A DNA stretch of 64,000 nt from assembly GCA_029779475.1 (NCBI GenBank), contig JAKPAN010000033.1, positions 1-64,000 of the forward strand. The letters run 5' to 3'. Source of the stretch: Pseudomonadota bacterium (GTDB taxonomy: Bacteria > Pseudomonadota > Gammaproteobacteria > Xanthomonadales > Rhodanobacteraceae). The position numbers were made by a program, and so were the translations under genes. The notes beneath the pieces are model-generated. The model did not search any database. It was given only the letters and a program-made list of their open reading frames with translations, and was not told the DNA's origin. How positions within the stretch are numbered: the stretch's first letter is position 1; every line of letters begins with the position of its first letter. Positions 1 to 64,000 of the stretch are shown here, in pieces.

Positions 1-2168
1 ACGTCGTCGAGGCGCATGCTGAGCGCGATGCGCTGGCGCTGCAGATCGACTTCCATGACCTTGACCTTGACGATGTCGCCGGCCTTCACCGCTTCGCGCG
101 GGTCGCGCACGAAGGTGTGCGACAGCGCGGACACATGCACGAGGCCGTCCTGGTGCACGCCGATGTCGACGAACGCGCCGAACGCGGCGACGTTGGTGAC
201 ACGGCCTTCGAGCACCATGCCGACGACGAGATCCTTCACGTCCTCGACGCCTTCGGCGAAGGTCGGCGCGACGAAATCCGGACGCGGATCGCGGCCGGGT
301 TTTTCGAGTTCGCGCAGGATGTCGCGCACGGTCGGCACGCCGAAACGCTCGTCGGTGTAGTCCTCGGCGCGCAGGCTGCGCAGGAACGCACCATCGCCGA
401 TGAGTGCCTTCACCTCGCGCCCGCAGTTCTTGATGATGCGCTCGACGACGGGATACGCCTCGGGATGCACGCCGCTCGCGTCGAGCGGGTCGGCGCCCTG
501 CGCGATGCGCAAAAAGCCCGCGCTCTGCTCGAACGCCTTGTCGCCGAGGCGCGGCACTTTCTTCAACGCCACACGCGTGGCGAACGCGCCGTGCTCGTCG
601 CGGAATTTGACGATGTTTTCGGCAACGCTCGACGACAGCCCCGCGACGCGCGCGAGCAGCGGCGCGGACGCGGTATTCACGTCGACGCCGACGGCGTTCA
701 CGCAGTCCTCCACGCGCGCATCGAGCGCGCGCGCGAGGCGATACTGGTTGACGTCATGCTGGTACTGGCCGACGCCGATCGCCTTCGGTTCGATCTTGAC
801 CAGTTCGGCGAGCGGATCCTGCAGGCGCCGCGCGATCGACACGGCGCCGCGCAGGGACACGTCGAGATCGGGAAATTCCTTCGCCGCGAGTTCCGACGCG
901 GAATACACTGACGCGCCCGCTTCGCTGACGACGATCTTGGAAATCTTCGCGCGTTCGCCAATCTTCTTGATGAGTTCTCCGGCGAGCTTGTCGGTTTCGC
1001 GCGAGGCGGTGCCGTTGCCGATCGCGATGAGTTCGACGCGGTGCTTGAGGCACAGCGCGCCAAGCTCGGCGAGCGACTGATCCCATTGCCGGCGCGGTTC
1101 GTGCGGATACACGGTCGTTGTCGCGAGCAGTTTGCCGGTCGCGTCGACGACGGCCACTTTCACGCCGGTGCGGATGCCGGGATCGAGGCCCATCACCGTC
1201 TTCGAACCTGCAGGTGCGGCGAGCATGAGGTCCTTGAGGTTGTCGCCGAACACGCGGATCGCTTCTTCTTCGGCTGCTTCGCGGGCGCGCGTGAACAGGT
1301 CGAGCGTCAGCGACAAATGCAGCTTCACGCGCCAGGTGAGCCGTGCGGTGTCGAGCAGCCACGCGTCGGCGGCGCGACCGCGCGCGGCAATCCCGGCAGC
1401 CGCGGCGACGCGCGCTTCGGCTTCGGCGTGACCTTGTTCGGGTTCGGCGGTCGGCGCGAATTCGAGCGAGAGCACGCCCTCGTTGCGCGCGCGCATGAGC
1501 GCGAGCAGACGGTGCGAGGGAATCTTGCCGATCGCTTCGGCGTGGTCGAAGTAGTCGCGGAATTTCGCGCCTTCGTTCTCCTTGCCCTCGACGACTTTCG
1601 CGCGGATCTGACCGTGCTTCCACGTCCATTCGCGCAGGCTGTCGACGAGTGCGGCATCTTCGGCGATCGTTTCCATGAGGATCTGGCGCGCGCCGTCGAG
1701 TGCGGCTTTCACGTCGGCGACGCCTTTCTCCGCATCGACGAAAGCCGCTGCGCGTTCTTCCGGCGCGATCGCCGGATCGTCGCGCAGCGCGAACGCGAGC
1801 GGTTCGAGGCCGGCTTCGCGCGCGATCTGTGCCTTCGTGCGGCGCTTGGGCTTGTACGGCAGATAGAGGTCTTCGAGGCGCGCCTTGGTGTCGGCTTCGA
1901 GGATGCGCTCGCGCAAGGCGTCGTCGAGTTTGCCTTGTTCGTCGATGCTGGCGAGGATCGCGGCGCGGCGGTCTTCGAGTTCGCGCAGGTAGCCGAGACG
2001 TTCTTCGAGCAGGCGCAACTGCGTGTCGTCGAGCCCGCCGGTGACTTCCTTGCGGTAGCGCGCGATGAACGGCACGGTCGCGCCGCCGTCGAGCAGTTCC
2101 ACGGCAGCTTTTACCTGCGCCGGCTGCGCGGCGATGTCCTGGGCGATGCGGTGTTCGATGGAGAGCAT
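1..2168 (-). CDS. tex: Tex-like transcriptional accessory protein (S1 domain); 3' end truncated by the window start
   Basis: Reverse-strand translation from ATG at 2168 ([41 protein letters not shown]...) continues open to position 1 and ends in an S1 domain ([35 protein letters not shown]). Absent from the ORF track because no stop lies in the window. Confidence 0.95.
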
Positions 2169-2329
2169 GCGGTCTTGCAAGTCCTGTTGTGCGTTGGATA
2201 AATGACGCGAAAACACGAAAGGCCGCGATAGCGGCCTCGAGGGAACTGTAGCAGTACGGATCGCGCATGCCGATGCTTGCGCCGCGCGCTCGACTAGAAT
2301 AGGCGGCCACGCAAACCGCAGAGAACCGC

Positions 2330-2674
2330 ATGTCCACGATTCCGCCGTGCCCGCAGTGCACGCTCGAAAACACCTACCCCGACGGCGACAACTTCGTCTG
2401 CGCCGATTGCGGCTACGAATGGCCGCAGGCCGCCGCATCGAGCGAAGGTTCGACGCTGGTCGTGCGCGACAGCAACGGCAACGCGCTCGCCAACGGCGAC
2501 ACCGTGGTCGTCATCAAGGACCTCAAGGTCAAGGGTTCGTCGATTCCGCTCAAGCAGGGCACGGTGATCAAGAACATCCGCCTCGTCGAGGACGACGCCG
2601 AGCATATCGAAGGCAATTCGGACAAGATCAAGGGACTCGTGCTCAAGGTTTGTTTTTTGCGCAAGGCGAATTGA
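2330..2674 (+). CDS. yjdM: PhnA/YjdM family zinc-ribbon protein
   Basis: ORF 114 aa, [31 protein letters not shown] (CxxC...CxxC ribbon) plus the conserved [17 protein letters not shown] core. Confidence 0.95.
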
Positions 2675-2807
2675 ACCGTCGAATTCGCCTCGCCGGAGCG
2701 GCTCCTGAAATGCGCGGCCAAGGATGGCCGCGAACGGAATCAGCGCAGTCGCTGCTCCGGTGTATTCGCAATCTTGACCAGATCGCAACGATCCCGGACG
2801 GATCGCA

Positions 2808-4455
<1,648 letters not shown>

Positions 4456-4456
4456 C

Positions 4457-5434
4457 TCAGCGCGCGAGCGCCTGCACGCCGTCGATTTCGACGAGCAACT
4501 CACGGCGGCAGATGTCGCCGGCGAGCAGCAGCACGCCGCTCGCGTGCGGCGCGTGCATGGCGATCGCATGCGCGACCGCATCCGCCTGCGCGCAATCGCG
4601 CACGTAGGCCTTGAGCAGTGCGCGCTCGCCGAACGTGCCGTGCGTGGCGGCGACGAGGCTGTCGAGGTTGGCGAAGGTTTCGTGCAGTTGCGCGGACAAG
4701 TCGTCCTCGTGGCGCGAGGCGTGGCCGACGACGGCGGCGGTGCCGGAAATCAGAAGCTGGTCCGCGTCGGTGCGCATCGCGCGCGCGAAAGTCGGCGCGA
4801 TGCGGCCGTATTCGCGCGGATAGCGCCACGCGCTGACCTGTCGCGGATTCTCGATCGAGGCGCCGTTGTTGCGCGCGGCGATGCCGTACACGAGCAGGCG
4901 GCGCGCGTCGCCGTGGCCGCCGATCGCGGTCGCGGCGGGATAACTTGCGTCGTGGAAATCGACCATGCCGCGCGCGCGGCCTTCGCAGAAGCGGCGATAA
5001 CGTTCCTCGTCGCCGTCGCCGAGGTTGATCGCGTCGAGGTAGTTCCACAGGCGCAGGAAATGCGGCGTGTCGCTCGCTTCGGCGAACGCGATCAGTTGCG
5101 CGTACGCGCTTTCCGCGGCGGCGCCGATGTCGTCGCCGATCTCGTCGACTTCGATGGCGAGGAACAGGTATTCGCCATCGCTGCTCCAGCGCAGCGCGCC
5201 TTCGCGTCCGCTGCGCACGCGCGAGGCGCTGCGCCAGACTTCGACGACGGGCTCGGACAACGGTTCGAGCGCGACGCGCACGACGCGCGGATCGTCCGGC
5301 GCGGCGAAGCGCGAACCGAAACCGATCACCGCAAGCACGTCGTCGCCGTGCAGCAACGCGGCCGCGTCGACCTGCTCGTAACGCACGCCGAGCGGCGACA
5401 AGGGCGCGGTGGATTGGCTCATCGGTTCAAGCAT
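4457..5434 (-). CDS. Chorismatase (XanB2/FkbO/Hyg5-like), probable 3-hydroxybenzoate-forming enzyme of aryl-polyene synthesis
   Basis: 325 aa; FLRLWNYLDAINLGDGDEERYRRFCEGRARGM and GIAARNNGASIENPRQVSAWRYPREYG are typical of this family; adjacent to ACP and other pigment genes. Alternative start Met at 5422. Confidence 0.85.
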   Translation of the reverse strand: MLEPMSQSTAPLSPLGVRYEQVDAAALLHGDDVLAVIGFGSRFAAPDDPRVVRVALEPLSEPVVEVWRSASRVRSGREGALRWSSDGEYLFLAIEVDEIGDDIGAAAESAYAQLIAFAEASDTPHFLRLWNYLDAINLGDGDEERYRRFCEGRARGMVDFHDASYPAATAIGGHGDARRLLVYGIAARNNGASIENPRQVSAWRYPREYGRIAPTFARAMRTDADQLLISGTAAVVGHASRHEDDLSAQLHETFANLDSLVAATHGTFGERALLKAYVRDCAQADAVAHAIAMHAPHASGVLLLAGDICRRELLVEIDGVQALAR

Positions 5435-5517
5435 CGAAACGTCGAAAAAGGCCGGGAAACGGGCGCGGATGATACACTGGCCGGCCTTTTCACCGCCCAG
5501 CCACGCCAGCGCACCGC

Positions 5518-5805
5518 ATGGACACGACCGCCAGCCCGCAGACGCCCGCCGAGCACGAACTCGCGCAGCTCATCGTCGACAGTCTCAACATCGACTGGAT
5601 CAAAGCCGATGCGATCGCACCCGAGACGCCACTCTTCGGCGGCGGCGACCTCGGCCTCGATTCGATCGACGCGCTCGAACTCGCGCTTGCCGTCTCGAAG
5701 CGCTACGGCTTCCAGCTGCGCTCGGACAATCCCGACAACAAGCAGATCTTCGGCAGCCTGCGCGCGCTTTCGGCGCACATCGAGGCGCATCGCGCCGCCG
5801 CCTGA
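5518..5805 (+). CDS. Acyl carrier protein of aryl-polyene/xanthomonadin pathway
   Basis: 95 aa with phosphopantetheine site LGLDSIDALELALAVSKRYGF. Confidence 0.9.
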   Translation: MDTTASPQTPAEHELAQLIVDSLNIDWIKADAIAPETPLFGGGDLGLDSIDALELALAVSKRYGFQLRSDNPDNKQIFGSLRALSAHIEAHRAAA

Positions 5806-5818
5806 GGCGGCGCATCGC

Positions 5819-7186
5819 TCACGCCGCATCGACCGGCGTGTTGCCGCCGCTGAATTGCAGCTTGTTCTGGCGCTCGCGTTCGGCCAGTTCCGCGCGCCAC
5901 GCGCGCCAGTTGAACAGGCCCGTCATCGCATAGATGAACTTGAACAGGTACAGGCGCCGGCGCACGGGCGCGTTGTCGAAGACGTCGCCGGCCAGCATCG
6001 AGATCACGCCCTGCTCGACTTTCAGGATGTTGCGCGGCCGCGCGAACAGCATGCGCATGACCGGCGAATTGAAGCGCACGATGAACCACGAAAACACGCG
6101 CACGCCGCGGCGGACGCGCTTGCCGTAACGCACCTGCAGCGACTTCTCGCGCGCCGGGTTCTTGAGTGACACGTCGATCAGCTCGGCCGCGCGCAGACCG
6201 TTGTCCATCGCCAGGTACACGCCGGACGAGAACACCGGATCGACGAACGCCCAGGCGTCGCCAGCCATGATCCAGCCCGGCCCGGCCATGCGTTCGCAGG
6301 CGTAGGAATAGTTGCCCGTCACGCGCACCTCGCCGATGCGCTGCGCGCCCTGCATGCGCCGCGCGGCCTCGGGCATGAGCGCGATCGTCTGCATGAGGAA
6401 TTCCTCGTTGCGGCCGCGGCGCTGCTTGAGGTATTCGGGCCGGCACACGCAGCCCACGCTCATCACGCCGTCGGGCAGCGGGATGAACCACGCCCAGCCG
6501 TGGTCGAAGCGGAAGATGCTGACATTGCCCGCGTCCTCGCCCGGCCGTGTTTCGACGCCGCTGAAGTGCGCGAAGATCGCTGCGCTCTGATGCGCGTCGT
6601 TCTTGCGCTTGAGCTTGAGCGCCTTGCCGAGCAGCGTGTCGCGGCCGCTCGCGTCGACGAGGTATTTCGCGCGTACGGTCAACGCGCCTTCGTCGTCCGT
6701 CGCCTGCGCGACGACATGGCCGATGCCGCCGAGTTCGACGCTGTCCACCTTCACACCTTCGCGCGCGTCGGCGCCGCTCTCGCGTGCATGCGCGAACAGC
6801 ATCGCGTCGAAATCCTCGCGCTTGACCTGGAACGCCTGCGGCGGCGATCCGCCGAGCGCGCGGCGGAAATGGAACGTGCGATAGCCGCCGTCCGCGGACG
6901 GGAAGTCCGCCGCGAATTTCGGCACGCCGATCGCGCGCACCTTGTCGAGCACGCCGAGCTCCTCGAACAGCGGCAGGTTGCACGGCAGCAGCGATTCGCC
7001 GATGTGGAACCGCGGATGGCGATCCTTTTCCAGCAGCAGCACGTCGTGGCCGAGACGGCGCAGCGCGGTCGCCGCGCTCGTGCCGGCGGGGCCGCCGCCG
7101 ACGATGAGTACGTCGCAGTCGATCGTGCGCGCGGATGCCTGCATGTCGTCGTCCTCGTCGTCGCCGTGGGTGTGCAAGGTACGCAT
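5819..7186 (-). CDS. FAD-dependent oxidoreductase, tryptophan-halogenase-like
   Basis: VLIVGGGPAGTSAATALRRLGHDVLLLEKDRHPRFHIGESLLPCNLPLFEELG; WAWFIP (WxWxIP) motif; GDAWAFVDPVFSSGVYLAMDNG. Alternative start at 7144. Confidence 0.88.
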   Translation of the reverse strand: MRTLHTHGDDEDDDMQASARTIDCDVLIVGGGPAGTSAATALRRLGHDVLLLEKDRHPRFHIGESLLPCNLPLFEELGVLDKVRAIGVPKFAADFPSADGGYRTFHFRRALGGSPPQAFQVKREDFDAMLFAHARESGADAREGVKVDSVELGGIGHVVAQATDDEGALTVRAKYLVDASGRDTLLGKALKLKRKNDAHQSAAIFAHFSGVETRPGEDAGNVSIFRFDHGWAWFIPLPDGVMSVGCVCRPEYLKQRRGRNEEFLMQTIALMPEAARRMQGAQRIGEVRVTGNYSYACERMAGPGWIMAGDAWAFVDPVFSSGVYLAMDNGLRAAELIDVSLKNPAREKSLQVRYGKRVRRGVRVFSWFIVRFNSPVMRMLFARPRNILKVEQGVISMLAGDVFDNAPVRRRLYLFKFIYAMTGLFNWRAWRAELAERERQNKLQFSGGNTPVDAA

Positions 7187-7985
7187 GGTACATTTCGCCG
7201 CGATCCGCTACCTGCATGCCGTTGCGCTTTTTGCGATGAACGCCGCCAGCCTCGACTCTCCCGCCCCGCCGACGGCGAATGCCGCGCGGCGTTCGCGCAT
7301 GGTCGTTGCCGGCATCGCGACGTACATCGTGCTTGCCGCGACGGCGCTGTGCTTCGACCGTCCGCTGCTCGCCGCGTTCGCGGTGTTCGTACTCGTCGCC
7401 GCCGTGCTCTCGCCCGCGTTGCGCAAGCACAGCGCAAAGGCGTGGTGTGCGCTCGCCGCAAGCGCGGCGCTGATCGCGTGGCTGGCGATGCGCGACGCGA
7501 GCTGGCTGCTGCTCGACGCAGTGCCGATCATCGTCAACCTCGCGCTGTGCACGCTGTTCGCGCGCACGCTCGTCGCCGGACGCACGCCGCTGATCGCGCG
7601 CTTCATCGCGATCATCGAAAGCCCCGAGCGCCTGCGCGATGCGCGCGTCGCGAACTACGCGCGGCAACTCACCTTCGCATGGGCATTCGTGCTCGGCGCG
7701 CAGGCCGCGCTGCTCGCGCTCATCGTGCTGGCGATGCCGCACGGGCTGCTCGCGATGTCCGGCGTCGATGCGCCGCGCCTCGCCGCGCCGGCGTGGACGT
7801 GGTACCTGCACGTCGGCAGCTATCTGCTCGTCGCCGCGTTCCTCGCGCTCGAATACGCGTGGCGGCGCTGGCACCTGCGCCACATCGCGCATCCGCCGCT
7901 GGCGAAGTTCGCGCTGGCGCTCGTGCAGCGCTGGCCCGCGCTGGTGCAAAGCCTCGGCGACGATGCGCCGCGGAGCGCGCGATGA
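7185..7985 (+). CDS. COG4648-like inner-membrane protein of aryl-polyene cluster
   Basis: Multiple hydrophobic segments; next to ACP and dehydratase genes; ends in a 4-nt overlap with the following gene. Alternative start at 7236. Confidence 0.75.
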   Translation: MVHFAAIRYLHAVALFAMNAASLDSPAPPTANAARRSRMVVAGIATYIVLAATALCFDRPLLAAFAVFVLVAAVLSPALRKHSAKAWCALAASAALIAWLAMRDASWLLLDAVPIIVNLALCTLFARTLVAGRTPLIARFIAIIESPERLRDARVANYARQLTFAWAFVLGAQAALLALIVLAMPHGLLAMSGVDAPRLAAPAWTWYLHVGSYLLVAAFLALEYAWRRWHLRHIAHPPLAKFALALVQRWPALVQSLGDDAPRSAR

Positions 7986-8281
7986 GCGAGGCGACCATCG
8001 TACGCGAGCGATTTCCCATCGACGCGGATCATCCGAGCCTGCCCGGCCATTTCCCCGGCCAGCCGGTCGTGCCCGGCGTGGTGCTGCTCGACCGCATCGC
8101 GGCGGCGATCGAGCGCGCGGACGCGGGTTCGCTGCGCCGCATCGGCGCGGTGAAATTCCTCGCGCCCGTGCTGCCGGGCGAAACCATCGAATGCGTCGTC
8201 ACGCGTGACGGCGAACGCGTGCGCTTCCATGCGACGCGCGACGACACCGTCGTTCTGCGCGGCGACGGTACGCTCGCATGA
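7982..8281 (+). CDS. Hotdog-fold 3-hydroxyacyl-ACP dehydratase-like protein
   Basis: 99 aa; DHPSLPGHFPGQPVVPGVVLLDRI is the FabA/FabZ-like hotdog signature. Confidence 0.85.
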   Translation: MSEATIVRERFPIDADHPSLPGHFPGQPVVPGVVLLDRIAAAIERADAGSLRRIGAVKFLAPVLPGETIECVVTRDGERVRFHATRDDTVVLRGDGTLA

Positions 8282-9255
8282 GCGCGCCCGCGAACGAACA
8301 TTGGAGCGCACGCAAGGAAGGCGGCGGCCGCTTCGCGCTGTGGCTGATCCGCACGATCGGCCTCCAGTGCGGGCGCGGTTTCGCGCGACTGTGCCTGTAT
8401 CCGATCACGCTGTATTTCTTTTTCCGGCGTTCGTACGAGCGGCGCGTGTCGTACGCGTTTTTCGAGCGCGTCACCGGCCAGCGGCCGAGTGCGTGGCAGG
8501 TGATGCGCCACATCCACCGCTTCGCCGGCACGATGCTCGACCGCGTGTTCCTGCTCGCCGAACGCTTCACGCGGTTCGACGTGCGCATGCACGGCCTCGA
8601 CGAACTCAAGGCGCGCATGCGCCCGGATCGCGGCGTGCTGTTGCTCGGCGCGCACGTCGGCAGTTTCGAGGTATTGCGCGTGGCGACGATCGGCCAACCG
8701 GACGTGAAGCTGCGCGTCGTGCTCGATACGCAGAAAACGCCGGCGCTGACCGAACTCCTGCACGCGCTCAATCCCGACATCGGCCTCGGCGTCATCGATG
8801 CCTCGCGGCCCGGCAACGAGATCGTACTCGCGCTCGCCGAAGCGCTCGGCGAAGGCGCGCTGGCAACACTGCTCGCCGACCGCGCGCGCGAAGGCGAACA
8901 AACCGTGCTCGTCGATTTCTTCGGCGAGCCCGCGCCGTTCCCGGTCGCGCCGTTCGCGCTCGGCGGCATCCTCAAGGTGCCGGTCGTGTTGTGCCTGGGC
9001 ATGTACCGCGGCGGCAATCGCTACGACGTCCATTTCGAGCCACTCGCCGACGAACTGCCGTCCGGCCGCCGCGAGCGCGACGCCGCCGTGCGCGCGCTCG
9101 CGCAAGCGTACGCGGCGCGGCTCGAACATCACGTCAAACAAGATCCCTGCAACTGGTTCAACTGGCATGACTTCTGGAATCCCGAAGGCCGCGGCGTCGA
9201 TGCTGGCCGCGACGCTGCTCGCGGCGTCGCCCACGTCGCGCGCGACGCCGCCTGA
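8278..9255 (+). CDS. LpxL/HtrB-like lauroyl acyltransferase of pigment cluster
   Basis: RGVLLLGAHVGSFEVLR (HxxxxE/D-type), LADRAREGEQTVLVDFFGEPAPFPVAPFALG; ATGA overlap with preceding gene. Confidence 0.88.
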   Translation: MSAPANEHWSARKEGGGRFALWLIRTIGLQCGRGFARLCLYPITLYFFFRRSYERRVSYAFFERVTGQRPSAWQVMRHIHRFAGTMLDRVFLLAERFTRFDVRMHGLDELKARMRPDRGVLLLGAHVGSFEVLRVATIGQPDVKLRVVLDTQKTPALTELLHALNPDIGLGVIDASRPGNEIVLALAEALGEGALATLLADRAREGEQTVLVDFFGEPAPFPVAPFALGGILKVPVVLCLGMYRGGNRYDVHFEPLADELPSGRRERDAAVRALAQAYAARLEHHVKQDPCNWFNWHDFWNPEGRGVDAGRDAARGVAHVARDAA

Positions 9256-9820
9256 CGCCGCGCACCTCGTCGTCCAACTCAAACGTGCCCCGCCTGCGCG
9301 CACCGCGTACACCGAAGTGCGCTTCTCGGGCCTGCTCGACCGCCCGTTGATCCTACGCGGCGAGATGGAATACCTCGGCCCCGGCAAGCTCGCCAAGCGC
9401 GTCGACAAGCCGTACCGAGAACAAACCTCCGTCGAGAACGGCACCGCGACGATGCAACGCGGCGACAAGCCCGCGCGTTCGTTGCCGCTCGCGCAGATCC
9501 CGGAACTCGAAAGTTTCCTGCGCGGTTTTTCCGCGCTGCTCGGCGGCGACGCGCAAACGCTCACCCGGGACTTCACGCTCGACGCCAGCGGCAACGACGC
9601 GCGCTGGCAGATCGTGCTCAAACCCCGTGACGCGCGTCTCGCGCGCCGCGTCGAATCCATCCGCGTCGACGGCGCCGCCAGCGAACCGCTGTGCTTCCGC
9701 ACCCACGAAGCCGACGGCGACGACAGCGCGCTCCTCGTCGGACCGCTCGCTGCAACAACGCTGCCGCCGCGCGTATCGACGATGCAAGTCGATGCGCTCT
9801 GCCGTGGCGTCAAGCCGTGA
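9167..9820 (+). CDS. LolA-like outer-membrane lipoprotein carrier protein
   Basis: Signal-like N-terminus (SMLAATLLAASPTSRA), then AYTEVRFSGLLDRPLILRGEMEYLGPGKLAKRV and MQRGDKPARSLPL. Overlaps the preceding CDS. Alternative start at 9200. Confidence 0.8.
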   Translation: MTSGIPKAAASMLAATLLAASPTSRATPPDAAHLVVQLKRAPPARTAYTEVRFSGLLDRPLILRGEMEYLGPGKLAKRVDKPYREQTSVENGTATMQRGDKPARSLPLAQIPELESFLRGFSALLGGDAQTLTRDFTLDASGNDARWQIVLKPRDARLARRVESIRVDGAASEPLCFRTHEADGDDSALLVGPLAATTLPPRVSTMQVDALCRGVKP

Positions 9821-9842
9821 CCCCCGCGAAAGAGGACAGGCC

Positions 9843-10190
9843 ATGAAATACCAAGGCAGCTGCCACTGCGGCGACATCCGTTTCGAAGTCGAAGGCACCC
9901 TCGACCATGCGACCGCCTGCAATTGCTCGATCTGCGAACGCAAGGGCTCGCTGCTGTGGTTCGTGCCGCGCGCGGCGTTCCACTTGCTGACGCCGCAGGA
10001 AAACGTCGCGAGCTACACGTTCAACAAGCATGCGATCGCGCACCGTTTCTGCAAGCGCTGCGGCATGCATCCCTATGCCGAAGGCGCGATGCCCGACGGC
10101 TCGCCGATCGCCGCGATCAACATCCGCTGCCTCGAAGGCATCGACCTCGGCGCCGTGCCGGTCAACCACTACGACGGCCGCGCGCTGTGA
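9843..10190 (+). CDS. GFA/CENP-V family zinc protein (glutathione-dependent formaldehyde-activating-like)
   Basis: MKYQGSCHCGDIRFEVEG...CNCSICERKG...FCKRCGMHPYAEG: characteristic cysteine pattern; SD-like agagga upstream. Confidence 0.93.
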   Translation: MKYQGSCHCGDIRFEVEGTLDHATACNCSICERKGSLLWFVPRAAFHLLTPQENVASYTFNKHAIAHRFCKRCGMHPYAEGAMPDGSPIAAINIRCLEGIDLGAVPVNHYDGRAL

Positions 10191-10217
10191 CGCAGACGGC
10201 TTCGCGCGGACGCACGC

Positions 10218-12536
10218 ATGCGCGTTGAGTCGCACCGCTTCGCGTTCGTCGCGCTATGGCTGCTCGCGCTGGCCGCGCTCGCGGCGTTCGCGTGGCATGC
10301 CCTGCGCATCACCACCGACCTGCGCAGCTTCATGCCGCCGCCGCAAACGCCGGATCAAAAACTCCTCATGGAGCAGATCGGCGAAGGCCCCGGTTCGCGC
10401 CTGCTGCTGCTCGCGATCGAGGGCGGCGACGAGGCGACGCTCGCATCGCTCAGCCGCGGACTCGTCGAAAAACTCCACGCCGACGCGCATTTCGAGCAGG
10501 CGTTCAACGGCGCGTTCGATCCGTCCGCACTCGACGAACACTGGCTGCCGTACCGCTGGCTGCTGTCGCCGACGCTCGACACGCACGCGCTCGACGCGGC
10601 GTATCTGTCCGACCAACTGGCGCAGCGCGTCGAAGACCTCGCTTCACCCGCGGCGACGCTGCTCAAGCCGTGGCTCGCGCGCGATCCGACGCTGGAAACA
10701 CTCGCGCTCGCGCAGCGCTGGTCGCCGCCGAAAGCGCCTGCGTTACGCGATGGCGTCTGGTTCTCGTCCGATGGCGCGGCGTTGTTGCTCGCGCAGACGC
10801 ATGCGCCGGGTTTCGATCCGGCCGCGCAGCGCGAAGCGATCGACGCGCTGCAGGCCACGTTCGATGCGCTGCCGGATCGCGGCGAGGCGCATCTCGTCAT
10901 CAGCGGGCCCGGCTGGTTCAGCGTGCGCATCGACGCGCAGACGCGCGAGGAAGCCGACCGCATCGGCGCGGCGAGCACGATCGGCTTCATTCTTCTCTTG
11001 CTCGTCGCCTATCGCAGCGTGCCTTCGCTGCTGCTCGGCGGTTTGCCCGTCGCAAGCGGCGCGCTCGCGGGCCTCGCCACGCTCGCGCTCGTGTTCGGGC
11101 AAGCGCACGGCATCACGCTCGCCTTCGGCTTCACGCTGCTCGGCGTCGCCCAGGAATATCCGTTGCGCGTGCTCAGTCATCGCCGCGCGGGCGAAGACGC
11201 GCTGGCGAGCGTGCGCGCGCTATGGCCGCTGCTCGCCACCGCGATCGTGTCCGCCGCGATCGCCTATCTCGCGTTTCTCGCCTCGGGCGTGCCGGGTTTG
11301 CAGCAGCTTGCGGTGTTCACGATCGCCGGACTCCTCGCCGCGGGCCTGTCGACGCGCTACCTGCTGCCGCGCGTGTTGCCCGCGCGTTTCCGCGACGTCG
11401 CCGATACGCCAGGCCTCGCGCGCGCGACGCGTTGGCTCGACACCGTGCCGCGCCCGCGCTGGTTGCCTTGGCTGCTCGCTGCGCTCGGCGTCGGGGTGCT
11501 CGGGTTCGCGCCCGGGCCGACATGGCAGAACGATCTCGCCGCGCTCACGCCGCTGCCGCAGGATCTGCTGCTGCGCGACGCGAAACTGCGCGGTGAACTC
11601 GGCGCGCCCGACGTGCGCTACCTGCTCGTGCTGCATGGCGATTCGCCAGACGCCGTGCTCGCGCGGTCGGAACAGATCGAGCCGCAGTTCGACAAGCTCG
11701 TCGCGCAGGGCGCGCTCGATGCCGTCGAACTGCCCAGCCGCTACCTGCCGAGCCTCGCGACGCAACGCGCACGGCAAGCAAAACTGCCCGACGCGCCAGC
11801 GCTCGAAGCATCCATGGCGGAAGCGAGCCGCGACCTGCCGTTCCGCGAAGGCCTGTTCGCGCCGTTCGTCGCCGACGTGCAGGCGGCGCGTTCGCTTGCG
11901 CCGCTGACGGCGGCGGAGTTCGCGAAGTCGCCGTTCGGTGCGCGCCTGGCTTCGATGCTCGTGCAGCGCGACGACGGCTGGCTCGGCCTCGCGACCCTGT
12001 CCGGCGTGCGCGACGTCGCCGCGCTTGAACGCGCCGTGCACGCGAGCAATGGCGCGGTCAGCCTGCTCGACCTCAAGGCCGCTTCGGAATCGCTCGTCGC
12101 CGCGTACCGCGAACGCATCCTGCGCGCGCTCGGCGTCGCGCTCGTGCTGCTCGCGCTCACCGTCGGCATCGCGCTGCGCAGCGTGCGCCGCGCGTGGCAT
12201 GTGCTCGCGCCGATGACGCTGGCGACGCTGCTCGTCGTCGTCGTCGAACGCGCCTGCGGCATCTCGCTATCGCTGTTCCACCTCGTCGCGGTCACGCTCG
12301 CCGCCGGCCTCGGCCTGCACTACGCGCTGTTCTTCGAGCGCCGCAGCGACGACGCGGCGGAAGCGCGCCGCACGCTGCACGCGACGCTCGTCTGCGTGAT
12401 CTCCGCGCTGCTCGTGTTCGGTTTGCAAGCGCTGTCGTCGATGCCGGTGCTGCGCGCGATCGGCCTCACCGTCGCGCTCGGCGTCGGTTTCCACTTCTGC
12501 CTGTCGATCCTGATGGCGCGGGCGCGGCGCGAGTGA
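10218..12536 (+). CDS. MMPL/RND-family exporter of the aryl-polyene cluster
   Basis: 772 aa with large N-terminal periplasmic loop and two hydrophobic TM blocks (IGFILLLLVAYRSVPSLLLGGLPV; LGVALVLLALTVGIALRSVRRAW). Confidence 0.88.
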   Translation: MRVESHRFAFVALWLLALAALAAFAWHALRITTDLRSFMPPPQTPDQKLLMEQIGEGPGSRLLLLAIEGGDEATLASLSRGLVEKLHADAHFEQAFNGAFDPSALDEHWLPYRWLLSPTLDTHALDAAYLSDQLAQRVEDLASPAATLLKPWLARDPTLETLALAQRWSPPKAPALRDGVWFSSDGAALLLAQTHAPGFDPAAQREAIDALQATFDALPDRGEAHLVISGPGWFSVRIDAQTREEADRIGAASTIGFILLLLVAYRSVPSLLLGGLPVASGALAGLATLALVFGQAHGITLAFGFTLLGVAQEYPLRVLSHRRAGEDALASVRALWPLLATAIVSAAIAYLAFLASGVPGLQQLAVFTIAGLLAAGLSTRYLLPRVLPARFRDVADTPGLARATRWLDTVPRPRWLPWLLAALGVGVLGFAPGPTWQNDLAALTPLPQDLLLRDAKLRGELGAPDVRYLLVLHGDSPDAVLARSEQIEPQFDKLVAQGALDAVELPSRYLPSLATQRARQAKLPDAPALEASMAEASRDLPFREGLFAPFVADVQAARSLAPLTAAEFAKSPFGARLASMLVQRDDGWLGLATLSGVRDVAALERAVHASNGAVSLLDLKAASESLVAAYRERILRALGVALVLLALTVGIALRSVRRAWHVLAPMTLATLLVVVVERACGISLSLFHLVAVTLAAGLGLHYALFFERRSDDAAEARRTLHATLVCVISALLVFGLQALSSMPVLRAIGLTVALGVGFHFCLSILMARARRE

Positions 12537-12548
12537 CGCCGCCGCGAC

Positions 12549-12623
12549 TCAATGCTCCGGCGGATTCTGGATCGGCCCGACTTCGACCTTGCCTTCGGGC
12601 GGCTGCGTCCAGACGCGGTCCTG
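12549..12623. repeat. Direct repeat copy 1 (about 75 bp), in the 3' end of the Sel1-like gene
   Basis: tcaatgctccggcggattctggatcggcccgacttcgaccttgccttcgggcggctgcgtcc... nearly identical to 13327-13401. Confidence 0.9.
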
Positions 12624-13256
12624 CCACTGCCAATATTGTTCGGGCTGCCAGAGCTTGGGTGCGTAGTACAGTGCGCCGTCGGTGTTGTTGAACTCGTAGT
12701 ACCTGACCTGCTGTTGCACGCTCAGCGTGCCGACGTGACCGGTGCGGCTGCCGGTGACGCCGATGCGCGCGAGGCGCAAAGCGCCTTCTTCGCGAGGCTT
12801 GGCGACGCCATCACCGTATTCGTCGAACACGGCCTGTCCGGCGGCGATAGCAGCGCGTTGTTCGTCGGCGCTCAACTCACGCCAGAACTTCTCGCGCGTC
12901 GCGATGAACTCCGGATAGCCGCGTTCGGCGGCGAGGTCAGCCCAGACGTAGGCCATGACGCGATCGGCCTTCACGCCGTCGCCGTTCCAGAACATCTGCG
13001 CGATCATCGCCTGCGACGGTTTGTCGGCGTAACGTGCGGCGCGGCGAAAGGCGGTCATCGCTTCGCCGTATCGCTTGCGATCGTAATCAGCGACGCCCTG
13101 CCAGCGCCAATGCAAATCCGGATGCGAGTCGACGAAGGCGGCGCGATGCGTGAAATCCGGATTCGCGTTGGAGCCGGCGCCGCGCGCAGGATCCGCGTTC
13201 GCGACGAGGGCCAGTGCAAGTGCGGCAAATCTGGTGAACAAGCATTTCGAATCCAC
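12549..13256 (-). CDS. Sel1-repeat-like secreted protein, GTG start proposed
   Basis: VDSKCLFTRFAALALALVANADPARG signal-like start, then YGEAMTAFRRAARYADKPSQAMIAQMFWNGDGVKADRVMAYVWADLAAERGYPEF. The longer 334-aa ORF to 13553 merges this with upstream pseudogene sequence. Confidence 0.75.
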   Translation of the reverse strand: MDSKCLFTRFAALALALVANADPARGAGSNANPDFTHRAAFVDSHPDLHWRWQGVADYDRKRYGEAMTAFRRAARYADKPSQAMIAQMFWNGDGVKADRVMAYVWADLAAERGYPEFIATREKFWRELSADEQRAAIAAGQAVFDEYGDGVAKPREEGALRLARIGVTGSRTGHVGTLSVQQQVRYYEFNNTDGALYYAPKLWQPEQYWQWQDRVWTQPPEGKVEVGPIQNPPEH

Positions 13257-13326
13257 GGCTTTTCCCCAGCTCAATCGCGAGTTGTGGTCGTCCGACGACG
13301 CAGCACGTCGTATCGTCGCAACGGAT

Positions 13327-13401
13327 TCAATGCTCCAGCGGATTCTGGATCGGCCCGACTTCGACCTTGCCCTCGGGCGGCTGCGTCCACACACAATCCT
13401 G
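13327..13401. repeat. Direct repeat copy 2 (about 75 bp)
   Basis: tcaatgctccagcggattctggatcggcccgacttcgaccttgccctcgggcggctgcgtcc...; only a few mismatches to copy 1. Confidence 0.9.
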
Positions 13402-13553
13402 ATCGACAGGCGGCGCAAAGCTACCCCTTTCGGTTTCGGCCGCAACTCGTCGACGCGATTTTTGAGCTGATGAACCCGAAAGCCGAGTACGGCGATGAGC
13501 AGCGAAAGCAGAACGAACGCTGCGCCGAGAAACCATGAATCCGTCCGTTTCAT
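13327..13553 (-). pseudogene. Frameshifted small membrane protein whose C-terminus is a copy of the Sel1-like protein tail
   Basis: Frame 1: MKRTDSWFLGAAFVLLSLLIAVLGFRVHQLKNRVDELRPKPKG; another frame continues GSFAPPVDQDCVWTQPPEGKVEVGPIQNPLEH*. Frame change falls at a GGGG run (about 13423-13427). Confidence 0.6.
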
Positions 13554-13723
13554 CGCGACTCCATCCTGTCGCCATGCCCAGGGGAATCAGGGTTTAGCGC
13601 CGCAGGAACGCCACGTCAACCTTTTGATACTGCAGGAAATTACAGGTTGGCCGCTACAGCCAGCCTGCGTCGCGGCGTTGCGCCGTGGTTCAATCGCGCG
13701 CTCCTTCCATCTCGCGAACACGC

Positions 13724-14167
13724 ATGTCGTCGATCCTGCCGAAATCCGATTGGTCCACGCTGATCCCGCACGCAGGTGCGATGTGCCTGCTCGACGAAGT
13801 GGTCGCGTGGGACGAGGCGGCGATCCATGCGCGCGCGCGTTCGCACGCGCGGGACGACAACCCGCTGCGCAGCGATGGGCAGTTGCGTGCACTGCATCTG
13901 GCCGAATACGGCGCGCAGGCGATGGCGATTCACGGCGGCCTGCTCGCGCGCGCGCAAGGCGCGGTCGCGGCGCCGGGCTATCTCGTTTCGTTGCGTGACG
14001 TCGAACTCGCCGTCGCACGCATCGACGACTTCGGCGAGGCGCTCGACGTGCACGCGCAGCGCCTGCTCGCGGGCGACGGACACTGGCAATACGAATTCCG
14101 CATCGAGCACGCAGGCCGCGTGCTCGCGAGGGGCCGCGCCGCGGTGATTGCGGGCGCGGCGCGCTGA
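13724..14167 (+). CDS. FabZ/ApeP-like hotdog dehydratase of pigment pathway
   Basis: LPKSDWSTLIPHAGAMCLLDEVVAWDEAAIHARARSHARDDNPLRSDGQLRALHLAEYGAQAMAIHGGLL: hotdog dehydratase family typical of aryl-polyene clusters. Confidence 0.85.
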   Translation: MSSILPKSDWSTLIPHAGAMCLLDEVVAWDEAAIHARARSHARDDNPLRSDGQLRALHLAEYGAQAMAIHGGLLARAQGAVAAPGYLVSLRDVELAVARIDDFGEALDVHAQRLLAGDGHWQYEFRIEHAGRVLARGRAAVIAGAAR

Positions 14168-14363
14168 AAAACATCCGGTAAGCGGCGATGCTTCGCTGCC
14201 CTATGACGGCCGGGGAATGTTCGGCCGCTCCCGAGCCAGTCCGTCGCATGTGACGAGGCTGGTCGATGAGACGAAGCGCCAGCGCGGCCGCTGTGACTTT
14301 CGTGCTTTGCATGCGGCGGCAGTGCCGTCTAGGCTCGGTTTTTTTCCAGACCGAGTGACCGCC

Positions 14364-16475
14364 ATGTCCCGCGTGCTTCGCCTGTCGTCCGTCCTCATCG
14401 CCGCCGCCGCGCTCGGCGCCTGCGATTCGTCCACGCCACCGCCCGCGCCGGTCGCGACGACCTCTGCGCCTGCTCCGGCGCCGCCGTCTGCGCCGAAACC
14501 TGCGCTCGGCGATTTCGGTTTCGACGCCGCGGGCATGGATCGCAGCGTTGCTGCCGGCGACGACTTCTACGAATACGCCGACGGCCACTGGGTCAAGAAC
14601 ACGGAAATCCCCGCCGATCGCTCCAGTTACAACAGCTTCACCGCGATCAACGAGCAGGCGCTCAAGGACACGCGCGCGATCCTCGAAGAATCCGCAGCCA
14701 AGTCCGACGCCAGCGGCGACGCGAAGAAGATCGGCGACTACTACGCCGCCTTCATGGACGAAGCCGGCATCGAAGCGAAAGGCATCGCGCCGGTCAAGCC
14801 GCAACTCGACGCGATCGCTGCGATCGCCGACAAGCACGCGCTCGCGCGCTCGCTCGGCGAATCGCTGCGCGCCGACGTCGACCTGCTCAACGCGACCAAC
14901 TACTACACGCCGAACCTGTTCGGCCTGTGGGTGACGGCGAACCTGCTCAAACCCGACGAATACGCGCCGTATCTCGTGCAGGGCGGCCTCGGCATGCCCG
15001 ATCGCGACTTCTACCTCGAAGGCGGACGCATGGCCGAACTGCGCACGCAGTACGCGGCCTACATCGCGAAGCTGTTCGATCTCGCCGGCATTGAAGGCGG
15101 CGTGGCGAAGGCCAAGCGCATCGTCGAACTCGAAACCGCGATCGCGCGCGCGCATGCGAGCCAGCTCGAAACCAACGACGTGCAGAAAGGCGCGAACGCG
15201 TGGGCCGCAACCGACTTCGGCAAGCGCGCGCCGGGGCTCGACTGGGCGACGTTCCTCGACGCAGCCGGCTTGTCGAAACAGGCGAACTTCATCGTCTGGC
15301 AGCCAAGCGCCGTCACCGGCATCGCCGCGCTGGTCGGCAAGGAATCGCTCGACACGTGGAAGGACTGGCTCGCGTTCCACGCGCTCGACGATGCCGCCGG
15401 GCATCTGCCGAAGGCGTTTTCCGACGCGCATTTCGCGTTCCACGGCACCGCGCTGTCGGGCACGCCGCAGCAGCAGGAGCGCTGGAAGCGCGGCGTTTCC
15501 GACACCGAGGGTGCGCTCGGCGAAGCCATCGGCAAGCTCTACGTCGAGCGTCATTTCTCGCCGCAGACCAAGGCGCGCGCCGAGGCGATGGTGCGCAACG
15601 TGCTCACCGCGTTCGGCCATCGCATCGACGCGCTCGAATGGATGACGCCGCAGACCAAACAGCGTGCGAAAGCCAAGCTCGCCGGATTGAAAGTCGGTGT
15701 CGGCTATCCGGACCAGTGGCGCGACTACTCGGCGCTCGAGGTGCGCCGCGACGACGCGCTCGGCAACGCGCAGCGCGCGAGCCGGTTCGAATACCAGCGC
15801 AACCTCGCCAAGCTCGGCCAACCGATCGACCGCGGCGAATGGTTCATGACGCCGCAGACGGTCAACGCGCTCAACGTGCCGCTTGAAAACCGTCTGATTT
15901 TCCCGGCCGCGATCCTGCAACCGCCGTTCTTCGACGCCAACGCCGACGACGCGGTCAACTACGGCGCGATCGGCGCGGTGATCGGCCACGAAGTCAGCCA
16001 CAGCTTCGACAACAGCGGCGCGCTGTTCGACGAAACCGGCAAGCTCTCGAACTGGTGGACGAAGGAAGACTTCGAGCACTTCGAAGCCGCGGGCCAGGCG
16101 CTCGCCGCGCAGTTCGACACCTACAAGCCGTTCCCCGACCTCGCCGTCAACGGCAAGCTCACGCTTGGGGAAAACATCGCCGACGTCGCCGGTCTCGCCA
16201 CCGCGTTCGACGCGTACCACCTCGCGCATCCGGGCGCGGGCGAAGCGAAGGGCGGTTTCTCGCCCGACCAGCGCCTGTTCCTCGGCTGGGCGCAGGCGTG
16301 GCGCAGCAAGGCGCGTGAACCGGCGCTGCGCAATCTGGTGCTCACCAACGTCCACGCGCCGGGCCAATACCGCGCGCTCACCGTGCGCAACATCGATGCG
16401 TGGTATCCCGCGTTCGACGTGAAGCCGGAGCAGAAGCTGTATCTCGCGCCGGAGCAGCGCGTGAAAGTCTGGTAA
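14364..16475 (+). CDS. M13 family (neprilysin-like) metallopeptidase, lipoprotein
   Basis: Lipobox LGACDSS; zinc motif VIGHEVSHSFDNSGALFDETGKLSNWW; ENIADVAGLATAFDAY. Confidence 0.96.
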   Translation: MSRVLRLSSVLIAAAALGACDSSTPPPAPVATTSAPAPAPPSAPKPALGDFGFDAAGMDRSVAAGDDFYEYADGHWVKNTEIPADRSSYNSFTAINEQALKDTRAILEESAAKSDASGDAKKIGDYYAAFMDEAGIEAKGIAPVKPQLDAIAAIADKHALARSLGESLRADVDLLNATNYYTPNLFGLWVTANLLKPDEYAPYLVQGGLGMPDRDFYLEGGRMAELRTQYAAYIAKLFDLAGIEGGVAKAKRIVELETAIARAHASQLETNDVQKGANAWAATDFGKRAPGLDWATFLDAAGLSKQANFIVWQPSAVTGIAALVGKESLDTWKDWLAFHALDDAAGHLPKAFSDAHFAFHGTALSGTPQQQERWKRGVSDTEGALGEAIGKLYVERHFSPQTKARAEAMVRNVLTAFGHRIDALEWMTPQTKQRAKAKLAGLKVGVGYPDQWRDYSALEVRRDDALGNAQRASRFEYQRNLAKLGQPIDRGEWFMTPQTVNALNVPLENRLIFPAAILQPPFFDANADDAVNYGAIGAVIGHEVSHSFDNSGALFDETGKLSNWWTKEDFEHFEAAGQALAAQFDTYKPFPDLAVNGKLTLGENIADVAGLATAFDAYHLAHPGAGEAKGGFSPDQRLFLGWAQAWRSKAREPALRNLVLTNVHAPGQYRALTVRNIDAWYPAFDVKPEQKLYLAPEQRVKVW

Positions 16476-16483
16476 CGAAACGA

Positions 16484-16514
16484 GGCGGGCGACGCCATGC
16501 GCGTCGCCCGCCTG
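16484..16514. terminator. Bidirectional hairpin between convergent genes
   Basis: AGGCGGGCGACGC-catgc-GCGTCGCCCGCCT: 13-bp perfect stem between the stops of the M13 peptidase (+) and the membrane protein (-). Confidence 0.6.
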
Positions 16515-16517
16515 GAT

Positions 16518-17183
16518 TCACTCCTGCTCGAAACCGCGCAGCTCGTCGAGCGCTGCCTGCGCGCGGCGGATGCTGCCGCCCGCCGCGTTGTCGTCGAGCC
16601 ATCGTCCGATTTTTTCGCGCCCGGGCCGGTGCGCCCAGCGATGCAGCCACCCTGTCGCGGCGAGCCCGGCCGCGCCGATCGCGAGCTGCAGCCAGATCAC
16701 CAGCGGCGCGCTGTCGAGGATCGCGCCGCGCGTCAGCACGACGAGCAACGGCGCGGTCAGGAACCACCACGGCAGGCCGATCAACATGCCGCCGATGATG
16801 TAGAACCGGCGCATCTTCAGCAGGCGCTGCTGGATCGCGACGACGGGGGCGGCGTAGTCGACCCCGGCGACGAAGCCCTGCATGATGCCGCCGAATACGA
16901 TGAGTCCGATGCAGTAGACGTGCAGGCCGATGCCGCAGATCTTCACCGCCAGATCGTGCGTCGGCGCCGTATGCGTCCACAGCGGCAACAACACGAACAT
17001 CGCCACGACGCCGACGAGCATGCCGATCGTCTGTCCGATCACGAGCGGGCGGAAACCGCGGCGCATCGCGTCGATGCGATGGCTGCGCAGCAATTGGAAG
17101 TTGAGCGCGTTCTGCTGTTGCAGGCGGCGGTCGAGGGTTTGCCAGGCGTGCTTGAAGTCGTCGAGTTCCATTGCGTGTTCCAT
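16518..17183 (-). CDS. Membrane protein encoded directly after ECF sigma factor (possible regulator)
   Basis: About 221 aa, MEHAMELDDFKHAWQTLDRRLQQQNALNFQLL then several hydrophobic segments; start 2 nt after the sigma-factor stop. Confidence 0.7.
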   Translation of the reverse strand: MEHAMELDDFKHAWQTLDRRLQQQNALNFQLLRSHRIDAMRRGFRPLVIGQTIGMLVGVVAMFVLLPLWTHTAPTHDLAVKICGIGLHVYCIGLIVFGGIMQGFVAGVDYAAPVVAIQQRLLKMRRFYIIGGMLIGLPWWFLTAPLLVVLTRGAILDSAPLVIWLQLAIGAAGLAATGWLHRWAHRPGREKIGRWLDDNAAGGSIRRAQAALDELRGFEQE

Positions 17184-17184
17184 G

Positions 17185-17700
17185 TCATTCGCCCATCTGT
17201 TCGCGGATGCGGTTCTTGAGCCGGCCGATCTTGGTCGCGACGTTGGTTTCGGACAGGCCGAGCACGTCGGCGATCTCGCGTTGCGGCCGTTCGTCGAGAT
17301 AGAGCAGGAATAGCGCGCGATCGAGCGGATCGAGCGTCGCGATGCAGCGATGCAGCGCGCGCACGCCGTCGTCGTTTTCGCGCGCGGCGTCCTCGTCGTG
17401 CGCGGGATCGGCGATCTCGTCGATGGCGACCGACTCGCGTCCGCCCTGTGCGCGCAGGTGCGAGATCGCGACGTTGAGCGCGATGCGGTACAGCCACGTC
17501 GAGAACGATCGCGCCGGATCGTAGTGGCGATACGCCTTCCACGCCTGCGCGGCGATGTCCTGCGCGAGGTCGCGCCGATCCTCCGCATGCGCCGCGTAGC
17601 TGTGCGCGACCTTGAGCACGATGCCCCGATGACGCTCCAACGCGTCGCGGAATGCGTCTTGCAGCGAACCCGCCCCGACCATGTGCCCTGCGATCTCCAT
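17185..17700 (-). CDS. RNA polymerase sigma factor, ECF/sigma-70 family
   Basis: Region 2 DRRDLAQDIAAQAWKAYRHYDPARSFSTWLYRIALNVAISHLR; region 4 LDERPQREIADVLGLSETNVATKIGRLKNRIREQM. Confidence 0.93.
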   Translation of the reverse strand: MEIAGHMVGAGSLQDAFRDALERHRGIVLKVAHSYAAHAEDRRDLAQDIAAQAWKAYRHYDPARSFSTWLYRIALNVAISHLRAQGGRESVAIDEIADPAHDEDAARENDDGVRALHRCIATLDPLDRALFLLYLDERPQREIADVLGLSETNVATKIGRLKNRIREQMGE

Positions 17701-17835
17701 TGACCTGCGCCCGATGTACCGATGCAGGAGTGATTCGCCGCCGCGCAGGAAATATCACAGCGCGCCGCCTCAGGCACTACGCAGCCGCGCCGAAACCCGC
17801 GATCATCGCGCCATGCGGACACGGAGCATCACGCA

Positions 17836-18561
17836 ATGACGACACGGCGCGCACTCGTCACCGGCGGCAGCGGCGACATCGGCGGCGCGATCGCGCACGC
17901 ACTCGCCGCGCAGGGTTGCGAAGTGCTCGTGCATGCGAACGCGAACCCGGATCGCGCGCAGGCCGTGGCGCAGGCGATCGCGGACGCGGGCGGCCAGGCG
18001 CGCTCGATCGCGTTCGACCTCACCGACGCGGCGGCGACGCGCGCCGCGCTCGATGCCGAGCTCGAACGCGGCGCGATCGACGTGCTCGTCCACAACGCCG
18101 GCATCCACGACGACGCGCCGCTCGCGGGCATGCGCGAGGAGCAGTGGACGCGCGTCATCGACGTGTCGCTGCATGGTTTCTTCCACGTCGTGCAGCCGCT
18201 GCTGCTGCCGATGGCGCGTCGTCGCTGGGGCCGCGTCGTCGCGCTATCGTCGGTCGCCGCAGTGCTCGGGAATCGCGGACAGGCCAACTACGCGGCGGCG
18301 AAATCCGGCCTGCACGGCGCGGTACGCTCGCTCGCGCGCGAAATGGCTTCGCGCGGCATCACCGCGAACGTGGTGGCCCCCGGCGTCATCGCCGGCGCGA
18401 TGACCGACGGCCTGTTCGACGATGCGCAGGTCAAGTCGCTCGTACCTGCCGCGCGCGCCGGCACGCCGCAGGAAGTCGCCAGCGTCGTCGCGTTCCTGTG
18501 TTCGGATGCCGCGGCCTACGTCAACGGCCAGGTCATCGGCGTGAATGGCGGCATGGGCTGA
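17836..18561 (+). CDS. FabG-like 3-oxoacyl-ACP reductase (SDR), probable pigment-pathway member
   Basis: ALVTGGSGDIGGAIAHALAAQG; active site YAAAKSGLHGAVRSLAREMASRGITANVVAPGVI. Confidence 0.9.
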   Translation: MTTRRALVTGGSGDIGGAIAHALAAQGCEVLVHANANPDRAQAVAQAIADAGGQARSIAFDLTDAAATRAALDAELERGAIDVLVHNAGIHDDAPLAGMREEQWTRVIDVSLHGFFHVVQPLLLPMARRRWGRVVALSSVAAVLGNRGQANYAAAKSGLHGAVRSLAREMASRGITANVVAPGVIAGAMTDGLFDDAQVKSLVPAARAGTPQEVASVVAFLCSDAAAYVNGQVIGVNGGMG

Positions 18562-18624
18562 CCACGCGGTTTGCAGCTTGACGCAGGGAGTGCGTCAGAA
18601 CACTATGAGTAGCGCTTGTTTGAG

Positions 18625-20370
18625 ATGCCGATGAATCAAGTTTTCGTCCACGCCGAAGATCGTCGTTACCGCAACGTCGACGTCGAAAAAGCCCGCGGCG
18701 TGACGTACACGCCACCCGCGCTCGCCCGATTCGTAGCGGAGCGAATGATCGAAAACGCCGATCTGGAAGGTCGCGACGCTCTTGCCGTGCTCGATCCGGC
18801 GATCGGCGATGGCGCGCTCGTGCTTGCCTTGCTCGATGCGCTGCGAGGAAAAACCGGCGCGAGGCTGCGCATCAGCGCCTTCGACACCGATCCCGTCGCG
18901 CTCGACGGTGCGGCGCGCCGCATCCGCGAGCGCCATCCGCACGTGGAACTCGACTTCACGAACGGCGATTTCCTCGATTTCGCGCTGCTCGCCGACGACT
19001 CGGACGCTCCGACACTGTTCGGGCAGCGTGCGATCCAGCCTTTCGATCTGGTCATCGCCAACCCGCCGTATGTCCGCACGCAGATTCTCGGCGCGGATCG
19101 GGCGCAATGGCTTGCGCGGGCGTTCGGGCTGGAAGGGCGCGTGGACCTCTATCAAGCGTTCCTGCTGGGCATGGCGCGCGTGCTCGCGCCGACTGGCACG
19201 ACGGGCGTCATCGTCTCCAACCGTTTCATGACGACCAAGGGCGGCGGCATGTTGCGCGGCGCGCTGCGTCAGCGCTTTTCGCTGCGTCAGGTTTGGGATC
19301 TGGGCGACACGCGGCTGTTCGACGCCGCGGTTCTGCCGGCGGTCGTCATCGCGCGCGGCGCCTCGGGCCATGCGCAGGCGGCCCCGTTCTTCGCTTCGGC
19401 TTACGAAGCCAAGGACGCGCCGCAGGCTCATGCCGCCGACGCGATCGCCGCGCTCGGTCATGAAGGCATCGTGGCGATTGCCGACGGGCGCCGGTTCCAC
19501 GTGCGTCGCGGCTTGCTCGACGATTCCGGGTCGCCGCAGAGCGTGTGGCGACTTGCTTCGCGCGCCACCGATGAATGGCTGGCCGAGGTGGACCGTCACG
19601 CGTGGGGACGTTTCGGCGATATCGGGAAAATCCGTGTCGGCGTGAAGACCTGCGCGGACAAGGTATTCATCCGCGAAGACTGGGACGAGGTTTTCGGTAC
19701 GAACAAGCCTGAATTGTTGCGGCCGCTGACGACGCACCACGTAGCCGGGCGCTTTCGCGCCATGATGGCAGCGCACAAGCGGGAGATTCTCTATCCCCAC
19801 GAAGTCGTGCAAGGACGCAGGCAGCCCGTCGAACTGGAACGTTTCCCGCGCAGCGACGCCTATCTGCAATCGCACCGGCGAACGCTGGAACGGCGCAGTT
19901 ACGTTCTGGAAGCAGGCCGTCGCTGGTACGAATTGTGGGTGCCGCAGGATCCCGCGGCGTGGAGTGCGCCCAAGCTCGTGTTTCGCGACATTTCCGAACG
20001 TCCGACGTTCTGGATGGACATGAGCGGTGCGGTCGTCAATGGCGATTGCTATTGGCTCGCCGCCGACCGCGAGAACGCGATCGATCTGCTTTGGCTCGCC
20101 GCCGCCGTCGCCAATTCGACGTTCGCGGAAGCTTTCTACGATCGCTGCTTCAACAACAAGCTCTATGCGGGACGACGACGGTTCATCACCCAATACGTCG
20201 AGCGCTTCCCGTTGCCCGATCCCACCATGCCGCTGTCGCGCGACATCGTTGCTTGCGCGCGTGCCATCCACGAAGCCGACCACGCGCCATCGGTGCCGCA
20301 ACTGGAGCGCGATCTCGACGAACGAGTCTGGCGCGCGTTCGGCTCAGGCATCGAAGAAGTTCCGCGGTAG
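18625..20370 (+). CDS. Type II N6-adenine DNA methyltransferase (Eco57I/TaqI-like)
   Basis: VLDPAIGDGALVLALLDALRG (SAM motif), DLVIANPPYVRTQ (NPPY), C-terminal TaqI_C-like target-recognition region. Start could also be 18631. Confidence 0.93.
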   Translation: MPMNQVFVHAEDRRYRNVDVEKARGVTYTPPALARFVAERMIENADLEGRDALAVLDPAIGDGALVLALLDALRGKTGARLRISAFDTDPVALDGAARRIRERHPHVELDFTNGDFLDFALLADDSDAPTLFGQRAIQPFDLVIANPPYVRTQILGADRAQWLARAFGLEGRVDLYQAFLLGMARVLAPTGTTGVIVSNRFMTTKGGGMLRGALRQRFSLRQVWDLGDTRLFDAAVLPAVVIARGASGHAQAAPFFASAYEAKDAPQAHAADAIAALGHEGIVAIADGRRFHVRRGLLDDSGSPQSVWRLASRATDEWLAEVDRHAWGRFGDIGKIRVGVKTCADKVFIREDWDEVFGTNKPELLRPLTTHHVAGRFRAMMAAHKREILYPHEVVQGRRQPVELERFPRSDAYLQSHRRTLERRSYVLEAGRRWYELWVPQDPAAWSAPKLVFRDISERPTFWMDMSGAVVNGDCYWLAADRENAIDLLWLAAAVANSTFAEAFYDRCFNNKLYAGRRRFITQYVERFPLPDPTMPLSRDIVACARAIHEADHAPSVPQLERDLDERVWRAFGSGIEEVPR

Positions 20371-21390
20371 CGGAATCTGCAACTTGGCATTGCGGCCCTT
20401 GCCGCCGAATCGCGCAAAGCGCGTGAAAAACGCCTCGCCCGTGGTCACGAACAGGTGCCGCAACTCGACTTGCCCGTTGACAATGGCAGCGTGGAAGACC
20501 GCGTAGCGCACGTCGCAATGGCGAATGCGATACCGGTTGATGGCGGGCATGTCGAGCAGCGCGGTGCTGTCGGGTGCGACCAGCCCGAGATCGATGGTCG
20601 GTGAGGTCTGCAATTTGACTTCCAGAAGCTGATGGCGGACGTCCGGAAATTTTCCATCGTCCTGATAGTGGCGATAGCCCAGCGCCTTGCAGACCAGAGC
20701 GTGCAGGGCGGCGCCGCGATTGCGCTCCTGATCGGCGCCGGCGTTCGGGAAACGCCGGCCCAACAGCGGCGACAAGCGTGCAAAAACGGCGTCGATGGAA
20801 AGAATTTCCCGCGCCACCGGAAGCAGCGTCGGCGCCGTGACTTGCCGCAAATCGACCGCCGGGGCGACGAGCGGCCGCAGGCCGCGCGTATCTTGCGCGC
20901 AGATCAACTCGGCTTTGTCGCGGCCGGGAATGCAGCGAGCCTGATATTTGTGCGTGAGCGTGCCAGTCGTGTCCAGTTGTGCCAGCCGGTCGCCGGTAAC
21001 GACCCTGACCCGCGTCACAACATCCGCTTCGGACACTCGGACGATCACGTAGCGTCTGGACGCGGCGATGTCCTCGTTGAAAATCTGAAGGTTGTCGGAT
21101 TTCTGGATGTAGACATCGAACATCTGGCCCGGGAAACGTGGGCGGGTTCTCTTGAACGATGCCGGAGCCTCGTATCCGAGCACTTCGCAAACGCGCGTCT
21201 TCACCACCTTCGAGCGCGTTCGCAACGGAAGGCCGGCCAGTCGCAAACCGCGCAGCCCGCAATCGATCAGTGCTTCTAGTTGCGACGTGGGAATCCACAG
21301 TCGCCGGTCGTCGATCGCAATGGCATCGTAGAGGCCGAGGCCCGACGCTCGGATCGCGTCGAAGTAGCGCCTCGGAGCGGCCGCGCTCAT
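20344..21390 (-). CDS. Putative type II restriction endonuclease paired with the methyltransferase
   Basis: 348 aa; PDVRHQLLEVKLQTSPTIDLGL is a PD-(D/E)xK-like motif; lies between MTase and C-protein genes, ATGA overlap with the latter. Confidence 0.75.
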   Translation of the reverse strand: MSAAAPRRYFDAIRASGLGLYDAIAIDDRRLWIPTSQLEALIDCGLRGLRLAGLPLRTRSKVVKTRVCEVLGYEAPASFKRTRPRFPGQMFDVYIQKSDNLQIFNEDIAASRRYVIVRVSEADVVTRVRVVTGDRLAQLDTTGTLTHKYQARCIPGRDKAELICAQDTRGLRPLVAPAVDLRQVTAPTLLPVAREILSIDAVFARLSPLLGRRFPNAGADQERNRGAALHALVCKALGYRHYQDDGKFPDVRHQLLEVKLQTSPTIDLGLVAPDSTALLDMPAINRYRIRHCDVRYAVFHAAIVNGQVELRHLFVTTGEAFFTRFARFGGKGRNAKLQIPLPRNFFDA

Positions 21391-21635
21391 GCGTCCTCTC
21401 GCGTCAGCAGGTCGATCGCGGTGACATCCAGCGCCGCGGCGAACAATTCCAGCGAACCGAGTGTGATGTTGCGTTCGCCGCGTTCCACAGAACCGACATA
21501 GGTTCGATGCAGGCCGCACAAGCTCGCCAGTTCTTCCTGCGAAAGCTCGCGCTCGCGTCGCAATCGACGGATGTTGTCGGCCAACGTCTCGATCAGGGGC
21601 TGGCTTGGCTTCCTGAGCTTTTTCTTCGGCTTCAT
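21387..21635 (-). CDS. XRE-family HTH controller (C) protein of the R-M system
   Basis: 82 aa; LADNIRRLRRERELSQEELASLCGLHRTYVGSVERGERNITLGSLELFAAALDVTAIDLL. Confidence 0.88.
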   Translation of the reverse strand: MKPKKKLRKPSQPLIETLADNIRRLRRERELSQEELASLCGLHRTYVGSVERGERNITLGSLELFAAALDVTAIDLLTREDA

Positions 21636-21684
21636 GTCGTCCGCAGGCGATCGATTCGGCCGATGCAGATTCGACGAGCTGATG

Positions 21685-21706
21685 CTTTTGAGTCTACAGA
21701 CTATCC
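21685..21706 (-). promoter_or_regulatory. Candidate C-box operator upstream of controller gene
   Basis: Minus strand reads GGATAGTCTGTAGACTCAAAAG; AGTCT-NN-AGACT inverted repeat at 21691-21702, about 56 nt upstream of the C-protein start. Confidence 0.55.
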
Positions 21707-21734
21707 GTAGCGACGCGCCGGACGGCGCGCCCGC

Positions 21735-22982
21735 TCAAGGCGACGGCATCGCTGCCGCACCGCGCCTTCCGCGCACGCATAGCGCGAGCATCGGCGTCGT
21801 CATCAGCGTCGTGGCGATGGCCATGACCATGAGCATCGTGAAGATCTCGTAGCCGATCACGCCGATGTCCAGGCCGACTTTCATGACGATGAGTTCCATC
21901 AGCGCGCGTGCGTTCATGAGTGCGCCGACCGCGAACGATTCGCGCCACGGCAACCCGGATATGCGCGCGCCGGCACCGGCGCCGAGCACCTTGCCGGCGA
22001 CCGCCGCGACGAGGATCAGCATGAGCGCGGGCAGGCCGGCCCCGCTGAACGCGTCGGGCGTGGTGTTGAGGCCGGCCAGCGCGAAGAACACCGGCATGAG
22101 CACGAGCACGGCGACGTGCTGCAGGCGTTCGATCAGCGTGGCGAGCAGGCGGTCGTCGCGCGGCAGGCAGGCGCCGAACAGGAACGCGCCGAATACCGCG
22201 TGCAGGCCGAGCCATTGCGTCATCGCTGCGAACGCGAAGCAGCCGATCAGCAGGAAACCGAGCAGCGAGCCTTCCGGTTTGCCGTCGGGCGCGTGACGCG
22301 CGAGCGCGCGTGCGAGCAGCGGGCGCATGAGGCCGAAGCCGAACGCCGCGAGCAGGGCGCCGCCGACGAGCATGCGCGCGAACGCGGCCCAGCCGGTCGC
22401 GGCCTGGATCAATCCGACGACGAGCGCCAGCACGATCCAGGCGAGCACGTCGGCGATCGCGGCGGACGCGAGCGAGAGCTGGCCGAGCGGCGTATGCGTC
22501 ATCGCGCGCTCTTTCAGGATGCGCGCGAGGATCGGAAACGCGGTGATCGCCATCGACGCCGACATGAACAGCGCGAACGGCCAGAAGGCGACGCCTTTCG
22601 GCGCGAGCGTCGGATGCAGCAGCGGCGCGATCGCGAGGCCCGCGGCCATCGGCACGAGCACGCCGAGCACCCCGACCCAGCCTGCCGCGCGGGCCTGCGC
22701 CGCGCCGTTGCCGGGCGCGCGCAGTTCGGCGCCGACGATGAACATGAACAGCACGAGGCCGATCTGACTCAGCGCGTCGAGTCCGGCGAGCTGGTCGCGC
22801 GGGAAAACCGCCATCTGCCAATCCGGCGCGAGCGCGCCGAACGCGATCGGGCCGAGCACGATACCGGCGATCATCTCGCCGATCACCGGCGGCTGGCCGA
22901 GATGGCGCAACAGCAGCGCGAGCACTCGCGCGGTGAAGAGGATCACCGCAAGCTGGACGAGCAGAAGCGGGATGTGGCCCAT
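21735..22982 (-). CDS. CPA2/Kef-type cation:proton antiporter
   Basis: MGHIPLLLVQLAVILFTARVLALLLRHLGQPPVIGEMIAGIVLGPIAFGALAPDW; LSQIGLVLFMFIVGAEL. Confidence 0.92.
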   Translation of the reverse strand: MGHIPLLLVQLAVILFTARVLALLLRHLGQPPVIGEMIAGIVLGPIAFGALAPDWQMAVFPRDQLAGLDALSQIGLVLFMFIVGAELRAPGNGAAQARAAGWVGVLGVLVPMAAGLAIAPLLHPTLAPKGVAFWPFALFMSASMAITAFPILARILKERAMTHTPLGQLSLASAAIADVLAWIVLALVVGLIQAATGWAAFARMLVGGALLAAFGFGLMRPLLARALARHAPDGKPEGSLLGFLLIGCFAFAAMTQWLGLHAVFGAFLFGACLPRDDRLLATLIERLQHVAVLVLMPVFFALAGLNTTPDAFSGAGLPALMLILVAAVAGKVLGAGAGARISGLPWRESFAVGALMNARALMELIVMKVGLDIGVIGYEIFTMLMVMAIATTLMTTPMLALCVRGRRGAAAMPSP

Positions 22983-22984
22983 CC

Positions 22985-23745
22985 TCAGGCTCCTGTCGGC
23001 GGGTCGACGATCAGCGGCGGTGTCGAATGCGAGGCGCGGTAGCTGGCGACGATGTGGCCGTAATGCGCGACGCGCTTGATCGTGTACCAGGTGATGCGCG
23101 ACACGTCGCGCACCGGGCGGAAATGGCTGCCGCGGAATTCGCCGTGGTAGCGCGAGTCGATCGGCACGGAGACGACGCCGAGCTTCTTTTCGCGCGTCGC
23201 CGCGATGAGCAGCGCGGCTTCGAAGACGAAATCGTCGTCTTCCAGGTCGGCGAGGTCGAGCGCCGCGCGCGGGTAGTAGCGCTGGCCGCTCTGCGTGTCG
23301 GAGATGGGCACGCCGCAGCCCCACGAGATGCCCCAGTCGGCGACCGCGTTCGCGCGGCGTCGCGCGGGCGGCTGGTTTTCCTTGTTGCGGATGCGCGCGC
23401 CGATGACGATGTGTTCGGGATATGCGCGCGCCGCGGCGAGCATGCGCGGGATGTCGCTGGCCAGGTGCTGGCCGTCGCCGTCCATCGCGATCACCGCGTC
23501 GAAACCGAGTTCGAGCGCCTTGCGGAAACCGTCGCGCAAACCCTGGCCCTTGCCGAGCGGCTGGTCGTGGCGGATCAGCGTGACCGGCAGGTCGGCGATG
23601 CGTTCGACGGTCGCGTCGGTGGAACCGTCGTCGATGACGATGACGTTCGGCGCGATCGCAAGCACCGATTCGACGACCCCGCGGATCGCGAGCTCCTCGT
23701 TGAGCGCGGGGATGACGACCGCGACGCGCGCGGGATCGGTGGCGC

Positions 23746-23749
<4 letters not shown>
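22985..23749 (-). CDS. Family 2 glycosyltransferase (dolichol-phosphate-mannose-synthase-like) of the aryl-polyene operon
   Basis: VAVVIPALNEELAIRGVVESVLAIAPNVIVIDDGSTDATVERIADL...IAMDGDGQHL; ATGA overlap with downstream-strand neighbour. Confidence 0.9.
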
Positions 23750-26813
<3,064 letters not shown>

Positions 26814-26823
26814 TCGGCTCCGC

Positions 26824-27309
26824 TCACTTCCACTGGTACAGCGTGTAGTACACCGGCGATACCGGCCCTTCGTTCGGGTCGCGCACGAGGCGGCCGCTGC
26901 CGTCGTTGGTGACGAAGGTCTGGATCGGGCCGTTGATGGGGACGATGCGGATCATCCAGATGCGGCCGTTCTGGCGGTATTCCTCGACGGTGTCCGAACC
27001 CTGCTGGCGTTTGGTGACGTCGCTCGTGGCGATGCGGTCGCGATTGGCGGCGGCGTCGCGCGAGGCCTTGTCGCGAACGAGGCGGTTGTCGGGCTTGGGC
27101 AGCGGTGCGAGCGGGTCTTGCGCCTGTTGCGCGGGCGCGGACCGTTCGGTCGCATCCTGCGCGACCGGCGTGGTCGCAGCGACACCCGGATCGCTCATTC
27201 CCGGCGGCGGCGGAACATCGGCGGGCTTGGGTTTGTCGCTCGGCGGCGCGGCGAACGCCTGCGCGGCGGCGAGGAACAGGAGAGTGAGCAGCGGAGCGGT
27301 GCGGTTCAT
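26824..27309 (-). CDS. DUF2782-like secreted protein
   Basis: Signal peptide MNRTAPLLTLLFLAAAQAFAAPP; DTVEEYRQNGRIWMIRIVPINGPIQTFVTNDGSGRLVRDPNEGPVSPVYYTLYQWK; neighbour of polA. Confidence 0.8.
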   Translation of the reverse strand: MNRTAPLLTLLFLAAAQAFAAPPSDKPKPADVPPPPGMSDPGVAATTPVAQDATERSAPAQQAQDPLAPLPKPDNRLVRDKASRDAAANRDRIATSDVTKRQQGSDTVEEYRQNGRIWMIRIVPINGPIQTFVTNDGSGRLVRDPNEGPVSPVYYTLYQWK

Positions 27310-27432
27310 GGCGGGGCCCTCGATCGATGCAGACAGACTAGCAGAGCCCGCGTGAGCGATCGCTGTCGCGCGGTTCGGGTTTTCGCGGCGATCGTGCGTA
27401 ACAGGCATGGAACCGTCTTGTGGAGTCGTTCC

Positions 27433-28209
27433 ATGAACCTGCGTCTTCGACGCGTCCTGCAGGCCGCGGCCTGGTGCGCGGCCACCTTTTCGACGGCAGC
27501 GTTTGCCGAGCCTTCGACGCCTGCCGACACGCCTGTGCCGCTGACGTTGTCCGGTGTCGATCAGGTGACGCCTTGGTTTAACAGCTTGCCCGCCACGAGC
27601 ATCGGCACTGTCTGGTATTGCGGCAGCAATCCGCCGATCTACGCGACGCGCGTGATGGCCTACGCGGGCTTCAGCCATCCGCCGCCGGACTTAACGCCGG
27701 CGGTCGGCGAGGTGTTCTATACGCACGTCGTGATCGGTCATCCGGGCAATCCCTGCACGGGGAGCGCGGTCGGGCTCGAACTGATCCTGCCGCCCGGCAT
27801 CGAGATCGCCAATTCGGCGAACGATCCCGTGTTCTGCTTCTCGATGGTGCCCAACCCGAGCAAGCACCTGATCAATCTCGACACCGATCCCGACTACGGT
27901 TGCCCGACGAGTTTTCCGCTCGGGCTCGAAGGCTATGCGGTGCGCCCGTTGCACGGCGGCCTGAGCAACAGCGGCGCATGGGGCATGGCGATGGGGTTCT
28001 ATCTGGAGATCCTGATTCCGCTGCGCGCGACGCAGGTGCAGTTCGGCAACAACCCGATCAAGTGGCGCGTGAATCCGGATGTCGGCGTGGTCGGTTACGC
28101 GCAGGTGGGGCCGCAGGTGAACGGCGACGTGATCTTCCGCGACTCGATCGACGCCAATCTGCTCAACCTCGACCTGTGCACGCTGACGCCGACGCCGGCC
28201 GGATGCTGA
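27433..28209 (+). CDS. Secreted protein of unknown function with VIFRDSIDANLLNLDLC tail
   Basis: Signal peptide MNLRLRRVLQAAAWCAATFSTAAFA; no domain recognised. Confidence 0.75.
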   Translation: MNLRLRRVLQAAAWCAATFSTAAFAEPSTPADTPVPLTLSGVDQVTPWFNSLPATSIGTVWYCGSNPPIYATRVMAYAGFSHPPPDLTPAVGEVFYTHVVIGHPGNPCTGSAVGLELILPPGIEIANSANDPVFCFSMVPNPSKHLINLDTDPDYGCPTSFPLGLEGYAVRPLHGGLSNSGAWGMAMGFYLEILIPLRATQVQFGNNPIKWRVNPDVGVVGYAQVGPQVNGDVIFRDSIDANLLNLDLCTLTPTPAGC

Positions 28210-28318
28210 AGGCTCGAAGCTGGCGATGCGAGGCTGACAGTCCGTTGCCGAACCTTTCGGCGTTGCATTGCCGGCGGGCGCGCGCGAAGCTGCGCGCCCA
28301 ACGTTTTTCCGGGCCGAC

Positions 28319-31075
28319 ATGCCGCAGCGCCTCGTCCTCATCGACGGTTCCTCGTACCTGTACCGCGCGTTCCATGCGCTGCCGCCGCTGACCAACGCCA
28401 TCGGCGAGCCGACCGGCGCGCTGTTCGGCGTGGTCAACATGCTGCGCGCGATCCTCAAGCAGAAGCCCGACTACGCGGCCTTCGTGCAGGACGCGCCCGG
28501 CCCGACGTTCCGCGACGAACTCTATCCCGCGGACAAGGCGACGCGGCAGGCCACGCCCGACGATCTCATCGCGCAGGTCGAGCCGATGCTCGCGATCGTC
28601 GCCGCGCTCGGATTCCCGATCCTGCGCGTGTCCGGCGTGGAAGCCGACGACGTCATCGGCACGCTCGCCAGGCGCGCGGCCGCGGACGGCATCGACGTCG
28701 TCGTCTCGACCAGCGACAAGGACTTCGCCCAACTCGTCGCGCCCGGCATCACGCTGGTCAACACGATGACGAACACGACGCTGGATGCGGCCGGCATCGT
28801 CGAGAAATTCGGCGTGCGGCCGGAGCAGATCGTCGACTACCTCGCGCTCATGGGCGACAGCGTCGACAACATTCCCGGCGTCGAGAAATGCGGCCCGAAG
28901 ACCGCGGCGAAGTGGCTGGCCGAATACGGCACGCTCGACGGCGTCATCGCGCACGCGGCGGATGTCGGCGGCAAGATCGGCGAGAACCTGCGCAAGGCGC
29001 TGCCGCAACTGCCGCTGTCGCGCCAGCTCGCGACGATCAAAACCGACGTGCCGCTCGATCTCGGTCCGCGCGAACTGCCGCTGCGCGAACGCGACGTGGA
29101 AACCCTGCGCGGCCTGTACAAGCGCTACGAATTCAATGCGGCGCTCAAGGAACTCGACGCGGGCAACGGCAGCGCAGCCGAAGCCGCGCTCGCGCCGGCG
29201 GTTGTCGCAGAAGAGGCTTCGGGCGAAGCCGGATCCGCCACGCCTGCCCGGGCATCCGAACCCGCGGTCCCCGGCGAATACGACCTCGTCACCACGCCTG
29301 CGCAACTTGACGCGTGGCTCGACAAACTCCGCGCCGCGCCGCTGATCGCGTTCGACACCGAGACGACCTCGCTTGATCCGATGCTCGCCGACATCGTCGG
29401 CCTGTCGTTCGCCGTCGAGCCCGGTCGCGCGTGCTACATCCCGGTCGGCCACGACTATCCCGGCGCGCCGGCGCAGTTGCCGCGCGACACGGTGCTTGCG
29501 GCGCTGAGGCCCATTCTCGAGGATCCCGCGCGGCCCAAGCTCGGCCAGCATGCGAAGTACGACATCAACGTGCTGTCGAGCGCGGGCATCGAAGTGCGCG
29601 GCGTCGAACACGACACGATGCTCGAATCCTACGTGCTGCATTCCACTTGGCGGCACGACATGGACACGCAGGCCAAGCGCGTGCTCGGCGTCGACACGAT
29701 CCATTACGAGGACGTTGCCGGCAAGGGCGCGAAGCAGATTTCGTTTTCGCAGGTCGACGTCGACACCGCGTGCCGCTACGCCGCCGAAGACGCCGACATC
29801 ACGCTGCGCCTGCATCTCGCGCAATGGCCGAAGTTCGATGGCGAACCGAAGCTGCGCTCGGTCTACGAAGCGATCGAAATGCCGCTCGTGCCCGTGCTCG
29901 CGCGCATGGAGCAACGCGGCGTGCTCATCGACGGCGTGGCGTTGAAGAAGCAGAGCCACGAACTCGCCAAGCGCATGCACGAGTTGACCGAGCGCGCCTA
30001 CGCGCTCGCCGGCCACAGCTTCAGCCTCGACTCGACCAAACAGCTCGGCGCGATCCTGTTCGACGAGCTGAAACTGCCCGTCGTCGTGAAGACGCCTGGC
30101 GGGCAACCTTCGACGAACGAAGAAGCGCTCGACGCGATCGCCGACCAGCACGAACTGCCGCGCGTGATCCTCGACTATCGCGGCCTCGCGAAATTGCGCA
30201 GCACCTACACCGAAAAGCTCGCCGAAATCGTCAACCCGCGCACCGGCCGCGTGCATACGAGTTACGGCCAGGCGACGGCGGCGACTGGCCGCCTGTCCTC
30301 GTCCGATCCGAACCTGCAGAACATCCCGATCCGCACCGAGGAAGGCCGCAAGATCCGGCAGGCCTTCGTCGCGCCGTCTGGCTGGAAGGTGGTGGCAGCG
30401 GATTATTCGCAGATCGAACTGCGCATCATGGCGCACCTGTCGGGCGACGCCGGTCTGCTCGCCGCGTTCCACGGCAACCAGGACGTGCACCGTGCGACCG
30501 CGGCCGAAGTGTTCGGTCTGCCGCCGAGCGAGGTCGATGCGAACCAGCGCCGCGCCGCGAAGGCGATCAACTTCGGCCTCATGTACGGCATGAGCGCGTT
30601 CGGCCTCGCGCGCCAGCTCGGCGTGCCGCGCGGCGAAGCGCAGGACTACATGGCGCGTTACTTCGCGCGCTATCCGGGCGTGGCGACGTTCATGGAGGAA
30701 ACGCGCGAGCAGGCGCGGCGCGACGGTTATGTCGAAACGCTGTTCGGTCGCCGCCTGTATCTCGACTACATCAACTCGCGCAACCAGGCGCAGCGCGCGG
30801 GCGCCGAACGCGCCGCGATCAACGCGCCGATGCAGGGCACCGCGGCCGACATCATCAAGCGCGCGATGATTTCCGTCGACGCTTGGCTCGCCGGGCAGGC
30901 CGATCGCGCACGCATGCTCATGCAAGTGCACGACGAACTCGTATTCGAAGTGCGCGAGGACGCAGTCGAAGAGATCGTCGCCGGCGTCCGCGAGCGCATG
31001 TCGGGCGCGGCGCAGCTGTCGGTGCCGCTCGTCGTCGACGTCGGCGTCGGCGCGAACTGGGACGAGGCGCATTGA
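28319..31075 (+). CDS. polA: DNA polymerase I
   Basis: LIDGSSYLYRAFHALPPL (5' nuclease), FDTETTSLDPMLADIVGLSFAVEPG (3' exonuclease), ADYSQIELRIMAHLSGD and VHDELVFEV (polymerase). Confidence 0.98.
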   Translation: MPQRLVLIDGSSYLYRAFHALPPLTNAIGEPTGALFGVVNMLRAILKQKPDYAAFVQDAPGPTFRDELYPADKATRQATPDDLIAQVEPMLAIVAALGFPILRVSGVEADDVIGTLARRAAADGIDVVVSTSDKDFAQLVAPGITLVNTMTNTTLDAAGIVEKFGVRPEQIVDYLALMGDSVDNIPGVEKCGPKTAAKWLAEYGTLDGVIAHAADVGGKIGENLRKALPQLPLSRQLATIKTDVPLDLGPRELPLRERDVETLRGLYKRYEFNAALKELDAGNGSAAEAALAPAVVAEEASGEAGSATPARASEPAVPGEYDLVTTPAQLDAWLDKLRAAPLIAFDTETTSLDPMLADIVGLSFAVEPGRACYIPVGHDYPGAPAQLPRDTVLAALRPILEDPARPKLGQHAKYDINVLSSAGIEVRGVEHDTMLESYVLHSTWRHDMDTQAKRVLGVDTIHYEDVAGKGAKQISFSQVDVDTACRYAAEDADITLRLHLAQWPKFDGEPKLRSVYEAIEMPLVPVLARMEQRGVLIDGVALKKQSHELAKRMHELTERAYALAGHSFSLDSTKQLGAILFDELKLPVVVKTPGGQPSTNEEALDAIADQHELPRVILDYRGLAKLRSTYTEKLAEIVNPRTGRVHTSYGQATAATGRLSSSDPNLQNIPIRTEEGRKIRQAFVAPSGWKVVAADYSQIELRIMAHLSGDAGLLAAFHGNQDVHRATAAEVFGLPPSEVDANQRRAAKAINFGLMYGMSAFGLARQLGVPRGEAQDYMARYFARYPGVATFMEETREQARRDGYVETLFGRRLYLDYINSRNQAQRAGAERAAINAPMQGTAADIIKRAMISVDAWLAGQADRARMLMQVHDELVFEVREDAVEEIVAGVRERMSGAAQLSVPLVVDVGVGANWDEAH

Positions 31076-31219
31076 CGGCGACGGTTCTGTTTCGCGAGCA
31101 ATGGAAAAAATTTCATCCGAATCATATGGTTGCTATCCGGCTGTTGCGCAGATGAATCCGTGATAAATGCATCCGACGGCGTACTGGAAACTTTTCCCCT
31201 CTGTCCCGATCTATGTACC

Positions 31220-31344
31220 CGGACGCACGCAACGGCGTCCCGGTTGACTCACCTCCCTGAGTGCAACCCCGAAGTTCCGATCCCTCCCCAGATCGGTCTT
31301 CCCCGCCCCGAGGGCTCCCCCTGGCCCTCGGGGCTTTTCTTTTC
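31220..31344 (+). ncRNA. Probable sX13-like trans-acting sRNA with C-rich loops, downstream of polA
   Basis: Four successive hairpins: GGACGC/GCGTCC (31221-31240); ACTCA-CCTCCC-TGAGT (31247-31262); CCGATC-CCTCCCCA-GATCGG (31277-31296); CCCCGAGGGC-TCCCCCTG-GCCCTCGGGG + CTTTTCTTTT (31306-31344). 5' end is estimated. Confidence 0.72.
31306..31344 (+). terminator. Rho-independent terminator of the sRNA (or polA)
   Basis: 10-bp GC-rich perfect stem followed by CTTTTCTTTT. Confidence 0.9.
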
Positions 31345-31656
31345 TGCGATCCGTCCGGAATCGCTGCGGCTTGCAAGGCTCGGGACGCGTCGCCCGGGCT
31401 CGCCTGCAGCAAGTTCATCTGCAGCCCATACAGCCGTGCTTCTCGCGAGCCGCGTGGTTTCGAAAAGGGCTTGGGCGCGACCGCAGAAGGCAGGCTCCCG
31501 GTACGTTCGCAGTTGCTTTCGACCGAGAACGTCATGTTGGCCGGATTTTTTGCGGCTGGACGTATGCCAGTCACGTTGCGCCTTCGCGGCGACATGACCA
31601 AGCCTTTGCGACGGAGTCCCGAAGGCCGGGCTGTCTCTACGCCAAGCGGTGGCGTG

Positions 31657-33009
31657 TCAAGTCGCCAAAGCGGCGAGCAACGCCGCACGCGGCAGCTTGC
31701 CGGTGCCGTTGCGCGGCAGCGCGGCGACCTTGCGCAGCGGGCGCGGCAGGAAGGCGGCGTCGATCGAGTGGCGCAGTTCGTCGAGCAGGTCGGTTTCCGA
31801 GCGCGTCGGCGCGACCACGAGCGCGGCGATGCGGCGCACGCCGAACGCGTCGGCCTCGTCGAGCTGGATGACGACGGCGTCCTCGACGCCGCGCAGCGCG
31901 GCGAGGCGCCGCGTGAGGTCGCCGAGCGAGGCGCGCTTGCCGGCGATCTCGACGAGGTCGGCATGGCGGCCGCACAGGCGGAAGCGGTTGTCGGGCAGCA
32001 ATTCGACGAGATCGGCGAGCGCAACCGGCGTTTCGAAATGCGCGGCATCGACGAGCGTGCCGTCGGGTTGCGGACGCAGCGCGATGCCGTCGCGCAATTG
32101 CCAATCCTCGCCGAGCGCGCAGCGGCGTTGTGCGATGACGCAGGTTTCGGTGGAGCCGAACACTTCGACGACGGGTGCGCCGTAGCGCGCTTCCGCGGCG
32201 GCGGCGAGTTCCTGCGGCAACGGCGCCGTCGCCGAGGTGATCGCCGCGAGCGGCGGCAATTCGAGCGGTTCGCGCAGCAGCGCGCGCAGGTGCACGGGCG
32301 TGGTCACCAGCACGCGCGGCGCGTCGACGCGCGCCAGCGCGGCGGCGACGTCGGCCGGGAACAGCGGATGCCCGTCGTGCACGGCGAACGGCGCGAGCAG
32401 CGGCAGCAGCACCGACATCTCGATGCCGTACATGTGCTGCGGTGGCACGGTGGCGACGACGTGCGCGGTTGTCGAGCCGGGCAGGAATTCGCGCAATCCG
32501 CGCGCATTCGCCGCGGTGCTCGCTCGGAACGAGGCCCAGGTTTTCGCATGTGGCTTCGGCTGGCCGGTGCTGCCGGAGGTGAAACCGATGGCGACGGTCT
32601 GCGCGGCGTCGATTCGCGGAACCGTCGTCGCGCGGCCGGTCGCGCCGAGCGCCGGGATGCGCCGCACCGACGCGCCGAATGCGTCGCTGTCGCCGAGCGC
32701 GTAACTGGCGGGATACGCAGCGAGCGTTTCCGCGATCGCGGCCGGCGTGCGCGCGGCGGGCAACAGGTTGGTCTGGCCGCGGCTGGCGATCGCGCAGAAG
32801 GCGGCGAGGAAGGCGTAGCGGTCTTCGCAGAGGTTGATCGCGCAAGCGCGATCGGGGAGTTGGGCGGCGATCGCCGCGACGTCGGCGAGGAAGCTGCCGG
32901 TGTCGACGGGGCGTCCATTCCGCCACGCGACGATGCGCGCACCGTCGGTGTCGCCCAGCAACGGCTGCTGCGCGCCACCCAGTGCGCGCGATTCCACAAC
33001 GGCCGACAT
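31657..33009 (-). CDS. AMP-dependent ligase (acyl/aryl-ACP or -CoA ligase) of the pigment pathway
   Basis: AIGFTSGSTGQPKPHAKTWASF (P-loop), VEVFGSTETCVIAQRR, NRFRLCGRHADLVEIAGKRASLGDL. Confidence 0.9.
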   Translation of the reverse strand: MSAVVESRALGGAQQPLLGDTDGARIVAWRNGRPVDTGSFLADVAAIAAQLPDRACAINLCEDRYAFLAAFCAIASRGQTNLLPAARTPAAIAETLAAYPASYALGDSDAFGASVRRIPALGATGRATTVPRIDAAQTVAIGFTSGSTGQPKPHAKTWASFRASTAANARGLREFLPGSTTAHVVATVPPQHMYGIEMSVLLPLLAPFAVHDGHPLFPADVAAALARVDAPRVLVTTPVHLRALLREPLELPPLAAITSATAPLPQELAAAAEARYGAPVVEVFGSTETCVIAQRRCALGEDWQLRDGIALRPQPDGTLVDAAHFETPVALADLVELLPDNRFRLCGRHADLVEIAGKRASLGDLTRRLAALRGVEDAVVIQLDEADAFGVRRIAALVVAPTRSETDLLDELRHSIDAAFLPRPLRKVAALPRNGTGKLPRAALLAALAT

Positions 33010-33025
33010 CCTCGCCCTCCCGCGA

Positions 33026-33595
33026 TCAGCTTCTCAGGTTTTCCCCGCTGATAGCGTCGCGGATTGGCGTCGGCCGCTCAAGTCCCCCGGTTGCGGCCTT
33101 CAGGATCGCCGCCAGCGCATCGCCGAACGAGGCGCGCACTTCTTCGGCCGTGCGCGCGGGCGGCTCGCCGTGGCGGTTCGCGCTGGTCGAGACGACCGCG
33201 CCGCCGAATGCGCGGCACAGTTCCGCAGCAGGCGGATGCGCCGTGACGCGCAGCGCGATGCCGGCGTGACCGCCGGCGATCCATGCCGGCACGTCGGCGG
33301 CGCGCGGGAAGATCCACGTGTGCGGGCCGGGCCACGTCGCGCGAGCGCGCGCCAGCGCGTCGGCGGGCGTGCGCGCGAGGTCGATGTACGGCGCGATCTG
33401 CTCGAAGTCCGCGCCGATCAGCAACACGCCCTGCGTCGGCGGGCGCTGCTTGAGTGCGAACAGCCTGTCGAACGCCGTGCGGTCGTGCGGATCGCAGCCG
33501 AGGCCGAAAACGGCCTCGGTGGGATAGGCGACGACGCCGCCGGCGCGCAAGGCGGCGGCGCAATCGAGAAGGGCTTTTTCCGCCTGCCGATGCAT
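33026..33595 (-). CDS. tsaC: L-threonylcarbamoyladenylate synthase (Sua5/YrdC/TsaC)
   Basis: GGVVAYPTEAVFGLGCDPHDRTAFDRLFALKQRPPTQGVLLIGADFEQIAPYI; VSTSANRHGEPPARTAEEV. Confidence 0.94.
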   Translation of the reverse strand: MHRQAEKALLDCAAALRAGGVVAYPTEAVFGLGCDPHDRTAFDRLFALKQRPPTQGVLLIGADFEQIAPYIDLARTPADALARARATWPGPHTWIFPRAADVPAWIAGGHAGIALRVTAHPPAAELCRAFGGAVVSTSANRHGEPPARTAEEVRASFGDALAAILKAATGGLERPTPIRDAISGENLRS

Positions 33596-33640
33596 GCGAA
33601 CCCGGGACCCGTCGTGTCGACGTAGGCCGCGCGGTCTTCC

Positions 33641-36130
33641 TCAGCGCGCCGCTTTTTTCGCGGCGGCTTTCTTTGCCGGCGCTTTCTTGACGGCCTTCTT
33701 GGTTGACGCTTTCTTGGCGGCCTTCTTCGCGGGCGCTTTTTTCGCCGCTGCCTTCTTCGTCGCCGGTTTTTCGGCAGCGGCCTTTTTCGCCGGCGCGGCC
33801 TTGGCAGCCTTGCCCTTGCCGAAGCGACCGCCGCCGCGTTTCGGGCGGAACGGCGCCGCGGCGAGGAGTTCGACGCATTCGGCTTCGGTCAGCTCGCTCG
33901 GTTCCTTGTCCTTGGGGATCTTCGCGTTCTTGTCGCCGTCGGTGATGTACGGGCCGTAGCGGCCGTTGAGCACCTGGATGCCGTTGCCGAAATCCTTGAT
34001 CGTGCGGTTGGCGATCATTTCGGCCTTCTCGCGCACCAGTTGCAGCGCGCGTTCGAGTTCGATCGTGTACGGATCGTCCTCGGGTTTGAGCGAGGCGTAC
34101 ATCGCGCCGTGCTTCACGAACGGGCCGAAGCGGCCGACGCCGACGGTGATCTCCTCGCCGTCGGGCGCCGTGCCGAGGTTGCGCGGCAGCTTGAATAGCT
34201 CAAGCGCTTCCTCGAGCGTGATCGTGTGCATGCTCTGGCCGGTGCGAAGACTCGCGAACTTCGGCTTGTCCTCGTCGTCCTTGGTGCCGATCTGCGCGAA
34301 CGGCCCGTAGCGGCCCAGGCGCACCTGCACCGGCTTGCCGGACTTCGGATCGGTGCCGAGCTCGCGCGCGCCGGTCGCTTCTGAGCGGTCGACGGTTTCG
34401 TTCTTGTCGTCGACGGTCGCCTTGAACGGCTTCCAGAATTTTTCGAGCAGCGGCACCCATTCCTCTTCGCCGCGGCTGACGGCGTCGAGTTCGTCTTCGA
34501 GCTTGGCGGTGAAGTCGTAGTCGACGTACTGCGTGAAATGCCCGGACAGGAATTTCGCGACCGCGCGGCCGACGTCGGTCGGCTTGAAGCGGCGGCTGTC
34601 GAGAATCACGTATTCGCGGTTGAGCAGCACCTGGATGATGCTCGCGTAGGTCGACGGGCGGCCGATGCCGTATTCCTCGAGCGCCTTGACGAGCGACGCT
34701 TCCGAATAACGCGGCGGCGGTTCGGTGAAGTGCTGGTCGGCTTCGATCGAGGCGATCGGTACGGCTTCGCCGATCGTCATCTTCGGCAGTTTGCGGCCTT
34801 CGTCGTCGTCCTCGGCGTTCTTCGCGTCGCGGCCTTCCTCGTACACGGCGAGGAAGCCCGGGTCGACGACCGTCGTGCCGCTTGCGCGGAACATCGAATC
34901 GCCGCCGGCATCGAGGTCGACGCTGACCGTGTTCAAGGTCGCGTGCTGCATCTGGCTCGCGACGGCGCGCTTCCAGATGAGTTCGTACAACTTGCGCTGT
35001 TCGTCATTGAGGAAATGCGCAATGTCCTTCGGGCGATGCGCAGCCGTGGTCGGGCGGATCGCCTCGTGCGCTTCCTGCGCATTCTTGGACTTGTTGCGAT
35101 AGAAATGCGGCTGCTCCGGCAGCGCGCGCGGGCCGAAATCACGGCCGATGACTTCGCGCAGTTCGGTGATCGCATCCGCCGACAGCGACACCGCGTCGGT
35201 ACGCATGTAGGTGATGAGGCCGACCACGCCTTCGTCGCCGAGCGCGACGCCTTCGTACAGGCCCTGCGCGATCTTCATCGTGCGGCTGGTCGAGAAGCCG
35301 AGCTTGCGGGCGGCTTCCTGCTGCAAGGTCGAAGTGGTGAACGGCGGCGACGGACGGCGCTTGCGCTCCTTCGATTCGACGTTGGCGACGACGAGGCGGC
35401 CTTGCGCCGAGCGCAGCAACGCGTCGCGCGCGGCGTGCGCGTCGACTTCGTTGGTGAGATCGAACTGCTCGAACTTCTTGCCGCGCAGCTTGAGCAGGCG
35501 CGCGCTGAAACGCTGGTCGGGATGCGCGCAATCGGCTTCGATCGTCCAGTATTCGCGCGCCTTGAAGGCTTCGATTTCCTCCTCGCGCTCGACGATCATG
35601 CGCAGCGCGGGCGATTGCACGCGGCCGGCGGAGAGGCCGCGCTGCACCTTGCGCCAGAGCACCGGCGACAGGTTGAAGCCGACGAGGTAGTCGAGCGCGC
35701 GGCGCGCCTGCTGCGCGTTGACCAGATCCATCGATAGCGCGCGCGGGTTGGCGACGGCTTCCTTGATCGCGCGCGGCGTGATTTCGCTGAACACGACGCG
35801 GTGGACTTCCTTGCCTTCGAGCAACTTGCGCTGCTTGAGGATTTCCGCGATGTGCCAGGAAATCGCCTCGCCTTCGCGATCCAAGTCGGTCGCGAGATAG
35901 AGGCTGTCGGCGACCTTGGCCGCCTTGGCGATCGCGTCGACGTGCTTTTCGTTGCGCTCGATCACTTCGTAATTCATCTTGAAGTGATGCGCCGGATCGA
36001 CCGCGCCTTCCTTCGGCACGAGGTCGCGCACATGGCCGTAGGACGCCAGCACGTGGAAGTCCTTGCCGAGGTATTTGTTGATCGTCTTGGCCTTGGCGGG
36101 CGACTCGACGATCAGGAGGTTCTTTGCCAT
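33641..36130 (-). CDS. topA: DNA topoisomerase I with Lys/Ala-rich C-terminal tail
   Basis: MAKNLLIVESPAKAKTINKYLGKDFHVLASYGHVRDL; GLITYMRTDAVSLS; tail AAKKAPAKKAAKKASTKKAVKKAPAKKAAAKKAAR. Confidence 0.97.
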   Translation of the reverse strand: MAKNLLIVESPAKAKTINKYLGKDFHVLASYGHVRDLVPKEGAVDPAHHFKMNYEVIERNEKHVDAIAKAAKVADSLYLATDLDREGEAISWHIAEILKQRKLLEGKEVHRVVFSEITPRAIKEAVANPRALSMDLVNAQQARRALDYLVGFNLSPVLWRKVQRGLSAGRVQSPALRMIVEREEEIEAFKAREYWTIEADCAHPDQRFSARLLKLRGKKFEQFDLTNEVDAHAARDALLRSAQGRLVVANVESKERKRRPSPPFTTSTLQQEAARKLGFSTSRTMKIAQGLYEGVALGDEGVVGLITYMRTDAVSLSADAITELREVIGRDFGPRALPEQPHFYRNKSKNAQEAHEAIRPTTAAHRPKDIAHFLNDEQRKLYELIWKRAVASQMQHATLNTVSVDLDAGGDSMFRASGTTVVDPGFLAVYEEGRDAKNAEDDDEGRKLPKMTIGEAVPIASIEADQHFTEPPPRYSEASLVKALEEYGIGRPSTYASIIQVLLNREYVILDSRRFKPTDVGRAVAKFLSGHFTQYVDYDFTAKLEDELDAVSRGEEEWVPLLEKFWKPFKATVDDKNETVDRSEATGARELGTDPKSGKPVQVRLGRYGPFAQIGTKDDEDKPKFASLRTGQSMHTITLEEALELFKLPRNLGTAPDGEEITVGVGRFGPFVKHGAMYASLKPEDDPYTIELERALQLVREKAEMIANRTIKDFGNGIQVLNGRYGPYITDGDKNAKIPKDKEPSELTEAECVELLAAAPFRPKRGGGRFGKGKAAKAAPAKKAAAEKPATKKAAAKKAPAKKAAKKASTKKAVKKAPAKKAAAKKAAR

Positions 36131-36362
36131 GCGATTCCTTGGCCGCGCCCGGCCTGGGCGCGAAAGAGGGTTGCTGCGGCGCAGCGGCCGTGCCTTTTCT
36201 AGTGGAAACACGCCGCGCCGCGGGCTGTCAAGCCGCAATGGCGCAAACGTCGATCCGATGCGACCCGGCGGTCATGGGGGCGCGGGGCGGTGGGTGCAAG
36301 CGGCAGGGGCGCGTTGTGCGCATCTGGTCGCGAAATGACGGGAACGTCGGCCAAGCGCGCCA

Positions 36363-37514
36363 TCATCTCACGCGCCGAGCGTATCCACCGCCGGCTGCGA
36401 CGACTTCGCCTTCGAGTTCGAGCATGAGCAGCATCGACGCCAACGCCGGCACGGCGAGGCCGCTGCGCGCGGCGAGCGCGTCGATGTCGAGGGGGTCGGT
36501 TTCGAGCGCGGCGAACAGGCGCGCGTAATCGGGGTCGGCGGCGCGCGTGGAGGGCGCGGCCGCGATGGCGTCGGCGGTGTCCGCGCCCGGCGCGTCGAGC
36601 CGTTCGCGCAGGCTGGCGCCCAGGCGGCGCGCGAGCGGGGCGAGCTCGTCGACGATCTCGGCGGTCGTCTCGACGAGCTTGGCGCCCTGGCGGATCAGCT
36701 GGTGGCAACCGCGCGCGAGCGGGTTGTGGATCGAGCCGGGGATCGCGAACACCTCGCGGCCGGCTTCGGTCGCGTTGCGCGCGGTGATGAGCGCGCCCGA
36801 ACGCGTGCCGGCCTCGACCACGAGTGTGCCGAGCGCGAGCCCGGCAATGACGCGGTTGCGGCGCGGGAAATGCGTTTCGTGCGCGGGCGTGCCCGGCGGG
36901 AACTGGCTGACCAGCACGCCGTGCGCGGCGATGTCGCGCGCGAGCGCGGCCTGCCGCGCCGGGTAGACGCGATCCGGGCCGGTGCCGAGCACGGCGATCG
37001 TCGCCGCGCCGGCGTCGAGCGCGCCGCGATGCGCGGCGGTGTCGATGCCTTCGGCGAGACCGCTGGTGATCGCGAAACCAGCGGCGCCGAGCGTGCGGGC
37101 GAAGGCCTCGGCGTTGGCATTGCCGCCCGGCGTCGCGTTGCGGCTGCCGACGATGGCGACCTGCGGTTGCCACAGCGCGGTCGTGTCGCCGACGACGAAC
37201 AGCGCGGCGGGCGCGCCGGGCGCCTCCTTGAGCAGGGACGGGAATTCGGCGCTGTCGCAGGTCAGCAGCGCGTGGGCGGGTTCGGCGAGCCAGACGAGGT
37301 CGTCGGCGATGCGTGGCATGTCGGGCGCGCGTAGCCAGTCGCGGCATGCCGCCTCGCACGCGCGCGGGTGCGCGCCGCGTCGCGCGGCCGCGAGCGCGGC
37401 GCGGATGCCGCCGTGCGCGGCGAGCAGCTCGCGCAACGTCGCCGGGCCGAGCCCGGGCGCGCGCAGCAGGATCAGCCAGGCTTCGAGGTCGGCGTGGTGG
37501 GTGTCGACGTGCAT
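36363..37514 (-). CDS. dprA: DNA-processing protein DprA
   Basis: VAIVGSRNATPGGNANAEAFARTLGAAGFAITSGLAEGIDTAAHRGALDAGAATIAVLGTGPDRVYPARQAAL. Confidence 0.96.
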   Translation of the reverse strand: MHVDTHHADLEAWLILLRAPGLGPATLRELLAAHGGIRAALAAARRGAHPRACEAACRDWLRAPDMPRIADDLVWLAEPAHALLTCDSAEFPSLLKEAPGAPAALFVVGDTTALWQPQVAIVGSRNATPGGNANAEAFARTLGAAGFAITSGLAEGIDTAAHRGALDAGAATIAVLGTGPDRVYPARQAALARDIAAHGVLVSQFPPGTPAHETHFPRRNRVIAGLALGTLVVEAGTRSGALITARNATEAGREVFAIPGSIHNPLARGCHQLIRQGAKLVETTAEIVDELAPLARRLGASLRERLDAPGADTADAIAAAPSTRAADPDYARLFAALETDPLDIDALAARSGLAVPALASMLLMLELEGEVVAAGGGYARRVR

Positions 37515-37544
37515 CGCGCCAGTCTAGCGGGCACCGAAAACGAA

Positions 37545-37572
37545 CACGGCGCGAAGTTGCCTTCGCGCCGTG
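37545..37572 (-). terminator. Hairpin terminator for the LysM gene
   Basis: CACGGCGCGAAG-ttgc-CTTCGCGCCGTG 12-bp perfect stem, followed on the minus strand by TTCGTTTTCGG; lies between the LysM stop (37598) and the dprA start (37514). Confidence 0.6.
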
Positions 37573-37597
37573 TAGGAAAAAGCGGATTGGACGCCGG

Positions 37598-38761
37598 TTA
37601 CGGCGTCGTGTCCGGATCGTGCAGGAAGTTGCCGACGTGGACGGGCTTGATCGCATCCATGACCAGACCATAGCTCACGCGCTGGAAGGTGCGGAAGACG
37701 AGCACGTGGCCGACGAATTCCGGCGGCAGCTTGGCCTTCGCGTCCTTCGGATGGAAGAGCCTGCGGAAGCTGCTGTCGGGATAGTCGGTGCGGTCGACGA
37801 CCGTCTCGCCGTCCTGGTACAGGCTGAAGGTCTGGCCGTTCTCGATGCCGTCCTCGGCGCCGCGCGACAGTGCGACGACCTGCCGCGGGCCGACTGCGTT
37901 GAACGCATCGCTGAACGCGATCACGCGCATGTTGTCCGGCACCTTGGACGGCGCGTGCGGCACGTATTCGCTGTCGTAGGGCTTTTCGTCGATCGGCAGC
38001 ACGTAGTCGCCGGCGCGGGCTTCGAAATCCGAGCTGGTGACCAGCGCGGAGGACACGTCGCCGTTGCGCGTGACTTCGACGACGCCGTAGTCGAGCAGTT
38101 CGTAGCCGAGGAAGCGCACGTTGCCGTGCAGCGTGAACTCGTTCGGGCCGTGCTGCCACAGCAGCTGCTTGCGCGAGTCGTGGAAAGCTTCCGATTGCTT
38201 GTCCTGCCGGTGCACCTCGCGCGGCGCGTTGTCGTCGACCGGCGGCATGTCGTAGTAGCGGCCAAGCGGGCGAACCAACGCCAGGCGCGTGCCCGGCTGC
38301 GCCGACAGGCCGCGGACGTAGACGAGTTGGCCCGGCGCGCCACGCAGGCGGTCTTCCTCGATGCCGACGATGTGCGGCGCGTAGCGCAGCGAATCCTCGT
38401 CGACGATGCGCGTGTTCTTGAGCCACTGCTTGAGCGCGGACAGCGGGATCGGCGGGATCGCCGCATTGTCGTCGCCGGCGCGCACATGCGGACCGAAACC
38501 GTCGCGGCCGACGCGGCCGTCGCGCAGCACGAGTTCGTCGCCCGGATAGATGAGGTGCGGGTTCTTGACCTGGGGGTTGTCGTGCCAGATCTCGGGCCAG
38601 TGCCACGGCCGCTTGAGGAAGCGCGCGGAAATGCCCCACAACGTGTCGCCCTTCTGGACCGTGTAGCGGTCGGGCGCGTGGTCGGCCCATTCGACCGTTG
38701 CCGCGTACACGGTCACGGTGAACAGCGCTGCGGTGCAGACTGAAAGCAGTTTTTTAAGCAT
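37598..38761 (-). CDS. LysM-domain periplasmic protein
   Basis: MLKKLLSVCTAALFTVTVYA signal; DRYTVQKGDTLWGISARFLKRPWHWPEIWHDNPQVKNPHLIYPGDEL. Confidence 0.93.
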   Translation of the reverse strand: MLKKLLSVCTAALFTVTVYAATVEWADHAPDRYTVQKGDTLWGISARFLKRPWHWPEIWHDNPQVKNPHLIYPGDELVLRDGRVGRDGFGPHVRAGDDNAAIPPIPLSALKQWLKNTRIVDEDSLRYAPHIVGIEEDRLRGAPGQLVYVRGLSAQPGTRLALVRPLGRYYDMPPVDDNAPREVHRQDKQSEAFHDSRKQLLWQHGPNEFTLHGNVRFLGYELLDYGVVEVTRNGDVSSALVTSSDFEARAGDYVLPIDEKPYDSEYVPHAPSKVPDNMRVIAFSDAFNAVGPRQVVALSRGAEDGIENGQTFSLYQDGETVVDRTDYPDSSFRRLFHPKDAKAKLPPEFVGHVLVFRTFQRVSYGLVMDAIKPVHVGNFLHDPDTTP

Positions 38762-39388
38762 GACTGCCAATTCCCCGATCCCCAACGATTTTGGCAGTGT
38801 AAATGAAAAGTTATGGGCAGGAAAACGAACTGCGTCGCAAGGCGCCGGCTGGGCCGCAGAGCCGCGACTCGCAGGATCCCAAGGCGGAGGTATAACTCCG
38901 TATTTGTAGAAATGTGACGGAATCGACATTTCGTGACAGGATCCTGATTGTGTCGCGCCCGAGCCCGCGCTTCATCGCGAAGCCTCAGGCGCTGGCACAC
39001 GACTTGCTCGCCTGCTCTTGCCGACGTCGCGCAGGGTGTTCGCGCAAGCGGTAGATGGGCAGGACGCCGAACCGCGTCGTGCCTTTGGGGCTCCAGGGGG
39101 CGTGACGGTCGCTGCAACGGCGGCTCGAGCGCAGGGGATTCGATTCATGGATTTCGAGTCGAAGAGGTTCGTTGCAGCACGCACGACGGCATCCGCATGC
39201 CGCGGCGCGTCCGTCTGCGCGCACCGTATCCGCAACCCGCTTCCGCGTGATGGGACATTCGTCCGCGTCGCCCCTCCTTGTCCACGTTTTCGTCTTCGCC
39301 GCTCTCGCAGGCACGGCTCGTCCGTGCGCGCCGGCGGCGGTTGTCCTGCGGCGCTGGTCGGCGCCGCTCCAGAAACAGGGAGTTCGCC

Positions 39389-42300
39389 ATGCGCACCATC
39401 CGTGAATTGCTGAGCGCTCTTGCGCAGGCCGGCAACGGCTTGACCGAGCCACGCCGGGAGCGGCGCTCCGACTCGGCATCGGGCACACCGCCGACCGCAC
39501 ACTCAGCAGTCTGCCCGCGCAGGCTCGCGAGCGGACTGCTGTGCCTGCTGGCGATGTCGGCCGGGCCGGCGACGGCAGCGGATTGGTATGCGTCGCCTTC
39601 GGGCAATGACACCAATGCCTGCGACAGCGCGGGTGAGCCATGCAAGACAATTCAGGCCGCGATCAGCAAGGCGGGCGCAAACGACACGGTCCATGTGGGG
39701 CAGGGTGCTTACCCGTTCGCTGGCACTATCCAGATTCCGTCCACAAAGAACGGCTTGAAACTCATCGGCGACAACTCGCCATTTGCTTCATCAAGCACGC
39801 CGGGCAACGTCTCTCCAGCGGCCAATGCATCGCAACTCTCGGCAGCCAGTTCCTGCGCCGGCCTGACCTGCACCGGCATGATCTGGATCAACGGCGCACA
39901 GGATGTCGTCATCCAGAACCTTTTCCTGCGGGTCAACCACGGTAAGTCCAACGAAGGCATCGTGGCAACCGGCAACGTCAACGGGCTGGTGTTGCGCAAC
40001 AACTATCTGCAGATCACGGCCACCGGCGGCAAGACAAATGCGATCTCGCTGAACATGGCTGCTGGCAGCAATTCAGACCAGAATTCGACCGGCGGGAGCC
40101 CTTATTACAGCGGCATCTACGTCACGCTGGACGGCAATGTCGTGCAGCCGACCGGCACTGTTGCCTCGTCGCGCGCGGTCGTCAGCGACTACGTGGCAGG
40201 CGTCTTCCATGCGAACCAGTTCGCCGGTTCCAGCCAGGATATGCGTTTGCGCTACCTGACGGCGAACGCTCGCGGTTCGGGCTTCGACATCGATGGCAAT
40301 TACGTTTACGGCGCCGGTCTGTGGATCACGACACCGAACGATGGATCGTCGCTCGTCCATATCCACAACAATCATTTCATCGCCCCCGGCACGCCGGGCG
40401 CCCCGGCGTCGCCACTCAACGCGAGCAGCGTGCTGGATCCGGACTTCGCCAGCCTCAAGCTGGTCGGTTCGAGCAATCCGACCATTGTCGAGAACAACGA
40501 ATTTGCGGGCTATGCAAACCGTTATCGCGGCCTGTGGATCCAGAACTGGTCGGGCGTGACGATTCGGGACAACGTGTTCACCCCGAACGCGAATTACAAC
40601 GGCCTGTCGTCGGCGATACTCGTCGGCAACAAGGAAGTCTGGAACGGCGCACCGGCGCCGCGTCAGCTTGCGGTGACGTTGTTGCGCAATACGTTCAACG
40701 CAGGCTATGCCAACGCGAACAGTCGCGCGATCGTGTTCATCGATGACAACGACGCTTCCGGCACGGCGACGGCGGGATCCCTGCTCGTCGGCGACGCCAA
40801 CGCAGCGAATGCGAACAATTTCGCGACGGGACTCAAGTGGTACGTAGGCCTCGATGAACACACTTGCAATGCCGGCGGCAGTGGATTGAATTGCTCGACC
40901 GCTGCGCCGACCAATTCTCCGCTCGGCGTGGGTATCAACTACACCTCGGGCAGCAGCGGAAATACACAGGGCCGGCCGTTCAAGTGGGACGTGGCCGCGC
41001 TCGGCAACAAGTTCGGCGGCAAGCTTGTCGCGGACATGACGCCGGCGGAATACACCGCTATTGCCGGCAAGATTTACGACAAGGTCGACAATTCGGCGCT
41101 GGGCAAGGTCGATTACGGTTCGATGCCGGTTTCCACGACGGGAACCATCAATTTCTCGCCGACGACCTTCGCCTACAACGGACAGCCGCATGCGATCTCG
41201 GCGACGTTGCAAGAAGACAATTCCGCTACCTGCGACGTTACGCCCGAAACCGTCACGGCGGTGGGTTCGACTCCGGTCAACGCCACTTGCACGAGCCCGG
41301 GCTATCACGTCACCGCGTCTGTCGACATCAACGTGACCAAGGGTGTCGGTAACGCGCGGCTTTCGGAAACCTCATTCACCTACGCGGCGGCGGACATCGT
41401 TTTGCTGCCGTCGATGGTCGAAGAATCCGCGAGTTGCAGCGCCACTCCGCCGACCGTGCGCGACGCGGGTCACTACAGCATCCATGTCACTTGCGCGGGC
41501 TCGAACTACGATGCGGACAGTACCGTTGGTGTGGACGTGGCCAAAGCCGCTTCGCACATCGTGCTGAACCCGACATCGTTCACTTACGACAACACCGAAC
41601 ACGCGCTGCATGCGCAACTCGCCGACGAAAGTAGCGCGGCTTGCGCGGGCGTCGCGCCTGCGAGTGTGCGCACGGTCGGCTCGCACGAGGTGAGCGTGCC
41701 CGCGTGCGATGGCGTCAACTACATGGCGCCGGCGGCGAACCTGACCGCAACAGTCGACGGCGGCGCAAACGCCGTGCGTCGCGTGAGCAGCCACGGACAG
41801 GCCGACGCGTTCTTCTCGACCATCGACGCCGCGCTGGCGGATGTCGGCACGCAAGACGGCGACACGCTCGAAATGGCGCCCGGCGTCTACTCCGGCGGCA
41901 TCGTGCTGACCAAGGGCATCAAGCTTGTCGGCAGCGGCGGTTACGACACGCCGATGTTCGGACTCTCGCTGCTGGCAGATCCGACGCCGAACGTCGTCCT
42001 GGACGGCGGCAACGCGGCTGCGACGGGCATTGCCATCGCCCCGAACGTGCAGGGCGTGGAAATCACCGGCTTCGAGATCAGGAACTTCACGGGCGACTGC
42101 ATATCCGGCGCGCAGGGCAATCATTTCCTGTCCGTGCATGACAACCTCGTCCATCACTGCGGCAACTGGGGCGTCTACGCCAACGGCATCGCCGGCATCC
42201 ACGACGTGACGATCGCGCACAACGCCGTGCATGACACCGGTGATCGCGCCATCGTGCTGTGGAACGGATTCAAGCGCGACATCGAAATCACCGAAAACCA

Positions 42301-45300
42301 CGTATGGAATGCCGGCACAACCGCGATCTCGCTCGACGACGGCTCGGCAGCGGGCATCGCGATTACCGACAACACGATCGAGGACAGCGGCGACACCGGC
42401 ATTTCGGCGCTCCAGCTGACGGGCAGTGGCATGCCGGGCGACCCGTCCGGCCCGAACCTGATCGCGCATAACACGATCAGCAATCCCGGCCGCTTCGGCA
42501 TCACGTTGATGATTCCGAACGGTACCGGCAACGACAGCGGCGACGGTGCGATCGTGGTCGAGCACAACGACATCACGGGCGGCGCGAATTCTGGCGGCTA
42601 CGCGTCGGATCGCGCGGGCATTTCCGTGGTGCGCCGTTACTACGGCGGCGCTGCGCAGGGTCAAGTCGATGCGACGTCGGGCGTGGTCATCCGAGACAAC
42701 ACGGTCGCGGACTTTAACCACACGGCCAATGCCAACCATGAAGCCTACGGCATCGTCGTCGAAGGTCTGGGATCGTCCGTGTATCGCAACACGCTGACCA
42801 ACAACCAGATCGGCCTGCAGATCCAGCAGGGCAACGCGGGCTATCCCGGCAACTCGACGGTCGACGCGACCGAACACAGCGACTGGTTCGACCGCGGCGA
42901 CGCGCCGTATACCTGCGTAAGCCTCGGTCAGGGTGCCGACGCCAACGACATTCTCAGCAACACGACGCCGCAGCGCGAAGTGCCGCTCGGCGCCGCGATG
43001 ATCGGCGAGCGTGTCGAAAACATGACCACGCATGCGCGCTACTGCTCGATCAATTCCGCGATCGCCGCCGCGGTGGACAACGACGTGCTCGTGGCCGACG
43101 CCGGCGTGTATGCCGAAGATGTGGTCATCAACAAGGCCATCACGCTGAAAGGCGCCAAGGCCGGCATCAACGCCGGTGTCGGCGGCTCGCGCGACGGCAA
43201 TGGCGCGGGCGAAACGATCCTAGTGCCGGCGAATGAGGAAGGCGGTCTCACGCTCAGCTCGTATGGCAAGGCGGTTGTCAAGATCAATGCCGACGACGTC
43301 ACGCTCGACGGCTTCGTCATCGACACCGACAACACCGCCATCGACAGCCATATCGACCTCAATGGCGCTGGCCCGGACGTGTCCGGCGGCGTCTTCGCCA
43401 ACGGCAACGGCCTCACGTTGACCAACCTCGTCGTGCGCAATGCGATCTACGCGGGCATCGACGGCGGTTACGACAACGGCCAGCCGGCGCAGGACGGCAA
43501 CGGCATCAGCGACAGCCGCTTCATCAACTGCGACGGCGCCAGCTACGGTATCGGCATCGCACTGGAGCAGAACTTCTACGCCAAGGTGACCGGAAACCGC
43601 ATGGACGCAGTGCGCACCGGCATTCAGCTCGATAACAACTATCAGGCGGCGCCGACGGCCAACTATGCGCCGGAACTGAGCGGCAACCAGATCCAGGCCA
43701 AGCGCGTCGGCATCTGGGCGAACCTGTTCTATCAGAGCGCCTCGACCTATCACGTCACCAACAACACGATCACTGCGGCAAGCGGCGGCGCGGGCCAATG
43801 GAGCGGCATCTGGGTCGAGTCGATGCAGGATGCGCAAACGATCGAACTCGCCTCGAACACGATCGACGCCAGCGGCGCCGATGCAGGCCGCACGCGCGTC
43901 GGCTACCTGCTCAACAACATCGTCAGCAGCGCTGCTTCGTCTGCCGCCATCGGCGGTGGCGGTGTGAGCAACGTCGACATCGGCGTGTTGGCGACCGACG
44001 CAACGCGCTATACGGGTTCGGTCAACGACTTCGTGGTGCGCGACGTCGATTTCGTGAACATCGCCAAGGGCGCGCTCTACGTCGAGGACACGACGCAGAC
44101 GCCAGGTTCGGCGAAGCTGACCATGGGCGCGGGCAACACCTTCGGCAGCAACGTCGCGCACAAGCTCGTGCTGTCCGGCACGGCGCCCGAGGCGAGCGGC
44201 GCCGTGGACGAAGTCTTCGTCCGCTCGGCGCGCGACTTCGTGTTCGGCGCGGCGGTCAGCAGCGCCGGCAACCCGGTGTGCTACGCCAATGCCGGCGCGC
44301 CGTTCTGCGCGGTCGCCAACGCCTCGATCAACGCTGGCATCGCCGCGGTTTCCGCGGGTGGCACGGTGAACGTCGAAAGCGGCACGTTCGCCGAGAACGT
44401 GGTCGTCGGCAAGCAGGTCGCGCTGCAGGGTCCGCACTTCGGCGTCGCTGGCGACGCGGGTGCGCGCGGCACGGGCGAGGCGATCATTTCGCCGGCCAGC
44501 GGCAATGGCGTCAAGGTGCTGGCCGATGGCGTCGTAGTCGATGGCCTCACGGTGCAGAACACCCAAGACAACGCGATCGTCTCCGGCGGCAACTTCGGCG
44601 GCGCTTCCGCGAGCGTGTCGATCATCAACAACCGCGTGCTCGACGTGCAGGCCGGCAACGGCATCTACACGAACGGCCCGTACCCCGCAGCGACGGACTG
44701 GACGATCCGGCACAACCTCGTCCGCAACGTCGTCTCCAACATCGGTTCCGGCATCAACTACTGGGCCGCGTCGGGTGGTCTGGTCGCGGACAACCACGTC
44801 GAGCAGTCAGGCTTCGCCGGCATCCAGGCAGTGAATTCGCGCAACGTGCAGGTACTGCACAACACGATCGCGAGCACCGCGCACAGCGGCATCAATGTCG
44901 GCACGACCAACGCGGGCGCGATCGCCGATGCGCTGACGGTCATCGGCAACAGTCTGAGCGACACCAACACCGGCGCCAGCGTCGCCGAAGGCGGCCTGAC
45001 GCTCAGCGATGGCGCGACCAACGTCGTCTTTGCGTGCAACAGCGTCGCCGGCAACGGCAGCAACGGCTTCGCCACCGGCGCGGGCAGCGCGAGCGCGAAG
45101 GTGTTCCACAACGCGTTCACGACAGCCAACTCGATCAGCCAGAACCAGGGCGGCAGTTTCGCCATCGGCTCGAACTGGTACGGCGGTGGCGTGGCCACCA
45201 TCGGTGGCGGCAACGCGGCCGGCGCACGCGTCGCTGATGTGCTCGGGTCGAACCCGATCGGCAACGCGAACTGCGGCGACAACACGCCCACGCAGCTCGT

Positions 45301-48300
45301 GGCGGCGGTCGGCAGCACGCCCCAGAGCGCGCCGGTGAACACGGCATTCGGTTCCGTCCTGCGTGCGCGTCTCGAAGACGCGCTCGGCGGTGCGGTGGCA
45401 GGCGAGGTGCTCACGTTCACGGCCCCCGTCAGTGGCGCCAGCGCGACGCTTGGCACCAGCAGCGGCAGCACCAACTACAACGGCGAAGTCACCAGCACGG
45501 CCACCGCGAACGCGACCGCCGGAGGCCCCTACAACGTCGCCGTCGACAGCGGCAGCCTGCATGCGGCTTTCGCGCTGACCAACACGCAAGGTTCGGCGAC
45601 GATCACGCTCGGTAATCTGAATCAGGACTACACCGGTGCGCCGCGCGACGTTTCGGTCGCGACGAATCCGGTCGGCCTCGTCACCTCGATCACGTACACG
45701 CCGGCGGGCCATACCAATGCCGGAAGCTACGCGGTACACGCGGAAATCACCGATCCGAACTACAGCGGTTCGGCCGATGGCACGCTGACGATCACCAAGG
45801 CGACCGGTACGGTCGCGTGGGACAACACCAGCTTCGTCTACAGCGGTTCGTCGCCGACGGTCACCGCGCACATCGCCGAGGAAAGCGGCGCGACCTGCAC
45901 GGTGAGCGGCACCGTGGGTCCGAACGTCGGCAACTATCCGGTCAGCGCGAACTGCACCAGCAGCAACTACAACGCCAGCGGCAGCACGGCGGTGACCATC
46001 ACGCCGCAGCCTACGACGATCACGCTGTCGCACCTCAGCCAGCCGTACGACGGCGCGCCGAAGTCCGTGGTCGCGACGACCTCGCCGACGGCGGGTGTTG
46101 CGGTGGCGATCACCTACAACGGCAGCGCCGCACCGCCGACCGCGGTCGGCTCGTATGCGGTCGCCGCAACCGTGACAAACGCGAACTACAGCGGCTCAGC
46201 CACCGCCACGCTGAACATCGTCGACAGCAACGGCGACATCGCGCTCGTGCTCAACGGCCCGGTCGATCCGATCCACGTCGGCGACAAGGCGCAGTACGCG
46301 GCGACGATGCTGGCCAACCCGCTGCTGCATGCGGGTGAGCGCTTCGGCTACGACGTCGTCGTCAGCAAGTCGAATGGCACTCCTCTGGCGGCCACCGATC
46401 TGGCGACGATGGAAGTGTTCTACGGTGGTGACTGGGTCGACTCGGCGGCGCTGTTCCCGGCGGGCGTGCCGTTCGATCTGGTCGACGGCAACCTCGTCTA
46501 CCATTTCCCCGAGGGTATTCCGGGCTACGCCAACGGCTTCCCGATCGAGGACGCGAGCTGGACGTGGAACTTCCGCTTCGCGTTCGCGACGGAGGGCACG
46601 TACACGACTACGGCGACGCTGGTGCAGGGCATCGGCGGCGCGGCGATGAGTCCGCCGGTGTCTGCATCGATCGCGACCGTGGTCAAGGCGGCGCTGCCGC
46701 CGACCGACATCCACCTCGTGCTGGCCGGTCCGGCCGACCACGTCGTGCTTGGCAATGTGGCGGAGTACACCGGCACGATGCTGGCCAATCCGGCGTTGCA
46801 CGCGGGCGAGACGTTCTTCGTCAAGGTCGCCATCGGCAAGAGCGGTGGCGCAATGACGGCGGCCGACTTCACCTCTATGCAGATCTGGCTCGGCGACCGG
46901 TGGGTGAACGGTTCCGACCTTGGCGTCACGTTCACGTCCGACGGCAACGGCAACCTGGTCTATCTGTTCCCGCAGTCGCAGTTGCCGGGTGGTTTCCCCA
47001 TCGAGGACGCGCAGTGGTCGTGGAACTTCCGCTTCGTCTACGCCAGCACCGGCGTATACACGGCGACGGCACAGGTGATTCCGGCCTATCAGGCGAACCT
47101 CGCCAATCCGGACGTGCTCGCCAGTGCGGCGATCGCGACCACAGTGGACGCGGCGCCGATCGTGCCGCCGACCGCGCACCTGGTGTTGCTCGGGCCAGTC
47201 GACGACGTGCAGGCGCATACGCCCGCCGAGTACACCGGCACGCTGGTCGCCGACCACACGCAGCTCACGAGCGCCTACTGGATGCGCGTGCGTCTGTCGA
47301 AGACGGGCGGCGCGATGACGCCCGCCGACCTCGAGAAGATGGAGATCTACGCTGGCACCTGGATCGATGCGACCGGGGATATCCATAGCGCGATGCAGCA
47401 GGACGGCAACGACGTCGTCTACTACTTCCCGCAGCCGAACGGGGCATTCACGATCTCCGACGACGTGTGGAGTTGGCGCTTCCGCTTCACCTACGCCGAT
47501 GCAGGCGAATACACGGCCGTCGCTGATCTCGTCGACTGGGTCGAGGTCGATCCGCTCACGGCACCTTCGCTCGCGCATGCGTCGCTGACGACGAACGTCG
47601 TGCCGCAGGCCGCGAACATCCAGATCGCGCTGCAGGGCCCGGTCGCCGGCATCGTCGTCGGCCAGCCGGCGCAGTACGTCGGCACGCTGCGCGCCGATCC
47701 TCTGCCGGATGCGTCCGAGCTGTTCTTCGTGCAGGTACGCCTGCACAAGAGCACTGGCCAGATGCAGGTGTCCGACCTGTCGAAGATGGAGTTGTACAAC
47801 GGCGGCTGGCAGGACGCGACCGCGACGCTGCAGGGTGAATTCGCCCAGGATCACGGCGATCTCGTCTACCTGTTCCCGAAACCCGAGGCCGATGCCGGCT
47901 TCCCGATCGACGAGCCGGAGTGGAGCTGGCAGTTCCGTTTCACCTACGCCGATGCAGCCGTCTATACGGCCACAGCGCAGGTCGTGCATGCGAGCGACCT
48001 GAGTCCTGCATCCGATGCGGTGACGATCTTCACCGATGTCGCGCCGCAGCCGGCCGATGTCGCGTTGCAACTCAACGGCCCAGTCGCAGACGTGCAGGCA
48101 AATGAGCCGGCCGCCTACATCGGTCGCCTCACCAACACCGGCGCTGCGCTGGGCGAGAACGCCTACGTCAAAGTCCACATCACGCTCGACAACGACCTGC
48201 TCACGCCGGCCGACGTCACCGCAGAAGTGCTGGTCGGTGGCGACTGGTTCGTCGGCTCGCTGGCATCGGACGGCAATGGCGGCCTCGTCGTTGATTTCCC

Positions 48301-51300
48301 GGATGCGAGCGGTTTCCCGATCGACGCCGGCTACGACTACACGCACCATTTCCGCATCACCTACCACAAGACCGGCATGTTCAGCGCGACGGCTCAGGTC
48401 ATCGGTGTGGGCAGCGGCGATGTCTATGCGACCTCGGGCATCCACACGCAGGTCGTCGCGCGCAGCAATGTGACCGTGCAGGTGCTCATCGACCCGGCCT
48501 CGCTGCATGCGGTCTACGACGGCGGTCAACATGCCGCGGCGGCGACTACGCTGCCGGCCGGCCATCCGCTCGTTGTCACCTATGACGACGGCAGCGGTCC
48601 AACCACGATGGCGCCGACCAACGCCGGCACCTATGTCGTCATCGCGGGCGTCGATGTCGGCGATGCGCCTTACGTCGGTTCGGCTTCGGCGATCCTCGTC
48701 ATCGACAAGGCGCCAAGCGCCATCACGATCAACGGCGCCGATCTGCATCAGAGCTACGGCTCGACCCACGCCGTCAGCGCGAGCGCGAGCCCGATCAGCA
48801 GCGGCCACGTCGACGTGACCTACAACGGCAGCGCGACGCCGCCATCGGCCGTCGGCACGTACTCGGTACTGGCGACGCTGGTCGATCCGAACTACACGGC
48901 CGCGCCGAAGAGCGCCGTACTGACGATTTCCGACGCCGCCGCCATCACGATCACGGCCGAGTCCTCGCAGGCGATGGCGCTGGTCGGTGAAGACGCGCCG
49001 TACACCGATTTCGTCGACTACACCGGCACGTTGCGCAACACGGGCGAGCCGACCAGCCAGAAGGTGCACACGGTCATCAGCGTCGTGCGCATCGACGACG
49101 GCAACACGACGGGCGAAAACCCGATCGCGATCGACGCGGCCGATGTCGAGGCCTGCATCTATGACCCGAGCGGCTGGGACGCGCAGGATCCGGGCAACCA
49201 CAACGGCTGTCCGCAGGACTACGAGTCGCTGGTGTTCAGCCAGGGCAGCGGCGCGGTCAACGGCCGTCCGGCGGTCACGTTCCGTTATCCGGTCAACCCG
49301 GCCTACGATCAGGCGCTGCCGACGATCGATCCGGCCGCGATCACACCGCCCGCGAAGTTCCGCTTCAAGCGCGGCGACTACCAGGTGCACGTGAGCCTCG
49401 TCGGCACGGACGGCACGGTCTACGCGAGCGCGTTCGACGGCACGACCGTGCCGGAGGCGTCGATCGCCTATGCCGGCGCGACCAGCGGCCAGGCCGAAGA
49501 TGCGCTGCTTTCGCAGACGCGTCTGCGCAACACGGGCGGCCGCGTCGACGGCAACGTGATCGTGCGTGTGACGCTGTCGGATGCCGCTTCCGGTCCGGGC
49601 AACGTGGTTCCGCTCGACGCGAGCGACGTCGACTTCGCCTACCAGCTCGGCGACAGCTACGTCACGCTGCCGTGGGCCGGCAACGCGGTCGATGGCGGAC
49701 TCGTCACCTACTTCGGCCCGGTCAGCGGCTTCCCGCTCGAAGATGGCTACGACGCGACCACCGCAGGCCGCGGCATCTTCCATCGCGAAGGCAGCTATCG
49801 CCTGACCTATGAAGTGCTCGATGCGGCGACGCAGACGACGATGTTCGCGCACAGCGTGACGGCGCCGCTGACGATCGGCCCGAATCAGGTCAACTTCACG
49901 TTGAGCGACCTGTCGCAGGTCTACGACGGCACGCCGCGCACGGTCACCGTCACGCCGAACGGCGTGCCGCATACGACCGTGTACGAGCCGCTGCTCGGCG
50001 CGAGCTGTCCGGCTTCGCCGGCCGGTTCGAACACGACGCCGCCGACCAACGCGGGCGCGTACTGCGTGTACGTGAACGCGACGGGCACCTATCAGGGCAC
50101 CGCGCAGGGCACGCTGGTCATCGCCAGGGCGAACGTCGTCGTCACGCTCGACGACAACGACGGCACCATCGACGGCACGATCCACCGCACCTTCGACGGC
50201 CATCCGCAGACCGTCAGCAGCGGCGTGCAGAATCTGCCGGCCGTGCTCGCCCGCGTCACCTACAACGGTGATGTGCTCCCGCCGACGGCTGCGGGCACGT
50301 ACAGCGTCGTTGCCACGGTCGATGAGCCGAATTACACCGGCAGCACGAGCGGCACGCTCATCATCGCCGCGGACGGCGGCGCGACGATCGTGCTCGACGG
50401 CGCAGTCGCCGGCACGATCACGCGCACGTACAACGGCAGCGCGCAAGCGGTGACCGCGACCACGACGCCGGCTGGCATCGCCAACACGGTGACCTACGTC
50501 GGCGACGGCGCGACGGTCTATCCGCTGTCGACGACGGCGCCGACCAACGCCGGCCAATACCACGTCGTCGCGACGACGACCGACGCGAACTACACGCCGG
50601 TCAGCGCCAGCGGCACGCTGGTCATCGGCGCCGCGAGTGCGGCGATCACCCTCGATGCGGGCACGCTGTCGGCGACATACGACGGCCAGACGCACGCCGT
50701 CACCGCGACGACGAACCCGCCGGATCTCGCCTACAGCGTGACCTACGACGGCAGCGTGACGCCGCCGGTCAGCGCGGGCAGCTACGCCGTCGTCGCGACG
50801 GTGACCGCACCCGGTCGCAGCGGCAGCGCGAGCGGCACGCTCACGATCGCCAAGGCAACGGGTGTGGTCAGCTTCAGCGCGACCAATGCGACCTTCGACG
50901 GCACCAGCCATTCGATCGGCGCCGTGATCTCGCAGGAGCCAACCAACGGCGCCGCCTGCACGCTGACGCCGACCGGCGAGTACCCGCGCATCAATGCGGG
51001 CAGCACGACGCTCAGCGCGACCTGCAACGGCGCGAACTACACCGCAAGCGGCAGCACGACGCTGATGGTGTCGCCCAAGCCGGTCACGATCGCGTTGTCG
51101 GGCCTCGGTTCGTTCCCGTACACCGGCAGCCCGTACGCCGCGATGGCCGCGGTCAGCGGCGAGGTTTCCGGCTTCCCGGCCGGCACGGTCGTGACCTATG
51201 CGCCGGGTGGCGCGAGCGCGCCGATCGCAGTCGGCAGCTACGACGTCGTCGCGACACTCGATGCAGCGTCGACCAACTACACGGCCACGCCCGCGAACGG

Positions 51301-53044
51301 CACGATCATCATCGGTGCCGCGAACGCGACGGTCACGCTCGGCAACCTCGCGCAGACCTACGACGGCACGCAGCGCGCGGCGACGGCATCGACGATGCCG
51401 CCCAATCTCGCGGTCAGCCTGACCTACGACGGCAGCGCGACGCCGCCGATCAGCGCGGGCACCTACACCGTCGTCGCCACGATCACGCAGCCGGGTTACA
51501 GCGGCAGCGCGAGCGGCACGCTGGTGGTGTCGAAGAAGGCGGAGACGGTGACGTTGGCGAACCTGTCGGCAACCTACGACGGCAATTCGCACGCGGCCAG
51601 CGCGACGACGTCGCCGGACACGGTCGCCGTCACGATCACCTACGACGGCAGCACGACGGCACCGACGAACGCGGGCAGCTATGCGGTCGTTGCGAACGTC
51701 TCCGACGCCAACCACAGCGGTTCGGCGAGCGGCACGCTGACCATCGCCAAGGCCTCGGCGACGGTGGCGCTGTCGAACCTGACGCAGATCTGGGACGGCA
51801 CGGCGCGCCCGGTCACGGTGACGACGACGCCGAACGTGACGACCAGCGTGACCTACGACGGCAGCGCGACCGCGCCGACCGACGTCGGCACGTACAGCGT
51901 AGCCGCGACGGTGACCGACCCGAACTACACCGGCAGCGCGAACGGCACGCTGCACGTCGTCAATGGCGACGCGCAGGCCATCGCGGCCAACGGTGCCACC
52001 ACGTTCACCGGCACCGCCGGCCAGCCGCTCGCGGGCGCGCTGCCGTCGGTCAAGGTCACCGACGCGGGCGGCCATCCGGTCGCGGGCATCGCGGTCACGT
52101 TTGCGGCTGCATCCGGCAACGGCACGCTCAGCGGTGCGACGCAAAGCACCGACCAGAACGGCATCGCCACGCTCAGCGGCTGGACGCTCGACGCGACACC
52201 GGGCACCGACACCGTCACGGCCAGCGCGGCCGGCGTCACCGGCGCGGTCACCTTCACCGCCAACGGCGCGGCGGCGAGTGGTGCGCTCAGCGTGACGATC
52301 ACCGACAACCGCACGGCGACGCAGGTCGGTCGCGAGTTGACGTACACGATCACGATCGGCAATGCCGGCTCGTCGAACATGAGCGGCATCCACGTCGCCG
52401 ACACGCTGCCCGCCGAACTCGACGGCGCGAACGCGCACTGGCAGTGCATCGCCGTCACCGGCGCGAGCTGCGCGGCGAGCGGCAACGGCGATCTCGACCA
52501 GACGGTCAGCCTGCCGGCCCACAGCAGCGTGATCTATCTGCTCACTGCGACGGTGATCGGCGAGGACGCGAGCGGCCTGGTCAGCAACAGCGTCGAGGTG
52601 ACCAACGGCAGCGACGCGATCACCCGCACGGACGACACCGCGGTCGTGCTGTTCCGCGACGGCTTCGAGCTCGGCGGCGACGGTTCCGAACCGTGGCCGG
52701 CCGGCGCGGCCGTCGTCGCGCTCGGTTCGCTCGATGCCGCGCATGCGCTCGATGTCGGCGTCGACGCCGCGCAGCTCGGTTCGCTGCAACGCGTGACGCT
52801 CGCCCAGGCCGGCGACGGCACGTTCCGCATCGAGGCGATCCGCATCGACGCGACCGTCTACGTCCGCCTCGTCGCGCGCACCGCGCAAGGCGAAGCGGCG
52901 ACCGAGTGGAGCGCGCTCGGCGGCGACCACGTCGCGCTCGTCCTCGACGGTGCGCGCCTCGACCTCGTCGGCGCCAAAGCCGATCTCGGCCTCACGCTCG
53001 CGCAGGGCGGCACGTTCGCGGTCGGCGGCGTGTCGCGTCACTGA
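39389..53044 (+). CDS. Giant (about 4,551 aa) secreted mosaic protein: parallel beta-helix, MBG repeats, unassigned ~150-aa tandem repeats, Big_1 and DUF11-like domains
   Basis: Single ORF; extended signal region MRTIRELLSALAQAG...RRLASGLLCLLAMSAGPATAADWYASPSGNDTNACDSAGEPCKTIQAAISKA; MBG units such as TITLGNLNQDYTGAPRDVSVATNPVGLVTSITYTPAGHTNAGSYAVHAEITDPNYSGSADGTLTITKA; ends near FRDGFELGGDGSEPWPAG plus a ~110-aa tail. Good terminator follows. Confidence 0.93.
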   Translation: MRTIRELLSALAQAGNGLTEPRRERRSDSASGTPPTAHSAVCPRRLASGLLCLLAMSAGPATAADWYASPSGNDTNACDSAGEPCKTIQAAISKAGANDTVHVGQGAYPFAGTIQIPSTKNGLKLIGDNSPFASSSTPGNVSPAANASQLSAASSCAGLTCTGMIWINGAQDVVIQNLFLRVNHGKSNEGIVATGNVNGLVLRNNYLQITATGGKTNAISLNMAAGSNSDQNSTGGSPYYSGIYVTLDGNVVQPTGTVASSRAVVSDYVAGVFHANQFAGSSQDMRLRYLTANARGSGFDIDGNYVYGAGLWITTPNDGSSLVHIHNNHFIAPGTPGAPASPLNASSVLDPDFASLKLVGSSNPTIVENNEFAGYANRYRGLWIQNWSGVTIRDNVFTPNANYNGLSSAILVGNKEVWNGAPAPRQLAVTLLRNTFNAGYANANSRAIVFIDDNDASGTATAGSLLVGDANAANANNFATGLKWYVGLDEHTCNAGGSGLNCSTAAPTNSPLGVGINYTSGSSGNTQGRPFKWDVAALGNKFGGKLVADMTPAEYTAIAGKIYDKVDNSALGKVDYGSMPVSTTGTINFSPTTFAYNGQPHAISATLQEDNSATCDVTPETVTAVGSTPVNATCTSPGYHVTASVDINVTKGVGNARLSETSFTYAAADIVLLPSMVEESASCSATPPTVRDAGHYSIHVTCAGSNYDADSTVGVDVAKAASHIVLNPTSFTYDNTEHALHAQLADESSAACAGVAPASVRTVGSHEVSVPACDGVNYMAPAANLTATVDGGANAVRRVSSHGQADAFFSTIDAALADVGTQDGDTLEMAPGVYSGGIVLTKGIKLVGSGGYDTPMFGLSLLADPTPNVVLDGGNAAATGIAIAPNVQGVEITGFEIRNFTGDCISGAQGNHFLSVHDNLVHHCGNWGVYANGIAGIHDVTIAHNAVHDTGDRAIVLWNGFKRDIEITENHVWNAGTTAISLDDGSAAGIAITDNTIEDSGDTGISALQLTGSGMPGDPSGPNLIAHNTISNPGRFGITLMIPNGTGNDSGDGAIVVEHNDITGGANSGGYASDRAGISVVRRYYGGAAQGQVDATSGVVIRDNTVADFNHTANANHEAYGIVVEGLGSSVYRNTLTNNQIGLQIQQGNAGYPGNSTVDATEHSDWFDRGDAPYTCVSLGQGADANDILSNTTPQREVPLGAAMIGERVENMTTHARYCSINSAIAAAVDNDVLVADAGVYAEDVVINKAITLKGAKAGINAGVGGSRDGNGAGETILVPANEEGGLTLSSYGKAVVKINADDVTLDGFVIDTDNTAIDSHIDLNGAGPDVSGGVFANGNGLTLTNLVVRNAIYAGIDGGYDNGQPAQDGNGISDSRFINCDGASYGIGIALEQNFYAKVTGNRMDAVRTGIQLDNNYQAAPTANYAPELSGNQIQAKRVGIWANLFYQSASTYHVTNNTITAASGGAGQWSGIWVESMQDAQTIELASNTIDASGADAGRTRVGYLLNNIVSSAASSAAIGGGGVSNVDIGVLATDATRYTGSVNDFVVRDVDFVNIAKGALYVEDTTQTPGSAKLTMGAGNTFGSNVAHKLVLSGTAPEASGAVDEVFVRSARDFVFGAAVSSAGNPVCYANAGAPFCAVANASINAGIAAVSAGGTVNVESGTFAENVVVGKQVALQGPHFGVAGDAGARGTGEAIISPASGNGVKVLADGVVVDGLTVQNTQDNAIVSGGNFGGASASVSIINNRVLDVQAGNGIYTNGPYPAATDWTIRHNLVRNVVSNIGSGINYWAASGGLVADNHVEQSGFAGIQAVNSRNVQVLHNTIASTAHSGINVGTTNAGAIADALTVIGNSLSDTNTGASVAEGGLTLSDGATNVVFACNSVAGNGSNGFATGAGSASAKVFHNAFTTANSISQNQGGSFAIGSNWYGGGVATIGGGNAAGARVADVLGSNPIGNANCGDNTPTQLVAAVGSTPQSAPVNTAFGSVLRARLEDALGGAVAGEVLTFTAPVSGASATLGTSSGSTNYNGEVTSTATANATAGGPYNVAVDSGSLHAAFALTNTQGSATITLGNLNQDYTGAPRDVSVATNPVGLVTSITYTPAGHTNAGSYAVHAEITDPNYSGSADGTLTITKATGTVAWDNTSFVYSGSSPTVTAHIAEESGATCTVSGTVGPNVGNYPVSANCTSSNYNASGSTAVTITPQPTTITLSHLSQPYDGAPKSVVATTSPTAGVAVAITYNGSAAPPTAVGSYAVAATVTNANYSGSATATLNIVDSNGDIALVLNGPVDPIHVGDKAQYAATMLANPLLHAGERFGYDVVVSKSNGTPLAATDLATMEVFYGGDWVDSAALFPAGVPFDLVDGNLVYHFPEGIPGYANGFPIEDASWTWNFRFAFATEGTYTTTATLVQGIGGAAMSPPVSASIATVVKAALPPTDIHLVLAGPADHVVLGNVAEYTGTMLANPALHAGETFFVKVAIGKSGGAMTAADFTSMQIWLGDRWVNGSDLGVTFTSDGNGNLVYLFPQSQLPGGFPIEDAQWSWNFRFVYASTGVYTATAQVIPAYQANLANPDVLASAAIATTVDAAPIVPPTAHLVLLGPVDDVQAHTPAEYTGTLVADHTQLTSAYWMRVRLSKTGGAMTPADLEKMEIYAGTWIDATGDIHSAMQQDGNDVVYYFPQPNGAFTISDDVWSWRFRFTYADAGEYTAVADLVDWVEVDPLTAPSLAHASLTTNVVPQAANIQIALQGPVAGIVVGQPAQYVGTLRADPLPDASELFFVQVRLHKSTGQMQVSDLSKMELYNGGWQDATATLQGEFAQDHGDLVYLFPKPEADAGFPIDEPEWSWQFRFTYADAAVYTATAQVVHASDLSPASDAVTIFTDVAPQPADVALQLNGPVADVQANEPAAYIGRLTNTGAALGENAYVKVHITLDNDLLTPADVTAEVLVGGDWFVGSLASDGNGGLVVDFPDASGFPIDAGYDYTHHFRITYHKTGMFSATAQVIGVGSGDVYATSGIHTQVVARSNVTVQVLIDPASLHAVYDGGQHAAAATTLPAGHPLVVTYDDGSGPTTMAPTNAGTYVVIAGVDVGDAPYVGSASAILVIDKAPSAITINGADLHQSYGSTHAVSASASPISSGHVDVTYNGSATPPSAVGTYSVLATLVDPNYTAAPKSAVLTISDAAAITITAESSQAMALVGEDAPYTDFVDYTGTLRNTGEPTSQKVHTVISVVRIDDGNTTGENPIAIDAADVEACIYDPSGWDAQDPGNHNGCPQDYESLVFSQGSGAVNGRPAVTFRYPVNPAYDQALPTIDPAAITPPAKFRFKRGDYQVHVSLVGTDGTVYASAFDGTTVPEASIAYAGATSGQAEDALLSQTRLRNTGGRVDGNVIVRVTLSDAASGPGNVVPLDASDVDFAYQLGDSYVTLPWAGNAVDGGLVTYFGPVSGFPLEDGYDATTAGRGIFHREGSYRLTYEVLDAATQTTMFAHSVTAPLTIGPNQVNFTLSDLSQVYDGTPRTVTVTPNGVPHTTVYEPLLGASCPASPAGSNTTPPTNAGAYCVYVNATGTYQGTAQGTLVIARANVVVTLDDNDGTIDGTIHRTFDGHPQTVSSGVQNLPAVLARVTYNGDVLPPTAAGTYSVVATVDEPNYTGSTSGTLIIAADGGATIVLDGAVAGTITRTYNGSAQAVTATTTPAGIANTVTYVGDGATVYPLSTTAPTNAGQYHVVATTTDANYTPVSASGTLVIGAASAAITLDAGTLSATYDGQTHAVTATTNPPDLAYSVTYDGSVTPPVSAGSYAVVATVTAPGRSGSASGTLTIAKATGVVSFSATNATFDGTSHSIGAVISQEPTNGAACTLTPTGEYPRINAGSTTLSATCNGANYTASGSTTLMVSPKPVTIALSGLGSFPYTGSPYAAMAAVSGEVSGFPAGTVVTYAPGGASAPIAVGSYDVVATLDAASTNYTATPANGTIIIGAANATVTLGNLAQTYDGTQRAATASTMPPNLAVSLTYDGSATPPISAGTYTVVATITQPGYSGSASGTLVVSKKAETVTLANLSATYDGNSHAASATTSPDTVAVTITYDGSTTAPTNAGSYAVVANVSDANHSGSASGTLTIAKASATVALSNLTQIWDGTARPVTVTTTPNVTTSVTYDGSATAPTDVGTYSVAATVTDPNYTGSANGTLHVVNGDAQAIAANGATTFTGTAGQPLAGALPSVKVTDAGGHPVAGIAVTFAAASGNGTLSGATQSTDQNGIATLSGWTLDATPGTDTVTASAAGVTGAVTFTANGAAASGALSVTITDNRTATQVGRELTYTITIGNAGSSNMSGIHVADTLPAELDGANAHWQCIAVTGASCAASGNGDLDQTVSLPAHSSVIYLLTATVIGEDASGLVSNSVEVTNGSDAITRTDDTAVVLFRDGFELGGDGSEPWPAGAAVVALGSLDAAHALDVGVDAAQLGSLQRVTLAQAGDGTFRIEAIRIDATVYVRLVARTAQGEAATEWSALGGDHVALVLDGARLDLVGAKADLGLTLAQGGTFAVGGVSRH
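46232..48470 (+). repeat. Five tandem ~140-158-aa repeat units inside the giant protein
   Basis: Units start about 46232, 46706, 47174, 47615, 48056; shared xIxLxLxGPVxxVxxxxxAxYxGTL...MTxADLxxMEIyxGxWxxx...GNLVYxFPxxxGFPIxDxxWSWxFRFTYAxxGxYTATAQV. Confidence 0.85.
49885..51955 (+). repeat. Array of MBG-type repeats (about 70 aa each)
   Basis: Repeated [V/I]TLxNLxxTYDGxxxxVTATTxPxxxxxxVTYDGSxTxPxxAGxYxVVATVTxxNYxGSASGTLxIxKA; additional MBG-like units at about 41130-41760, 45595-46215 and 48475-48940. Confidence 0.85.
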
Positions 53045-53084
53045 GTCGGCGGGATCGCGGACCCCAGGCCGCGGTTTTGCCACG

Positions 53085-53112
53085 ATCCCCGCCGAAAGGC
53101 GGGGATTTTTTA
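53085..53112 (+). terminator. Rho-independent terminator of the giant gene
   Basis: ATCCCCGCC-gaaa-GGCGGGGAT followed by TTTTT (GNRA-type tetraloop). Confidence 0.93.
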
Positions 53113-53185
53113 TTGGGGTCGGTTGTGGCCTGATAGAATGACGGCCTCGCTTGCATTCGCGGCCGCGCAGCCGCACTTCCCGCCC

Positions 53186-53689
53186 ATGGCCCTGCTCACA
53201 ATCCTCGAATTCCCCGATCCGCGCCTGCGCACCAAGGCGCAACCCGTGACCGTGTTCGACGCCGCGCTCAAGCAGTTCGTCGCCGACATGTTCGAGACGA
53301 TGTACGCCGCGCCCGGCGTCGGCCTTGCCGCGACCCAGGTCAACGTGCACCAGCAGGTGCTGGTCATGGACATGTCCGAGGACAAATCCGGCGCGATGGC
53401 GCTCGTCAATCCGCGCATCCTCGAAAAGGACGGCGAGCAGGTCTTCCAGGAAGGCTGCCTGTCGTTCCCCGGCATCTACGCTGACGTCGACCGCGCGCTG
53501 CACGTGAAGGTCGCCGCGCAGGACGTCGACGGCAAGGAATTCGTCCTCGACGTCGAAGGCCCGCTCGCGGTCTGCGTGCAGCACGAGATGGACCACCTCC
53601 AGGGCAAGGTCTTCGTCGACTACCTCTCGCCGCTCAAGCGCTCGATGCTGCTCAAGAAGCTCGACAAGAAGCGCAAGCAGAGCGCTTGA
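53186..53689 (+). CDS. def: Peptide deformylase
   Basis: [47 protein letters not shown]: all three deformylase motifs. Confidence 0.97.
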
Positions 53690-53846
53690 TCCGTTTCATC
53701 GCCGCGTGAACGGCAATCCGCACGTGTTCTCGACGATTGACCGAACGTTGTCGATCGAACCCGCATAACGGCGCGATCGTCGCAACGACGTGTCGCGCGT
53801 CGCCTACGCATCTACAATTCCCGACTCCCTTTCCGGTTTCGGCTCC

Positions 53847-54770
53847 ATGCGCCTCGTCTTCGCCGGCACGCCCGATTTTTCCGTTCCCGCGCTGCGCGCC
53901 TGCCTCGACAGCGGCGCGCAGGTCGTCGCCGCGTACACGCAGCCGGATCGCCCGGCCGGTCGCGGGCGGCAGCTTGCGGCGAGTCCGGTCAAACAGGCCG
54001 CGCTCGCGGCTGGCGTGCCGGTCGAACAGCCAGAAACCTTGCGCGACAAGTCCGCGCGCGAACGGCTCGCGGCGTACGCGCCCGATCTCATCGTCGTCGT
54101 CGCCTATGGCCTGATCCTGCCGAAATCCGTGCTCGCGTTGCCGCGGCTCGGTTGCTGGAACGTGCATGCCTCGCTGCTGCCGCGCTGGCGCGGCGCGGCG
54201 CCGATCCAGCGCGCGATCCTCGCCGGCGACGCGGAAACCGGCGTCGACCTCATGCAGATGGAAGCCGGCCTCGACACCGGCCCCGTGCTGCTCGAAGCGC
54301 GCACGCCGATCGCCGCCGACGACACCGGCGGCACGCTGCACGATCGTCTCGCCGCGCTCGGCGCGCAGGCGCTCGCTGACGGCCTCGCGCGCGTGCTGCG
54401 TGGCGAGACGCTCACGCCAACGCCGCAGAGCGACGACGGCGTCGAATACGCGCACAAGCTCGACAAGGCCGAAGCGCGGCTCGACTGGAACGACAGCGCC
54501 GCCGCGCTCGCGCGCAAGGTGCGCGCGTTCGACCCGTGGCCGGTCGCCGAAGGCACGCTCGATGGCGAGCGTGTGCGCCTCTGGTCGGCGTTCGCGCTTG
54601 ATGCGCGCGTCGACGCGCGGCCCGGCGACATCGTCGCTGCGTCCGCCGATGGCATCGACGTCGCAACCGGTGACGGCGTGCTGCGCATCCGCGAACTGCA
54701 ACGCGATGGCGGCCGCCGCATCAGCGCGCGCGACTGGCTCAACGCGCGCCGCGAGCGGGCGCCGCGATGA
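53847..54770 (+). CDS. fmt: Methionyl-tRNA formyltransferase
   Basis: [73 protein letters not shown]. Confidence 0.97.
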
Positions 54771-56116
54771 CGCGACCCGTGAAACCCCAGCGCGGAAAAC
54801 CGGCGCCGACGTTGCCCGGCGTTGCCCTGCGCGTCGAAGCCGCGCGTGCGCTCGCGCGCATCGCGTTCGATGGCGTGTCGCTGCGCGTCGCGCTCGCTTC
54901 CGCGCATGCGCGCCTGCCCGATTCGCGCGATCGCGCGCTGCTCGCGGCGAGCGTGTTCGCCGCGTCGCGCTGGTGGCTGCGCCTGTCGGCCGCGCTCGAT
55001 CGGCTCATGGAAAAACCGCTGCCGACGAGGGCGCGCGACATCCGTGCGCTGCTCGTGCTCGGTTGCGCGCAGATCGGCGTGCTCGACATGCCCGACTACG
55101 CCGTCGTTGCCGCCAGTGTCGAAGCCGCGCGCGCGCTCGGCCAGGCGCAGTTCGCCGGCCTCGTCAACGCGGTGTTGCGCCGCTACGCGCGCGAACGTTC
55201 ATCGCTTGAGGCTGCGCTCGACGCCGATCCGGTGACGCGCTATGCGCATCCGCGCTGGCTCATCGACGCGATCGCGCGCGATTGGCCTGAAGCGCGCGAC
55301 GCGATCCTCGATGCGAACAACCGCGAAGCGCCGCCGACCTTGCGCGTCAATCGCCGTCGCACGACGCGTGAGGAACTGCTCGCGCAATTCACCGAGGCCG
55401 GTGTCGATGCGCGCGCGCACGACACCTTGCCCGACGCGATCGTGCTCGCGCACAGCACCGACGTGACGCGTCTGCCCGGGTACGCCGACGGCGCGTTCTC
55501 GGTGCAGGACGGCTCCGCGCAAGCGGTCGCCGACGCGCTCGACGTGCGGGCTGGCATGCGTGTGCTCGACGCTTGCGCCGCGCCGGGCGGCAAGGCTGCG
55601 CATCTGCTCGAACGTGCCGACGTCGAGCTCGTCGCGCTCGACAGCGACGACGCGCGTCTCGCGCGCGTGCGCGAGAACTTCGCGCGACTCGGCGTGCAAG
55701 GCGACATCCGCGTCGGCGACGCGGCCGATCCGCGTGCGTGGTGGGACGGCCGCGCGTTCGATCGCATCCTCGTCGACGCGCCGTGTTCGGCGACCGGCAT
55801 CGTGCGCCGCCAGCCCGACATCAAATTGCATCGCCGCGCCGGCGACATCGCTGCGCTCGCGCAGGCGCAAACGCGCATCCTCGACGCGCTGTGGCCGCTG
55901 CTCGCGCCGCGCGGCCGCCTGCTCTACGCGACCTGTTCGATCCTGCGCGAGGAAAACGAGGCCGTGCTTGCCCGCTTCCTCGCCGCCCACGATGATGCCC
56001 GTGCGCTGCCGCTCGACGCGCGTTTCGGTCGCGACGCCGGCGCCGGGCGCCAGCGTCTGCCGGGCGAGGGCGGCATGGACGGGTTCTACTATGGCTTGCT
56101 CGAAAAGATCGCGTGA
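54767..56116 (+). CDS. rsmB: 16S rRNA (cytosine-967-C5)-methyltransferase
   Basis: [62 protein letters not shown] overlap with fmt. Confidence 0.96.
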
Positions 56117-56129
56117 GGAACGAAGCGGC

Positions 56130-56666
56130 GTGCACGCGCGGTTGCGCCGCGCGCTCGCGTCGTGCGCGATCCTCCTGCTCGCCGCCTGCGGCCCGCTCGC
56201 GCATCAATCGCCGGGCGTGCTCGAGGTACGCAACGCGCAAGTCGTCGTGCAGGACGGCGTCGCGCATCTTGAACTCGCGCTCGACTGCAAGCTCAGCGGG
56301 CCGATGCAGGACGCGCTCGACCATGGCATTCCGCTCGCCATCGTCGTCGACGTGCGCGGCGCGGACGGCGCGCGTGCGCAGCCGCGCGTCGAGCTGCGTT
56401 ACTACCCGTTGTCGCGGCGTTACCAACTCGCCGTGAACGGCCGCGACGACGAGCGCGGGTTCGTCACACGCGGCTATCTGCTCGCGGCGCTCGGTTCGTT
56501 GCGGTTGAGCCTGCCGTCGACGTTCGCGCATGCGGCGTCGCCGCTGCGCGTGTCCGCCGCGCTCGATCCGGCCGCGTTGCCGGGCGCGTTGCGTTTGCCG
56601 GCGTTGTTCGAGCCGGCGTGGCGTTTGTCTTCCGCGGAGACGACATGGTCGCCCGCGACGCATTGA
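56130..56666 (+). CDS. DUF4390-like lipoprotein (start uncertain)
   Basis: RALASCAILLLAACGPLAHQSPG lipobox; between rsmB and ntrY. Alternative ATG at 56091. Confidence 0.75.
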   Translation: MHARLRRALASCAILLLAACGPLAHQSPGVLEVRNAQVVVQDGVAHLELALDCKLSGPMQDALDHGIPLAIVVDVRGADGARAQPRVELRYYPLSRRYQLAVNGRDDERGFVTRGYLLAALGSLRLSLPSTFAHAASPLRVSAALDPAALPGALRLPALFEPAWRLSSAETTWSPATH

Positions 56667-58825
56667 ACCTGCTGCTGCGACGCGTGCTGCCGGCGCTCGC
56701 GGTCGCCGCGCTGCTGATCGCATCGCTCAAGCTCGCCGAGGACGCCGCCGCCGACAACGCGCGTTTCGCCGCGCATTACCGATTCGTGCTCGGCGCTGCT
56801 CTTGTCGCGCTCGTTGCGCTCGTCGTCATCATCGGCCTGCGCTTGTGGCGCCTGCGCGCGGACGTGCGACGTGGCGCGCCGGGCGCGCGGCTGAGCCGCC
56901 GCCTGCTCATGCTGCTCATCGCGCTCGCGTTGCCGGCGAGCCTCGTCGTCTACGGATTCGCGCTGCGCTTCCTCGACGCGACGATCGACAACTGGTTCAA
57001 CGTGCGCCTCGAACAGGCGCTCGACGATGCGCTCGAACTTGGTCGCGTCGTCGTCGACGAACATCTGCACGCGGCGGAGACGTCGAGCGCGGATCTCGCG
57101 CGGCGGCTTGCCGGCACCTCTGGACGCGACACGCAACGCGCGCTCGACGACGCGATCGACGACCTCGGCGCGATCCAGCTCGCCGTGCTCGGCGCCGACT
57201 CGCGCGCGGAAGCAGTCGCGAGCTCCGATCCAAGTTGGCTCGATCCGCCGATCCCCGACAGCGCGCTGCTGCTGCGCGTGCGCGGCGATCATCGCTACGC
57301 CGCGGCCGAACCGCTCGGCGACGGACTTGCGCTGCGCGTCGTGCTGCCGATCGACGAGGCGCACGTCGCGCCCGATCGCCAGCGTTTGTTGCAGGCGCTG
57401 TTCCCGCTGCCGGCGCGGCTGCAACCGCTGACACGCGGCATCGAGCGCGCGAGTTTCGATTTCCAGCGCCTGAAATTCCTGCGCGGCTCGCTCAAGCTGA
57501 CGTTCGCGCTGATCCTGACCTTCGTGCTGCTGCTCTCCGCGCTCGTCGTCGCCCTCGTCGCGTTCGTCGTCGCGCGGCGCCTGGTCGCGCCGATCAGCCG
57601 CTTGTCGGCGGCGACGCGCGCGGTCGCCGCGGGCCGCTTCGATACGCCGCTGCCGAGGGCGAGCAATGACGAGCTCGGCTTCCTCGTCGCCTCGTTCGCG
57701 CAGATGACGCGCGAACTCGAGCTCGCCGGCGCGCGTGCGCACAAGAGCGCGCGAGAAAACGAACAGCAGCGCGCGTGGCTCGAAGCCGTGCTCGAACGCC
57801 TGTCTGCGGGCGTGCTCGGCTTCGATCGCGAGGCGCGTCTGCGCAGCGCCAATCGCGCCGCGGAATCGATCCTCGGCGTTGCGCTGACGAAGCATCTCGG
57901 CGCGAGCGCGGCGGAGATCGGCAAGGCGCACGCGAACCTCGCTGCGTTCGCCGAGCCGCTCGCGCGCCATCTGCGCGACGACGCGCGCGAGTGGCGCGAG
58001 GAAGTCGTGCTCGACGCGCCGCAGGGTGCGCGCACGCTCATGGTGCGCGGCGCGGCGCTGCCCGATCACGCCGGTTACGTCGCCGTGTTCGACGATCTCA
58101 CCGTGCTCAACCGCGCGCAGCGCGACGCGGCGTGGGGCGAGGTCGCGCGGCGTCTCGCGCACGAGGTCAAGAATCCGCTGACGCCGATCCAGCTCGCCGC
58201 TGAACGCTTGCGCCGGCGTTTCCTCGGCCGCCTGCCGCCCGACGACGGCGAACTCATCGACCGCGCCACGCAGACGATCGTGAGCCAGGTCGAGGCGCTC
58301 AAGACGATGGTCAACGCATTCGGCGATTACGCGCGGCCTCCGCAAATGGTGATGCAGCCGATCGCGCTCAACGCACTCGTCGGCGAAGTGCTCGACCTCT
58401 ACGAAAACGACCAGCGCCTCGGCCTCGTGCGCCAGCTCGATGCGAGCGATCCGCGCGTGCGCGGCGATGCGGTGCGCCTGCGTCAGGCGTTGCACAACCT
58501 CATCAAGAACGCGCTCGAAGCGATCGGCGAGACGAGCAAGCCGCAGCTGTTCGTCGCCACGCGAGCGCTCGCGCGCGACGGCGAGCCGTGGGTGGAACTC
58601 GTCGTCGCCGACAATGGTCCAGGATTGCCGGCGGATTTCGGCGAGCGCTGGTATGAGCCATACACGACGAGCAAGGCGCGCGGCACGGGACTCGGCCTCG
58701 CCGTCGTCAAGAAGATCGCCGAGGAGCACGGCGGCAGCGTGCGCGCGGACAACCGTGCACAAGGCGGCGCGGAATTCGTGTTGTGCCTGCCGATGTTCGA
58801 CACCGAAGCGCGAGAGCATCGTTGA
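56645..58825 (+). CDS. ntrY: NtrY-like sensor histidine kinase
   Basis: N-terminal TM segments, HAMP-like RRLVAPISRLSAATRAVAAGRF, PAS, H-box VARRLAHEVKNPLTPIQLAAERLRRR, ATPase ADNGPGLP and GTGLGLAVVKKIAEEHGGS. Confidence 0.92.
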   Translation: MVARDALNLLLRRVLPALAVAALLIASLKLAEDAAADNARFAAHYRFVLGAALVALVALVVIIGLRLWRLRADVRRGAPGARLSRRLLMLLIALALPASLVVYGFALRFLDATIDNWFNVRLEQALDDALELGRVVVDEHLHAAETSSADLARRLAGTSGRDTQRALDDAIDDLGAIQLAVLGADSRAEAVASSDPSWLDPPIPDSALLLRVRGDHRYAAAEPLGDGLALRVVLPIDEAHVAPDRQRLLQALFPLPARLQPLTRGIERASFDFQRLKFLRGSLKLTFALILTFVLLLSALVVALVAFVVARRLVAPISRLSAATRAVAAGRFDTPLPRASNDELGFLVASFAQMTRELELAGARAHKSARENEQQRAWLEAVLERLSAGVLGFDREARLRSANRAAESILGVALTKHLGASAAEIGKAHANLAAFAEPLARHLRDDAREWREEVVLDAPQGARTLMVRGAALPDHAGYVAVFDDLTVLNRAQRDAAWGEVARRLAHEVKNPLTPIQLAAERLRRRFLGRLPPDDGELIDRATQTIVSQVEALKTMVNAFGDYARPPQMVMQPIALNALVGEVLDLYENDQRLGLVRQLDASDPRVRGDAVRLRQALHNLIKNALEAIGETSKPQLFVATRALARDGEPWVELVVADNGPGLPADFGERWYEPYTTSKARGTGLGLAVVKKIAEEHGGSVRADNRAQGGAEFVLCLPMFDTEAREHR

Positions 58826-59832
58826 TGCGGGAATCGCTCTCGGATTCCGCAGCGTCGAGCACTGAAAATAGTGGCGCAATGGAAAGACAGGAATCGAAAG
58901 ACGCCAAGGTGACGATCGCCTTGTGCGTGCACAACGGCGAAGACCATCTGCGCGAACAGTTGGACTCGATCCTCGCGCAGAGCGAACCGAGTTTCGAGTT
59001 GATCGCGCTCGACGATGCGTCGAGCGACCGCAGCCTGGCGTTGCTGCGCGAGTACGCGGCGCGCGATGCGCGCATCCGGGTCGTCGCCAACGAAAACAAC
59101 CTTGGCTCCAGTCGCAGCTTCGAACGGGCGATGGCGCTGGGCTCGGCACCGATCATCGCGCCGTCCGACCAGGACGACGTGTGGCATCCCGACAAGCTTG
59201 CGACCTTGCTCGCCGCGATCGGCGAACGCGATCTTGCGTATTGCGACTCCGCGTACGTCGACTCGCAAGGGCGGCCGTCCGGCTCGCGCATTTCGGACGA
59301 CCTCGACATGCCCGAAGGCAAGGGCGTGCTGCGTTTCGCGTTCCGCAATTCGGTGTCGTCGCACGCGATGGTGTTGCGGCGGGATATGTTCGAGCGATCG
59401 CGACCGTTTCCAGAATCGCTGTACCACGATTGGTGGCTTGCGGCGAATGCGGCCGCGGGGCGCGGCCTGGCGTATGTCGACGAAGCGCTCGTCGAATTCA
59501 GGCGGCACGACAGCGCACAGACATCGCTGGGCCGCAGCGGAACCGACGCGGGCAAGCGCACGCGGCACTGGCTCGCGCAAAGCCGGCATGTCCTGCAATT
59601 CGCGGCGGTCGGCGGGGACGGCGAAGATCGCGTCGCTGCCGCGCAGCTTTGCGCCGCGCTGGATCGGGCAGCGGCAGGCAGTGGCGTCTTGCCGTTGCTC
59701 GGTAGGATCTGGCAGTGGCGGCGAAAGCTGGTGACGCCGGCGCGCTCGACGAGCCTGAGCGCCATCCAGCTGCAGCTGCGGATACTCAGGCGCTTGCGGC
59801 GACTCGGTCGCGAAACAGGTTCGGACGTTTAG
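58825..59832 (+). CDS. Family 2 glycosyltransferase
   Basis: VTIALCVHNGEDHLREQLDSILAQSEPSFELIALDDASSDRSLALLREY...APSDQDDVWHPDKL; start overlaps ntrY stop. Confidence 0.92.
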   Translation: MRESLSDSAASSTENSGAMERQESKDAKVTIALCVHNGEDHLREQLDSILAQSEPSFELIALDDASSDRSLALLREYAARDARIRVVANENNLGSSRSFERAMALGSAPIIAPSDQDDVWHPDKLATLLAAIGERDLAYCDSAYVDSQGRPSGSRISDDLDMPEGKGVLRFAFRNSVSSHAMVLRRDMFERSRPFPESLYHDWWLAANAAAGRGLAYVDEALVEFRRHDSAQTSLGRSGTDAGKRTRHWLAQSRHVLQFAAVGGDGEDRVAAAQLCAALDRAAAGSGVLPLLGRIWQWRRKLVTPARSTSLSAIQLQLRILRRLRRLGRETGSDV

Positions 59833-59866
59833 AAGTCCATTCATAGGCGGCGCCAACTTCGGCGCG

Positions 59867-60874
59867 CTAACCCTGCCGGATCGACTTCCCGAACCAACGT
59901 CGTGGCAGCAGCAGTTTCAACGCACGTTCCGCGCTCTTGCGCCGCAATCCGCGCGTGCGCAGTCCGCGCCAGAGCGGGCCAAGCCATGCGCGGCGCGGGC
60001 GGTCGAGGATCGCCTCGCGCATGTCGGCTTCGAGGTCGTACATGGTCGCCAGCTCGCAGCCGAGCGCGCGCCGCTCTTCCGCGATGTCCGTGCGCGCAGA
60101 CACGCAGCGGTTCTGGTCGGCGGCGATATCGCGGTACATCGACAGCACGCGCCGTTGGCGCTGCTCGAAACCGGCGTAGCCCTGCGTGCTGCGGTCGAAA
60201 ACCCAGTCGCCGAGATTGGCGTCGTGGCGACGGTAGGCGAGCAGTGCATCCGGCACGCAGGCGCAGCTGCCGACCAGCGCGGCGCGCAGCGTAAGCATGT
60301 TGTCCTCGACGACGCCGCGCAGCGGCGGCATGCGCGTCAGCAGGTCGCGGCGCATCGCCATCGACGCGCCGAGCACGGCGGCGAGCTTGCCGCGGCGGAG
60401 CAGCCAGCGCTGGTCGATGCGCGACGGCAATCCACGCACGCCGGCCGCAATCTCGCGGCCTTGCGCGTCGACGTCGTCGACGGCGGAGCCGACGAGCTGG
60501 ACTTGCGGGTCGGTATCCAGCACCGCAGCCAGGCGCTCGACGCGATGCGGATACGACATGTCGTCGCCGGAGAAACACACGAGGATGTCGCCGCTCGCCA
60601 ATGCAGCGAGTTCGTTGAGATGCGCACACAGTCCGACGTTGCGCTCGGTGCTGCGCACCTGCACGCGATGAGGGCCGTCGTAGCCTTCGAGCAGTTGGCG
60701 CACGATGTCGAGCGATGCGTCGCCCGAGCTGTCGTCGGAAACGATGATCTCGCATGGCACCGTCTGCGCAAGCGCGGAGCGCACGGCCTCGGCGATCGTC
60801 GCCGCCATGCGGTAGGCGATGACGAGGATCGTGATCGAGGATGACGTCGAAGGAGGAGGTTGCGGCGTGGACAC
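59867..60874 (-). CDS. Family 2 glycosyltransferase (GTG start proposed)
   Basis: ITILVIAYRMAATIAEAVRSALAQTVPCEIIVSDDSSGDASLDIVRQLLEG...SGDDMSYPHRVERL. Confidence 0.9.
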   Translation of the reverse strand: MSTPQPPPSTSSSITILVIAYRMAATIAEAVRSALAQTVPCEIIVSDDSSGDASLDIVRQLLEGYDGPHRVQVRSTERNVGLCAHLNELAALASGDILVCFSGDDMSYPHRVERLAAVLDTDPQVQLVGSAVDDVDAQGREIAAGVRGLPSRIDQRWLLRRGKLAAVLGASMAMRRDLLTRMPPLRGVVEDNMLTLRAALVGSCACVPDALLAYRRHDANLGDWVFDRSTQGYAGFEQRQRRVLSMYRDIAADQNRCVSARTDIAEERRALGCELATMYDLEADMREAILDRPRRAWLGPLWRGLRTRGLRRKSAERALKLLLPRRWFGKSIRQG

Positions 60875-60989
60875 GGCGGCACGGTCGATGAAAGTTGCAA
60901 GGTTAACCCAGCAGCCGTTGCGCGAGGTCGGGATGCGCGCCGCCGCTCTCGCGTAAAATGCGCGGAATTTCACGCCGGACTGCCGCTCG

Positions 60990-61826
60990 ATGCCCGCCGC
61001 CACCGTCCTGTTCGCCACCTACAACGAGCCGCGCTGGCTCGAATGGGTGTTGTGGGGCTACACGACGCAGACCACGCGCGACTTCGAGGTGATCGTCGTC
61101 GACGACGGCTCGCGCGAGGACACGCGCGAGGTCATCGACCGCCTGCGTCCGCAGATGAATTTCCCGCTGCGTCATTTCTGGCAACCCGACGAGGGCTATC
61201 AGAAGTGCAAGGGCATGAATCGCGGCATCCTGCTTGCCGACAGCGAGTACCTCATCTTCACCGACGGCGACTGCATTCCGCATCCGCAATTCGTGGCGCG
61301 GCATCTCGCGCTGCGCGAGCGCGGCCGCTATCTCACCGGCGGTTACAGCAAGCTGCCGCTGGACTTGTCGCACGCGATCACGCGCGAGGACATCCTCTCC
61401 GGCCGCGCGACCGACTATGCGTGGCTCGCCGCGAACGGCCTCGAACGCCACACGCTGAAGCTGCGCATCAAGAACGAAACCCTGCGCCACGTGATGAACG
61501 CGATCACGCCGGTGAAGCCGCGCCTGCACGGCCACAACGCGTCGGCGTGGAAGGACGACGTCGTGCGCGTCAACGGCTGGGACGAGCGCATGCAGTACGG
61601 CGGACAGGATCTCGAACTCGGCGAACGCCTCGTCAACGCCGGCGTGCGCGGCAAGACGATCCGCTACTCGGCGATTTGCGTGCATCTCGAACACAAGCGC
61701 GGCTACATGAAGCCGGAAATGCGCGAGAAGAACGATCGCATCCGCGCCGAAACGCGCGGCAATCGTGCGACGTGGACGCCCTACGGCATCGACCTGCACC
61801 TCGGCGAGCACAACGTCGCAGAGTGA
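60990..61826 (+). CDS. Family 2 glycosyltransferase with galactosyltransferase-like C-terminal motif
   Basis: ATVLFATYNEPRWLEWVLWGYTTQTTRDFEVIVVDDGSREDTREVID; FTDGDCIPHPQFVARHL; NGWDERMQYGGQDLELGERL. Confidence 0.93.
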   Translation: MPAATVLFATYNEPRWLEWVLWGYTTQTTRDFEVIVVDDGSREDTREVIDRLRPQMNFPLRHFWQPDEGYQKCKGMNRGILLADSEYLIFTDGDCIPHPQFVARHLALRERGRYLTGGYSKLPLDLSHAITREDILSGRATDYAWLAANGLERHTLKLRIKNETLRHVMNAITPVKPRLHGHNASAWKDDVVRVNGWDERMQYGGQDLELGERLVNAGVRGKTIRYSAICVHLEHKRGYMKPEMREKNDRIRAETRGNRATWTPYGIDLHLGEHNVAE

Positions 61827-61830
61827 GCGA

Positions 61831-62610
61831 TCAAATCTTCGCGCCGCGCGCGAGCAGCCAGTGCTTGATCGCTTTCTCGCGCACGTAGTTCGCTTCGACG
61901 CAGGCGAAGACGAGGCCGCGCCAGCCGTCGAGGAAGCCGAGTCGCAGCACGTAGCCGCGCAGGAAGCGCCATAGCGGACTGAGTACGATCGCGGCGAGAT
62001 TCGCGCGCTTGCCGCGTTCGTGCAGGTGTTGCGCCATCAGCGTCGAGTAGCGATCGAGCCGGCGCAACTGGTCGGACAATGAGCGATAGGCCTGGTGGTC
62101 GAGATCGCCCGCGAGCAGGCGCACGGGGCCGTCGAGGCGCAGTTGTTCGTGGATTTCTCGATCGCCGCGCCAGCCGCCGCGGCGACGGTCGAACAGGCGC
62201 AGCACGCGGTCGGGATACGCGTTGCCGTGACGCAGCGGCGCGTCGAAATATTCCGTGCAGCGCGCGAAACGATAGCCGGCCGCGTCGGCGAAGCCGGCGT
62301 CGCGCGCGGCTTCGATCGAGGCGCGCAAGGCCGGCGTCACGCGTTCGTCGGCGTCGAGGCAAAGCACCCAATCGTTGTGCGCGGACTGCACCGCGAAATC
62401 CTTCTGCGCGCGGTAGCCGTCGAAGGCGCGTTCGAGCACACGTGCGCCCTTAGCGCCAGCGCGCTCGCGCGTGCCGTCGGTCGAGCCGGAATCGACGACG
62501 ACGATCTCGTCGCAGAACGCGAGCGAGTCGAGGCAGGCGTCGATGCGGTCGGCCTCGTTGAGCGTGATGATGCAGGCCGACAGCGGCGGCCGCGCGCGGG
62601 ATTCGGGCAT
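61831..62610 (-). CDS. LPS-core-type family 2 glycosyltransferase (WaaE/KdtX-like)
   Basis: LSACIITLNEADRIDACLDSLAFCDEIVVVDSGSTDGTRERA; WVLCLDADERVTPALRASI; REIHEQLRLDGPV. Confidence 0.93.
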   Translation of the reverse strand: MPESRARPPLSACIITLNEADRIDACLDSLAFCDEIVVVDSGSTDGTRERAGAKGARVLERAFDGYRAQKDFAVQSAHNDWVLCLDADERVTPALRASIEAARDAGFADAAGYRFARCTEYFDAPLRHGNAYPDRVLRLFDRRRGGWRGDREIHEQLRLDGPVRLLAGDLDHQAYRSLSDQLRRLDRYSTLMAQHLHERGKRANLAAIVLSPLWRFLRGYVLRLGFLDGWRGLVFACVEANYVREKAIKHWLLARGAKI

Positions 62611-62736
62611 GTCGATGAGGCCGCGGAAAGCGCGCAAGCGTAACCGATGCGTTTCGCGCGCGGCATGCGCGGCGCACGCCGCCATCGCGCTGCGCTATGC
62701 TCGCTGTCTCCTTTTCGCAACGCGGAAAACACCGAT

Positions 62737-64000
62737 ATGCCGGCGGCTGCGCGCATCCTTGTCGTCGACGACGAACCGGACATCCGGGCCACGATCAAGG
62801 ACATCCTCGAGGACGAGGGCTACGCCGTCGACGTCGCCGAATCGGCGGCGGCCGCGCGCGAGGCGCGACGCCGCCAGCGCCCGGACGCGATCCTGCTCGA
62901 CATCTGGATGCCCGACCTCGACGGCATCAGCCTGCTGCGCGAGTGGAGCGAGCGCGGCGGCCTGCCGTGCCCGGTCATCATGATTTCCGGCCACGGCAAC
63001 ATCGAAACCGCGGTCGAGGCGACGCGGCTCGGCGCGTGGGATTTCATCGAGAAGCCGCTGTCGTTGGCGAAGCTCCTCCTCGTCGTCGGTCACGCGGTCG
63101 AAGCCGGCCAACTGCGCCGCGAGAACGAAGGCCTGCGCCGGCAGATGCCCGCGCCGGGCGATCTCGTCGGTTCGGGCAAGGCGATCCAGGCGCTGCGCGC
63201 GCAGATCGAGAAGATCGCCGCGCACGACACCGGCGTGCTCGTTGTCGGTGAGGCCGGCACCGGCAAGGAAACCGTCGCGCGTGCGCTGCACGAGCGCGGC
63301 GCGCGGCGCGCGGGGCCGTTCGTCACGGTCGCTGCGGGCGCGATCGCGCAGGGCGGCGCGGCCGTCGCACTGTTCGGCACCGAGGACGGCGGCGCCGTGC
63401 AACAGGGACTGATCGAACAGGCCAATGGCGGCACGCTGTTCCTCGACGAAGTCGCCGACCTCGACCCGGAACTGCAACTGCGCCTGTCGAGCGTGCTCGA
63501 ACGCCGCGTGCTGATCCGCTGCGGCGGTCACGAGTCGGTGCCGATCGACGCGCGCGTCGTCGCCGCGACGGCGCACGATCTTGCCGCGCTGGTCGCTGCG
63601 GGACGCTTCCGCGAAGAGTTGTACTACCAGCTCAAGATCGTGCCGATCGCCGTGCCGCCGCTGCGCGAGCGCGCCGACGACGTGCCGGATCTTTTGCGCT
63701 ATCACGCCGACTGGTTCGCCAACCGCGACCAGCTGCCGTACCGCAAGTTTTCCGTGGCCGCGCAGAACCGTCTGCGCAACCACGTCTGGCCGGGCAACCT
63801 GCGCGAGCTGCGCAACCTCGTGCAGCGCCTGCTCGTGCTCGGCGGCGGCAGCGACATCGCGCTCGAGGAAGTCGAAACGGCGCTCGGCAGCGAAGCCGTC
63901 GCGGCCGCGCCAATGCCCGTGGCCGCGGGCAAACCGTCGATCGATTTCGCCTTGCCGCTGCGCGAAGCGCGTGAGCAGTTCGAGCGCGCCTACCTGCTGC
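62737..64000 (+). CDS. ntrX: NtrX-like response regulator, AAA+ family with degenerate GAFTGA loop; truncated by the window end
   Basis: ILVVDDEPDIRATIKDILEDEGYAVDVAESAAAAREARRRQRPDAILLDIWMPDLDG; Walker A GEAGTGKE; GGTLFLDEVADLD; runs open to 64000. Confidence 0.9.
   Translation, partial: MPAAARILVVDDEPDIRATIKDILEDEGYAVDVAESAAAAREARRRQRPDAILLDIWMPDLDGISLLREWSERGGLPCPVIMISGHGNIETAVEATRLGAWDFIEKPLSLAKLLLVVGHAVEAGQLRRENEGLRRQMPAPGDLVGSGKAIQALRAQIEKIAAHDTGVLVVGEAGTGKETVARALHERGARRAGPFVTVAAGAIAQGGAAVALFGTEDGGAVQQGLIEQANGGTLFLDEVADLDPELQLRLSSVLERRVLIRCGGHESVPIDARVVAATAHDLAALVAAGRFREELYYQLKIVPIAVPPLRERADDVPDLLRYHADWFANRDQLPYRKFSVAAQNRLRNHVWPGNLRELRNLVQRLLVLGGGSDIALEEVETALGSEAVAAAPMPVAAGKPSIDFALPLREAREQFERAYLL

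Follow-up and report, generated by a model that had tools for sequence, protein, structure and literature searches.

An sX13-family small RNA downstream of polA in Rhodanobacteraceae, with a sigma-E-type promoter motif, and its candidate relatives across Gammaproteobacteria

The window, by which we mean the whole 64-kb stretch of DNA that was analysed, comes from a member of Rhodanobacteraceae, the sister family of Xanthomonadaceae, and carries downstream of polA an RNA whose core is of a known kind, a new member of the sX13 family. We consider it very probable that this is a stand-alone, trans-acting small RNA (sRNA) of ~120 nt with its own RpoE/AlgU-type promoter, whose C-rich loops would repress G-rich translation starts without Hfq. 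An earlier note on this DNA had read the element as an sX13 homologue with a conserved polA-linked position, and that reading is supported: RF02232 matches above its gathering score, and both loop conservation and covarying stems are seen among relatives. The features that appear to be new, judging from sequence comparison, are a sigma-E-type promoter, an extra 5' hairpin, and recognizable relatives that occupy the corresponding place in dozens of Gammaproteobacteria families. The earlier note had neither the promoter nor the distribution across the class, nor had it related the hairpin to the published 5' end; promoter, hairpin and class-wide spread are worth following.

Table 1 Features of the polA-sRNA locus in window coordinates.
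Feature	Position	Strand	Basis or remark
polA (DNA polymerase I)	28268..31075	+	upstream neighbour; listing begins at first TTG
-35 element AACTT (within GGAAACTTT), sigma-E type	31189..31193	+	aligned, fixed position, 55 Rhodanobacteraceae loci
-10 element TCTAT, sigma-E type	31210..31214	+	aligned in Rhodanobacteraceae loci; cf. AACTT-N16-TCGAA before rpoE of the same genome
Whole sRNA gene by covariance models R1/R2	31217..31344	+	134.4 / 120.7 bits
Predicted transcription start (G)	31221	+	7 nt past -10; promoter spacing; G in 48/55
5' hairpin GGACGC-A-CG-CAA-CG-GCGUCC	about 31221..31241	+	straddles Rfam/published 5' end at 31231; covariation
Rfam RF02232 sX13 match	31231..31340	+	full model 1-115, 57.8 bits, gathering 50, E 3.6e-8
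Hairpin SL1, loop CCUCCC (anti-Shine-Dalgarno)	31242..31268	+	fold; C-rich loops in 53/53
Hairpin SL2, loop CCUCCCCA	31271..31301	+	fold; folds of relatives
Intrinsic terminator, 12-pair stem, loop CCCCCU, T-rich tail	31305..31344	+	fold

Identity, fold and genomic setting

When 4227 Rfam families were searched, RF02232 (sX13) gave the sole above-threshold match in the window. This covariance search, which the earlier note had proposed, returned a match to the full length of the model, beginning 155 bp past the polA stop; the sX13 gene of Xcv lies 175 bp downstream of polA (PMC3771888). The extent of 31220-31344 first assigned to the element nearly equals the best extent found here, which is the R1/R2 match together with the predicted +1. 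The gap of 580 bp described after polA is also present, as the next substantial open reading frame (31657-33009, minus strand) ends ~580 bp beyond polA. Among relatives, in which the same neighbour was recovered with the PolA C-terminus as tblastn query, polA lies directly upstream at 59 of the 70 loci examined, with gaps of 88-507 nt, in agreement with the claimed conservation of position. The true start of polA is probably the ATG at 28319-28321. A 969-aa open frame antisense to polA (28163-31072, minus strand) is no gene but a shadow frame that arises from codon bias in high-GC DNA.

Folding of 31200-31350 yielded four consecutive hairpins with a minimum free energy of -63.9 kcal/mol, against -43.7 ± 3.9 kcal/mol for dinucleotide shuffles of the same interval (z -5.2; 0/200 as low). 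This low energy and the T-rich tail bear out the earlier description of four hairpins ending in a textbook terminator. The loops are, in order, CAA, CCUCCC, CCUCCCCA and CCCCCU. Both C-rich middle loops had been read correctly before, whereas the terminator loop, previously given as TCCCCCTG, is strictly CCCCCU because a U-G pair closes it. The terminator stem-loop occupies 31305-31334 and is followed by TTTTCTTTTC. Three stem-loops of the RNA have C-rich apical loops, and the last of these is the terminator; the first loop has a run of three C, the second and third have runs of four and five C.

Matches to RF02232 were found in 86/88 relatives within Rhodanobacteraceae (E<=0.001), mostly at 30-65 bits, and in 99/149 related genomes; most genomes of a Xanthomonadaceae-like family score 99-136 bits, compared with 57.8 for the window RNA. 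An alignment of 53 Rhodanobacteraceae loci was used for fold and covariation. Folded individually, all 53 sequences form exactly four hairpins with three C-rich apical loops, and RNAalifold finds 24 consensus pairs with compensatory changes in 17, so that the comparison of stems and loops across relatives, also suggested in the earlier note, came out in favour of an RNA of this family. In a class-wide alignment of 93 members, compensatory changes occur at all 40 pairs and 87.7% of the cells are paired, versus 61% when shuffled and 31-52% after sliding, figures that lean towards the model because this alignment was fitted to it.

With sX13 of Xanthomonas the window RNA shares the polA linkage, the three stems with C-rich apical loops and the terminator; it differs in its loops (CCUCCC/CCUCCCCA/CCCCCU), in the extra covarying 5' hairpin and in the clear sigma-E-type promoter. 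Rhodanobacteraceae were formerly classed inside Xanthomonadaceae. The difference between the present distribution and the statement that the sX13 gene is exclusive to Xanthomonadaceae (PMC3771888) is therefore partly one of taxonomy.

Promoter motif and 5' end

Across 55 Rhodanobacteraceae loci, AACTT stands at -39 to -35 relative to the hairpin loop and a TCTAA-like element at -18 to -14, and the exact pattern with a 16-base spacer is present in 42 of them, versus 0.6 expected after shuffling. At family level the promoter is of the GGAACTT-N16-TCTAA type of sigma-E regulon sRNAs, of which the window carries the variant GGAAACTT-N16-TCTAT; the pattern GGAAACTTN{15,17}TCTAT has one exact occurrence in the genome. 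This genome encodes one RpoE above the curated cut-off, with AACTT-N16-TCGAA upstream of its gene, and most rpoE genes of related genomes have a GAACTT-N16/17-TC layout upstream, two genomes showing a weaker GAACTA form and one being unreadable. From the resemblance of AACTT-N16-TCTAT to the rpoE promoters of Rhodanobacteraceae, we infer sigma-E control of the window RNA, which would make it a sigma-E-driven anti-Shine-Dalgarno sRNA. In Xanthomonadaceae the promoter position is kept and the boxes differ (GAACC...TATAAC); because of this different look, sigma-E control may fail for the original sX13.

The predicted +1, G31221, is the first base of the 5' hairpin. Both the 115-nt RNA as published and the model in Rfam start within the hairpin loop (AACG...), which leaves half of the hairpin upstream of that 5' end. 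In the Rhodanobacteraceae alignment, column pair 8-24 is AU in 26 and GC in 25 sequences, and pair 9-22 is UA in 28, CG in 19 and UG in 5; each of these two neighbouring pairs has been exchanged (A-U/G-C in one, U-A/C-G in the other) in roughly half of the sequences, and G-U intermediates are present. Among the 93 class-wide sequences, 94% of the cells of the hairpin are paired. The 5' region of Xanthomonas sX13 has been called unstructured (PMC3771888), as seen on in vitro transcripts that began at the published 5' end; this is a description of the Xanthomonas RNA and stands outside the criteria of the Rfam model. Such a region is the expected look of an RNA that lacks the upstream arm of the hairpin: in the window, conserved bases upstream form the covarying hairpin together with the 5' region, which would be free if the RNA began at 31231. 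As the hairpin straddles the published 5' end, 31220 appears to be a better upstream boundary for the window RNA than Rfam's 31231. A point against an RNA with the full hairpin is that the published 5' end sits 10 nt inside it; the upstream arm may be removed, or may lie outside the transcript.

The same inverted repeat could instead be a DNA operator placed over the start site, an idea favoured by its overlap with the start-site zone and by the published RNA beginning in its loop. We regard this as improbable, because its bases vary as compensating pairs of several types, G-U wobbles included, where a protein operator would keep its letters. We give equally little credence to constitutive transcription by the housekeeping sigma-70 with a coincidental AACTT/TCTAT. 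The window promoter lacks a full TCTAA and the Xanthomonadaceae have a TATAAC-like -10, as such transcription would allow, yet many relatives carry the exact AACTT-N16-TCTAA, in the same layout as their rpoE promoters, the motif recurs in 49/60 held-out relatives (see below), and a search for a sigma-70 consensus site at the locus found none. It is very improbable that the element is mainly the terminator or 3' UTR of polA, its C-rich hairpins being a by-product or an sRNA cut from the polA mRNA. The element does lie 145-155 nt past polA on the same strand with a terminator at its end, but the separate promoter motif keeps its fixed distance in 42/55 relatives, several class members have promoter and RNA with no polA within the fetched upstream stretch, and the three upstream hairpins, for which a terminator has no need, covary. 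A separately transcribed sRNA with a sigma-E-type promoter is the reading carried forward here.

Relatives across the class and other polA-linked or C-rich RNAs

Covariance model R1, built from Rhodanobacteraceae only, matched 121/200 genomes of the order and 37/274 of the class. We re-examined 84 of its matches, nearly all outside the two core families, and 45 of them lie <600 nt downstream of polA, the search being position-blind. A second model, R2, likewise started from Rhodanobacteraceae and used with a cut-off of E<=1e-4 for the class count, matched in 171/369 sampled gammaproteobacterial genomes, 147 of them at E<1e-6 (counts read from the table of matches). From these we set aside 60 matches, from 40 families, that are absent from both models. 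In this held-out set, polA ends no more than 600 nt upstream of 38 matches (25 families), a placement with a chance of ~1e-4 per match in a 3-Mb genome, and 49 have a sigma-E-type promoter, versus 2.2 expected. Outside Gammaproteobacteria, five sampled genomes matched R2 at E 2.7e-5 to 7.9e-5, and the phylum sample gave none below 1e-6; because all five stand at E 2.7e-5 or worse, E 1e-6 was taken as a safe line. Most of the class-wide family is unannotated, as Rfam names only 1/20 such loci (anti-hemB).

Convergence, in which C-rich hairpins joined to GC-rich terminators match R1 and R2 with no homology to the window RNA, would explain why one match is a tRNA, why several unlinked matches are gene-end terminators with C-rich loops, and why five genomes outside the class were matched; the E-values, moreover, are rough. 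A position-blind search would hardly place 38/60 held-out matches within 600 nt of polA and 49/60 behind a sigma-E-type promoter by such convergence, however, and neither the out-of-class genomes below 1e-6 nor the betaproteobacterial polA loci yielded a match. We therefore judge convergence unlikely and prefer homology for the class-wide set.

The tRNA (L221) was rejected as a false positive, and the further weak R2 matches, on C28 and C153 of the genome that contains the window and at position 53012 of the window, look like ordinary terminators. The same genome contains two C-rich-loop hairpins at a gene 3' end (L369; G000:C223:10870-10988, minus strand; R2 E 7e-6), which match no Rfam family above threshold; comparable pairs of hairpins at gene ends are found in Xanthomonadaceae (L234-L236). 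In some Rhodanobacteraceae there is a second RNA that has C-rich loops and is unlinked to polA (L237 2501-2636, plus strand; L238 801-922, minus strand; L139; L145), again with no Rfam match, and in L237 and L238 a GGAACTT-N16-TCTAA promoter stands just upstream. Tandem sX13-like RNAs were seen at five loci (L202 801-1559, minus strand; L319; L204; L218; L333), with four copies in ~760 nt in one gammaproteobacterial family (f173) and two in others, several having their own GGAACT...GGTCTGA promoter-like motif. In a Hainich groundwater gammaproteobacterium (L088 3811-4400), polA and an sX13-like RNA are followed by a putative engB, recognized by eye, on the opposite strand, a gene order equal to polA-spf-engB of enterics and polA-ersA-engB of Pseudomonas.

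ErsA of Pseudomonas (Pseudomon-1, RF01719), like the window RNA, lies directly after polA at all Rfam-matched loci, and its GAACTT-N17-TCAGA promoter and C-rich terminator loop are akin to those found here. ErsA is sigma-22 (AlgU) dependent (PMC5819304, PMC8575079); the window RNA combines polA linkage with a promoter of the sigma-22/sigma-E type, the latter recognized from sequence only. Model R2, built without any Pseudomonas sequence, gave a match where ErsA lies in almost every Pseudomonas locus; in the 518 kb searched, most of these E-values fell between 1e-5 and 2e-3. Azotobacter reached only E 0.7, R1 scored ErsA at only E 0.14-0.39, and RF01719 gave no match on the window at gathering or E<=1. 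ErsA aligns to R2 mostly through its terminator and 5' hairpin and has no match to SL1 with its CCUCCC loop, and in the same 518-kb search Spot 42 and a window terminator score E ~0.01. These comparisons make common descent of the window RNA family and ErsA likely, with ErsA a weaker relative. Our literature search found no paper naming sX13 together with ErsA.

Spot 42 (RF00021), described in the earlier note as polA-linked and confirmed as such by a Rahnella locus, shares this position with the window RNA but has no C-rich loops and is published as Hfq-dependent. It scores only E 0.008-0.04 against R2, at which no kinship is demonstrated, and the RF00021 covariance search of the window returned no match. 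The alpha-r7 sRNAs of Alphaproteobacteria have been described as neighbours of polA that contain C-rich motifs and three stem-loops (PMC3771888). They resemble the window RNA by this description, and the R2 phylum sample had no match outside the class below 1e-6. Anti-hemB, or Burkholderia RNA 7 (RF02837), matches the window weakly (E 0.024; 20.7 bits versus a gathering score of 49.5), and one polA-unlinked class-wide relative (L207 2523-2628) passes the gathering score of RF02837, from which this family may touch the sX13-like one. RNAIII of Staphylococcus aureus is unrelated in sequence, size and host. It is alike in action to sX13, in that its C-rich loops target G-rich sites close to where translation begins (PMC3771888).

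On balance, we lean towards a picture in which sX13 and ErsA would be twigs of one ancient polA-linked, sigma-E-driven sRNA family with anti-Shine-Dalgarno loops, present in ~75 Gammaproteobacteria families and mostly unannotated, which would tie the repression of G-rich translation starts to envelope stress; the 5' end published for sX13 would then leave out the 5' hairpin.

Predicted action and meaning for the family

A mechanism is assigned to the window RNA because of its membership in the sX13 family. Its own extracytoplasmic-stress (RpoE/AlgU-type) promoter would drive an sRNA of ~120 nt, the 5' end of which would be closed by the 5' hairpin. The three C-rich apical loops would be presented to G-rich Shine-Dalgarno or start-codon-proximal sequences, and pairing would lower translation, with no need of Hfq, by masking a G-rich translational enhancer or the ribosome site. 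Sites of the AGGAGG type and GGGG runs are predicted pairing partners of the three loops, CCUCCC, CCUCCCCA and CCCCCU. For the host, both the start at 31221 and the targets are predictions. In Xanthomonas, repression by sX13, which acts on mRNAs with 4G motifs, requires both the C-rich loops and the G-rich target sites, Hfq is dispensable, and both NaCl and a temperature of 37 °C raise the level of sX13 (PMC3771888).

At the site of a validated Xanthomonas target, hfq of the window's own genome reads AUG-UCC-AAG-GGG. Codon 4 is GGG in 23/27 genomes with Gly4, and in four ORFs of the window GGG accounts for 4% of the Gly codons; predicted duplex energies between loops and hfq were no better than with shuffled hfq. 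Because E. coli hfq carries the same AAGGGG, the run of four G is no specific evidence and was rejected as proof of a target. In some genomes, hfq codon 3 is AAA rather than AAG, which breaks the GGGG run, and several of these instead have GGGG in the Shine-Dalgarno region (G045, G052, G055, G063, G068 and G026, among the hfq starts L170-L199).

Taken alone, the window adds one further sX13, and the result for the wider family matters more. The sX13-type sRNA has so far been known mostly from work on plant-pathogenic Xanthomonas and, under the name ErsA, on Pseudomonas; the class-wide result would place these in one evolutionary frame, with a likely common inducing signal (envelope stress via RpoE/AlgU) and a list of loci. 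The sX13 paper closes by asking whether polA loci elsewhere encode sRNAs that act alike (PMC3771888), and with the locus list this question becomes directly testable at the polA loci of other bacteria.

Follow-up and report, generated by a model that had tools for sequence, protein, structure and literature searches.

The window examined here, a stretch of 64,000 nucleotides, carries a single open reading frame (ORF) of 13.6 kb, which raises the question of what kind of protein it encodes and how so long a chain could leave the cell. We found that the ORF, at 39389-53044 (+), runs from ATG to TGA over 4,551 aa with zero internal stops, and that its codon positions differ in composition (GC3 0.86 vs GC2 0.53), indicating real coding bias; the one uninterrupted frame described in the initial annotation is thus a real ORF. 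The longest open frame, counted from the first TTG, spans 39278-53044; translation probably begins with the ATG at 39389, as annotated previously. An antisense open frame of 2,466 aa lies opposite the giant gene (46196-53596, -); we rejected it as a gene, as the codon-position bias suggests a mirror frame of GC-rich coding. The gene is flanked by housekeeping genes, with topA-dprA-lysM (minus strand) on one side and def-fmt-rsmB on the other, and a search for a plasmid origin gave zero matches. The source genome is a metagenome-assembled genome (MAG) of 335 contigs, 86.7% complete, of apparent Dokdonella type (order Lysobacterales); placement among named relatives (Dokdonella spp., Pseudofulvimonas gallinarii, and Tahibacter harae) makes Dokdonella the most likely genus. 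The features of the gene are as follows.

39377-39382 (+): AGGGAG, ribosome-binding-like by sequence, 6 nt ahead of the ATG at 39389
39389-39577 (+): N-terminal region, Sec signal peptide; h-region LASGLLCLLAMSAG, ATA/ADWY; long n-region, about 45 aa
39578-41128 (+): BH1, beta-helix head at the N-terminus, about 520 aa (weak Pfam match to DUF1565; AF2; Foldseek)
41129-41758 (+): MBG block a, two clear repeats and one divergent repeat, paired Cys
41759-42988 (+): BH2 beta-helix (Pfam Beta_helix, E 1.7e-12)
42989-44308 (+): BH3 beta-helix (Pfam NosD, E 9e-4, below cut-off)
44309-45283 (+): BH4 beta-helix (Pfam Beta_helix, E 1.6e-9)
45284-45598 (+): Big_1-like domain 1 (Pfam E 1.6e-4, below cut-off)
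45599-46219 (+): MBG block b, three repeats
46235-48463 (+): REP, five repeats of ~150 aa (no Pfam match)
48494-48916 (+): MBG block c, two repeats
48941-49882 (+): REPb, two divergent repeats of ~150 aa
49892-51958 (+): MBG block d, nine repeats
51974-52279 (+): Big_1-like domain 2 (Pfam E 5e-8, just below cut-off; AF2 beta-rich, pLDDT >90)
52280-52648 (+): DUF11 domain (Pfam E 1.9e-11)
52643-52684 (+): C-terminal tag VVLFRDGFELGGDG, with the core FRDGFE at 52652-52669, invariant in relatives
52694-53041 (+): CTD, C-terminal beta domain of ~110 aa (no Pfam match)
53084-53107 (+): intrinsic terminator between the giant gene and def, a 10-bp stem followed by TTTTATT

The protein is modular, and its recognised domains are of extracytoplasmic types only. 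Most relatives share the hydrophobic stretch of the signal peptide and, after it, (A)xA-(A)DWY. At least 16 MBG repeats with regularly spaced Cys pairs are distributed over four blocks (MBG_3, 14 Pfam stretches, E 2e-212), and the DUF11 domain was also matched at E 1e-9 by Pfam. The five REP units share 31-49% identity, and the two divergent REPb units are at 17-29%; neither REP nor the CTD had any match in Pfam. Toward the C-terminal end, a Big_1-like domain, DUF11, VLFRDGFELGGDG, and the 110-aa CTD follow one another. Pfam and repeat mapping therefore agree with the anatomy proposed initially, namely beta-helix regions, MBG-like repeats in four separate blocks, a distinct ~150-aa tandem repeat (now five units and two divergent ones), and Big_1-like (below cut-off) and DUF11-like domains; the FRDGFE motif, the CTD beyond it, and the Big_1-like domain at 45284-45598 are additions to it.

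Fibrillar adhesin-like proteins carry an adhesive head on a long stalk of repeats. The giant resembles them in its N-terminal head, its many tandem MBG, Big, and Ig-like repeats (at least 16 MBG, 2 Big_1-like, a DUF11, and 7 REP units), its extreme length, and the variation of that length between species. It differs in lacking LPXTG, an autotransporter barrel, RTX, and a TPS signal, and in having a beta-helix head, with FRDGFE and the CTD in place of a known anchor. Judging from its sequence, we regard it as a new, unusually long, mosaic variant of this class, and both its export and its modularity are well supported.

We then asked which export route the sequence allows. Pfam gave zero matches to a TPS (haemagglutination activity) N-terminal domain in the giant, and TpsB (PF03865) was found neither in the whole MAG nor in the complete congener G007, and was absent from the tag-bearing genera of the family. 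The giant resembles TpsA exoproteins and filamentous haemagglutinins as a very large secreted beta-helix protein, but it has no TPS domain, TpsB is missing, and the beta-helix is only part of the chain. No autotransporter C-terminal beta-barrel was matched by Pfam, the C-terminus being an Ig-like chain plus the CTD, and searches for RTX repeats or a known T1SS C-terminal signal and for a T9SS type A/B sorting domain gave zero matches in Pfam and NCBIfam. Similarly, NCBIfam found no PEP motif, transmembrane helix, or basic tail, and the sequence has no hydrophobic C-terminus. TPS, autotransporter, RTX, T9SS, and PEP-CTERM export were rejected because the domains or signals are absent and TpsB is missing from the genome. 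In addition, a scan of the neighboring genes recognised neither TpsB nor a T1SS or autotransporter, in agreement with the earlier statement that no dedicated secretion partner is recognisable in the window.

The more surprising part of the giant protein is its tag. In the MAG, F.[DN]GFE had 26 matches, against 1 for the reversed control. These are loci L048-L073 of genome G000. The tag lies 0-15 residues before the stop in 18 of 24 tagged proteins of the MAG (usually 0-5), and within 15 residues of the stop in 29 of 30 order-wide examples, with the consensus logo D-L-I-F-A-[DN]-G-F-E. In three proteins of the MAG (L105, L113, and L123:1609-2523), it is near the N-terminus, directly beyond the region predicted as signal peptide. 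Two others (L108 and L120) carry it internally; these copies indicate a portable peptide, not a part of one fold. Where the 5′ end is intact, most tagged proteins have a signal peptide, and the proteins are otherwise unrelated: S8 peptidases, a PHB-depolymerase-like esterase, Kelch, delta-60, and choice-of-anchor Q proteins. Seven further long proteins of the MAG (L124-L129 and L112; about 1,090-1,860 aa, some truncated where a contig stops) carry a variant of the tag (mostly VIFRDGFD; also VIFRNGFD, VIFRDGLD, and VILRDGFD) before a related CTD of ~110 aa. Tandem pairs 27-33 bp apart occur in family f9 (G237:C44:24638/24671, G203:C17:340953/340983, L087, and L095), where the second copy is sometimes degenerate (IFKNGYD, IFANDFE).

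The stricter motif IFx[DN]GFE was present in 95 of 200 genomes of the order, with copy numbers of 0-58 per genome and almost zero control matches. Outside the order, the tag was found in 4 of 112 genomes with one match each, which corresponds to background; within the class, it is thus common in Lysobacterales and close to background outside that order. We found no description of it in the literature searched, and no NCBIfam sorting-signal model matches at the tag. (D)LIFx[DN]GFE is therefore a candidate uncatalogued sorting tag restricted to Lysobacterales. Like PEP-CTERM, GlyGly-CTERM, the T9SS CTD, and LPXTG, it is a short C-terminal signature common to many unrelated exported proteins, and its abundance is lineage-dependent; unlike them, it has no transmembrane segment or basic tail and is sometimes N-terminal or internal. 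We infer that the FxxGFE peptide is probably an address label for the export of unrelated proteins.

A possible reader of such a label emerged from the secretins. GspD is nearly universal in the order and falls into two separable classes, XpsD-like and canonical (LNLKDADI...). When a profile of canonical GspD was run against the tag counts of the same 200 genomes, tags were abundant in 30 of the 35 genera with canonical (non-XpsD) GspD and in 1 of the 34 without it (p = 3e-13). The split was clean in families f1 and f2: in the family of the window, all five genomes with canonical GspD had tags and none of the 29 without it did, and the corresponding fractions in f2 were 1/1 and 0/34. The MAG itself has a canonical GspD, broken by a contig end (G000:C38), in addition to other gspD matches. 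These values are to be read as a correlation among related genomes; in fact, TpsB, expected to be unrelated, showed a weaker, negative association with the tag (p = 8e-4), indicating that lineage alone yields some signal. Genera g31 and g28 have canonical GspD without tags, so that the secretin is not sufficient for the tag, although it may be necessary. Canonical GspD went undetected in ten genomes with three or more tags, mostly fragmented MAGs. Neither a shared tag-reader gene beside canonical gspD, looked for by rough ORF clustering and gene listing, nor an obvious dedicated accessory gene beside the canonical gsp genes, looked for by eye, emerged.

According to PMC11981180, T2SS export has no known conserved signal. 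Published work also speaks against a linear tag, in that substrates lack a universal linear signal and carry the information in folded domains (PMC12369372, PMC11981180), as in the Ig-fold of VesB (PMC12369372). The giant resembles substrates such as VesB (PMC12369372) in its predicted Sec export and its Ig-like domains near the C-terminus, and its tagged relatives include extracellular enzymes; it differs in that a linear, near-invariant tag of this kind is not described in PMC11981180 or PMC12369372. It combines a signal peptide (by sequence) and folded domains (AF2) with a T2SS secretin in the genome. Its size counts against this route, as a folded fibre of ~450 kDa would be an unusually large T2SS cargo. 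The export route, initially called unclear, can thus be narrowed: TPS is unsupported in the genus as sampled, autotransporter, RTX, and T9SS signals are absent, and the tag follows canonical GspD. At present, the link between tag and T2SS is a lead, not a demonstration.

The analysis establishes the ORF, its modularity, the recurrence, position, and taxonomic limits of the tag, and its co-occurrence with the secretin; sorting, T2SS dependence, and adhesion enter the following account as suppositions. The giant would reach the periplasm via Sec, as its clear signal peptide suggests. The N-terminal beta-helix blocks may serve as a head that binds or processes glycans, with the MBG, REP, Big_1, and DUF11 units as an Ig-like stalk, both by analogy of fold and family. 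VLFRDGFE would then serve as a flexible, exposed C-terminal sorting tag ahead of a compact beta domain, the CTD, and a canonical T2SS, distinct from the Xps type, would recognise or handle it, taking the protein across the outer membrane or displaying it there. The gene evolves fast, by head swapping and by fusion or fission of two neighbors, with the C-terminal end of each product kept. That the giant is a Sec-exported, modular adhesin-like fibre sorted in this manner through a canonical T2SS by its linear tag is quite possible, and we hold it as a working reading. More tentatively, (D)LIFx[DN]GFE could be an uncatalogued Lysobacterales sorting signal in general, read by canonical T2SS, with the fibre among its largest cargoes and with tag loss in lineages that lost this T2SS (Xps-only genera).

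Somewhat doubtful, but still a serious competitor, is the reading that FxxGFE is a retention, processing, or anchoring tag unrelated to T2SS recognition, for example a site for a protease or transpeptidase, or a peptide that binds a partner in the outer membrane or peptidoglycan, and that the giant surfaces by another route. The tag is short, usually C-terminal, and sometimes tandem or directly behind the signal peptide, as such a tag might be. Furthermore, it directly follows or replaces the end of the choice-of-anchor Q domain, a class whose NCBI name reflects different anchors in different lineages, and no hydrophobic or basic tail lies beyond it, unlike in PEP-CTERM or GlyGly-CTERM. What this reading leaves unexplained is the genus-level match with canonical GspD, unless the anchor partner and the secretin were co-inherited.

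We also investigated what the head and the C-terminal end may look like. The AF2 model of BH1 is a right-handed beta-helix (pLDDT 80, pTM 0.87), whose best Foldseek matches in the PDB were RbmB lyase and AlgE4 epimerase, with the adhesin PfbA also matched; these matches are generic for beta-helices (query TM-score ≤0.45, identity 9-16%). They raise the alternative, somewhat doubtful in our judgment, that the giant is less an adhesin than an extracellular enzyme acting on polysaccharides, in which a long spacer carries lyase- or epimerase-like beta-helices. Against this, the generic matches extend to PfbA, and the invariant columns of BH1 among relatives are mostly G, N, hydrophobic residues, and Cys; inspection by eye showed no cluster of Asp/Lys/Arg among them. 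Searches by sequence gave no solved relative for BH1 or the CTD, and the modelled fold of BH1 is compatible with glycan binding only. The initial suggestion of a surface or released adhesin or glycan-interacting protein thus fits the Sec signal peptide, the extracytoplasmic domains, and the BH1 model, with adhesion itself as a putative role.

The model of the Big_1-DUF11-tag-CTD region (pLDDT 89) contains the CTD as a confident beta domain, and its Foldseek matches were limited to generic Ig chains and two adhesins, InvE and FdeC. Its sole stretch with pLDDT <50 is residues 234-244, i.e., the tag, which is disordered. This bears on the quite improbable view that the tag is no more than a conserved final strand or linker in extracytoplasmic domains, with no sorting role and a distribution due to common descent: the strong lineage structure of the tag would suit it, but the tag is disordered in the model, lies on unrelated folds, and occurs at both ends or between domains. 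Moreover, unless a common reader selects for it, the near-invariance of F-x-[DN]-G-F-E among unrelated proteins would be difficult to account for.

Relatives of BH1 were found in 8 of 61 sampled genomes, including that of the window, and the CTD profile matched in 27 of 148 genomes of the family; the giant therefore does not stand alone. In the split layout, two genes lie adjacent in either order: gene A has BH1, MBG, usually Big_1, DUF11, the tag, and usually the CTD (878-1,678 aa where complete), and gene B has other heads, REP, MBG, Big_1, DUF11, the tag, and the CTD (2,668-3,230 aa where complete). Fused single ORFs occur in the window (4,551 aa), Pseudofulvimonas (5,078), G009 (5,327), and G111 (3,430), and the isolate Tahibacter harae has a comparable long form of 4,318 aa. 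The comparison of length and domain order proposed at the outset thus yields about 880 to 5,327 aa, split or fused by species. Every full-length relative has hhFR[DN]G[FL]E at the end of its Big_1/DUF11 region, while heads and stalk vary. In the shorter A genes of L137 and L138, the tag stands at the very end and the CTD is absent, making the tag the more constant element of the two. Two relatives are broken at contig ends within MBG repeats (G002:C35 and G005:C31); short-read assemblies therefore probably under-count genes of this kind.

The locus itself is variable. The lysM-def junction is empty in six congeners, in which lysM and def are direct neighbors; in the window (upstream side, 38930-39388), the giant gene lies between them. 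Family members lie beside lysM in G004 and G005, and beside def in G011. In the BH1 tree, the window groups among split A genes (100/99), and the fused or split state requires at least three changes; in the BH2 tree, the window pairs with Pseudofulvimonas (100/100). As the nearest relatives of BH1 in the window are not those of its BH2, the protein of the window is a mosaic, with a head from split-type genes, a remainder nearest to Pseudofulvimonas, and heads exchanged over a kept C-terminal end. It is very improbable that an assembly artefact falsely merged two adjacent genes, as the two genes at this locus in G004 and G005 and the fragmentation of the MAG into 335 contigs might suggest, given that the fused BH1-MBG-BH2 order recurs in the isolate Pseudofulvimonas gallinarii DSM 21944 and in the MAGs G009 and G111, that the T. 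harae isolate has its long form, and that the window combines differently related BH1 and BH2 with zero frameshifts or stops.

This split or fused, head-swapping family provides a natural series for the evolution of very long surface fibres. The tag would also provide an annotation rule, by which exported Lysobacterales proteins could be listed by their last residues, and it indicates an export route for the giant. If the proposed link is true, a near-invariant peptide of 6-9 residues, present on dozens of unrelated exported proteins in one order and tracking one secretin type, would make the question of the T2SS signal directly testable.
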